Positions 1 to 37,365 of a stretch of DNA of 37,365 nucleotides are shown piece by piece. The notes beneath the pieces were generated by a model, which was not told where the DNA came from, searched no databases, and saw only the letters and a program-made list of their open reading frames with translations. The first letter of the stretch is position 1. Each line of letters begins with the position of its first letter. This DNA is from Oscillatoria salina IIICB1. Lineage in GTDB: Bacteria; Cyanobacteriota; Cyanobacteriia; Cyanobacteriales; SIO1D9. The position numbers and the translations under genes are program-made. The stretch is from the NCBI RefSeq assembly GCF_020144665.1, contig NZ_JAAHBQ010000058.1, positions 1 through 37,365 of the forward strand, in the 5' to 3' direction.

Positions 1-28
1 CTGGGGGAGAGGTTAGAAAAACAATCAT

Positions 29-1348
29 CTACCTTTCCATAGCAGCAACAGACTTCGGAACAGCCGCCGTCAAAACTTCATTCCCGCTATTAGTAACCAA
101 AACATCATCTTCAATTCTAATTCCAATTCCGCGCCAACGTTCGGGAACTTCCGGCTGTCCTTCCACTGGTTTAATATTCGGACCAATATAAATCCCCGGT
201 TCCACTGTCAAAATATTCCCAGGTTGCAAAATATACCAATCTTCTTCATTATATTTATATCCGCCCGAATCATGGACATCTAAACCTAACCAATGTCCGG
301 TACGGTGCATATAAAATGGCTTATATTTCTCTTCTTCAATAATTTCTTCAATGTCGCCGACTAAAAGCCCTAATTCCATCAATCCTTCCACCAAAACCCG
401 CACGGCGGTATCATGAAAAAGATTGTAAGGATTACCAGGTTTTACTTGTTCAATTGCTTGTTGTTGCGCGTCTAAAACTAATTCGTAGATAATCTTTTGT
501 TCGGTAGTAAATTTTCCACCCACGGGGAAAGTCCGCGTAATATCACCGTTATAATAACCGTAGGAACAACCAGCATCAATTAACAATAAATCTCCGTCTT
601 GGAGTTGGCGATTATTCTCAATGTAGTGCAGGATACAGGAATTTACGCCGGAAGCGACGATAGTAGGATAGGCTGGTCCGATCGCGCCTTTTAAGCGAAA
701 GGTATGTTCGATTTCCGCTTGGATTTCGTATTCGTAGCGTCCGGGCTGGCTAAATGCAAAGGCGCGGTTTTGTGCTTCGGCGGAAATGGCGGTTGCGTGG
801 CGGATAAATTCAATCTCGGTGGGGCTTTTTACTTGCCGCAAGGGGTGTAAAATCGTGTTCGTGGACTCTAGTACCATTGGTCCAATTCCGTGCTTCTGGT
901 AGCCTCTCATCAGCATTTGCCAGTGTCGGAGAATAGTAGCATTGAATTGGCGATCTCTTCCTAAATGATAATAAATTTTCTCGGCTTTTTGTAAATATTG
1001 TGGTAGTTTTTCGTCAAGTTCATCGATCGGATAAACTTCATCCGCGCCTAATTGTTCTTTTGCTGCTTCGACTCCTAAAAGATAACCCGTCCAAGTCTCT
1101 TTTTCGGGATTTTTCGGCTGCACAAATAAGACGAAATTATGTTCTTCGTGGTGAGGTGCAAACACAGCGACTGCTTCGGCTTCGTTGAAACCAGTTAAGT
1201 AATAAAAGTCGCTATCTTGACGAAAAATGTATTCGACATCGTTGTGCATTACCGCAGTTGGTGCGCTACGAAAAATAGCTGTTCCGTTGCCGATTTTTGA
1301 CATTAATTTTTCGCGACGTTGGCGGTATTCTGCTGGTTCGATTTGCAT
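29..1348 (-). CDS. pepP: Xaa-Pro aminopeptidase (M24B family)
   Basis: Cytosolic metallo-aminopeptidase that removes the N-terminal residue from peptides with proline in second position. The 439-residue protein has an N-terminal AMP_N-type domain (about 1-130) and a C-terminal pita-bread M24 domain. The expected metal ligands are visible in order: Asp in LLLIDAG, Asp in NGDITRTF, His in HRTGHWLGLDVHD, Glu in LTVEPGIYIGP and Glu in GIRIEDDV. The frame stays open 19 codons upstream, but I place the start at the ATG at 1348. It begins MQIEPAEYRQRREKL, as expected for the family, and follows an AGGAAAA ribosome site. The gene stands alone; a tandem repeat lies behind its start. Length and motifs look complete. 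Confidence 0.93.
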   Translation of the reverse strand: MQIEPAEYRQRREKLMSKIGNGTAIFRSAPTAVMHNDVEYIFRQDSDFYYLTGFNEAEAVAVFAPHHEEHNFVLFVQPKNPEKETWTGYLLGVEAAKEQLGADEVYPIDELDEKLPQYLQKAEKIYYHLGRDRQFNATILRHWQMLMRGYQKHGIGPMVLESTNTILHPLRQVKSPTEIEFIRHATAISAEAQNRAFAFSQPGRYEYEIQAEIEHTFRLKGAIGPAYPTIVASGVNSCILHYIENNRQLQDGDLLLIDAGCSYGYYNGDITRTFPVGGKFTTEQKIIYELVLDAQQQAIEQVKPGNPYNLFHDTAVRVLVEGLMELGLLVGDIEEIIEEEKYKPFYMHRTGHWLGLDVHDSGGYKYNEEDWYILQPGNILTVEPGIYIGPNIKPVEGQPEVPERWRGIGIRIEDDVLVTNSGNEVLTAAVPKSVAAMER

Positions 1349-1465
1349 TTTTCCTGGTAATTTGTTGGTGGTTAGTTGTTTCTTGTGTAGAGATTTTGTA
1401 GGCAATGTCTCTACAGGATTATGGAATTTAGGTAAGATTTATATGTTTTCTCTATTGTGATTTTA

Positions 1466-1685
1466 GCGCGACTAAAGTCGCAACTACGAACTTAGTTGAT
1501 TTGTTTTTATTGGGATTGAGAATGATGGTTTTTTTGGCATTTTTTTGCTGGAGGTTTGGGTTTGGGCGCGACTAAAGTCGCGACTACGAACTTAGTTGAT
1601 TTGTTTTTATTGGGATTGAGAATGATGGTTTTTTTGGCATTTTTTTGCTGGAGGTTTGGGTTTGGGCGCGACTACGAACTTGGTT
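1466..1685. repeat. 100-bp tandem direct repeat, about 2.2 copies
   Basis: Copies begin at 1466, 1566 and 1666, a period of exactly 100 bases. The first two are almost identical. The third is cut short and lacks the second half of the internal GCGACTAAAGTCGC motif. That motif is a near-palindrome (arms GCGACT/AGTCGC), and I recall similar short repeats being dispersed in cyanobacterial genomes. The third copy runs into the stop codon of the neighbouring MBL-like gene. Together with 1349-1465 this fills the gap behind pepP. I see no gene in it. Confidence 0.9.
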
Positions 1686-2457
1686 AAAAGTTGTAAGAAA
1701 AGACGCGAATTTCTGTTCCTGAATTTGGTAAATCTTGAGAAGTAATTGTAATTTTATCTTTCTCAAGTCGCTTAACTGGCATTCCTTCAGTTAACTGCAA
1801 AAATTCGTCAACGGGAGCAATATTACAAGCGGTTTCATCGGCGGCTGCGGTACGATAATGGGTAGGAACAACGATTTTGGGACTCAAAACTTGCATTGCT
1901 TGTTTGGCTTCTCTAGCATCGTAAGCTTTTGGTCCTCCACCCACAGGAATTAAGGCGAGATCGGGCGTTCCCATGAGGATTTTTTGTTCGATTTCGATGG
2001 GTGCGGCGGCACCTCCCATGTGTAAGATGTCCACTCCGCCTTGCTTCCAGCGCCAAGCAACGTTTGTTCCAAAGCGTAGTCCTTGTTGGCGATCGTGGGC
2101 AATTCCTATTCCTTGAAATTGGACATCTTTGAGTCGGTAAACACCTGGTTCAAAGAGGATTTTTGGGTTTCCTGGTAAGTTCTCAGCCGCACCTTCATCT
2201 AACATTTGACTGCTGATTAATACTAAGTCTACTTCGGGACGAGGTAAACGATAACCTGCGGTACAACCAAGGGTGCGAAATGGATTAACTAAAATGCGTA
2301 AATCGCTACCAGTAAATAAGAAACAGGTGTGTCCTAACCATTCGACGGTGAGGGCGTTATCAGTTTGGGCTTGGACAATTTTAAAGGGATTAAAAGCGGT
2401 GGCTGTTGCTGTTAACAAACTTGCTCCCGCGTAGCGCATTAGCTGTCGCCGTTTCAT
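1684..2457 (-). CDS. Tat-exported metallo-beta-lactamase-fold protein with degenerate metal site
   Basis: A 257-residue protein resembling the UlaG/UPF0173 branch of the MBL fold. The N-terminus (MKRRQLMRYAGASLLTATATA) has a twin arginine and a hydrophobic stretch ending near AQA, so Tat-dependent export is likely. Fold landmarks are WLGHTCFLF, ILVNPF, ILHMGGAA and a late VPTHYRTAA. The strand that should end in the metal-binding HxHxDH reads VLISSQMLDEGA (about residues 79-90), so the usual zinc ligands are missing. Substrate unknown; it may be a non-enzymatic or differently metallated relative. It is followed on the same strand by the tandem repeat, and trpG lies upstream. Fold assignment is fairly sure; activity is not. 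Confidence 0.75.
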   Translation of the reverse strand: MKRRQLMRYAGASLLTATATAFNPFKIVQAQTDNALTVEWLGHTCFLFTGSDLRILVNPFRTLGCTAGYRLPRPEVDLVLISSQMLDEGAAENLPGNPKILFEPGVYRLKDVQFQGIGIAHDRQQGLRFGTNVAWRWKQGGVDILHMGGAAAPIEIEQKILMGTPDLALIPVGGGPKAYDAREAKQAMQVLSPKIVVPTHYRTAAADETACNIAPVDEFLQLTEGMPVKRLEKDKITITSQDLPNSGTEIRVFSYNF

Positions 2458-2505
2458 TATGCTTTAGTAATTTGTGATTGGTTATTTGTTACTGGGGAAT
2501 GTCAA

Positions 2506-3117
2506 TTAATTAATTTGATTACATTCCGAGGAAAGAGATAAGAGAAAGTTCCGCAATAGCTGTTTTCCAGCATTGGTAAGAATGCTTTCTGGATGAAATT
2601 GGACTCCTTGGATGTGCGGATAGTTCCTGTGTCTAACTCCCATAATCGTACCATCTTCAACCCAAGCGGTTATTTCGAGTATGTCGGGAAGGCTATCTTT
2701 ATCGATGACTAAACTATGATAGCGAGTGGCGGTGAAGGGACTGTCAAGCCCTTGGAAAACGCCCAGATTGTTATGATACACTTCTGAGGTTTTGCCGTGC
2801 ATTAATACGGGTGCTGAGATAATTTTGCCACCAAAAATTTGTCCGATGCTTTGATGTCCTAAACAGACTCCTAAAATTGGTATACTAGAACCAAGTTTAG
2901 CGATTAACTCTAGGGAAATTCCGGCATCTTCGGGACGACCGGGTCCGGGGGAAATGACGATCGCCTCGGGTTGTAATTGCTGAATTTTGTCAATGTCAAT
3001 TTGGTCGTTGCGGTAAACTTGAATATCGCGCGCAACTGGGATTTCAGTTGCTAGTTCTCCCAAATATTGGACTAAGTTATAGGTGAAGCTGTCGTAATTG
3101 TCAATAACTAGGATCAT
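2506..3117 (-). CDS. trpG: Anthranilate/aminodeoxychorismate synthase glutaminase subunit
   Basis: Class I glutamine amidotransferase of 203 residues. It releases ammonia from glutamine for the synthase partner, making anthranilate (tryptophan) or aminodeoxychorismate (folate). It starts MILVIDNYDSFTYNLVQYLG as the family does. It has the oxyanion segment SPGPGRPEDAG, the nucleophile Cys in GVCLGHQS and the His/Glu pair in QFHPES. The ATG has a good ribosome site (AGGAG, 8 bases upstream). It lies 19 bases downstream of dgkA and probably shares its transcript. Sequence alone does not separate TrpG from PabA; many bacteria use one protein for both. No large synthase subunit is in the window. 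Confidence 0.93.
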   Translation of the reverse strand: MILVIDNYDSFTYNLVQYLGELATEIPVARDIQVYRNDQIDIDKIQQLQPEAIVISPGPGRPEDAGISLELIAKLGSSIPILGVCLGHQSIGQIFGGKIISAPVLMHGKTSEVYHNNLGVFQGLDSPFTATRYHSLVIDKDSLPDILEITAWVEDGTIMGVRHRNYPHIQGVQFHPESILTNAGKQLLRNFLLSLSSECNQIN

Positions 3118-3136
3118 CCACTAATCTCCTAGGGAA

Positions 3137-3658
3137 CTAGAATATTAGTGTAACCATCGGCGGTATTAAAAGCCACCCTCCGACAAAAACGGCAGCGATC
3201 GCGGCAATTAATACTGCACCTGCGGCACAATCTTTGGCTACTTTGGCTAGTTCGTGGTATTTTTGTCCTACTGTCAGGTCTACTACTGATTCGATCGCGG
3301 TGTTTAATAATTCTAAGGTCATCACCAGAGCGATCGTTAATCCCAAGACTCCCATTTCCGCAGGATTGAGATGCAAAAATATGCCTAGAGTGATTACGAC
3401 AATTGCTACACAAGTGTGAATCCGAAAGTTACGCTGGGTAACGAAGGTGTAATAAACTCCTGCCCAAGCATATTTAAAACTAATTAGCAGATTTGGGGCA
3501 ATCTGCCAAGCTAATTCGCGCTTTATTCGTGACTTTTGCTCGCTTCGATTCAATGGCTGCGGCTCAATTTTTTCTGGCATTGAGGGTATACTTAAAGGTA
3601 ATATACCACCAGAAGATATTATTTTTTCTGCTCCAGCCAAGTTTAAATTTAATCTCAT
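3137..3658 (-). CDS. dgkA: Diacylglycerol kinase (DgkA family, integral membrane)
   Basis: Small membrane lipid kinase; in cyanobacteria it probably phosphorylates diacylglycerol or undecaprenol. The core (about the last 125 residues) has an amphipathic N-terminal helix (NLLISFKYAWAGVYYTFVTQRNF) and three membrane segments. The family signature ELLNTAIESVVDL is followed by KDCAAGAVLIAAIAAV. A roughly 45-residue polar N-terminal extension precedes the core. The frame opens at a TTG at 3664, but the first ATG is at 3658 and a later ATG at 3580 (MPEKIEPQ) is equally possible; no strong ribosome site decides. It sits between ybeY and trpG, an order I recall as common in cyanobacteria. Confidence 0.88.
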   Translation of the reverse strand: MRLNLNLAGAEKIISSGGILPLSIPSMPEKIEPQPLNRSEQKSRIKRELAWQIAPNLLISFKYAWAGVYYTFVTQRNFRIHTCVAIVVITLGIFLHLNPAEMGVLGLTIALVMTLELLNTAIESVVDLTVGQKYHELAKVAKDCAAGAVLIAAIAAVFVGGWLLIPPMVTLIF

Positions 3659-3723
3659 TTTCAAAGTCCAGTCAAGACTACATTTAAGTATATTTATTAA
3701 CCTCTATAGCTCAGATCGTAAAT

Positions 3724-4245
3724 TTACCGATCGCTACGAACAATTCCCACAATTTCCAGTAGTTTCTCTTGTTCGCTCAGCATCTGATTTAAACTTGCTT
3801 CATCGGGATGATCCCAACCGAGTAGATGCAATAAACCATGACTGGCTAACCAAGCAATTTCGGTTTCGAGGGAATGTCCTTGCTGTTGAGCTTGTTTTTG
3901 CGCGGTTTCCACCGAGATAACTATATCTCCTAAATAGAGAGGTTCGCGAGCAAGCTCTGCTGCTAAGGCTTGAGGAAAGTTTACCTCAAGTGTGGCAAAT
4001 GCTAATACATCGGTTGGTTGATTTTTTTGCCGATACTGAGCGTTGAGCTGCTGAATTTCGCGATCGCTACTCAAACGTAAGCTTAGTTCATAACTTTCTG
4101 CTTTTGGTAACTCGCTATTTCTTTTTTCTAACCATTTTTGCAGCCACTCTTGACATTTGGACTCATTTATGATATATAGCTCGTCAACAAAATGATTTTG
4201 CAGGTTAACTTCGACGGAGATTTTCTCGACTGGAGAAAAAGACAT
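3724..4245 (-). CDS. ybeY: Endoribonuclease YbeY, rRNA maturation factor
   Basis: Zinc-dependent endoribonuclease involved in 16S rRNA 3'-end maturation and ribosome quality control. The 173-residue protein has the family segments NxxYR (LNAQYRQKNQPTDVLAFA) and LGDIVIS. The zinc motif H-x3-H-x5-H reads HGLLHLLGWDH. Length is normal for the family. It starts 11 bases after the stop of the small DUF3285 gene, so the two are probably one transcriptional unit with prfB upstream and dgkA downstream. The grouping with release factor 2 makes this a translation-related cluster. Confidence 0.94.
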   Translation of the reverse strand: MSFSPVEKISVEVNLQNHFVDELYIINESKCQEWLQKWLEKRNSELPKAESYELSLRLSSDREIQQLNAQYRQKNQPTDVLAFATLEVNFPQALAAELAREPLYLGDIVISVETAQKQAQQQGHSLETEIAWLASHGLLHLLGWDHPDEASLNQMLSEQEKLLEIVGIVRSDR

Positions 4246-4256
4246 AAGTTATTGTT

Positions 4257-4442
4257 TTAGCGAGTAAGATAAGAAATACCAATAAAAAAAGCAAGCAAGG
4301 CGATCGTAGTTAGGAAAAAATGTTTTAGTGAGGTACCCCGCTTGCGTACCATGTTTCGCATTGCTAGTTTCGTGTAACTTGGTGCAGCTTCGGTATTTGT
4401 TTGAGTTTCTGAATTTTGAGTTTCGGTAGATAAATTGCTCAT
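4257..4442 (-). CDS. Small membrane protein, DUF3285-like
   Basis: A 61-residue protein with a polar Ser/Thr/Glu-rich first third, a basic patch (KLAMRNMVRKRGTSLKHF) and one C-terminal membrane helix (LTTIALLAFFIGISYLTR). This matches the cyanobacterial DUF3285 family as I remember it, and such a gene is commonly found next to prfB. Function unknown; the topology suggests a single-span protein with a cytosolic basic face. It is 61 bases downstream of prfB and 11 bases upstream of ybeY. Confidence 0.8.
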   Translation of the reverse strand: MSNLSTETQNSETQTNTEAAPSYTKLAMRNMVRKRGTSLKHFFLTTIALLAFFIGISYLTR

Positions 4443-4503
4443 AAAAACGAGATGAAGATTGTCTGTTGAGATTAATGTAACAGTTTATTGCCAAAGTGGT
4501 AGC

Positions 4504-5614
4504 TCAAACTAATTGAGTTTCTTGACGCAGGTAAGCTTCGATAAACGGATCGAGATTACCATCCATGACATCATCAACCGCCGAAGTTTCCTGATTAGTA
4601 CGCAAATCCTTAACCATTTGATAAGGATGAAAAACGTAGTTGCGAATTTGATTACCCCAAGCAGCTTCAACAATATCACCGCGAATTTCCGTGATTTCTT
4701 GAGCTCGTTGCTCAAGAGCAACCACAAGTAACTTAGCTTTCAGTAAAGCGAGGGCTTTTTCCTTATTTTGCAGTTGCGATCGCTCCTCAGTACAGCGTAC
4801 AGCGATCCCGGTCGGAATGTGAACAATTCTTACGGCTGTCTCGACTTTATTGACATTTTGTCCGCCTTTACCACCAGCGCGAGAAGTTGTAATTTCCAAA
4901 TCTCGATCGGGAATATCAAGCGCGATCGCCTCATTATTTAAAAGTGGCATTATTTCGACTCCAGCGAAACTGGTCTGCCGTTTACCGTTAGCATTAAAAG
5001 GAGAAATACGGACGAGTCGGTGAGTTCCTTTTTCACCTTTCAGGTAGCCATAAGCATAACGTCCGACAATTTCCAAAGTTACCGATTTGATTCCCGCTTC
5101 ATCACCTTCGGACATTTCCGCGATGCGAACCTGATAACCTTGTTTTTCCCCCCAACGAGTATACATTCGCAGTAACATTTCCGCCCAATCTTGAGCATCA
5201 GTACCACCAGCACCCGCATTAATCGTCAAGACTGCTCCTTTAGCATCGTAAGGAGCCGAGAGCAGTTGTTGCAACTCCCAACGGTCTAATTCCTGATTTA
5301 GCTTATGGATATTCGTTGACGCTTCTTCCAGCAAAGCTGCATCAGTATCCAACTCCAAAAGTTCGGCGATCGCCGCAGTATCCTCCAGATTACTACACCA
5401 CTGTTGATACTGTTCCCAACTCGATTTCAACTCATTGAGTTCTTGAAGCGTAGTTTGGGCAGTTTCCTGATTATCCCAAAAATCCGGTTGTGCCGCTAAA
5501 TTTTCTAAATCTGTAATTTTCGCTTGTAAAGCAGGTAAGTCAAAGATAGTCCTGGGTTTTCCCCAGGCGAACCGACAAAGTTTCAACTTCCCGTCTAATA
5601 TCTGTTGTTTCCAT
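4504..5614 (-). CDS. prfB: Peptide chain release factor 2, expressed through a programmed +1 frameshift
   Basis: RF2 reads UAA and UGA stop codons and triggers peptide release. The true start is the ATG at 5614. Codons 1-24 ([24 protein letters not shown]) end at an in-frame TGA at 5542-5540. Skipping the first base of that TGA joins the frame to the long downstream ORF ([13 protein letters not shown]...). The product is about 369 residues, the usual RF2 size. The anticodon-like SPF ([10 protein letters not shown]) and the catalytic GGQ at about 250-252 are intact. Taking an ATG inside the downstream frame (5586) would give an unnatural N-terminus. Expression is expected to be autoregulated: low RF2 makes ribosomes pause at the TGA and shift. 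It heads the cluster with DUF3285 and ybeY. Confidence 0.95.
5539..5553 (-). promoter_or_regulatory. prfB programmed +1 frameshift site
   Basis: Reading the minus strand, the segment is AGGACTATCTTTGAC. A Shine-Dalgarno-like AGGA lies just upstream of the slippery CTT, then TGA and C. This has the same arrangement as the classic RF2 recoding site (AGGGGG-TAT-CTT-TGA-C). The poor termination context TGAC and the CTT/TTT re-pairing are both present. Zero-frame translation ends after codon 24; the +1 frame continues into RF2. Confidence 0.93.
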
Positions 5615-5664
5615 CTTTTTTACTACGAAGCTATTGATTAGTTAGTTACCATTTCTGATTTTAG

Positions 5665-6000
5665 CTAATTCACAGCAAATTCTGTATGAGGACGAATTTC
5701 GGGAGGATGGAAACCAAGGACAATCTGATTTTTGGGAATACCTGCGGCAACTAAGTCGTTAGCGATGCCATCTTCTGTACCGTCTCGATGAATCCAAATT
5801 TTCTCATGCAAAATTTCAATATGAACCAGACAACCATGTACCCGTTTTTCGTTATTCCAGCCTAAAGTAATCAAAAGATAATTATTGTCATCTTTACTGA
5901 TTATGAAACGCCTTTCTAAATCGCCATAAGAATAAGGAATATTGTAATATTCCCGCAAAACACTTTCAATTATTTGGCGATGTTCATTTAATCTATCCAT
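5665..6000 (-). CDS. xisI: XisI-like protein
   Basis: A 111-residue protein matching the XisI family, first described as a factor needed for excision of the fdxN element in Anabaena heterocysts. It starts MDRLNEHRQIIESVLREYY and has the conserved block GWNNEKRVHGCLVHIEI. Its end GIPKNQIVLGFHPPEIRPHTEFAVN is typical. Its start codon overlaps the end of xisH by 13 bases, indicating translational coupling. XisH/XisI pairs are numerous in cyanobacteria, far beyond fdxN elements, so a developmental excision role is not implied. No recombinase gene (xisF) or nif gene is in the window. Confidence 0.9.
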   Translation of the reverse strand: MDRLNEHRQIIESVLREYYNIPYSYGDLERRFIISKDDNNYLLITLGWNNEKRVHGCLVHIEILHEKIWIHRDGTEDGIANDLVAAGIPKNQIVLGFHPPEIRPHTEFAVN

Positions 6001-6404
6001 TGCACAATTTCCTCCGTTTTTGGCTGAAAAATAAGCAAATTTAAGTTGTTTTTTCTTAAAATTAGATTACCAATGGGTTCTGAAAAAATATCTTGAAAGG
6101 TTTTTTGAGTAATAGCTAAATATAAACGTCTCTCAACTTCAGTTTCTTCTAAGATGTTTTGGTAAACAATGTATTGTCCAACTGCTTTTTCTAAATCGTT
6201 CATTTGAGAAGCACCAGTGAAACTTTTAATTTCAACAGCTATTTTTTGTTCTCTTTTCTGAGCAGCGATTAGTTTTTTTGCACCCAAATCAACAAATAAA
6301 TCCTTCTTTCCGTACTCTATAGTTAAGGGATCGTTAGTAATTGTCCAGCCGTCTTTGATGAGAGCTTTTTTTACAGGATCGTGGTAAATATCTTTAGCAG
6401 GCAT
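5988..6404 (-). CDS. xisH: XisH-like protein (PD-(D/E)xK nuclease fold)
   Basis: A 138-residue XisH family protein. It begins MPAKDIYHDPVKKALIKDGW and carries the nuclease-like pattern DLFVDLGA ... KIAVEIKSF (Asp, then E-x-K), followed by a Gln/Tyr-containing helix (AVGQYIVYQNIL). These residues suggest an intact PD-(D/E)xK fold, though activity has to be tested. It is the first gene of the coupled xisH-xisI pair. Base composition is more A/T-rich than the neighbouring housekeeping genes, consistent with an accessory module, but I see no mobile-element ends around it. Confidence 0.9.
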   Translation of the reverse strand: MPAKDIYHDPVKKALIKDGWTITNDPLTIEYGKKDLFVDLGAKKLIAAQKREQKIAVEIKSFTGASQMNDLEKAVGQYIVYQNILEETEVERRLYLAITQKTFQDIFSEPIGNLILRKNNLNLLIFQPKTEEIVQWID

Positions 6405-6455
6405 CTATAACACTTTCTACGTCTTTAATTAACTAACCTATAGCCGGATATCTTT

Positions 6456-7034
6456 TCATCTCCAAACAACCTGTAAATCAAGGACAAAACCTGGTAATAC
6501 TTCTTCTCCAGATAAACTCATAGGTGACTCTAAAACCTCAACATCTTGATTTTGTCGATAAATTTCTACCCGTTGATTTTTCGCATCAATTAACCACCCC
6601 AAACGCAAACCATTAGCTAAATATTCCTGCATTTTTTGGCGTAAAGGTTTCATGTTGTCACTTTTTGAACGCAATTCTAGGGCAAAATCAGGACAAAGAG
6701 GAGGGAAAGTTTCTTGTTGTTCTGATGTTAAAGTATCCCATCTTTCTTGACTCACCCAAGCAGCATCAGGAGAACGATTTGCACCGTTGGGAAGCCGAAA
6801 CGCTGTCGAAGAATTAAACGCAACTCCTAAACCTGTTTGATGATTCCAAAACCAAAGTTGTCCTTCGATTTCAATATTTCGTTTTCCCGTATTTCCCCCA
6901 GTAGGTGGCATAATAATTAATTCTCCTGTAGCTGTAAGTTCGAGTCGTACATCTCGATTAGCAATAGCAAGTTGTTCAAACTGTTCTTGAGTTACTCTCA
7001 GAGTTTGGGGGATAATAACTGGAATTATGTTCAT
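6456..7034 (-). CDS. Uma2 family (DUF820) putative endonuclease
   Basis: A 192-residue member of the Uma2/DUF820 restriction-endonuclease-like family, greatly expanded in cyanobacteria. Typical segments are RLELTATGELIIMPPTGG, FRLPNGANRSPDAAWV (catalytic Asp) and CPDFALELRSKSD (E-x-R in place of E-x-K). LANGLRLGWLID and VYRQNQ-like blocks follow. Biological role unknown; some authors tie the family to transposition or DNA repair. It lies 52 bases upstream of xisH on the same strand, so two restriction-fold proteins are neighbours here. Confidence 0.88.
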   Translation of the reverse strand: MNIIPVIIPQTLRVTQEQFEQLAIANRDVRLELTATGELIIMPPTGGNTGKRNIEIEGQLWFWNHQTGLGVAFNSSTAFRLPNGANRSPDAAWVSQERWDTLTSEQQETFPPLCPDFALELRSKSDNMKPLRQKMQEYLANGLRLGWLIDAKNQRVEIYRQNQDVEVLESPMSLSGEEVLPGFVLDLQVVWR

Positions 7035-7091
7035 CGTTATTTGCTATATTTGCTACAGAGGGGTTTTCTGGGAAAACAATGAATAAATTTT

Positions 7092-7117
7092 AACCCCTCA
7101 CTCGAAAGTAAGGGGTT
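7092..7117 (-). terminator. Hairpin downstream of tRNA-Leu, probable terminator
   Basis: On the minus strand the sequence folds as AACCCCT-T-ACT-TTCG-AGT-G-AGGGGTT, a stem of about 11 pairs with one G-U pair and a UUCG loop. It is followed by AAAATTTATT rather than a pure T run. It lies 27 bases past the tRNA 3' end and before the Uma2 gene, so it probably ends the M48/tRNA transcript. Confidence 0.6.
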
Positions 7118-7143
7118 GATATCTCAATTTTAATTGAATTTAG

Positions 7144-7226
7144 TGGGCAGAGAGAGACTCGAACTCTCATGACCAGTGGCCGCTACATTTTGAGTGTAGT
7201 GCGTCTACCAATTTCGCCATCCGCCC
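7144..7226 (-). tRNA. tRNA-Leu (anticodon CAA)
   Basis: Minus-strand tRNA of 83 bases. The acceptor stem GGGCGGA pairs with TCTGCCC (one G-U). The anticodon stem CTACA/TGTAG encloses the loop CTCAAAA, giving anticodon CAA for UUG codons. A long variable arm, as in class II tRNAs, is followed by T-stem GAGAG/CTCTC with loop TTCGAGT. CCA is not encoded. No intron is present; the well-known cyanobacterial group I intron is in tRNA-Leu(UAA), a different gene. Its first 22 bases overlap the end of the M48 protease gene on the same strand. Confidence 0.95.
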
Positions 7227-8080
7227 TTGGTGTCAACTTTACCATTATAACTTGTTTCTCGTTGATTTAGCAAGTGCTGATAAGATTGAGAGCTTGCCCA
7301 GCGATCGATTTCTCGCGCCCGGAGTACGGGGACGGGATGACTCAACTGGGCTGTTTGTGCGGATTTGAGCATTTCGCCGAGTTCAGTTGAGTCGATCGCG
7401 TCGTAAGCCCTAGCTTGGTCGATAAAGGCATCGAGGTTTAACATGGGGGCGAGGGTGGGGGAACCGCCTGCAAGTTTCATTAATACTGACATGACGACTC
7501 TTGGTTCTTGTATGGCAAGTAAAGCGGCGCGATCGCAGCTAAATTCTGCACATCTTACCCACTCTAACATCTGTGTTTGTAAGCTTTGAGCGATTACTGC
7601 ACCCCAGGCGGGTAATAAACTTGCACCTAAAACGATTAAGTTGGCTAAAGTTAGGTAGACTCCATGTTCGCATTTCAGATGTCCCAATTCGTGGGCGATT
7701 ACTGCTTGGATTTCTTCTGGGGTTAAAATCTCAATTAGCGAGGTATGCAAAACGATAAATGGTTGTTTTCCTCGCATCGCAAAAGTGTAAGCGTTAGGAA
7801 CTGGATGCTGTTGCACGTAGAGTTGAGGTGGTTCGAGGTCGAGAATTCGACAAGCTTCTAACAGCAGTTTGTGAATATGTGGTAGCTGCTTTTCGCTGAC
7901 TAAAACGCTCGAAGCAATATTATTCAGGTAAAAAAATTGTTCTCCTACAGACCCTAGTAAAGTACGCACCGCCAAATCTAACCCTGGCAACTGTTTCAAC
8001 GCGGTGGTAGCTTGCAAGTCCAGGGGATGGCGAAATTCGTTTGCTTTCAGACCGATTAATTGTACTTTGGAAAATTCCAT
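7205..8080 (-). CDS. M48 family zinc metalloprotease
   Basis: A 291-residue protein with the zinc motif HELGH (AVIAHELGHLKCEH, around residue 130) and a downstream Glu-containing helix (RCAEFSCDRAALLAIQ) that supplies the third ligand. Hydrophobic segments follow the motif (LTLANLIVLGASLLPAWGAVIA), so it is probably membrane-associated like HtpX/Ste24 relatives. Likely role: turnover of membrane or misfolded proteins. The last codons (KGGWRNW, then TAG at 7207-7205) lie inside the tRNA-Leu gene. The C-terminus is therefore dictated by the tRNA sequence, and the mRNA must be cut for the tRNA to mature. Confidence 0.9.
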   Translation of the reverse strand: MEFSKVQLIGLKANEFRHPLDLQATTALKQLPGLDLAVRTLLGSVGEQFFYLNNIASSVLVSEKQLPHIHKLLLEACRILDLEPPQLYVQQHPVPNAYTFAMRGKQPFIVLHTSLIEILTPEEIQAVIAHELGHLKCEHGVYLTLANLIVLGASLLPAWGAVIAQSLQTQMLEWVRCAEFSCDRAALLAIQEPRVVMSVLMKLAGGSPTLAPMLNLDAFIDQARAYDAIDSTELGEMLKSAQTAQLSHPVPVLRAREIDRWASSQSYQHLLNQRETSYNGKVDTKGGWRNW

Positions 8081-8210
8081 TTATAGTATCGATAATTTAG
8101 AAATTTCAAGGCGATCGCTAGGGCGAGCGCACAATCTTTACTTTCCTTAGTATATCGTCTTCCAGACAATTTCCTTCTCTATACATAAAATTTTCTTTTT
8201 GTCAAGGAAA

Positions 8211-8639
8211 TTATTCTGACTCACCGAACAACCACTTTTCAACTTTTTTTAAGCTTTTCCAATCAGATTTACGGTTAAAGCCATCTTGAATATTTTCTTG
8301 CAAATCGCTACGGACTTGGGGATCGAGAGAAGCCATTTGCTGTGCCACTTCAATATGTTCTCGGACACCTTTTTTGCCAGTTTCCAGCATTGCCAGCACC
8401 AAATTAACGCGAGCTTGGGGGGCATTAGCATCGAGTTTAACAGCCTTTTGAGCCGCTTTCAGAGCCAAATCAGCTCGTTCAGTCAGGAGATAAAGCCAAG
8501 CTAGAGAACTCCAAGCTGCGGACATTTTCGGAGAGCGATCGCAAATTTCCTGAAAAACCGGAATCAAACTTTCCGCATCTTCACCAGCTTGATAACGTTC
8601 AAAACCACTTTCAAATAAATTCGTAACAGTATCAGTCAT
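8211..8639 (-). CDS. TPR-repeat protein
   Basis: A 142-residue tetratricopeptide-like protein. Helical repeats are seen in SAAWSSLAWLYLLTERADLALKAAQKAVKLDANAPQARVNLVLAMLETG. The frame is open further upstream, but that extension lies inside the iscA-type gene. The natural start is the ATG at 8639 (MTDTVTNLFESGFERYQAG). It probably acts as a protein-interaction adaptor. The gene follows the A-type Fe-S carrier by 52 bases with a strong hairpin between them, so its expression may be uncoupled from or processed out of that transcript. No specific partner can be named. Confidence 0.82.
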   Translation of the reverse strand: MTDTVTNLFESGFERYQAGEDAESLIPVFQEICDRSPKMSAAWSSLAWLYLLTERADLALKAAQKAVKLDANAPQARVNLVLAMLETGKKGVREHIEVAQQMASLDPQVRSDLQENIQDGFNRKSDWKSLKKVEKWLFGESE

Positions 8640-8662
8640 TTTCTTTTTTGACAGCCAAATAA

Positions 8663-8681
8663 GAGGGGAACAGTTCCCCTC
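8663..8681 (-). terminator. Perfect hairpin between iscA-type gene and TPR gene
   Basis: GAGGGGAA and TTCCCCTC form a perfect 8-bp stem with a 3-base loop, between the stop of the Fe-S carrier gene and the start of the TPR gene. There is no long T run, so it may be a weak terminator, an mRNA-stabilising 3' end or a processing site. Confidence 0.5.
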
Positions 8682-8691
8682 CAACCTTTTA

Positions 8692-9051
8692 TTAAACACC
8701 AAAAGACTTACCGCAACCGCAAGTTTGGTTAGCGTTAGGATTAGTAAATTGGAAACCGCCACCAATGAGAGAATTACTGTAATCCAAACTCAGACCGTAA
8801 AGATACAGCAAACTCTTAGGATCGCAGACAATTTTAAAGCCATCGTAATCAAAGACCTCATCATCATCGCGAATCTGGCTAGGATCTTCAAAATCCATCA
8901 GGTAAGACATACCCGAACAACCGCCATTGCGGACACCAACGCGCAAACAAAGATCTTGTCCGCCTTGTTGTTCTTTCAGCATCAGAACGTGCTTCAGGGC
9001 ATTTTCCGTAAGTTGAATACCTTTTTGGGGAGTAGAAGTTGCTTGTGTCAT
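8692..9051 (-). CDS. A-type iron-sulfur cluster carrier (IscA/SufA family)
   Basis: A 119-residue HesB/IscA-fold protein that carries Fe-S clusters to apo-proteins. The three conserved cysteines are present: one in [10 protein letters not shown] and two in the C-terminal QTCGCGKSF. The block [16 protein letters not shown] is family-typical. The second hexad-like segment [19 protein letters not shown] is also complete. A hydrophilic start MTQATSTPQ follows the ATG at 9051. Whether it should be called SufA, IscA or ErpA cannot be decided from one gene. It stands upstream of the TPR gene and diverges from the transposon remnant at 9242. Confidence 0.92.
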
Positions 9052-9241
9052 CTTATTTATGAGTGACTCCTAATGGGAAATGGTTTCTTACTTACTTAAT
9101 AATGTTAGCGTTGCCATTCACATCCACATCAATCAGTCTACACCCGACCAGTCACGAACAAACCTAGTGTGAAATCCTCCCAAACCAAATCAAAGATTAT
9201 TGACATCTACCATCTTAGACTTCTTGTAATAGAATATCGTC

Positions 9242-9685
9242 ATGATTCTAAATTACACCTACCGAATCTATCCCGACAGCCAACAAACCCAACTGCTTGA
9301 GAAGTGGTTGGAAACGTTGCGGGTATCTTACAACTATGCGTTGCGGGAAATCAAAGATGGGATGGCTTCGCGTAAGTGTCCCATTGATGCGGGGTTTGGG
9401 CAATTTCGGTCTATCCTCAAGTTTGTCGGCAAGAAACGAGGTTTATTTGTTGGAGAAGTAGACCACAAAGGAACTTCTCCGACTTGCCCCAATTGCCCGA
9501 TCGCGGTAAAGAAAGAACTCTCTGAACGGCTACATTCCTATCCCGAATGTCAGGCTCGAGTAGACCGTGATGTGGCGGCTGCTCAAGAAATCTGTAATCG
9601 TGGAAGAGAAACGTATCGAGGGACTCTGGAAAAGCAAGAAATCGGCTCTCAGCGTCGAGGTGTCGGGGGCTATGTGCCTCGATAA
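9242..9685 (+). pseudogene. tnpB: Internally deleted tnpB (OrfB transposase-accessory nuclease)
   Basis: The 147-codon frame joins a TnpB N-terminus (MILNYTYRIYPDSQQTQLLEKW) directly to a TnpB C-terminus (DAGFGQFRSILKFVGKKRG... CPNC ... DRDVAAAQEICNRG). Full-length relatives are about 400 residues, so roughly 250 residues are missing from the middle. The junction lies near CPIDAG, where both halves may share a short similar stretch. The lost part contains the first two RuvC acidic residues; only the last Asp (DRDVAAA) remains. The second zinc knuckle is also damaged (HSYPEC instead of a CxxC). The protein cannot be an active nuclease. The frame stays open, so a short peptide could still be made. 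Confidence 0.88.
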
Positions 9686-9766
9686 CTAGCGTAGAGGAGC
9701 AATACCCAATCGTGAGGTTGGGAAGCCAACACTCTAATCAGAGAATTGAGTGTTGGAGGATGTCAC
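9686..9766 (+). ncRNA. Omega-RNA-like 3' end of the TnpB element
   Basis: Just after the tnpB stop two hairpins follow each other. The first is CCCAATC-GTGA-GGTTGGG at 9705-9722, a 7-bp stem closed by a GNRA loop. The second is CCAACACTC...GAGTGTTGG at 9726-9734 and 9748-9756, a perfect 9-bp stem. TnpB systems make a right-end RNA (omegaRNA/reRNA) from exactly this position. Its scaffold ends at the element boundary and the flanking bases act as guide. That this one is transcribed is inference. The 5' extent (probably inside the tnpB frame) is unknown. Confidence 0.55.
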
Positions 9767-9835
9767 ATTAGGATAACAAGTACAGGATATAAATCCCAAA
9801 GCCTTTTTCTACTCAACTGATTTTGAGCTGCTACT

Positions 9836-11488
9836 ATGACTGCCTTTTCTACGACTACACAGCGTCGTCTTAAGAAACTCCCGCAAATTCCCAGCGTTTG
9901 GGAAGGCGATCGCCGTCCTTTGTCGGGAATAGCGGAAAACCTCGATCCCGATAGTGAAGATAAAGGAGAATGTATTGTCTGGTTAGATGGCTCCGAAGGG
10001 GTAGTCAGGGGGATGGAAGTTGTTTCTCCGGAAATGGGACCCGAAGCGATCGTCCGCACATTGCTGCGAGCAATGGAAAATCCCCAAACACCTGCAATCC
10101 CAGCACGTCCGCGCAAAATTGTCGTTCGCGATCGCGAAATTCAGTTTTTTTTGCGGGGAGCTTTACAAAATTTAGATATTAGCATTGATTACGTTCGCGA
10201 ACTACCTGTCATCGACGAATTTTTTCGCGGTTTCTCAGAAATCACTAGCCACAGACCTCCGGCTTTACCACCAAAATACGCTGAGATAATGTTCCAAGTT
10301 GCCGAAGGCATTTGGTTTGCCGCACCTTGGGAATTACTGGCAGATTATCATATTTTGTCAATCGAAATTCAGCCGAGCGATCGGGACTCGCGACAATGGG
10401 ACATCAAAAAACTTTACGCTTGTGTAATGGGAATGCTGGGCAAAGAATACGGAGTTCTATTGTATCGTTCAGAAGAATCGCTCAAACAATTTCGCGCCGC
10501 AGCCGCGACAGAAGAATCAATCGAAAGATTAGAAAAAGCATTTTTAGCCCAAGATTGTTGGTTTTTGAACTTCGAGTCTGTAGACAATGATTTCGACCCA
10601 GAAGACGAAGATTTTGACTTAGCCGAACTAGAAGAATCAGAAATTCATCCCTTCTTTGGCAGCGTACATCCTTATGAAGGAATGCGACCATTTCTCGACG
10701 AAGAAGAAGCGATCGCCGTTTATGTCGCCCTCAAAGCCTTACTTAACTTTATCGAAAAATTCCGGCGCCAGTTAGCCAAGAATACAGAAGCAGCGAGATC
10801 CAAATCTTTCTCGATTTCACTACCGGGAAAAACTACTGTCACCGTAGAAGTTTCAACTCTACCAGAATTAGCCGACGAACTCTTAGCGATCGGACAAGCA
10901 GAAGCCCAAGACTCAGAAATGACCACTTCTGTCACCGTACCGTTACAAGATGACTTGATTCCAGAAGATTCTTTTCGTAGTTTAGGGGTCATGCCTTGGG
11001 ACGCGATCGAAAGCGTCAGAAATAATAATAAAAAATACTATCAATCTTTGGGAGCTTCTCGCCAAGGAGAAGGAATGCCGATCGTCTTAATTCAAACTTC
11101 TCGTCCCAAAGCCAAACTTCTCAGCGAAAAAATCCAAGCTGAAGGAGGCTTAAAAGCAATTTGCTTCAACCCAGGAGAAGATCCTTTTACAGATATGAAC
11201 TACGATCTGGGCATTTTGCAAACTGGTAAAGGCAATTTATTTTTGTTTGGCGAGTTTATTGGCGACGATCCTACTCATCTTGAAGCCCGCAAGCAATGGG
11301 ATCGTCGCTGTCTACAAACTCAAGGTTACTGTGGTTTAGTGATTGCTAGTGGGCTAACAGGAGCGGCTCGTGGCAATCCTCAACTGCGCGACACGATCGC
11401 TTTATTTGAAGCCAAAGCCATCTCAGCCGAAGAGTTGGGTATGGGTGTGCTTCAGTTGATGCCGATGTTAGATTTTGAGTTAGATTAA
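9836..11488 (+). CDS. Conserved cyanobacterial protein, DUF6930-like
   Basis: A 550-residue soluble, acidic protein without signal peptide or membrane segment. It resembles a family I know from cyanobacteria as DUF6930-containing; the name is from memory. Notable blocks are LPQIPSVWEGDRRPL near the start and VWLDGSEGVVRGMEVV. An Asp/Glu-rich loop (DNDFDPEDEDFDLAELEESE, around 248-267) follows. The C-terminal domain contains GLKAICFNPGEDPFTDMNYDLGILQTG. No catalytic motif is recognised and the function is unknown. The start ATG at 9836 is followed by a basic segment. It is transcribed away from the TnpB remnant and converges on the caspase-like gene, with a heptamer repeat block between the two stops. 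Confidence 0.75.
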   Translation: MTAFSTTTQRRLKKLPQIPSVWEGDRRPLSGIAENLDPDSEDKGECIVWLDGSEGVVRGMEVVSPEMGPEAIVRTLLRAMENPQTPAIPARPRKIVVRDREIQFFLRGALQNLDISIDYVRELPVIDEFFRGFSEITSHRPPALPPKYAEIMFQVAEGIWFAAPWELLADYHILSIEIQPSDRDSRQWDIKKLYACVMGMLGKEYGVLLYRSEESLKQFRAAAATEESIERLEKAFLAQDCWFLNFESVDNDFDPEDEDFDLAELEESEIHPFFGSVHPYEGMRPFLDEEEAIAVYVALKALLNFIEKFRRQLAKNTEAARSKSFSISLPGKTTVTVEVSTLPELADELLAIGQAEAQDSEMTTSVTVPLQDDLIPEDSFRSLGVMPWDAIESVRNNNKKYYQSLGASRQGEGMPIVLIQTSRPKAKLLSEKIQAEGGLKAICFNPGEDPFTDMNYDLGILQTGKGNLFLFGEFIGDDPTHLEARKQWDRRCLQTQGYCGLVIASGLTGAARGNPQLRDTIALFEAKAISAEELGMGVLQLMPMLDFELD

Positions 11489-11490
11489 TC

Positions 11491-11620
11491 GGGGATTGGG
11501 GATTGGGTTCAGTTATCAGTGAACAGTTAGCAGTGAACAGTTATCAGTGAACAGTTATCAGTTATCAGTTTATCTTCCCAATCCCCACCTCCCCAGTCCC
11601 CACCTCCCCAGTCCCCAATA
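11491..11620. repeat. Heptanucleotide (STRR) repeat block between convergent genes
   Basis: Three 7-base repeat families stand side by side: GGGGATT copies first, then CAGTTAT/CAGTGAA copies, then TTTATCTTCCC leading into CCCCAAT/CCCCAGT/CCCCACCT copies. It fills the 135-base gap between the stop codons at 11488 and 11624. Such STRR blocks are known from Calothrix and related cyanobacteria. Confidence 0.9.
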
Positions 11621-11623
11621 CCT

Positions 11624-13993
11624 CTAAACCGCTAAATAGAAAAAGCTCAGAGTTGCCCAAGCATTAACATCAAAAGCATAAATATCCGTAGCCGAACCGA
11701 TCGCCTCAGCCGGAACTGCACTAGCTGCGTGCAAATCTTGCATCATTGCTCGTGCTACTTGTAAAGGGTTAGATAAATCAATAATGCGCTCTCCTTCTCC
11801 TCGACGAGGAGGACGACTTTCACCGATCGCTGATAAGGTGCGATTAAAGGGGGATTTACTAAAGACAAGCTGGATTTCAGCTAAACCTGCCGGACCGGGA
11901 ACCGCTAATTTAAAGGAAGCAGAAGGTCGTGGAATCACAATCTTTTCTCCTGGAGGAATGACTGTATTAATCAATTTTGGTTTAATTGTCGTACTATCTT
12001 CGCTACTACTTTCGGGCGAATAAAGCCCAATTGCATTACCCCCAGAATCAATTCCCATCAGCATCATATAAACCGGGATCTCGCTAATATTTTCTAATTG
12101 AAATTGAATCTGACTACCAATAGGGATTGAAGGTAATAATTCTTGAGTCTCCCAAGCTTGACTATTTGCCTCTAATAATTCCTCAGCTTGCTCCGACTCG
12201 ATCGTCAGTGAAGCTCTTAAGCTAGGATCTCGCCTGGTTTCTCGACGAATTAATTCGACATTTTCACTGTTAACTCTAATCAAGCTTGCTCTGACTCCCA
12301 ACCGAGATGAGGCTTCATTGGCAGTTAAACGTAACAGTTTGGCTGCTAGCAAGGTTTGTAATTTCGGCACTAAACGATCTACTGCTGATTTAACTGCTTC
12401 TGTATCCGATCCTGCCGTATTTGGGATCGAAACTCCACCAACCGTGTACAAGCCATAACCTTTTTTCGGTAGAGGTTCAGCCCCATTTTTTTTAGCAGTT
12501 TTAGTAACCGTGTTAGCGCGACCAAACAAACAATCAGCAGATTGCTCCCCGGCGGTTACGACTGAAGAAACCAAATCAATATTAGCAAAAGCACTGGTGG
12601 CATCTACTCGCTCAATACGTTCCATAGCTGAACCTAAAGCTACTGTCAAGCCAATGTTGCGGGGCAATACTCGTATTGCTTCTTGCAGCAGTTGCCCGTT
12701 TTGCAGTTGATAGCCTTCAGGAATTGTTTTTTCTACCAATTTGGCTTTGGCTGTCAAACCAGTGCGAGAACTAAGTTGTAATTCTACGCTGGGGATCTCA
12801 GCTTCGGTTTCTGTAACTGTTGGTACGATGAGGAAGCGAGATGAACTTCCGTAGTATTGCATAACTTTTGCTGGCAGTCCGCCTAAATGTAGTTTTGCCG
12901 TTTTGCCATCTTCTTCTACCTTGGTGATTACTGCTTCCGCACCCATTTCTTGAGTTGGCGGCAAGTAATAAGTAAGTATCGCAGGATCGTTACTATTTTT
13001 TCCTGCTAGTTGCGGTTGTTGCTGAGTTCCGATAATACGTTCGATGACTTCCGAGGCACGTTGGAGAGTAATATAAACCGTGCTTGCTGGCGTTACTTGC
13101 CAGAGATACTGAGTTAAAGCATAAGTGAATAAGCCAGCGCTAAAACCATCTAATTCTGCTTCTGTTGCTAATTGATTGTTTCTCGCAGCTTTTAAGATAA
13201 TGCCAGGAATTCGAGCGAAAATGTTTTTACTTTGAAGCTGTGTCTCGGAAAAATTAAGTTCTGCGAGGAGTTTTGCCTGGAAAGCTAATTCTGCCTCAGA
13301 AGGTTGGGCTGCGGGTGGTTTGGGGCAAGAACGCACGCGCAGGTTGCCTAGGAGAGTTTTACCACTTCCGGTATAGCTAGTATCGAGGATCGTGGTCAGC
13401 TTTTCTGTAGCTAGCGATCGCGCTAGTAAAAATAAGCTTTCTTCAAGTAAGTCGTCTACTTGTCCGTTACTCTTGGCAGCAATACCATCTACTGGTACGA
13501 GACTATTAGCGAGGATTTCGGTATTTTCTGGTTGTTCCTCGTTTAATTTTTGCTCGCTTCCAGGACTTTTGATTTTGACTTGGTTTCCATAGCCACTGAA
13601 GTGAAAAACTACGACATCATTTGCTTTTGCTTGTTTCCCCAGATGTTCGCGAAACGCGGTTTCGATCTCCTCCCTGGTTGCTTGCTGGTTGGTCAAAGTC
13701 AAAATATCGCTGGGATGAAAACCAAAGCGATGAATTAACAATTCTCTTTGCAGTTCTACGTCAGTCAAACAACCGCGAAGATTGTTACTGCTGGGATATT
13801 CGTTGATTCCCACTAAAAGAGCTAACTTGCGGGCATCAGGCTGTGTTAAATTTCGCAAATACTCTAACACAGAGGGTGCTGCCCAGCTAGCTTTACTCGA
13901 AAATAAAAGCCCTGTTTCGCTTATTCCTAGCGTTAGCAGCGCTAAAGTTGCTCGTTGCAAAAAAGTCCGGCGATCGAGTCCCATATCAGCCAT
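11624..13993 (-). CDS. Caspase-like (orthocaspase, C14) protein with Y/S active-site substitution
   Basis: A 789-residue protein. It has a Tat-type signal (DRRTFLQRATLALLTLG), a caspase-like p20 domain (LALLVGINEYPSSNNLRGC onward) and a C-terminal DUF4384-like domain (QIQFQLENISEIPVYMML... PGEKIVIPRPS). The catalytic His is replaced by Tyr (FHFSGYGNQ, residue 135). The catalytic Cys is replaced by Ser (ILDTSYTGSG, residue 206). Y/S variants have been described among cyanobacterial orthocaspases and are presumed proteolytically inactive. Export to the periplasm is likely. The ATG at 13993 lies in a heptamer repeat; the ATG at 13984 (MGLDRRTFLQ) is an alternative start. Its role may be binding or regulation rather than cleavage. 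Confidence 0.87.
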   Translation of the reverse strand: MADMGLDRRTFLQRATLALLTLGISETGLLFSSKASWAAPSVLEYLRNLTQPDARKLALLVGINEYPSSNNLRGCLTDVELQRELLIHRFGFHPSDILTLTNQQATREEIETAFREHLGKQAKANDVVVFHFSGYGNQVKIKSPGSEQKLNEEQPENTEILANSLVPVDGIAAKSNGQVDDLLEESLFLLARSLATEKLTTILDTSYTGSGKTLLGNLRVRSCPKPPAAQPSEAELAFQAKLLAELNFSETQLQSKNIFARIPGIILKAARNNQLATEAELDGFSAGLFTYALTQYLWQVTPASTVYITLQRASEVIERIIGTQQQPQLAGKNSNDPAILTYYLPPTQEMGAEAVITKVEEDGKTAKLHLGGLPAKVMQYYGSSSRFLIVPTVTETEAEIPSVELQLSSRTGLTAKAKLVEKTIPEGYQLQNGQLLQEAIRVLPRNIGLTVALGSAMERIERVDATSAFANIDLVSSVVTAGEQSADCLFGRANTVTKTAKKNGAEPLPKKGYGLYTVGGVSIPNTAGSDTEAVKSAVDRLVPKLQTLLAAKLLRLTANEASSRLGVRASLIRVNSENVELIRRETRRDPSLRASLTIESEQAEELLEANSQAWETQELLPSIPIGSQIQFQLENISEIPVYMMLMGIDSGGNAIGLYSPESSSEDSTTIKPKLINTVIPPGEKIVIPRPSASFKLAVPGPAGLAEIQLVFSKSPFNRTLSAIGESRPPRRGEGERIIDLSNPLQVARAMMQDLHAASAVPAEAIGSATDIYAFDVNAWATLSFFYLAV

Positions 13994-14018
13994 CCGCTAT
14001 CAGACATCAGCTATCAGC
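13984..14018. repeat. Heptamer repeat (TATCAGC type) across the caspase-like gene start
   Basis: Five consecutive 7-base units (TATCAGC, CATCCGC, TATCAGA, CATCAGC, TATCAGC) cover both candidate start codons of the caspase-like gene and the leader just upstream. The first three or four residues of the long form (MADM) are therefore repeat-encoded. Confidence 0.8.
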
Positions 14019-14067
14019 CTACCAGGAATGGTTAATTGTCAGTTACCAGTTTTCCTCTTAATCTCTG

Positions 14068-14095
14068 GTAGAAACGTTACTAACAACGTTTCTAC
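14068..14095. repeat. Perfect 11-bp inverted repeat (GTAGAAACGTT)
   Basis: GTAGAAACGTT, a 6-base spacer ACTAAC, and AACGTTTCTAC form a perfect 11-bp stem in the 200-base gap between sat and the caspase-like gene. No T run follows, so it looks more like a dispersed cyanobacterial hairpin repeat than a classical terminator. It could still stabilise the sat mRNA end. Confidence 0.75.
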
Positions 14096-14193
14096 TCTAG
14101 TTTTCTACTTTGGTGATGGTTGGCTGGTAACTGAAAAGTTCCCTCTTCCTCAATTCTGGGAATTGAATTGCTACCCAAGTTCTGTAATCATTA

Positions 14194-15366
14194 CTATTCA
14201 GTCACGCGCATGGCTTTCGCCAATTCCGCAGCTACCTCTGGACGAGAAAATTCTGGGGGTGGCATTTCGCCGCGACGCAGCATTTCTCTTACTTTGGTTC
14301 CAGAAAGGTGAATTCGTTCTTCCGGTAAGCTAGGACTGGTTTTCGAGGTTGCCATTTGTCCGCTACGCTTACAGTAGAAAGCGTGTTCAAATTTCATCGG
14401 CGTGATGCCGAGTTCTCCTGGTTCAAATTCGTCAAAAATTTCTTGAGCATCGTAAGTGCCATAATAATCGCCTACGCCTGCGTGATCGCGACCGACGATA
14501 AAGTGGGTGCAGCCGTAATTTTTCCGGACGATCGCGTGTAAAATTGCTTCTCTTGGTCCTGCGTAACGCATGGCTGCGGGGTAAATGGCGAGAATTACTC
14601 GGTCTTTGGGGTAGTAGTTCTCTAACATGATTTCATAGCAGCGCATACGCACGTCTGCGGGGATATCGTCGCTTTTGGTTGCTCCTACTAAGGGATTCAA
14701 AAACAAGCCGTCAACGGTCTCTAAGGCGCATTTCTGGATATATTCGTGGGCGCGGTGGATCGGGTTACGGGTTTGAAAGCCGACGATGGTTTTCCAGCCT
14801 TTGTCGCGAAACATTGTCCGCGATTCGATGGGGTCAATTTGGTACTTAGGAAATAAGGGATGAGATTGACGTTCTAACATCCAGACAGAACCAGCTAGGT
14901 TGATGTCTCCTTGGTCGTAAATTACTTTTACGCCTGGGTGTTTTTCGTCGTTGGTGCGATAAACTTTGACTGCTTCGTGTACTTTGTCGTAGCGATATTT
15001 TTCTGTGAGTTCCAGGATACCAATAAAGTTTCCTTGAGGATCGTCTAGACGTATAGTTTCACCTTCAGTTAGAGGTGCTGCTACTTCCTCGCTTACTGAT
15101 AAGGTAATGGGAATTGACCAAGGTAGTCCGTCAACCATCCGCATTTCGTTAACAACTTGTTTGTAGTCATTTGCTGACATAAATCCGGTGAGAGGACTAA
15201 AGCCACCGATCGCGATTAGTTCTAGGTCAGAAACAGCGCGTTTGTCAAGGGTAACGCGAGGTAAATTATCCGCTTGAGAGAGCAATTCCTGTTTTTGTTC
15301 CGGGGTAGCGAGACGATTAATTAGTTGACCGCCGTGTGGCGCGATCGCGTCTTTGTGTAAACTCAT
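14194..15366 (-). CDS. sat: Sulfate adenylyltransferase (ATP sulfurylase)
   Basis: Catalyses ATP + sulfate to adenosine phosphosulfate (APS) + pyrophosphate, the first step of sulfate assimilation. The 390-residue protein has the homomeric ATP-sulfurylase motifs. They include the sulfate-binding [14 protein letters not shown] with the HxxH pair, [15 protein letters not shown], and the C-terminal [14 protein letters not shown]. The frame is open 16 codons further, but the family start [13 protein letters not shown] corresponds to the ATG at 15366. No APS kinase domain is fused, and no cys gene lies next to it here. Confidence 0.95.
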
Positions 15367-15459
15367 ACCTAACTTCTGTCTATTTTGGCTGCACGGATTA
15401 ATCCTATCAAGCAATGGAGTCTCTTTTCCGGATTTCTGGAGAGAGAAAGGGCGATCTTA

Positions 15460-16752
15460 TTATGTCTCTATAGAAAATTCTTCGGGATCTATACCCTGAT
15501 TTGTCCAGCGAATTGCTTCTCTGGCTGATAAAATGTCTGGCGGTATGCGGGTTGCATGAATATAACCTGTACTGGGACAAGTCATTTTTAACAAGTGAAT
15601 TGGTTCGATATCCACCTCGTTTTCTATCTCTAATAAGGTATACTCTCGCCAACTATCTATTTCTTTAGCTGCTAATTCTTGACACAAGCGATCGTATCCA
15701 ATTCCTTGAATTAAGACTCGCCGCAATTCGGCATTTTGCTCGCTTAACAACCATTCTGACTGCCACAAATTCGGATGTACTTCACCATATTTTTTGGGTA
15801 ATACCACGCCACGATACAGATAGATACTATAACCATCTGCATATTTAATCGCTGCTTCTCCCTCAGCGTGCAACCGATTTTCACTATCAAAAGATAATTG
15901 ATTTGGTCGTTCCAAAACCCAACAAGTTCGTTCAAATGGTAAAAACCAACCACATTCAATAATTAAAGACTTTAGTCTCAACCATTTCCTAGTATCTACT
16001 TCACATTCCAATACCGATATACAGTAATCAACCACACTAGCTAAAAATACATCAAAATTAGAACGAAACAGATTTAAAGTCAACCCCAAACTACTAGAAA
16101 TACCCAATATAGGTTGAATATATGTTTGCTCCCACTCTCGAATCTCTGGCTGAGACATAAGTTGATTAAGCAAAGGTTCTCCAACTCCTTCCCAGAGAGG
16201 TTTACCTAACATTTCCCATTGCCAATCACCCAATTGAATCAATAAATCTCCCCCTGGCAATTTCCGCAACTGGTCGCGAATAAACTGTTGTTGTTGTTCC
16301 CAAAAAAGATATTCTTGTAACTGAGCAATTTGTTCGCTATTTTCGGCAATTTGCGTCCAAATTATTCCCGTTACTTGCATCATCGCTCCCAATCGTTCTT
16401 GGAAAGCTAATCTCTGGGTTAATTCCTGCCAAAGTTGCGTTTCTATTTGTTCGTTTAACTCACCCAAAAATAACTCAAAAGTAGATGGTATTGTTAATAT
16501 TGGCGCTCCTAATTCTTGGGCTAATCGTTCAGGTGGCTGGCTGATAATTTCTTGTTTTAATATTTCCGGACTACTGAAAAAGCGAACTGCTGGCGTTTTT
16601 TTGCCAATAACCTGATAAATCTCTTTTACAGCTTGAGTGGCTTGTTGTTTATTTATTGCTTCAGTAGAAAAAGCAATTTTGCGCCACTTTTCCTGATAAA
16701 CTGGAATCAAAGCTCTTTGTTCAGAAGTAAGCTGCTCGATCTTTTTAGCCAT
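15460..16752 (-). CDS. DUF6745-type protein of unknown function
   Basis: A 430-residue soluble protein matching the DUF6745 layout as I remember it. An N-terminal segment (LTSEQRALIPVYQEKWRKIA) is followed by a helical middle and a C-terminal domain. The latter has FERTCWVLERPNQLSF, LHAEGEAAIKYADGYSIYLY and ELRRVLIQGIGYDRLC. Elsewhere the domain is found in actinobacteria and myxobacteria. The ATG at 16752 has a ribosome site (AGGGGAAATT). The middle is Gln/Glu-rich and probably coiled. It lies 218 bases downstream of a small gene on the same strand whose homologues I recall as neighbours of DUF6745 genes. Function unknown. Confidence 0.75.
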   Translation of the reverse strand: MAKKIEQLTSEQRALIPVYQEKWRKIAFSTEAINKQQATQAVKEIYQVIGKKTPAVRFFSSPEILKQEIISQPPERLAQELGAPILTIPSTFELFLGELNEQIETQLWQELTQRLAFQERLGAMMQVTGIIWTQIAENSEQIAQLQEYLFWEQQQQFIRDQLRKLPGGDLLIQLGDWQWEMLGKPLWEGVGEPLLNQLMSQPEIREWEQTYIQPILGISSSLGLTLNLFRSNFDVFLASVVDYCISVLECEVDTRKWLRLKSLIIECGWFLPFERTCWVLERPNQLSFDSENRLHAEGEAAIKYADGYSIYLYRGVVLPKKYGEVHPNLWQSEWLLSEQNAELRRVLIQGIGYDRLCQELAAKEIDSWREYTLLEIENEVDIEPIHLLKMTCPSTGYIHATRIPPDILSAREAIRWTNQGIDPEEFSIET

Positions 16753-16970
16753 AATTTCCCCTATTTTAGCTACAATTAATTATTATCTTCGACCTTAAAC
16801 CCACCCAAACTTAACTCGAAATTGAATTAATTACTTAGCATTCTTCTTGGCGACTTGGCGCGAAAATAAACTCCCAAATAACCTAGATAACCTCATAACT
16901 TATAGTCAAGTGTGTTCGAGTTTTCCCAAATAATTATCATCCCCGAACACACCCAACCAACAATTAACAA

Positions 16971-17264
16971 TTAGTCAGCAACATAGCGCCAACCTTCAGG
17001 TTCGTATTCTCTTTGAATTCGTACCATCCAATCACCTTGAGGAACTGTAATTTGCTTATGTTCCTCATGGGTTAAAGTAGCAGTTTCTGACAATACCCGC
17101 AGATACAAAGTACCATCTTTTTCATATAATTCTGCTTGTCCATCACTAATTCGGTGTGTGTGTCCGGTTACTTCTCCTTCTGCAAGAATTAAGTGAGGGA
17201 CTTTTTTACCTGTTACTTGCTTCGTAGGTAAGAGAATAACATCTCCTTGGCGCATTGGTAACAT
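16971..17264 (-). CDS. Small conserved protein associated with DUF6745
   Basis: A 97-residue protein, beta-rich by appearance. Conserved-looking blocks are RQGDVILLPT, LAEGEVTGHTHRISDGQAELYE, LTHEEHKQITVPQGDW and a C-terminal VRIQREYEPEGWRYVAD. The histidines in GHTHR and HEEH could form a metal or ligand site in a small cupin-like barrel; this is inference. The ATG at 17264 has a clear AGGAGG seven bases upstream. It is the first gene of a probable two-gene unit with the DUF6745 protein. Function unknown. Confidence 0.78.
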   Translation of the reverse strand: MLPMRQGDVILLPTKQVTGKKVPHLILAEGEVTGHTHRISDGQAELYEKDGTLYLRVLSETATLTHEEHKQITVPQGDWMVRIQREYEPEGWRYVAD

Positions 17265-17332
17265 TAGTTTTCCTCCTATTTTTGGTGATGATATTGCTTT
17301 TGTAGCTTAAATATGATTTATTTGCCAATAAA

Positions 17333-17362
17333 TTTAGGGTGCGTTAGCTAACACACCCTAAA
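17333..17362. repeat. 30-bp near-perfect palindrome
   Basis: TTTAGGGTG-C-GTTAGCTAAC-A-CACCCTAAA: the two halves match except for one position pair. It lies in the leader of the 97-residue protein gene, downstream of mnmA. It resembles the TAGGGTGCGTTA-type repeats dispersed in cyanobacteria. It may be an operator or hairpin; no poly-T follows. Confidence 0.75.
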
Positions 17363-17403
17363 CTAAGATTGGTCTATTCAGGAAAATTTCCGCTTTTTTT
17401 GCA

Positions 17404-17423
17404 GAAAAATGAGGCTAAAGCCT
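17404..17423 (-). terminator. Possible rho-independent terminator of mnmA
   Basis: Read on the minus strand, the hairpin AGGCTTTAGCCT (5-bp arms) is followed by CATTTTTC, 17 bases past the mnmA stop. The stem is short, so it is probably weak. Confidence 0.45.
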
Positions 17424-17439
17424 AACTAGAAACAAACTA

Positions 17440-18501
17440 TTACGAAGTTGCTTGTTTTTCAATTATGCCGCCGCCGAGTAACATTTCTTCATCGTAGAAG
17501 ACTGCTGCTTGTCCGGGGGTGATGCTAAACTGGGGTTCAGCGAAGATTAGTTTGACGCGAGATTCTGTTAAGGGAATGACGGTGACTGGTACGGGTTGAG
17601 AACGATAGCGGACTCGTACTTGAGAGTGTATTGGTGTGGTAGGCTGGGGAATGGATACCCAGTTAGTTCGTTGAATTGTACATTCGCTGCGATCGCCACT
17701 GCTACGATTTCCGACTATGACTCGATTCATGACTGGATCGAGTTTAATCACGTATAAGGCTTCGCTATGGGCAATTCCTAGTCCTTTACGCTGTCCGATG
17801 GTATAGTTATGGATACCTTGGTGTTTGCCGAGGACTTTACCGCTTTCGTCTACGATTTCGCCTTCTTTCTCACTGAGATACTTCGCGAGAAATTTTTGCA
17901 TTGAACCGTGGGCTTCAATTAAGCATAAGTCTTGACTTTCTGGTTTACTGGCGGTTTTCAAGTTAAATTCGGCAGCAATTTTGCGGGTTTCGCTTTTGGT
18001 TAGATCTCCTAAAGGAAAGATTGTCCCAGCGAGCATTTCCTGGGTAAGATCGTAGAGGAAGTAGGATTGGTCTTTTTGGCGATCGCGTGCTGTAAATAAC
18101 TGATAGCGTTCTAATTCGTCATTGTACTCGATACGCGCATAATGTCCGGTCGCAATTTTCTCGCTGTCTAAGTTTGCTTTCGCATATTCCAGCATTGGAC
18201 CGAATTTTACGGTTCGGTTACATTGGGAACAAGGTAAAGGTGTTACTCCTGCTTCGTAACCAGAAATCAAGTAATTAACGATATTTTCTTGGAAAACTTC
18301 GCGAATATCGACGATGTGATGGGGTATTCCCAGTTGTTCGCAAATAAACGCCGCATCTACCATTCCTTCGGAACAGCATTGTCCTTTACCCTTCATTAAC
18401 CAAAGGGTAAGTCCAATTACTTGATATCCTTGATGGTGTAGGGTGGCGGCGGCTACGGAACTGTCAACCCCACCGGATAACCCGACGACGACTTTGTTCA
18501 T
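17440..18501 (-). CDS. mnmA: tRNA-specific 2-thiouridylase MnmA
   Basis: Thiolates U34 of tRNA-Lys, -Glu and -Gln using ATP and a persulfide relay. The 353-residue protein has the PP-loop [13 protein letters not shown] at the N-terminus. The first active-site Cys is in [12 protein letters not shown] and the second in [11 protein letters not shown]. It also has [32 protein letters not shown] and the C-terminal barrel ([11 protein letters not shown]... [16 protein letters not shown]). Length and all motifs are complete. The ATG at 18501 lacks a strong ribosome site. It is monocistronic or ends a unit before the palindrome at 17333. Confidence 0.96.
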
Positions 18502-18652
18502 GGAACTGGAAATAATTACGTCTAAATGATTGCCATTCCTAGGCTAACATTTATCAGATTTTTCTTTGTGAGATGTTATCTCTAGTTTCTCTAGATATTT
18601 TGATAAATGGATGTTTGGATTTTTGCTGACACAGCTACATAATTTGGCGATC

Positions 18653-19822
18653 TTAGATTAAGACTGAAATAAAGTAACCGATCGCTGCGCTTCCTAAAAC
18701 GATCCAAGCGGCGTTGATTTTCCAGCGTAAGACGATTATACCAGCAACGATCGCGATCGCTATACCAACTAAATCTAAGGGTTGAAATAAGGTTTCGACG
18801 ATTAAGCGAAAGGTGACTACTGCCATTAATGCTACCGCGCTCACGTTGACTGCGTCGAGAAAGGCTGCTGTCCATTTGGACTCGCGTAGTTTGGGAATTA
18901 TCGGGTTGAGGATAGCGACGAAGAAAAATGAGGGTAGAAAAATTCCAAGGGTTGCGGCGATCGCGCCGGGAACGCCTAAAATAAGGTAGCCGATGAAGGT
19001 TGAGGTGGATAATACTGGACCTGGGGTAAATTGACCGATAGCGATCGCATCTAATAATTGTTGTTGTGTTAACCATTGATATTTTCCCACAACTTCGCCT
19101 TCTAAAAAAGCTATTAAAACATAGCCGCTACCAAATAAGATACTGCCTACTTTTAGGAAAAATAAACCTAATTCCCATAATGCAGGTTTGACGGTTGTTG
19201 TTACTTCGGCGGCAATAACTATGGTATTTTCCAATATGGCACTTAAATTTAAACCCGCCACTAGCATTGATGCGCTATTTTCGGGCGGATCTTTGCCTAA
19301 TTTTAACCAAATTGCGCCAACTATCCCACCTACCAAAAGTGCGATCGCTTCGTTAATTCCTAATAAAATTAAAGGTACGACACCTAAACCAATTACCAAC
19401 AGTTGCCGACTCTTAACGGCTTTTTTTCCTAATCGCCATAAAGCCCCAAAAATTATTGCTAAAACTGCTGGTTTTATTCCATAAAATAAAGGTTCAATTT
19501 CGGGAAGATTACCAAATTGTACATAAATCCAAGCCAAAATTCCCGTAATTAATACCGCCGGAAAAATAAAGCAAATTCCGGCGACAAATAACCCTGATAA
19601 GCCACCGTAAATATAACCGACGTGAATTGCCATTTCGGTTGAATTTGGACCGGGGATCAAGTTAGTTACACCGATGAGATCGAGAAAACGATCGCGTGTT
19701 ATCCACCTTCTTCTATTTACCACTTCGTCTTCCATCATGGCAATATGAGCGGCAGGTCCACCAAATGCGATCGTGCCTAGTTTGCTAAATAATTTTGCCA
19801 ATTCTAATATTTTGCTTGACAA
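18653..19822 (-). CDS. chrA: Chromate transporter, long-chain ChrA type
   Basis: A 389-residue membrane protein of the CHR family, which exports chromate. Both homologous halves are present. The first has KLGTIAFGGPAAHIAMME and NLIPGPNSTEMAIHVGY. The second has FGSGYVLIAFLEGEVV and AIGQFTPGPVLSTSTFIGY. About ten membrane segments can be traced. The start is a TTG at 19822 with a strong AGGAGG six to seven bases upstream; no ATG fits better. No chrB regulator is nearby. The physiological substrate in cyanobacteria may include sulfate-like anions; that is inference. Confidence 0.92.
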   Translation of the reverse strand: MSSKILELAKLFSKLGTIAFGGPAAHIAMMEDEVVNRRRWITRDRFLDLIGVTNLIPGPNSTEMAIHVGYIYGGLSGLFVAGICFIFPAVLITGILAWIYVQFGNLPEIEPLFYGIKPAVLAIIFGALWRLGKKAVKSRQLLVIGLGVVPLILLGINEAIALLVGGIVGAIWLKLGKDPPENSASMLVAGLNLSAILENTIVIAAEVTTTVKPALWELGLFFLKVGSILFGSGYVLIAFLEGEVVGKYQWLTQQQLLDAIAIGQFTPGPVLSTSTFIGYLILGVPGAIAATLGIFLPSFFFVAILNPIIPKLRESKWTAAFLDAVNVSAVALMAVVTFRLIVETLFQPLDLVGIAIAIVAGIIVLRWKINAAWIVLGSAAIGYFISVLI

Positions 19823-19922
19823 AATTAGCCTCCTGTGTATTTTGAAGCGATTTTGATCTTGTTAATAATCTTAAGTTTCTCAGATTAAGGTTGAGTTATA
19901 TAAGATAGTAAACCTGCAAATT

Positions 19923-20195
19923 TTACTCATTTTCCTGTTGCATTCGACGCTGATTTAACTTTTTTTCTAGCCTTTCAAATACCTCATCACTATTAATCAA
20001 ATCGCCTTGTTCTGAGGCTGATACCCCAATCCCGATTTCTTCTTTCAACTCCTCAAAACGTCCCTGATAAATCTCATCCCGATTTATCAACAGTTTAATT
20101 CCTTCCTCAATTGCCTCATCAATAGACTGATATTGACCTCTGCTCACTTTCTCTTGGAGATATTGTTCCAATTCTGGCTGTAAAGAAATATTCAT
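19923..20195 (-). CDS. ParD/CopG-type antitoxin, orphan
   Basis: A 90-residue protein with the ParD-type ribbon-helix-helix N-terminus (MNISLQPELEQYLQEKVSRGQYQSIDEAI). A charged flexible C-terminus (FERLEKKLNQRRMQQENE) would normally bind a ParE toxin. No ParE frame follows it; only 100 non-coding bases separate it from chrA. It is either an orphan antitoxin, the remnant of a lost pair, or a regulator on its own. Confidence 0.8.
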   Translation of the reverse strand: MNISLQPELEQYLQEKVSRGQYQSIDEAIEEGIKLLINRDEIYQGRFEELKEEIGIGVSASEQGDLINSDEVFERLEKKLNQRRMQQENE

Positions 20196-20377
20196 ATTGC
20201 TTCGATATCGTTGACAACCGATCGGTAAATTTAAACTGACTGTGACGCTTTCGTTTCCAACTAAGCACTTTCAAGCTCGTAACCCCTATTATACGATATT
20301 CCCTATCTTATAATCAAAGGTATGAAAGTTAAAGGAAATGGCAAGCTAAGGTTTTAAATAGTCGTTATCAATTTTTA

Positions 20378-20989
20378 CTATTTGTTGATTTGATAATAGT
20401 GTCGATATAGTAGTTCTAATTTGCCGCCGTATTTCTGAATTGTTGTTAGTTGACGGCGATATAATCCGCGAAATGTGTTAGCAAATAAAAGGGTGAAAAT
20501 TGCGACGATTAAGCCTGCTACGGTGGTGATTAAAGCGTCGCTAATTCCTCCGGTTACTCCCGCCGTGTTAGTGTTACTAATATCGCCGAGTCTTAGGGCG
20601 GCAAAGGCTTCGATTAAGCCTAATATTGTTCCTAGTAAGCCTAATAACGGGGCAATGCTAATAATTGTTTCAAAGACGGTGTTAAAGCGCTTGAGTATGG
20701 TAATTTCGGCTTGGGCGGCAGTTTCTAAGGCTAAGCGAAATTCTTCTGGAGTGGGATGGTTTAATTCTAAAGCGGTGAGGAAGATTCGGGGAAGAGGAAA
20801 GTGAGAGCTGTTTTCTAGTAGTGTTAAACTTGTCTGAGAATTAGATTGATATTGACTCAGAAATTCTTTGATTATCGGTTCTTGAAACTTTTGTAAACGC
20901 CACCAAAAAATACATCGCTCGATGATTAGCGCGATCGCTACGAGCGAAAATACGAGTAGGGGTATTAAGACTATTTCACCCAGTCCCAT
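20378..20989 (-). CDS. MotA/TolQ/ExbB-type proton channel protein
   Basis: A 203-residue inner-membrane protein with three membrane segments. The first is IVLIPLLVFSLVAIALIIERC; the others are in FETIISIAPLLGLLGTILGLIEAF and GISDALITTVAGLIVAIFTLLFANTF. The signature APLLGLLGTILGLI is that of ExbB/TolQ. It should couple proton flow to an outer-membrane system through an ExbD/TolR partner, but no such gene adjoins it. Its ATG at 20989 lies only 16 bases from a long heptamer repeat block, so any promoter or leader must lie inside or beyond the repeats. Confidence 0.88.
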   Translation of the reverse strand: MGLGEIVLIPLLVFSLVAIALIIERCIFWWRLQKFQEPIIKEFLSQYQSNSQTSLTLLENSSHFPLPRIFLTALELNHPTPEEFRLALETAAQAEITILKRFNTVFETIISIAPLLGLLGTILGLIEAFAALRLGDISNTNTAGVTGGISDALITTVAGLIVAIFTLLFANTFRGLYRRQLTTIQKYGGKLELLYRHYYQINK

Positions 20990-21005
20990 TTTCTATTGGT
21001 AGATG

Positions 21006-21275
21006 GCAGTTAACAGTTAGCAGTGACCAGTGAACAGTTAGCAGTTAGCAGTGACCAGTTATCAGTTAGCAGTGACCAGTTATCAGTTATCAGTGACCAG
21101 TTATCAGTTATCAGGGAACAGTTAACAGTTATCAGTTAGCAGGGAACAGTTAACAGTTTATCCTCTTGTTTCCCAATCCCCAATCCCTAATCCCCAATCC
21201 CCAATCCCCAATCCCCAGTCCCCAATCCCCAGTCACCAGTCACCAGTCCCTAGTCCCCAATCACCAATCCCCCAA
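21006..21275. repeat. STRR heptamer block, left arm of an inverted pair
   Basis: About 270 bases made of 7-base units. First come CAGTTAG, CAGTTAT, CAGTGAC, CAGTGAA and CAGTTAA in mixed order to about 21160. A linker TTTATCCTCTTGTTTCCC follows, then CCCCAAT/CCCCAGT/CACCAGT units. It ends at the stop codon of the DUF2993 gene. The same module in opposite orientation lies at 22204-22436. Confidence 0.92.
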
Positions 21276-22070
21276 TCAACCTGTTTTCGGGACTCGCTCA
21301 ATTTGCGCGTAACCAGTGAATACGAGCATATTACCTTGAGTTTCTAGGCGATTAATCCGCATATTCACCCCGTCAAGGTTGAAACGGTCGAGATCGACCA
21401 TATCATTTAAAATCTCAATCAACACATTCGTCAACTGTTCGGAAATATCTCGTAACTCTTCTGGGACTGCTTCCGGTTCAAATTTGGCATTTTGAAACTT
21501 AATCCTGCGCCGTCTCTCAACTCCGAGAGTACAACTTAAGCTTACTGGTACTTTACCATTGTCGCTTAAGTCAGCCTTGGCGAACAGTTTTAACCCGTTG
21601 TTGGGTAAGAGTTCAATTTGGACATCAGTAAAGGAAACGGGTTTACCATCAGACAGTTCTGTCAATGTGGGTAAGGTCAGCTTTTCTAGACGCTTCTTAA
21701 CTAAATCCGCACCAAAAGCTTCATTAATATCTTTTTCTGTCAGTTTTACCGCAGCGATCGCTTGAGTTGGCTGCTTCAGAGACAAATTCCCTTGCATTAC
21801 CGAACCAGCATCGATCGACACCGCATCAGTCTCGAATGACATCTCCTCCGCGCGAAATTGCCGACGAATTACTATGCCTCGACCATTCATTTTAAAGCTG
21901 TCGATGCTACCCTGCAACAGCTTACTCGGAGGGTTGCACCGAACCTGAACATCGACCAACTCAGAGCGAGTAAACAGGTGGCGCAGGGTATTTGTGGCTA
22001 CGGTACTGAGCATATTTTCTGCCCAGTCCGCGCCGCGATCGTTACCAAAACCAACAAAGCCACCAATCAT
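21276..22070 (-). CDS. LmeA-like phospholipid-binding protein (DUF2993)
   Basis: A 264-residue protein of the DUF2993/LmeA type. It shows alternating beta strands such as VDVQVRCNPPSKLLQGSIDS, GIVIRRQFRAEEMSFETDAV and VSFTDVQIELLPNNGLKLFA, and the end NMRINRLETQGNMLVFTGYAQI. Homologues bind lipids, and the actinobacterial LmeA acts in the envelope. No clear signal peptide is visible in the chosen start region (MIGGFVGFGNDRGADWAENML). Location is therefore open; association with the membrane is plausible. The gene is bracketed by two inverted heptamer repeat blocks, one touching its stop codon. Confidence 0.82.
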   Translation of the reverse strand: MIGGFVGFGNDRGADWAENMLSTVATNTLRHLFTRSELVDVQVRCNPPSKLLQGSIDSFKMNGRGIVIRRQFRAEEMSFETDAVSIDAGSVMQGNLSLKQPTQAIAAVKLTEKDINEAFGADLVKKRLEKLTLPTLTELSDGKPVSFTDVQIELLPNNGLKLFAKADLSDNGKVPVSLSCTLGVERRRRIKFQNAKFEPEAVPEELRDISEQLTNVLIEILNDMVDLDRFNLDGVNMRINRLETQGNMLVFTGYAQIERVPKTG

Positions 22071-22203
22071 ATGTCTATTTGCTTCTTTCTACGGTCTTTG
22101 TACCTTTGTAACAGAATATTAAGCGTTCGGCAATTAAACCTACCCTGAGTACAGTTTAGAAAAGTTTAACAGTCCCATATTAGACCCTTTTGGAGGATGG
22201 CAA

Positions 22204-22436
22204 GGATTGGGGATTGGGGAGGAGGTGACTGGGGAGGAGGTGACTGGGGAGGAGGTGACTGGGGATTGGGGATTGGGGATTAGGGATTGGGAAACAAGAG
22301 GATAAACTGGTCACTGCTAACTGATAACTGATAACTGATAACTGATAACTGGTCACTGCTAACTGCTAACTGATAACTGGTCACTGATAACTGTTCACTG
22401 GTCACTGGTCACTGGTCACTGTTCACTGGACACTGA
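22204..22436. repeat. STRR heptamer block, right arm of an inverted pair
   Basis: This block makes up most of the 352-base gap 22071-22422. The first part is GGGGATT and GGGGAGGAGGTGACT units. The linker GGGAAACAAGAGGATAAACT follows (the reverse complement of the one in the left arm), then TGATAAC/TGGTCAC/TGCTAAC units. The last units enter the alpha/beta hydrolase gene and provide its final codons and stop. The remaining 22071-22203 shows no gene. Confidence 0.92.
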
Positions 22437-23316
22437 AAACCCAGTCGCGGAGTAAGCGATTAACTTCTGTTGGTACTTCGTCGTGGGGACAGTGACCAGC
22501 ACGAAGGTAGTGTTCTGTCAAGTTGGGATAATATTTCTTAAACTTTGCCCCTCTTTCCTTAGCATTCATCCAGGGATCGCCTTCTCCCCACAAAAGTAAC
22601 AGGGGACACTGTAATTGCTGCAATAGCACGTCTACCATTTCGCCACGGGGAGTTTTAAACACGGAAGCGAAGACTTTGGCAGCGCCGCGATCGCATGATG
22701 GGCGATAAATTTCTTCGATTAAGCGATCGCTGACGGCGGAGCGATCGAGGTAAACTCTTTCTAGGGTTTTGCGAATCGTCGATCTTTGGCGGACGTATTG
22801 GAATAACAAATAACTGGGGATCGGTTGTAACAAAACCCAGCGACTGAGTTTACTCATCCACTTTTGCCAAGAGTTATTATTTTCGGGAACTTTGGTATCG
22901 GTGAAAGGTCCGGCGCTATTCAACAAAACTAAACCCATAACCGCCGAGGGACGTTGGGAAGCAACGCACAAAGCACAATATCCACCTAAAGAATTTCCCG
23001 CTAAGACTACGGTCGAACCAATGACTTCAGTGATAAAATCAAAAAGCTGATCCCGCCATAACTCACCGCTATACTGTACATCAGCTTTCGCCGATCGCCC
23101 AAAACCCAATAAGTCGATCGCCCAAACCTCAAAATCATCCTTCAGCTGCGCGATATTTTTGCGCCAATGATCTGTAGACGCACCAAAACCATGAACTAAT
23201 AACAGTGGCGGGATTCCCTCTCGCTTTGTGCCAGCTTTGACATAATAGATAGAATGTCCTCGCCACTGCCAGTAATAACCTGGAATCGAAGCTTCTGCTG
23301 TACCTGTGGCTATCAT
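22423..23316 (-). CDS. Alpha/beta hydrolase
   Basis: A 297-residue alpha/beta-fold hydrolase of the epoxide-hydrolase/haloperoxidase-like group. It has the oxyanion strand LLLVHGFGASTDHW and the nucleophile elbow AGNSLGGYCAL with the catalytic Ser. The acid region is LLLLWGEGDPWMNAKE and the catalytic His is in RAGHCPHDEVP. All triad positions are present. Soluble, substrate unknown. The last residues (SVQ and the TGA) are encoded by the neighbouring heptamer repeat, so the repeat probably altered the original C-terminus by a few residues. It is transcribed divergently from clpS. Confidence 0.9.
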   Translation of the reverse strand: MIATGTAEASIPGYYWQWRGHSIYYVKAGTKREGIPPLLLVHGFGASTDHWRKNIAQLKDDFEVWAIDLLGFGRSAKADVQYSGELWRDQLFDFITEVIGSTVVLAGNSLGGYCALCVASQRPSAVMGLVLLNSAGPFTDTKVPENNNSWQKWMSKLSRWVLLQPIPSYLLFQYVRQRSTIRKTLERVYLDRSAVSDRLIEEIYRPSCDRGAAKVFASVFKTPRGEMVDVLLQQLQCPLLLLWGEGDPWMNAKERGAKFKKYYPNLTEHYLRAGHCPHDEVPTEVNRLLRDWVFSVQ

Positions 23317-23495
23317 GCCCTAAATGTTAAGTAACGTTAACAGCTTTATTTTATCGTTCCGTGACGAAGATGGGAAAAGCTGCTGAAGTTTGCCCCTGCA
23401 AGCTTTTAAAATTGTTCAGTAAGATAAACAATCGATCGCAGTTTTTCCCTATTCCCAGGAATCCTTGTAGAAAGTTAAACGAAAGGAGGTAAATT

Positions 23496-23801
23496 GTGTC
23501 CGTTGATATCCTGGAAAAGCCATCAACCACAACCATAGAGAAAACAAATACTGTCCGTAAACACGCACCTCGCTATCGAGTTTTACTCCATAACGATGAT
23601 TTTAATAGCATGGAGTATGTCGTACAGGTGTTAATGCAAACAGTAGCGGGGATGACTCAGCCCCAAGCTGTTAATATCATGATGGAAGCTCATACAAATG
23701 GTATTGCTTTAGTTATTACTTGTGCTTTGGAACACGCTGAGTTTTACTGCGAAACGCTGAAAAATCACGGTTTAACCAGCACAATTGAACCTGATGAATA
23801 A
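23496..23801 (+). CDS. clpS: ClpS, adaptor of ClpAP/ClpCP protease
   Basis: A 101-residue N-recognin that hands N-end-rule substrates to the Clp chaperone. Typical residues are RYRVLLHNDDFNSMEYVVQVL (the NDD and M/Y pocket), MMEAHTNGIALVITC and EHAEFYCETLKNHGL. The start is GTG at 23496, decided by a perfect AAAGGAGGT five bases upstream. A CPBP-type membrane protease gene follows 12 bases after the stop, so the two are likely cotranscribed. Confidence 0.95.
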   Translation: MSVDILEKPSTTTIEKTNTVRKHAPRYRVLLHNDDFNSMEYVVQVLMQTVAGMTQPQAVNIMMEAHTNGIALVITCALEHAEFYCETLKNHGLTSTIEPDE

Positions 23802-23813
23802 ATCCTTGAATTC

Positions 23814-24644
23814 TTGAAAGCTAATTTGACGTTTATCGGGCAATACCCAGCACCAGCAAGGCTGGGTATTTTCATTCTTTTTCTGCTCCTAATTTGGCTA
23901 CCGGGGGCAGCGCCACTGTATTTTTTGTTTCAATCTGACCCCAATTTGGTGACAATTTTGACAATGGGGTTACTCTTACTAGAATTTCTGGTTTTAGTGA
24001 AGTTTTGGGGGAAGAAAGTTTATCAAGATTCTCAGATATTTAAAACCTACGGTATTGCATTTAACAGAAATAGTTTCCATTTATTTGCTAATGGTTTAGC
24101 TATTGGTTTATTCTTTACTTTGGGATTGTTTTTTGTTGAAAGTGCTTTGGGTTGGGTGAGTTTACAGTCTGCCAAAGTAAGTTTGCTGAGGATAATTGCT
24201 GAAGGATTTATCAGTGCTTTAGGTGTTAGTTTTGCCGAGGAATTATTCTTTCGCGGTTGGTTGTTTGATGAGTTAAAGCGAGATTATTCTTTAAAAATAG
24301 CGGCTTGGGCTAATGCGCTAATTTTTGCTACATTGCACTTTCTTAAACCTTTAGGAGAAGTTATGCGTACTTTTCCACAATTTCCCGGTTTAATTGTCTT
24401 AGGATTAACGTTAGTTTGGGCGAAAGAATCTGCGCGATCGCGTTTAGGTATTGCTATTGGTTTACACGCAGGTTTGGTTTGGGGTTACTATATTTTGAAT
24501 GTGGGTGAAATCGTTACCTATACTAATCGAGTTTCTCCTTGGATTACTGGAGTTGATGGTAATCCTGTTGCTGGTTTGATGGGTTTATTTTTCTTAGGAA
24601 TTATGGCTTTTTGGTTTAGGAGAAAATTTGAGAAAGTTAGGTAG
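23814..24644 (+). CDS. CPBP family intramembrane metalloprotease
   Basis: A 276-residue multi-span membrane protein of the CPBP/Abi (CAAX protease) family. The EExxxR motif reads FAEELFFRGWLF. The two His-containing helices follow as LIFATLHFLKPLG and AIGLHAGLVWGYY. About eight hydrophobic segments are visible. The apparent start is TTG at 23814, directly behind clpS. No ATG exists before residue 50, so translation is probably coupled. Likely role is membrane-protein processing or peptide handling; substrate unknown. Confidence 0.88.
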   Translation: MKANLTFIGQYPAPARLGIFILFLLLIWLPGAAPLYFLFQSDPNLVTILTMGLLLLEFLVLVKFWGKKVYQDSQIFKTYGIAFNRNSFHLFANGLAIGLFFTLGLFFVESALGWVSLQSAKVSLLRIIAEGFISALGVSFAEELFFRGWLFDELKRDYSLKIAAWANALIFATLHFLKPLGEVMRTFPQFPGLIVLGLTLVWAKESARSRLGIAIGLHAGLVWGYYILNVGEIVTYTNRVSPWITGVDGNPVAGLMGLFFLGIMAFWFRRKFEKVR

Positions 24645-24694
24645 AAATGTTGTATTTGAGTCTAGACAAGGTGATAATGCGTAGCAAATCTTCT

Positions 24695-24717
24695 CCCCTT
24701 TCCTATTAGGAGAGGGG
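24695..24717. terminator. Hairpin between convergent genes
   Basis: CCCCTTTCC-TATTA-GGAGAGGGG forms a 9-bp stem with one G-U pair in the 91-base gap between the CPBP gene and the convergent kinase-like gene. It may end both transcripts. The surrounding sequence (AGGAGAGGGGTTGGGTGAGAGG) resembles a common dispersed cyanobacterial repeat. Confidence 0.6.
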
Positions 24718-24735
24718 TTGGGTGAGAGGTGATAA

Positions 24736-26499
24736 TTAAGCATTTGCTAAACTAATAAAGCCCCATCTGTCTTTAACTTTTACTGCTGCTAATCCTTCAG
24801 AAAAAGGTGTCGCATCGGCAAATTGAGGCGGGATTACTAAATTGCCAGTAAGATTAATATAACCCCATTGATTACCTTGTTTAACTTGTGCTAGTCCTTC
24901 GCTAAACCAATAAGCTTGGGCAAACTCTGGTTGAATGATAAAATTTCCTTGGGTATCGATATAGCCCCAGCGATCGCCATCTTTGACTCGTGCTATCCCC
25001 TCGCTATACCAATATGCGTCTTCAAATTGCGGCGCGATCGCAAATTTTCCGCTTTTATCAATATAACCGTATTTTGCGCCCACTTTGACTGGTGCTAATC
25101 CATTAGCAAAGCGATATGCTTCGTCAAATTGCGGTGGAATGACAAATTTTCCACTCTTTTCGATATAGCCTAGTTTCACATTTAACCATTTTTTGGCTTC
25201 GACAGCGACTAAGCCTTCGGAAAACCAACTGGGTGTGAGAAATTGAGGTGCGATCGCGAAATCGCCATTTTTGTTAATATACCCATAGCGAGATCCTACT
25301 TTCACTGGTGCTAATCCTTCGGTAAACCAGTAAGCGTCTTCAAATTGTGGTGGAATAATAAACTTACCACTCTTTTCGATATAGCCCCACATTTTACCTT
25401 GTTTAACTCGTGCAATTTCTTCCTTAAACCAGTAAGCGTCGTCAAATTGCGGTGGGATGACAAAGTTACCGTTAGTATCTATGTAACCATAAAGTTTATC
25501 TTGTTTTACTGGTGCTAATCCTTCAGCAAAACGATATGCTTCGACAAATTCGGGGGGAATGACTAAATTACCTGTTTGATCGATATAACCCCAGCGATCG
25601 TGGATTTTTACTGGTGCTAATCCGTCTACAAAGCGATGTACTTGCTCGAATCTGGGTTCGATGGTAAAGTTAGCTTGAGTAGAGAAGATTATGGGCAGGT
25701 TTTCGGTTATTAAAGCTTGTAAAGCTGCCACGGCTGATGGGTAGCGATCGCGGAAATTTTCTTGGATCATTTTCTCTAAAATCAGCCCTAGTCTACTATT
25801 TTCCCTCACGCGATCGCGCCAATTGATTTTATCTTTTATTTCTTGAGGTGTTAATCCGGTTAAAGCACAAATCCCAATTATTCCCACTGCATAAATATCA
25901 CTACTTAATTTGGGCTGGTTTTCAACTTGTTCTGGTGCTAAATAAGCACTATAATTAACTTGATTCTGATTGTTATTATCTCCTAAAAGGCTAATTTCTT
26001 TGATAGCACCAAAATCAATTAATACAATTTTCCGATCTTCGTGACGGCGAATTAAATTTTGCGGTTTAAGGTTCTGATGAATGATATTATGTTGATGAAG
26101 AATTTGCAAAACTTCCAAGATTTCCTGCAATAAAAATCTGGTTTCTGACTCACTCAAACAGCTTCCTGGTGGTGCTTCTTCACTAAGATTTTCTCCTTCA
26201 ATATACTCTCGCACTAAATAAAATTGCCCATTTTCTTCAAAACGAGCGCATAAATTAGGAATTTGAAATTGATACTTTCCTAAACGATAAAGTAATTGTG
26301 TTTCTCGTTCAAATATTTCCCGCGCTTGAGCTAAAATTCGCTCGTCAGCAGAGCGAGGCTGAAAAGATTTAACGATACATAAAAGATTATCGGGTAAATC
26401 GCGATCGCGAGCCAAATAAGTCTTACAGAAGGCTCCTTCGACTACCTCTTCTAGTAAAGCATAGCGCTGACGGAGAATTTTTTCTCTGAGCATTTTCAA
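24736..26499 (-). CDS. Ser/Thr kinase-like protein with nine WG repeats
   Basis: A 587-residue protein with an N-terminal Hanks-type kinase domain (about 1-265) and nine WG repeats of roughly 33-38 residues (about 290-587). Repeat pattern: FxEGLAPVK...GYIDxxGxFVIPPQFxxAYW. Kinase residues: Lys44 in CIVKSFQ is present and DFG is present (LIDFGAIKE). The catalytic loop, however, reads HQNLKPQNL, so the catalytic Asp is Asn143, and the glycine loop is degraded (EGAFCKTY). It may be a pseudokinase or a weak kinase. Cyanobacteria have many kinases with C-terminal repeats that act as sensors or scaffolds. No membrane segment is seen. Confidence 0.88.
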   Translation of the reverse strand: MKMLREKILRQRYALLEEVVEGAFCKTYLARDRDLPDNLLCIVKSFQPRSADERILAQAREIFERETQLLYRLGKYQFQIPNLCARFEENGQFYLVREYIEGENLSEEAPPGSCLSESETRFLLQEILEVLQILHQHNIIHQNLKPQNLIRRHEDRKIVLIDFGAIKEISLLGDNNNQNQVNYSAYLAPEQVENQPKLSSDIYAVGIIGICALTGLTPQEIKDKINWRDRVRENSRLGLILEKMIQENFRDRYPSAVAALQALITENLPIIFSTQANFTIEPRFEQVHRFVDGLAPVKIHDRWGYIDQTGNLVIPPEFVEAYRFAEGLAPVKQDKLYGYIDTNGNFVIPPQFDDAYWFKEEIARVKQGKMWGYIEKSGKFIIPPQFEDAYWFTEGLAPVKVGSRYGYINKNGDFAIAPQFLTPSWFSEGLVAVEAKKWLNVKLGYIEKSGKFVIPPQFDEAYRFANGLAPVKVGAKYGYIDKSGKFAIAPQFEDAYWYSEGIARVKDGDRWGYIDTQGNFIIQPEFAQAYWFSEGLAQVKQGNQWGYINLTGNLVIPPQFADATPFSEGLAAVKVKDRWGFISLANA

Positions 26500-26576
26500 T
26501 TAGGTTTTGCGCTTGAAAGATTTTATTACCACAAATGCGAAAAATTTGCAAGCTTTACAGAAAAGTTACTCGCGAA

Positions 26577-27230
26577 TTAGACGGAAGTTCCCAACATACA
26601 GGCGCGATCGAAATTAGCTCCTTGGATAGATGCGCCTTCTAACTCAGCACAAAGCAAATTTGCTCCAGTTAAATTTGCCCCAGCTAAATTAGCACCTCGC
26701 AAGTCAGCCTCTTCTAAATTAGTATCACTTAAACTAGTACCTTGTAAATCAGCTTGAGCGAGATTCGCACCTTTGAGGTTAGCACCATTAAGATTTGCAC
26801 CGCGTAAATCAGTACCCCGCAAGTCTACACCTTGTAAATTCACTCCCGACAAATTTGCACCACTCAAAAACGCACCCGCTACAGCAGCTTGAGTTAATTT
26901 GGCTCCCATTAAATTAGCACCGCGTAAATTAGCACCGCGTAAATCAGCATGACTCAAATCTGCTTGCATCAAATTAGTACCAACCAAGTTTGTACGCAAA
27001 TCGGCGGCGATTAATTTCGCACCCAGCAAATTTGCTCCATCTAAACGAGCGGATTTAAGATTCGAGTGGCTCAAATCTGCTCCAACTAAGTTAGCACCTG
27101 CGAAGTTAACTTTTTCTAGCTGAGAGTTAGATAAATCTTCATCTTCTAAGTCTGCTCCTGGTAATTGTTTAATTTTTCCCGCCCGAATTGCTTCTATTTC
27201 CATTATTTTTCGATCTATCAGAGTCAGCAT
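26577..27230 (-). CDS. Pentapeptide-repeat protein
   Basis: A 217-residue protein made almost wholly of A(D/N)LxG pentapeptides (for example GADLEDEDLSNSQLEKVNFAG, then LRGANLRGANLMGAKL), forming a right-handed quadrilateral beta helix. The repeats start at about residue 24. The start could be the ATG at 27230 or the one at 27203 (MEIEAIRAGKI), which fits homologues better. Neither has a clear ribosome site. Such proteins are abundant in cyanobacteria and their role is generally unknown. It lies between the WG-repeat kinase-like gene and the DICT protein, all on one strand. Confidence 0.9.
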   Translation of the reverse strand: MLTLIDRKIMEIEAIRAGKIKQLPGADLEDEDLSNSQLEKVNFAGANLVGADLSHSNLKSARLDGANLLGAKLIAADLRTNLVGTNLMQADLSHADLRGANLRGANLMGAKLTQAAVAGAFLSGANLSGVNLQGVDLRGTDLRGANLNGANLKGANLAQADLQGTSLSDTNLEEADLRGANLAGANLTGANLLCAELEGASIQGANFDRACMLGTSV

Positions 27231-27280
27231 TTAAGGTTTTTGGTAACTGATTGAGAAAGGTTTTCCCGCAATTTTTATGA

Positions 27281-28642
27281 CTACGATACCTCCTCAAGGA
27301 CAATTTTTGCCTCTTCACCTACTTCATCCTCAAGTAACCACATTCCTGCCGCAATTTTCGGTTGACTGGCTTCGATACTCATTCCTTGCTGCATTCCCAT
27401 GACTAACAAGGATAAAGCGTCAACCAGCTTGGGATCGAATGTTTTCGCTGCTTGTTGCTGACACTCAGCAAGGGCTTGAGCGAGGGGCTTGTCTTGGTTA
27501 TCGTCTTGTTTATAAACGGTGACGAGATGTTGAAATTCTGCAACTAAACCGAGAATGCGAGATTCGAGAGGAATGCGATCGTAAGTTAAACCTAAAGGTG
27601 TACCGGAGCCGTCCCAATGTTCGCCTTGATGGGTGATAATGTGGGCGATCGCTTTCATTCTCGGCATGATCCGCAATGCTTCTACACTGGGTACTAACCG
27701 ACAGCAGGGAGCCTGGTTTTCTTCTTCCGAAACCTGTTTGACTAAAGAAGGAGCCAAACGGTGCAGAAAACCTGCTAACCGCAAGCGCTTGATTTGCCAC
27801 GCAGGTAAGTCTAAAATTTGTCCCATCGCTTCTGCTAGCCCTGCGACTTCCGCCGCCGCCATTGGATTAATCGCATCAGCTTGATCGATCAGTTGCGCCA
27901 TGCGTAAAAATGCTTGTGTCTCATTCGAGACTAAGTTATCGTCTAATTCCCTGGAAAAAGGAACTGAAAATGGCTCGGCTAAATTTTCTTGACTGGTTTG
28001 TAGGTACTCTACCACTCGCGAAACTACTTTACCTAAATCGTCGCGTTGATGAGAGCCAAACTCGGCGGTCATCCCTGTTACTTTTTTTGTTAACTTTTCT
28101 TGTAATTCCTGGTCATATTTGCCAATATGTGATAATGCAAGCTCTACAGTTTCCCGAACTAACTTAGGTTCAAATGTCCAGAAACCGTAGAATTTCCGCT
28201 CTAAATCCGATTCGGGTTGTCCTTGGCTACCGTAATCAGCTTCAGAAAGTTCTTGACATAAAACCATTGCCGTGTATGTAGGCGAGATAATGATTAAATG
28301 CCACTCTTGGGCTACGGGATCGTCTGGTGTCAAACTAACCAGTGCCACGTTATCTTTTTGGCTAGTAGGATGTTCGGCAAAACCGCTACCAGGTGTTGCC
28401 ATAATCGCGATCGCCTCAGCTTTCTTGGCGATCGCGCTGTAGCGATCGGCTTCTTGTAGATACCACTTACCCTGTTGAAAAGCCACGATCGCGATCGGTT
28501 CGCTTTGTGACTCTAAAATATAGTCTTCCAGAGCGTGACAAAGGGCAACTAAAGTATTTTTATAGTAAACCCCTAAATTTAAGGGTCGGGTAGTATGTTT
28601 ATGTGCTGCTTCTAGTCTTTGTAAAATCGAGCCTTTTAACAT
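27281..28642 (-). CDS. DICT-domain protein with degenerate HD-GYP domain
   Basis: A 453-residue soluble signalling protein. The N-terminal half is a DICT sensory domain (SILQRLEAAHKHTTRPLNLGVYY... IAIVAFQQGKWYLQEADRY... EWHLIIISPTYTAMVLCQEL). DICT is known from photosensory and other cyanobacterial regulators. The C-terminal half follows the HD-GYP pattern (LAEAMGQILDLPAWQIKRLRLAGFLH... THQGEHWDGSGTPLGL, IPLESRILGLVAEF). The HD pair is missing (FLHRLAPSL) and GYP is GTP, so c-di-GMP hydrolysis is doubtful. It may work as a ligand-binding switch. A heptamer repeat lies directly upstream of the start. Confidence 0.82.
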   Translation of the reverse strand: MLKGSILQRLEAAHKHTTRPLNLGVYYKNTLVALCHALEDYILESQSEPIAIVAFQQGKWYLQEADRYSAIAKKAEAIAIMATPGSGFAEHPTSQKDNVALVSLTPDDPVAQEWHLIIISPTYTAMVLCQELSEADYGSQGQPESDLERKFYGFWTFEPKLVRETVELALSHIGKYDQELQEKLTKKVTGMTAEFGSHQRDDLGKVVSRVVEYLQTSQENLAEPFSVPFSRELDDNLVSNETQAFLRMAQLIDQADAINPMAAAEVAGLAEAMGQILDLPAWQIKRLRLAGFLHRLAPSLVKQVSEEENQAPCCRLVPSVEALRIMPRMKAIAHIITHQGEHWDGSGTPLGLTYDRIPLESRILGLVAEFQHLVTVYKQDDNQDKPLAQALAECQQQAAKTFDPKLVDALSLLVMGMQQGMSIEASQPKIAAGMWLLEDEVGEEAKIVLEEVS

Positions 28643-28657
28643 AGCGATCGCTTTTTT

Positions 28658-28790
28658 CAGTTATCAGTTATCAGTTATCAGTTATCAGTTATCAGTTATC
28701 AGTTATCAGTTATCAGTTATCAGTTCCCAGTTCCCAGTTATCAGTTTATCCTCCTTGTTTCCCAATCCCCAATCCCCAGTCCCCAATCCC
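28658..28790. repeat. STRR heptamer block upstream of the DICT gene
   Basis: Eight or so near-perfect TTATCAG units are followed by CAGTTCC variants, the linker TTTATCCTCCTTGTTTCCC, then CCCCAAT/CCCCAGT units. It ends at the stop codon of the radical SAM gene. Same order and orientation as at 21006-21275. Confidence 0.93.
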
Positions 28791-30365
28791 CTAAGAAACT
28801 GTAACCAATTGTTTTTGCTGCTTAGTTTCTACAGGTGCGCTGAGACATTCTTCTAATTCAGCACAACCAAGTCTTTCTTCCAAAATTTTCATTACTTCGC
28901 GTCCAAAATCATCAGGATTTTGTTGCCAAGCTTGCAGACAAACTTCACCGAAGAAACTACCTAAAGGTTCCGGGTTCCAAAGTAATTTTCGTGCCGTCCA
29001 CGGCATCAAACTCATGGGATTATAATCGGGTTTGAGAATATTATTATCGAAGGCATATTCTTCTAAATGAGTATGAGGTTGTAAGCCGATAAAAAAGATT
29101 GCTGGTTCGACTTTATCCGCGCCGAAAATTCTTTCTAACTCTCGATGGTAAGCAATGGTTTGACGGATGGTTTCTAGACGTTCGTCGATGACATTAAATG
29201 AGTAATTCACCGAAACCAAGTCGTTAAAACCAGCAGCTTTTAAATCGCGGCAGTTTTGCAAAACGGTGCGAAGATTGTAACCCATGCGCATTTTGCGTAC
29301 TAACTCTTGGGAACCACTGGTAATACCAATCTCAAAGTAGTTCATTCCGGTTTTGACCATCAAATCGCATAATTCGGGAGTGAGATTATCGGCGCGAATG
29401 TATGCTGCCCAGTTAATATCAGTCATGCCAGAATCAAGGATTTTCTGCAATAGTTCGACGGCATTGTCGATAAACTTTTTGGCTGGGATAAACTGAGCGT
29501 CAGTAAACCAGAATTTTCTAATTCCGCGATCGTATAACTGACGCATTTCTTTGACTACTTCCTCAGCAGGGTTAATTCTAACTTGTTTGCCTTCAACAAC
29601 AGTGTAGATACAGTAACAGCAGTTGTGAGGACAACCTCGTTTAGTTTGGACGCCGATATAAAAGTCGTCTGCTTGCAAATAGTAGTTGAATTCGGGCCAA
29701 ATACTTTCGATGTAGTCGTAATTGCAAGCCGATTTTTCCACGGGTGCGGGCGACTCGTGAATTAGGCGATCGCGCGGTTCGCTTTCTCCAACTATATAAC
29801 ACCGTTCGCCACTCAAATCTTCACCTTGCAGCAATTTTTCGAGCAACATTTCTCCCTCTCCCACGGAAACAACAGTTCTTTTGGGAAAGCTGTTTTTCAG
29901 TTGCTCGTAAAATACACTTACCGCACCACCACCGACTACCGCCCTCGCTTGGGGATGATATTTCTGGGCGCGTTTTACTCCTCGTCGCACTAAGCCTATG
30001 TTACGCCAAAGTTCGCCATAGTAAGAAGATGCCAAACGTAGACCCCCTAATGCACCGCGTAGCTTAATTAGGGGGTTTTTGGCGTAGTACAACTCAAAGG
30101 CATTTTGTAAGGGGTTGCCACCCCTACCCCCTACTGGTGCGTAAATTTGAATGTCTCGCCAAGAATAAACCAACAGTGTTGGTTGAAAATCATCGATATA
30201 ACTATCTAATGCTCTACCAAAATCTAGAGGAGGTACTGTTCCCAGATCTAAGATACGTTGTTCTAACTGAGGAAATCTTTTCTGAACCCAGTCTGCTAGA
30301 TAAACAACGCCGATGGGAAAAATTGGGTTGCACGGTAAACGCACATAAAGAATTCGCTGTTCCAC
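28791..30365 (-). CDS. Radical SAM protein with B12-binding-like N-terminus
   Basis: A 524-residue protein. Residues 1-190 resemble a cobalamin-binding-type Rossmann domain (IFPIGVVYLADWV... VVGGGAVSVFYEQL). A radical SAM core follows with the 4Fe-4S motif CxxxCxxC in RGCPHNCCYCIY, then KFWFTDAQFIP and ITSGSQELVRKMRMGY. I recall cyanobacterial homologues annotated as photosystem II high-light-acclimation radical SAM proteins. The sequence itself does not show the substrate. The start is GTG at 30365 (MEQRILYVRLPCNPIFP), with no strong ribosome site. The cofactor-rich enzyme fits well with the photosynthesis genes further right. Confidence 0.82.
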   Translation of the reverse strand: MEQRILYVRLPCNPIFPIGVVYLADWVQKRFPQLEQRILDLGTVPPLDFGRALDSYIDDFQPTLLVYSWRDIQIYAPVGGRGGNPLQNAFELYYAKNPLIKLRGALGGLRLASSYYGELWRNIGLVRRGVKRAQKYHPQARAVVGGGAVSVFYEQLKNSFPKRTVVSVGEGEMLLEKLLQGEDLSGERCYIVGESEPRDRLIHESPAPVEKSACNYDYIESIWPEFNYYLQADDFYIGVQTKRGCPHNCCYCIYTVVEGKQVRINPAEEVVKEMRQLYDRGIRKFWFTDAQFIPAKKFIDNAVELLQKILDSGMTDINWAAYIRADNLTPELCDLMVKTGMNYFEIGITSGSQELVRKMRMGYNLRTVLQNCRDLKAAGFNDLVSVNYSFNVIDERLETIRQTIAYHRELERIFGADKVEPAIFFIGLQPHTHLEEYAFDNNILKPDYNPMSLMPWTARKLLWNPEPLGSFFGEVCLQAWQQNPDDFGREVMKILEERLGCAELEECLSAPVETKQQKQLVTVS

Positions 30366-30843
30366 GATCGTTTAATTAGTTATTAAGGTTTCTGGCTATT
30401 ATTAAAATTGTTTTTTTTAGCACAAGGTAAAATCAATCATCCTCCGGTCGGATGATATTTGCTTTTTAGAGCTTAAATCCTCCTTTTTTTACAAAAATGA
30501 AGGCAGAAGATTAAAAAAGCTTTCATATAAGTTTACTTTAACGAGATTAGGAAGAGCTATCAACTCTGAGAAAAAAATTGTCAGCGATCGCTAAATCTTA
30601 AAGGTAATTAGCAAAAGCAATAAGTAAATTCTATCAGTTAGCTTAAGTAAAACACGTATAAAAACCGCTATTTACCATAAAATAACAGAAATACCTAGGA
30701 AAATACCTCAAAAAAGCCAATAACCTTTTGGTTATCTAGATAAACAAATCAGATTGGTATTCGTATTTACAGCTAATGGGGATCGAACGGTGCTAGCGTA
30801 GAAATTGTAAAACCTAGTGAAGTTCTCGATTGCCTTAATTATT
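30366..30843. other. Divergent intergenic region with an inverted repeat
   Basis: This 478-base AT-rich gap separates the radical SAM gene (minus) from the DUF1830 gene (plus). At 30436-30456 ATCATCC and GGATGAT form a perfect 7-bp inverted repeat around TCCGGTC, about 70 bases upstream of the radical SAM start. At 30720-30735 ATAACC-TTTT-GGTTAT-like bases form a short hairpin. No convincing ORF or RNA gene is seen. Promoters for both directions must lie here but no consensus stands out. Confidence 0.6.
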
Positions 30844-31227
30844 ATGGCTCAAATTCTCGATCCCCTCCCTAGTGGCAAGACTAATCGTATCTTGTGTTGC
30901 TATGTTAATGCCACCAGCAAAGTACAAATAGCCCGAATTACGAATATCGATAACTGGTATTTTGAACGGGTGGTTTTTCCTGGACAGCGCTTAGTTTTTG
31001 AAGCGGTACCAGAAGCTTTGTTAGAGATCCATACAGGAATGATGGCAAGTGCTATCCTTGACGATACCATTCCCTGTACTCGTCTCAGAGTAGATGAAGG
31101 CGAAGATTCCCCAGTAGATTACGAACCGGAAACAAAAACCGAGAATAAAAACGAAATTGTTTCACAAACTGATAGAAAAAGCCGCAGTTTTGCAACTCCT
31201 TTAATAACAGCAGTTAATTTTGCCTAG
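30844..31227 (+). CDS. DUF1830 protein
   Basis: A 127-residue cyanobacterial DUF1830 protein. The conserved start MAQILDPLPSGKTNRILCCY, the middle WYFERVVFPGQRLVFEAVPEA and LEIHTG are typical. The C-terminal 40 residues are charged and low-complexity (EPETKTENKNE). The frame opens at a GTG at 30817, but the family start is the ATG at 30844. Function unknown. A good terminator follows at 31257. Confidence 0.85.
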   Translation: MAQILDPLPSGKTNRILCCYVNATSKVQIARITNIDNWYFERVVFPGQRLVFEAVPEALLEIHTGMMASAILDDTIPCTRLRVDEGEDSPVDYEPETKTENKNEIVSQTDRKSRSFATPLITAVNFA

Positions 31228-31256
31228 TTTACCAAAAAAAGGTTAATTAGACAAGA

Positions 31257-31286
31257 GGGTTGCCTGAGAGCAGCCCTTTAATTTTT
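31257..31286 (+). terminator. Rho-independent terminator after DUF1830 gene
   Basis: GGGTTGC and GCAGCCC (one G-U pair) form a 7-bp stem with a CTGAGA loop, followed by TTTAATTTTT. It lies 29 bases past the stop codon. Confidence 0.75.
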
Positions 31287-31329
31287 GCGTCAGAAAGCAT
31301 AAGCTAAGGAAAAAACAGTAAGCGCATAA

Positions 31330-31767
31330 ATGGACTTACCATCTTTTCTCTGGCTTTGGAAAATAGCTGCTTGGTCGATGGGTTTAGCGATTTTTGCCTA
31401 TCTGCTGCAAGCTATTAGTGGTATATGGATGTACAACAAACGCACCCAAGGACAAAGACGTGCGAGTTGGTTGCGACAGTTTCATTATGGAATTGGTGGG
31501 GTAATGGTAGGGCTGGTGTTACTACTGTTGCTAATCGGGATTGTGGGAACTCTGGGACATTATGGTAGTCTGGGTCACTCACCGCATTTAGTTGCTGGTT
31601 TATCGGTAGTAGCGTTAGTATTAGTTTCTGCCTGGAGTGCAACTCAGATTAGTCCGAGCAAACCTTGGGCGCTCTCGCTCCACATGACGACGAATATTAT
31701 TTTATTCCTCGGCTTTGCTTGTGTTTCGCTTACAGGCTGGACTGTAGTTCAAAAATATTTACCATAA
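31330..31767 (+). CDS. DUF4079 membrane protein
   Basis: A 145-residue protein with four membrane helices (WKIAAWSMGLAIFAYLLQA, GIGGVMVGLVLLLLLIGIVG, HLVAGLSVVALVLVSAW, MTTNIILFLGFACVSLTGW). It matches DUF4079, a cytochrome b561-like family in cyanobacteria. Histidines at FHYGIGG, LGHYG, LGHSPH and LHMT could serve as haem ligands; this is inference. It lies between a terminator and thiG. Confidence 0.83.
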   Translation: MDLPSFLWLWKIAAWSMGLAIFAYLLQAISGIWMYNKRTQGQRRASWLRQFHYGIGGVMVGLVLLLLLIGIVGTLGHYGSLGHSPHLVAGLSVVALVLVSAWSATQISPSKPWALSLHMTTNIILFLGFACVSLTGWTVVQKYLP

Positions 31768-31794
31768 AAATAATCGATTGATAATAACGTCCAG

Positions 31795-32616
31795 ATGACT
31801 AATACACTAATTAAAACAGCACCGAAAAGCGATCTTTTAACAATCGGCGATCGCACTTTTTCTTCCCGACTGATGACAGGTACGGGTAAATATAGCAGCA
31901 TCGAAATTATGCAACAGAGTATCGCGGCTTCTGGTTGCGAAATTGTCACCGTTGCAGTACGTCGCGTACAAACCAAAGCACCAGGACACGAAGGACTCGC
32001 AGAAGCGTTAGACTGGTCAAAAATATGGATGTTGCCAAACACTGCTGGCTGTCAAACAGCCGAAGAAGCAGTCAGAGTTGCCCGTTTAGGGCGAGAAATG
32101 GCGAAATTATTAGGGCAAGAAGATAATAACTTTGTCAAACTAGAAGTTATTCCCGATCCGAAATATTTGCTACCCGATCCGATCGGTACTTTACAAGCAG
32201 CAGAACAGTTAATTAAAGAAGGTTTTGCCGTTTTACCTTACATTAATGCCGATCCAGTCTTAGCGAAAAGATTAGAAGAAGCAGGATGCGTTACAGTAAT
32301 GCCGTTAGGATCGCCGATTGGTTCTGGACAAGGAATCAAAAATGAGGCGAATATTAGAATTATCGTCGCAGAAGCGAAAATTCCCGTAGTTGTAGATGCG
32401 GGAATTGGTACGCCCTCAGAAGCAGCTTACTCGATGGAAATGGGCGCAGATGCTTTATTAATTAATAGCGCGATCGCACTTGCCAAAAACCCAGTCGTAA
32501 TGGCACAAGCAATGGGTAACGCTACAGTTGCAGGTAGACTTGGCTATCTTGCCGGACGCATTCCCATCAAAAGTTATGCTAGCGCTAGCTCGCCCCTCAC
32601 GGGTACGATTGATTAG
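31795..32616 (+). CDS. thiG: Thiazole synthase
   Basis: ThiG forms the thiazole phosphate of thiamine from deoxyxylulose phosphate, dehydroglycine and ThiS-thiocarboxylate. The 273-residue TIM barrel starts with [19 protein letters not shown]. The Schiff-base Lys115 is in [11 protein letters not shown]. Phosphate-binding loops are in [15 protein letters not shown] and [20 protein letters not shown], and the family end is [17 protein letters not shown]. It is unfused (some cyanobacteria have ThiO-ThiG fusions), and thiO/thiS are not adjacent. The ATG at 31795 has no obvious ribosome site. Confidence 0.96.
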
Positions 32617-32798
32617 GGATTAGGGATTAGGGAGACAAGGAGGAGGGAGAGGACAAGGGAGAGGGGGGAGACAAGGTAGAGGGGGAGGACAAAGAGGAAT
32701 TGTTGAACCAACTTATCACAACAGCTAATTCCCAGTCCCAGTCCCCAGTCCCCAGTCCCCAATCACCAGTCCCCAATCACCAGTCCCCAGTCACCAAC
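32615..32798. repeat. Low-complexity and STRR repeats between thiG and the NTF2-like gene
   Basis: From 32615 GGGATTA units lead into a purine tract of GGGAGAGGACAAG type to about 32695. From 32731 CCCCAGT/CCCCAAT/CACCAGT heptamers run to 32798, ten bases before the start codon of the next gene. The open frame before that start is repeat-encoded and not a real N-terminus. Confidence 0.88.
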
Positions 32799-32807
32799 TA
32801 CTATCTT

Positions 32808-33191
32808 ATGAACAATAATGACCTTTTAGCAGCAAACGCAGCGTTTTATCGCGCCTTTGAAAAGAAAGATATCCAAGCGATGAGTAAGGTTTGGTCTTCC
32901 GGGACTGGTAGTTTGTGCATTCATCCGGGAGGTAAAATTATCCAAGGATGGAATGATATTCACACCTCTTGGGAGAAAATTTTTCAGGCTACTCAATACT
33001 TGGAAATTGAAACAGAAGTTACTTCTGTAGAAGTTAGCGGCGATCTTGGCTATGTGGTTTTGCGGGAAAATGTTTTGCAAATCAGTCGTGGTAGAAGACT
33101 GCAAGCACAATCGATCGCTACAAATATATTTGCAAAAATGGCAGAAAAATGGTATATGGTGCATCACCATGCTAGTCCTCTGATGCGCTAG
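32808..33191 (+). CDS. NTF2-like/SnoaL-type protein
   Basis: A 127-residue single-domain protein of the NTF2/SnoaL (DUF4440-like) fold. It has AANAAFYRAFEKKDIQAMSKVW, LCIHPGGKIIQGWNDIHTSW, the strand VSGDLGYVVLRENVL and the end WYMVHHHASPLM. The natural start is the ATG at 32808 (MNNNDLLAAN). The upstream extension is heptamer repeat. Some members are enzymes, others bind small ligands; nothing here decides. Its leader is repeat sequence, so the promoter may lie before the repeats. Confidence 0.85.
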   Translation: MNNNDLLAANAAFYRAFEKKDIQAMSKVWSSGTGSLCIHPGGKIIQGWNDIHTSWEKIFQATQYLEIETEVTSVEVSGDLGYVVLRENVLQISRGRRLQAQSIATNIFAKMAEKWYMVHHHASPLMR

Positions 33192-33266
33192 AAAAGCGAT
33201 CGCTTGTCCAAAGTTACCAAAATTTAGTAAAATTTCTTTAATAAAAGCAACAAAAGGTTACAAAAA

Positions 33267-33437
33267 ATGCCCTACACAGAAGAAGACGGTGGATTAATAA
33301 ATAATTTTGCGGTAGAACCAAAAGTATATAAAGCCGAAGCACCGACAAAAAAGCAACAGCGCAATTATCTAATTTTAGGAGTTATGGCGGCGATTTTAGT
33401 CGGTGGTTTATTTTTCGTTGCCTTTTCAGTCTCTTAA
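33267..33437 (+). CDS. Ssl1498-type light-harvesting-like small membrane protein
   Basis: A 56-residue protein: MPYTEEDGGLINNFAVEPKV, a basic stretch TKKQQRNY and one C-terminal membrane helix (LILGVMAAILVGGLFFVAFSV). It matches the small cyanobacterial family typified by Synechocystis Ssl1498, described as light-harvesting-like; from memory. An AAAGG ribosome site lies 10 bases upstream of the ATG. It stands just before cyanoP, so a thylakoid role is plausible. No pigment-binding residue is obvious in so short a protein. Confidence 0.82.
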   Translation: MPYTEEDGGLINNFAVEPKVYKAEAPTKKQQRNYLILGVMAAILVGGLFFVAFSVS

Positions 33438-33460
33438 GGTTTAGTTAAGATTAGGAATTT

Positions 33461-33486
33461 GGGTAGGGTGAAGAAATACCTTACCC
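33461..33486 (+). repeat. Hairpin between Ssl1498-type gene and cyanoP
   Basis: GGGTAGGG and CCTTACCC pair over 8 bp with one G-U and a 10-base loop, 23 bases after the small gene's stop. No T run follows. It may mark the transcript end or be a dispersed repeat. Confidence 0.4.
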
Positions 33487-33546
33487 GGCGAGCGATCGCT
33501 CCTCATGAGACAATTAATACAGGCGGCAGAACTCAAAAGGAGAAAG

Positions 33547-34101
33547 ATGCTCAAATCATTTTTTGTCAGTGTCCTAATTATCTTGAGCCTTTGTCTGTAC
33601 GGTTGCTCGACAGGTGTTAGTGGACTACAAAGCTATGTTGATAGCGTGCAGGGGTACGAATTTCTTTATCCTAATGGCTGGGTACAAGTAGAGGTGAAAA
33701 ATTCCTCTGAGGGAGTAGACGCTATTTTTCGCGATATTGTTGAGCGAACGGAAAATTTAAGCGTAGTAATTAGTAGTATTCGCGAAGGAGAAAGTTTAGA
33801 AGATTTAGGTACTCCCTCCGAAGTAGGCTATAGATTTCTGAAAAAAGCCAATCAAGAAGCAAGAAATACTCGGAAAACTGAATTTATTAGTGCCGATTCT
33901 CAAACAGATAAAAACAATCAGACTTACTATATTTTGGAGTATGAAGTAGAACTACCCAACGGTCAAGAAAGACATAATCTTGCTAGTATTGCAGTTAGTC
34001 GCGGTAAACTATTCACCTTTAATCTCTCAACTCGCGAACCTCGTTGGACAAAAGTAGAAAATTTGTTTAAAACAGCAGTAAGTTCTTTCCGAGTTTACTA
34101 A
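33547..34101 (+). CDS. CyanoP, PsbP-family lipoprotein of photosystem II
   Basis: A 184-residue lipoprotein. The hydrophobic signal KSFFVSVLIILSLCLYGC has the lipobox Cys at about 20. A PsbP domain follows (YVDSVQGYEFLYPNGWVQVE, VDAIFRDIVERTENLSVVIS, SEVGYRFLKKA, YYILEYEVELPN, LFTFNLSTREPRW). CyanoP sits on the lumenal side of PSII and helps early assembly. The start is the ATG at 33547 with an AAAAGGAG ribosome site; an open frame from 33505 is spurious. maf follows 111 bases downstream. Confidence 0.92.
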   Translation: MLKSFFVSVLIILSLCLYGCSTGVSGLQSYVDSVQGYEFLYPNGWVQVEVKNSSEGVDAIFRDIVERTENLSVVISSIREGESLEDLGTPSEVGYRFLKKANQEARNTRKTEFISADSQTDKNNQTYYILEYEVELPNGQERHNLASIAVSRGKLFTFNLSTREPRWTKVENLFKTAVSSFRVY

Positions 34102-34212
34102 GAAAAATTTGGGTATCTGCTAGCAAATAGAGTTGGTAACATTAGTAATAATTAACCAGATTGGTTGAGTTACTAAGGAAAAAATCACCTCTTTGTTCGA
34201 TTAATTAATGAG

Positions 34213-34809
34213 ATGAATTTGCCAAGTTTTATCTTAGCTTCTGCTTCACCTGCTCGTCGTCGCCTGCTGGAAATAGCAGGCATAAAACCGCTTGTTTGTC
34301 AAAGTAATTTTGACGAATCGCAGATCGAGTTAACTGAGGCAGCTCAGTTAGTGCAAAAATTAGCTTTATGTAAAGCAGAAGTAGTTGCAGAAAATTTTAC
34401 TGATGGTTTGATTTTAGGTTGCGATTCGGTGTTAGAAATCGGTGGAGAGATTTACGGGAAACCAGAAAATGCAGAAGTGGCGATCGCGCGCTGGCAGAAA
34501 ATGTCAGGAAATACAGGTATTTTATATACAGGTCATGCCCTAATCGATCGCCTTCAGCAACGGAAAATAGTACATTGCGGTAAAACTAAAGTAACATTCG
34601 CTCAAATCAGCGATCGCGAAATTAGCGCTTATGTCGCTAGCGGCGAACCCCTCAAATGTGCTGGCGCTTTTGCACTCGAAGGAAAAGGCGGACTTTTTGT
34701 TGAGAGCATAGAAGGTTGTCACAGTAACATCATCGGTCTGAGTTTACCTTTATTGCGTCGAATGCTAGCTGAACTTGGTTACAACGTTACTGATTTTTGG
34801 CAAAGTTAG
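34213..34809 (+). CDS. maf: Maf-type nucleoside triphosphate pyrophosphatase
   Basis: A 198-residue Maf/YceF/YhdE-family enzyme that hydrolyses non-canonical or methylated NTPs, a house-cleaning function. It has the substrate loop [17 protein letters not shown], the catalytic block [20 protein letters not shown] with its acidic residue, and [30 protein letters not shown]. Complete length. It lies behind cyanoP; I recall the psbP-maf neighbourhood from other cyanobacteria. The ribosome site is weak. Confidence 0.93.
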
Positions 34810-34811
34810 GA

Positions 34812-35047
34812 ACTGGGGACTGGGGACTGGGGACTGGTGATTAGGGACTGGTGAGTGGGGACTGGGTAAACTATTCGGCATTTTAATCAAAATATCAGCA
34901 ATTGCGGCGAAATGGTTGTAGTACGACCATCTTGGTCGCTACTTGTATCCAATTGAAATCTCACATTCCCAATTTTCCCAATCCCCAATTACCCAATCCC
35001 CAATCCCCAATCCCCAATTACCCAATCCCTAGTCCCCAATCACCCAA
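34812..35047. repeat. STRR heptamers and hairpin between maf and the paralogue pair
   Basis: The 282-base gap has ACTGGGG units (34812-34866), about 100 bases with an imperfect hairpin at 34918-34942, then CCCCAAT-type units (about 34969-35047). The hairpin has CGACCA/TGGTCG inner arms and GTAG/CTAC outer arms. The repeats stop 45 bases before the next start codon. No gene is seen. Confidence 0.88.
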
Positions 35048-35091
35048 TCTTTGATATAGTCAAGGAAATTCCGGATTTGGGGAAGACGATA

Positions 35092-35523
35092 ATGGCGGCA
35101 AGCGACCAATTCAAAGAATATATCAAAGAAGGAAAGATTTTTGAAGCTCTAACGCTAGCTTTGAGTGAAGCAATCGAGCTAGAAATTACGACCTGGGTCT
35201 CCACAGCTAACGATAACCCAAATGGGTCAAATCCAGATCGTCCGGTTCCAGGTAATTGTTTGCGTACCAGGATGAATATGGTAGACGGAGACATCGAAAA
35301 CGAAGTTGGAACTCAGTTTATTGGTAATGCTCCCTACACCGAACTGCGAGAATTTCATTTAGAACAGGTAAAGGAAGGACGTAAAACTATCCAACAAAAT
35401 CTGGAAAGTTTGCAACAAATGTTTGTGGTTTTAGCGAGTACAGCCTCTCAACTGCCCCAAGCATCGCACAGAATAAAAGAAGGAAACCCTGCACTTTCTC
35501 CTTCCCAGGAAGAAGATTTATAA
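35092..35523 (+). CDS. Conserved protein, paralogue 1 of a tandem pair
   Basis: A 143-residue soluble protein of a family I do not recognise. The helix-rich N-terminal part (FKEYIKEGKIFEALTLALSE, then IELEITTWVST) and the block MVDGDIENEVGTQFIG are followed by NAPYTELREFHLEQV and NLESLQQMFVVLAS. The C-terminus is short and polar (EGNPALSPSQEEDL). The ATG at 35092 has GGGGAAG upstream; the frame opens at a TTG 15 bases earlier. The next gene, 55 bases downstream, has the same N-terminal domain, so the pair arose by tandem duplication. Function unknown. Confidence 0.82.
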   Translation: MAASDQFKEYIKEGKIFEALTLALSEAIELEITTWVSTANDNPNGSNPDRPVPGNCLRTRMNMVDGDIENEVGTQFIGNAPYTELREFHLEQVKEGRKTIQQNLESLQQMFVVLASTASQLPQASHRIKEGNPALSPSQEEDL

Positions 35524-35578
35524 CTAGCAAAAAATTGGCAGGGAGCAAAAAACTGGAGACTTCAGGGAGATAATTGTT

Positions 35579-37365
35579 ATGCCGTCGAGCGACAACTTCA
35601 AAGAGGCAATCAAAGCGGGCAAGCTTAGGGATGCGCTTGTACTAGCAATGAGTCAAGCCATTGAGTTGAAAATTACTACCTGGGTAAGTTCGGCAAAAGA
35701 TACAGCGATCGCTCCACAACCAGGAAAGCGACTGCAAACGCGCATTAATTTGGTTGATGGAGATATCGAAAACGAAATTGGCGATCGCTTTATCGGTACA
35801 GGTCCCTATAGAGAATTGCGACAATTTCATTCTCAACAAGTTGCTTTTGCTAATCAAACCATTCAAGGCAATCTCCAAAGTTTACAACAGCTATTCGCGG
35901 TTTTACTGGCTTGGCAGCGACGGAATCTGGATGAGGAGCGCTCGAGCGTCCAAATATCGGCAGTAGAAACTAGACTACTCGGCTCGGAACCAGAACTGGC
36001 GGATTTATCTAATATTCCTGAAGTTACTTCGGATTTAATCTCCTCTGAGAGCGATCGCGAAATTTCCGCCGAGGAAACTGAGGAAGATGAAGATTGGGAC
36101 GATGAAGTTACAAATTTTCTCGCCTCTCTTCCTTTAGAAGAAACTGAACAAACAAAGCTTTCTCCTGACGAGATTGAAGCAGATTTAGATCGAGAACGCT
36201 TGTCTGCATCTCTGTCTCGAACAGAAGCTTCTCTAGATGAGCAGAATTACTTCGCTCAACCAGCAAATCCAGTGGCGCCAACGCCAGAAATGCCAGTTTC
36301 GGATTTGGAAATAGAAGATTGGGAAGAGTCCGTTCCAGTATATTCTCCGCCAGAAGTAAGCGAAGCCTCAACAGATTCGGTTTCTTCAGAAAGTCTTGTT
36401 GCACAGACAGACGAGCAGTTGAGAGGTGAATATGCAGCTAGAACACCTTCTCTAGGGCTTGAAGAGGAAGATCGCGAGCAAGACTACACGCAACCAACTT
36501 ATCCGGAGGCTAGTCGTATAGAAGAAGATGCTGCTCCTCCAAGGGAAAATTTAATCCTCGCATCATCCGAAGTTACGCCAACTGTTGCTGAGGAAAGAGA
36601 AAATGCCGATACAGATTTAGAAGATTGGGGCGATTTTCTCGAAGAAGAATTATCCGAAACTGAAGCAGAAGATTTGCCTTCGTTTAATCTGGAAGAAGAA
36701 CAGACAGTTACTTCCCGTAGCGATCGCACCACAACAGATTGGGAAGATTCAGATTTATTCGATGAGGAGTTATCCCAACAGGAGACAGCAGCAGAAATAG
36801 CTTCTTGGAATTTACGAGAAGCTGAAGATCGCTCTTTGACAGAAACAGATACTTCTAGGGAAGATATCGCTGATGAAGATGATTGGGGCGATATTTTACC
36901 AGCAGAATCTACTGAAGACTTCGCTGCTTGGGAATTAGAGGAGGAAACTACTACAGCTACATCAGATTCAGATTTTGATGAAGATGGAGAGATTTTGGCA
37001 GAAGATTCTTCAACTCAATCTGATTTACTATCTGAAGAATTAAATGAAGAAGCTACAACTACTCTATCAGCAGCAGAAAGTTTAACTGATGAGGAATTTT
37101 CTTCTCCTGATACAGATTTATTCGATACCGGAGAAACTTCTTTCACACAGGAAACTGAAACTAGTGTTTCCGAGGATGAAGATTGGGGAGATTTAGAACA
37201 AGAGATTTCTTCTCCTGATGCAGATTTATTCGATACCGGAGAAACTTCTTTCACACCGGAAACTGAAACTAGTGTTTCCGAGGATGAAGATTGGGGAGAT
37301 TTAGAACAAGAGATTTCTTCTCCTGATGCAGATTTATTCGATACCGGAGAAACTTCTTTCACACA
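35579..37365 (+). CDS. Paralogue 2 with long acidic, tryptophan-motif tail (partial, runs off the window)
   Basis: The frame is open from the ATG at 35579 (AGGGAG ribosome site) to the window edge, at least 595 codons. Residues 1-115 repeat the domain of the preceding gene (FKEAIKAGKLRDALVLAMSQ, LVDGDIENEIGDRFIGTGPY, NLQSLQQLFAVLLA). The rest is disordered and very rich in Glu, Asp, Ser and Thr. It carries spaced acidic-Trp motifs of the type EDxDWGDxL at about 171, 246, 348, 387, 432, 533 and 569. The end shows tandem 36-residue repeats. I see no membrane segment or signal peptide. Function unknown; the architecture suggests a soluble multivalent scaffold. Its end lies outside the window. 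Confidence 0.85.
   Translation, partial: MPSSDNFKEAIKAGKLRDALVLAMSQAIELKITTWVSSAKDTAIAPQPGKRLQTRINLVDGDIENEIGDRFIGTGPYRELRQFHSQQVAFANQTIQGNLQSLQQLFAVLLAWQRRNLDEERSSVQISAVETRLLGSEPELADLSNIPEVTSDLISSESDREISAEETEEDEDWDDEVTNFLASLPLEETEQTKLSPDEIEADLDRERLSASLSRTEASLDEQNYFAQPANPVAPTPEMPVSDLEIEDWEESVPVYSPPEVSEASTDSVSSESLVAQTDEQLRGEYAARTPSLGLEEEDREQDYTQPTYPEASRIEEDAAPPRENLILASSEVTPTVAEERENADTDLEDWGDFLEEELSETEAEDLPSFNLEEEQTVTSRSDRTTTDWEDSDLFDEELSQQETAAEIASWNLREAEDRSLTETDTSREDIADEDDWGDILPAESTEDFAAWELEEETTTATSDSDFDEDGEILAEDSSTQSDLLSEELNEEATTTLSAAESLTDEEFSSPDTDLFDTGETSFTQETETSVSEDEDWGDLEQEISSPDADLFDTGETSFTPETETSVSEDEDWGDLEQEISSPDADLFDTGETSFT
37101..37365 (+). repeat. 108-bp tandem repeat inside paralogue 2
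   Basis: The block starting CTTCTCCTGA recurs at 37101, 37209 and 37317, a period of 108 bases or 36 codons. Each copy encodes SSPDADLFDTGETSF...SEDEDWGDLEQEI. The first copy differs at a few codons; the second and third are identical as far as the window shows. The third is cut by the window edge, so the real copy number is unknown. Confidence 0.93.

Follow-up and report, generated by a model that had tools for sequence, protein, structure and literature searches.

At the end of a contig from Oscillatoria salina IIICB1, two neighboring genes encode proteins that begin with a similar domain, and only the second continues into a long acidic tail with spaced tryptophan motifs. The locus raises the question of whether these genes form a system of their own and what such a tail might do. 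An initial annotation, made from the sequence alone, had named a multivalent binder, a decoy, and a condensate scaffold as possible roles. We analyzed the window (the whole contig C58, 37,365 bp) together with related genomes and found a cassette of up to four genes, the arrangement of which suggests a protein-gathering hub. The gene system is real and widespread in cyanobacteria and has apparently not been described, though a description under a locus tag may exist; a search of the open-access literature with generic terms and without locus tags returned no title or abstract on it. The novelty concerns the gene system, which matched no described family, and not the principle of recruitment through repeated short motifs, which is known.

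Two Adjacent Genes with a Common Head Domain

The two genes, S and T, occupy the end of the window as follows:

35092..35523, + strand: S, the short paralogue, a head domain followed by an end of about 25 residues (143 aa, ATG to stop)
35579..35920, + strand: head domain of T, residues 1–114, with a predicted alpha-beta-beta-beta-alpha fold
35921..37365, + strand: first part of the T tail, which runs to the contig end without a stop (481 residues; acidic and, as judged by composition, disordered; seven DW(G/E/D) motifs)
37098..37365, + strand: in-frame tandem repeat with a period of 108 bp, 36 residues per unit (2.5 copies, 98% matches)

For S, the ATG at 35092 was preferred over a TTG at 35077, and it aligns with the start in relatives. 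T begins with the ATG at 35579, and its frame stays open to the window end (595 residues). The S and T heads are 61% identical over residues 1–110, which bears out the earlier description of tandem neighbors sharing a domain of about 110 residues. Both are net acidic, with mean charges of −6.6 (S) and −4.1 (T). In the whole genome, S and T are the only two matches to the head, both in a head search and in a search with a profile of head alignment A1, which contains 34 of the 37 heads found.

C58 ends within the 108-bp repeat (its last 268 bases make up the 2.5 copies), and each unit read here encodes one EDEDWGD motif; the missing stop of T is therefore most simply explained by an assembly break. 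A search of this genome with the profile of c1, one of two further families that neighbor S and T in relatives (see below), returned one copy, on the 4,997-bp contig C131. C131 starts inside a tail-type frame of 233 residues with five DW(G/E/D) motifs and eight tryptophans, which ends in a stop:

L117:4295-4996, on C131, minus strand: end of the T tail, 233 residues and stop, placed by gene order

Three bases after this stop c1 (281 aa) starts, and c2 (227 aa), the other family, follows. A stop codon such as the initial annotation had suggested seeking downstream is present at the end of this tail, ahead of the genes expected from relatives, and from the gene order of those relatives we infer that C58 and C131 adjoin and that the C131 tail is the rest of T. 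A join would give T a length of at least 828 residues. The two contigs have no exact end overlap and C131 is without the 108-bp repeat, so the sequence does not fix the number of repeats between them.

A Four-Gene Cassette in Cyanobacteria

The head was present in 23 of 40 genomes (this genome and 39 of its order). Neighborhoods were fetched for 20 of the 22 head-positive relatives (G012 was added later and G030 was left out), and clustering of these 20 yielded S and T, then two more families, c1 and c2. A further 65 named loci were found with a 13-row S/T alignment; being head-seeded, this set cannot contain loci without S or T, and some of its loci come from the same genomes as the 20 relatives. 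Gene order was S-T-c1-c2 in 32 loci, S-c1-c2 in 25, S-T in 4 (three of them cut by a contig end inside T), S-T-c1 in 2, and S and T-c1 in 1 each. The cassette genes of each named locus all lie on one strand, with median gaps of 83 bp (S to T), 24 bp (T to c1), and 10 bp (c1 to c2). S is present in 64 of the 65 named loci and in 17 of the 21 loci of the neighborhood set (20 relatives plus the window). Organisms bearing the cassette include Spirulina, Symploca, Moorena, Coleofasciculus, Prochloron, Roseofilum, and Xenococcaceae. Short and tailed forms thus adjoin in many cyanobacteria, and the pair that the initial annotation put forward as a candidate undescribed system holds as an observation, although it is part of a larger cassette of four paralogues.

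The S-c1-c2 loci comprise 24 from Nostoc, Anabaena, and kin (including one Chroococcidiopsidaceae) and one Spirulina contig; T is absent from all 24 Nostocales-type cassettes (L092–L115). Among 386 genomes sampled across the phylum, 38 had the head; c1 was found in 30, every one of them head-positive. The other eight head-positive genomes gave no c1 at E = 0.01 and no c2, strongly diverged copies being liable to be missed; the final c1 and c2 searches of these eight contained no positive genome, and the same profiles match elsewhere. Six of the eight were read: G012, G142, G172, G206, and G390 carry S and T, and G302 carries T alone. T without S was seen in G002, G005, G014, G028, and G302, the last without any other cassette gene found. 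Two half-cassettes therefore exist, S+T and S+c1+c2, with S common to both and with T-without-S exceptions; the S+T form occurs by itself in some small genomes.

Some loci depart from these arrangements. In L092–L115, c2 is longer (305–381 aa, compared with 206–285 aa in T-bearing cassettes), as if extended where T is missing. In L052, a Spirulina metagenome contig, S is directly followed by c1 and T is missing, unlike in relatives; this is either a real loss or an assembly collapse between similar heads. In Moorena bouillonii (L075, L157), S lies about 0.2 Mb from c1 and a W-acidic tail on one chromosome record. L075 was accordingly rejected as an S-alone locus, and the cassette seems to have been split between S and T by rearrangement.

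Profile-profile comparisons (E values for single comparisons) linked S with T (1.5e-56), c1 with c2 (7.9e-6), S with c2 (4.8e-5), T with c1 (7.6e-5), T with c2 (1.2e-3), and S with c1 (0.01); six control comparisons with maf and psbP, genes flanking the cassette, gave 0.1–0.48. The aligned stretch was the same in all pairs except S-c1, around T.I.L.DGDI.N.I...L......H. The S-c1 match falls in another part of the domain and is no better than that of S with YbaB (0.009). In L046 and L047, the head profile also matches c1 directly, with E of 1e-4 or better. The profiles, and for c1 also the predicted structure, indicate that the four families are paralogous versions of one domain, to which c2 would be assigned by profiles and gene order. 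Mean net charge of c2 is +8.8 (68 proteins), and 11 of 14 c2 proteins looked at, out of the 68, have hydrophobic segments over a simple threshold, which are probably membrane spanning.

A tree of 77 S and 59 T heads (131 columns, unrooted, with unsettled bootstrap) needs 4 changes between S and T labels compared with a mean of 44.5 for shuffled labels, and its starred branches force at least three. A clean split of S and T was not recovered from these heads: one fork includes 74 of the 77 S together with 11 of the 59 T, three S rows (G024, G145, and G390) group with T, and several of these misplaced rows stand on long branches. The tree suggests that S and T are mostly two old lineages, with more than one origin, or exchange between S and T, as a possibility. 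The neighbors are paralogous, as the initial annotation had it, but mostly not products of a local duplication; the tail occurs only on T, but an unrooted tree gives no direction for the claim that T gained it.

Predicted Folds and the Comparison with YbaB

The claim that the head belongs to no recognized family stood up to database searches. S, T, c1, and c2 gave nothing useful in Pfam (including no match to PF02575), NCBIfam, PADLOC, PHROGs, or PDB sequence searches, and no characterized family accounted for the head. By sequence profile, A1 returned three chance-level PDB rows (best E = 0.4), and c1 and c2 returned none up to E = 1.

The structure of the head was predicted by AF2 as a single chain. 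The T head model (34 sequences; pLDDT 83, pTM 0.62) has the elements H2-12, H16-27, E29-35, E51-57, E63-67, and H78-117. The c1 model (67 rows; pLDDT 85, pTM 0.72) has H22-43 and E46-52, helices between 64 and 194, then E210-217, E222-226, H228-232, and H236-275; this order reads as that of the head, interrupted between strands 1 and 2 by a helical insert. Foldseek returned no significant match for either model (best E = 0.68 for the head and 1.0 for c1), and a fold search of the head among viral models gave nothing useful (best E = 0.16).

In VIA-align comparisons of the head, the first five rows were 1ybx (Z = 5.3, rmsd 4.8, 79 residues aligned), 1j8b (5.1, 5.8, 82), 3f42 (4.9, 4.4, 81), 1pug (4.9, 5.4, 83), and 5yrx (4.4, 4.2, 69), followed by an unrelated row at Z = 4.0. 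For c1, the first three were 3f42 (Z = 7.2, rmsd 5.8, 91 of 93), 1ybx (6.5, 5.2, 91 of 92), and 1pug (5.9, 6.5, 93 of 94), with the next unrelated row at 5.7; such Z values may reflect a common arrangement only, a difference of up to 1 between rows counts as a tie, and the proteins behind the two models are themselves related. These entries are the five YbaB/EbfC crystal structures named in PMC9610160, which gives the YbaB topology as a1/b1/b2/b3/a2. No other family stood out in the PDB fold comparisons of the head and c1. YbaB structures hence rank first for the predicted head, weakly.

This ranking raises the possibility that the heads are YbaB/EbfC-like DNA binders in a nucleoid or DNA-membrane system, with the acidic T tail shielding or displacing DNA as a mimic or autoinhibitor. 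The topology (PMC9610160) agrees with the element order of the head and c1 models, and YbaB structures make up the first five rows for the head and the first three for c1; against this stand the lack of a significant Foldseek match and the unrelated rows at Z = 4.0 and 5.7, which make the lead partly a tie, at high rmsd. Profile comparison (hhalign) with 28 cyanobacterial YbaB proteins gave E of 0.009 (S), 0.015 (S+T), 0.023 (T), 0.28 (c1), and 0.3 (c2); the head matches lie in a short, non-corresponding stretch, and that of S+T covers 19 columns in the wrong register. Homology to YbaB is therefore not supported by sequence. The source genome also carries a separate YbaB gene of its own. The S and T heads are net acidic, which alone does not exclude DNA binding, and a pure charge mimic needs no conserved tryptophan. 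Beyond the shared element order, the cassette differs from YbaB/EbfC (PF02575) in the c1 helical insert, the hydrophobic end of c2, and the long T tail, and its DNA binding is putative only. We therefore describe the predicted fold of the head and c1 as weakly YbaB-like, do not file them in the YbaB family, and regard a DNA-binding role as unlikely.

The T Tail and a Proposed Recruiting Assembly

The initial annotation had ascribed to T a tail of 480 or more residues with seven DW(G/E/D) motifs. Indeed, the window holds 481 residues and seven motifs, compared with a mean of 0.37 motifs in shuffled sequences, and none of 10,000 shuffles reached seven. To call the tail almost wholly acidic was an overstatement: D and E make up 32%, with 4% K and R, no Cys, and nine W, at T residues 173, 248, 350, 388, 410, 436, 451, 536, and 572. 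The regular spacing ascribed to these tryptophans is not found within the window, but across 51 tails W-to-W distances do cluster, at 3 and at 21–31 residues. A DNA pattern for the motif matched 29 sites in the whole genome (8 with the pattern reversed as a control). T on C58 accounts for 6 of these and the C131 tail for 5; the other 18 are scattered single sites, with no second cluster.

Motif statistics were computed on 51 of the 59 tails, near-copies having been removed and a few tails cut by contig ends included; the pooled set contains 22,937 residues and 431 W. DW[GED] was seen 137 times (15.0 expected, SD 3.6), [DE][DE]W[GDE][DE] 104 times (3.8 expected, SD 1.9), WGD 42 times (1.3 expected), and W..W 40 times (8.5 expected); none of 200 shuffles matched any of these counts. 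EW alone was not enriched (61 seen, 78.8 expected). In 17 of 19 hand-picked pairs of tails, which are not independent (two with more than 90% identity were left out), W was identical in 91% of 234 aligned cells, compared with 78% for Y, 68% for E, and 64% for D. Tryptophan is the best-conserved tail residue. The multivalent motif claimed for the window is real, conserved, and far above shuffles.

A charge-hydropathy plot places all 51 tails on its disordered side. Tails are 85 to 1,817 residues long and contain between 0 and 30 W, and their composition is more conserved than their sequence. A few are W-poor, with no W in L072, the frame of which may be broken, 2 among the 745 residues of L077, and 3 among the 221 of L080. 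A charge or spacer device with incidental tryptophans, whether for cation, water, or pH buffering or as an entropic bristle, would accord with these properties. It would not call for W as the best-kept tail residue, nor for a strict acidic context so far above shuffles, and we consider it improbable.

The reading that we favor, tentatively, is that the S, T, c1, and c2 cassette encodes a head-paired assembly with c2 at the membrane and T as a multivalent W-acidic recruiting arm. Heads would pair as homo- and heterodimers through the sheet and the long C-terminal helix, and the hydrophobic segments of c2 would anchor the assembly at the membrane. T would project a long disordered arm, in which each (D/E)DW(G/D/E)(D/E) motif may bind weakly to the same kind of basic, tryptophan-accommodating pocket on a client, so that many client copies would be gathered at one place. 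Arm length would have been tuned in evolution by gain and loss of repeats. No candidate for the partner with the tryptophan pocket was identified. S, the most constant subunit, would be the likely common pairing partner, in complexes of S+T in some lineages, S+c1+c2 in others, and all four proteins in roughly half the named loci.

The distribution of the genes constrains this recruiting assembly. Since T is absent from Nostocales-type cassettes, the arm must be dispensable for the role of S, c1, and c2, and since c1 and c2 were not found in five S+T genomes, membrane tethering by c2 cannot be general. The S+T and S+c1+c2 lineages thus imply that the arm and the putative anchor can work apart, which limits models that require all four proteins; they also separate the two without mutagenesis. 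Should the reading be true, the cassette would be an undescribed cyanobacterial assembly with four paralogous heads and a natural arm-length series from 85 to 1,817 residues, a test bed for the valency and spacing of one short motif in recruitment.

Bacterial multivalent disordered scaffolds such as PopZ and CsoS2 likewise have a long low-complexity chain with repeated short motifs. The cassette differs from them in its motifs and in having four paralogous heads, one of them a putative membrane form. The motif itself resembles the W-acidic motif, in which D/E flank a tryptophan within a short disordered stretch and which in SKIP and calsyntenin is bound by the TPR domains of kinesin light chain (PMC6214655). 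T tails likewise have W flanked by D/E in a region disordered as judged by composition. The adaptors described in that source are eukaryotic and have a single or few motifs each (PMC6214655); T tails are bacterial, have 0 to 30 W in (D/E)DW(G/D/E) and WxxW forms, and would have a TPR partner only hypothetically. We take this as a likeness of principle rather than membership. A more specific version, to which we give little credence, is an adaptor hub: a partly membrane-anchored hetero-oligomer of four paralogous proteins with a YbaB-like fold, in which the W-acidic motifs of T, as many as tens of them, would recruit a client of helical-repeat type, as a bacterial counterpart of the eukaryotic W-acidic/TPR pair and possibly a condensate scaffold at the cyanobacterial membrane.

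The annotation had also suggested that the short paralogue could be a partner or competitor. A role of T as decoy or competitor, whether toward S or toward a foreign factor (as in an anti-phage or toxin-antitoxin-like device), would suit tandem paralogues with a common head and a fast-changing tail length, but we found no support for such a role. S occurs without T, with c1 and c2, in 25 of the 65 named loci and is therefore not simply a competitor of T. The best PADLOC match (S, E = 0.0045) is to part of a long MukB-like model; c1 reached 0.047, and T and c2 had none up to 0.1. With no useful PADLOC match, a defense system was rejected as an identification, as was a phage or plasmid origin, with no relative in IMG/VR and no PHROGs match up to E = 0.1. 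Much the same gene order in many lineages, with mostly old S and T lineages, is also unlike a mobile conflict system, and we judge the decoy very improbable. That the open end and the repeat are an assembly or frameshift artifact and T is no real long protein is scarcely credible and, for the gene as such, refuted: C58 does end in a repeat and lacks an exact overlap with C131, but the matching tail end with its stop lies on C131, and T frames, the possible loss or frameshift of which in all close relatives had been a concern, are closed in many other assemblies, among them that of G015, a genome on one contig.

Two genes upstream of S in the window match named families:

33505..34101, + strand: psbP (Pfam PsbP, E = 2.4e-56; NCBIfam PSII_PsbP, E = 2.4e-75)
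34213..34809, + strand: maf (Pfam Maf, E = 5.2e-57; NCBIfam maf, E = 5.4e-60)

maf lies upstream in 16 and psbP in 12 of the 21 loci of the neighborhood set (20 relatives plus the window), and in 25 and 17, respectively, of the 65 named loci, where flanks extend to at most 6 kb. The psbP-maf arrangement is frequent, but Nostoc cassettes are flanked by ftsH- and acetate-kinase-like genes (named by eye), so the flanks of relatives contain no constant neighbor pointing to a pathway; maf and psbP are probably outside the system. Much of the gap between maf and S is filled by short G-rich and C-rich minisatellites of period 7 (34812–34866, ACTGGGG; 34977–35049, CCCAATC), which by eye are roughly mutual reverse complements and possibly constitute a hairpin or an insertion-prone spacer. 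Elsewhere on the contig, also by eye, a short frame at 9242–9685 looks like an IS200/IS605-type TnpB with an internal deletion, its start fused to its zinc-finger end, and at 24736–26499 a serine/threonine kinase-like domain precedes many WG repeats.
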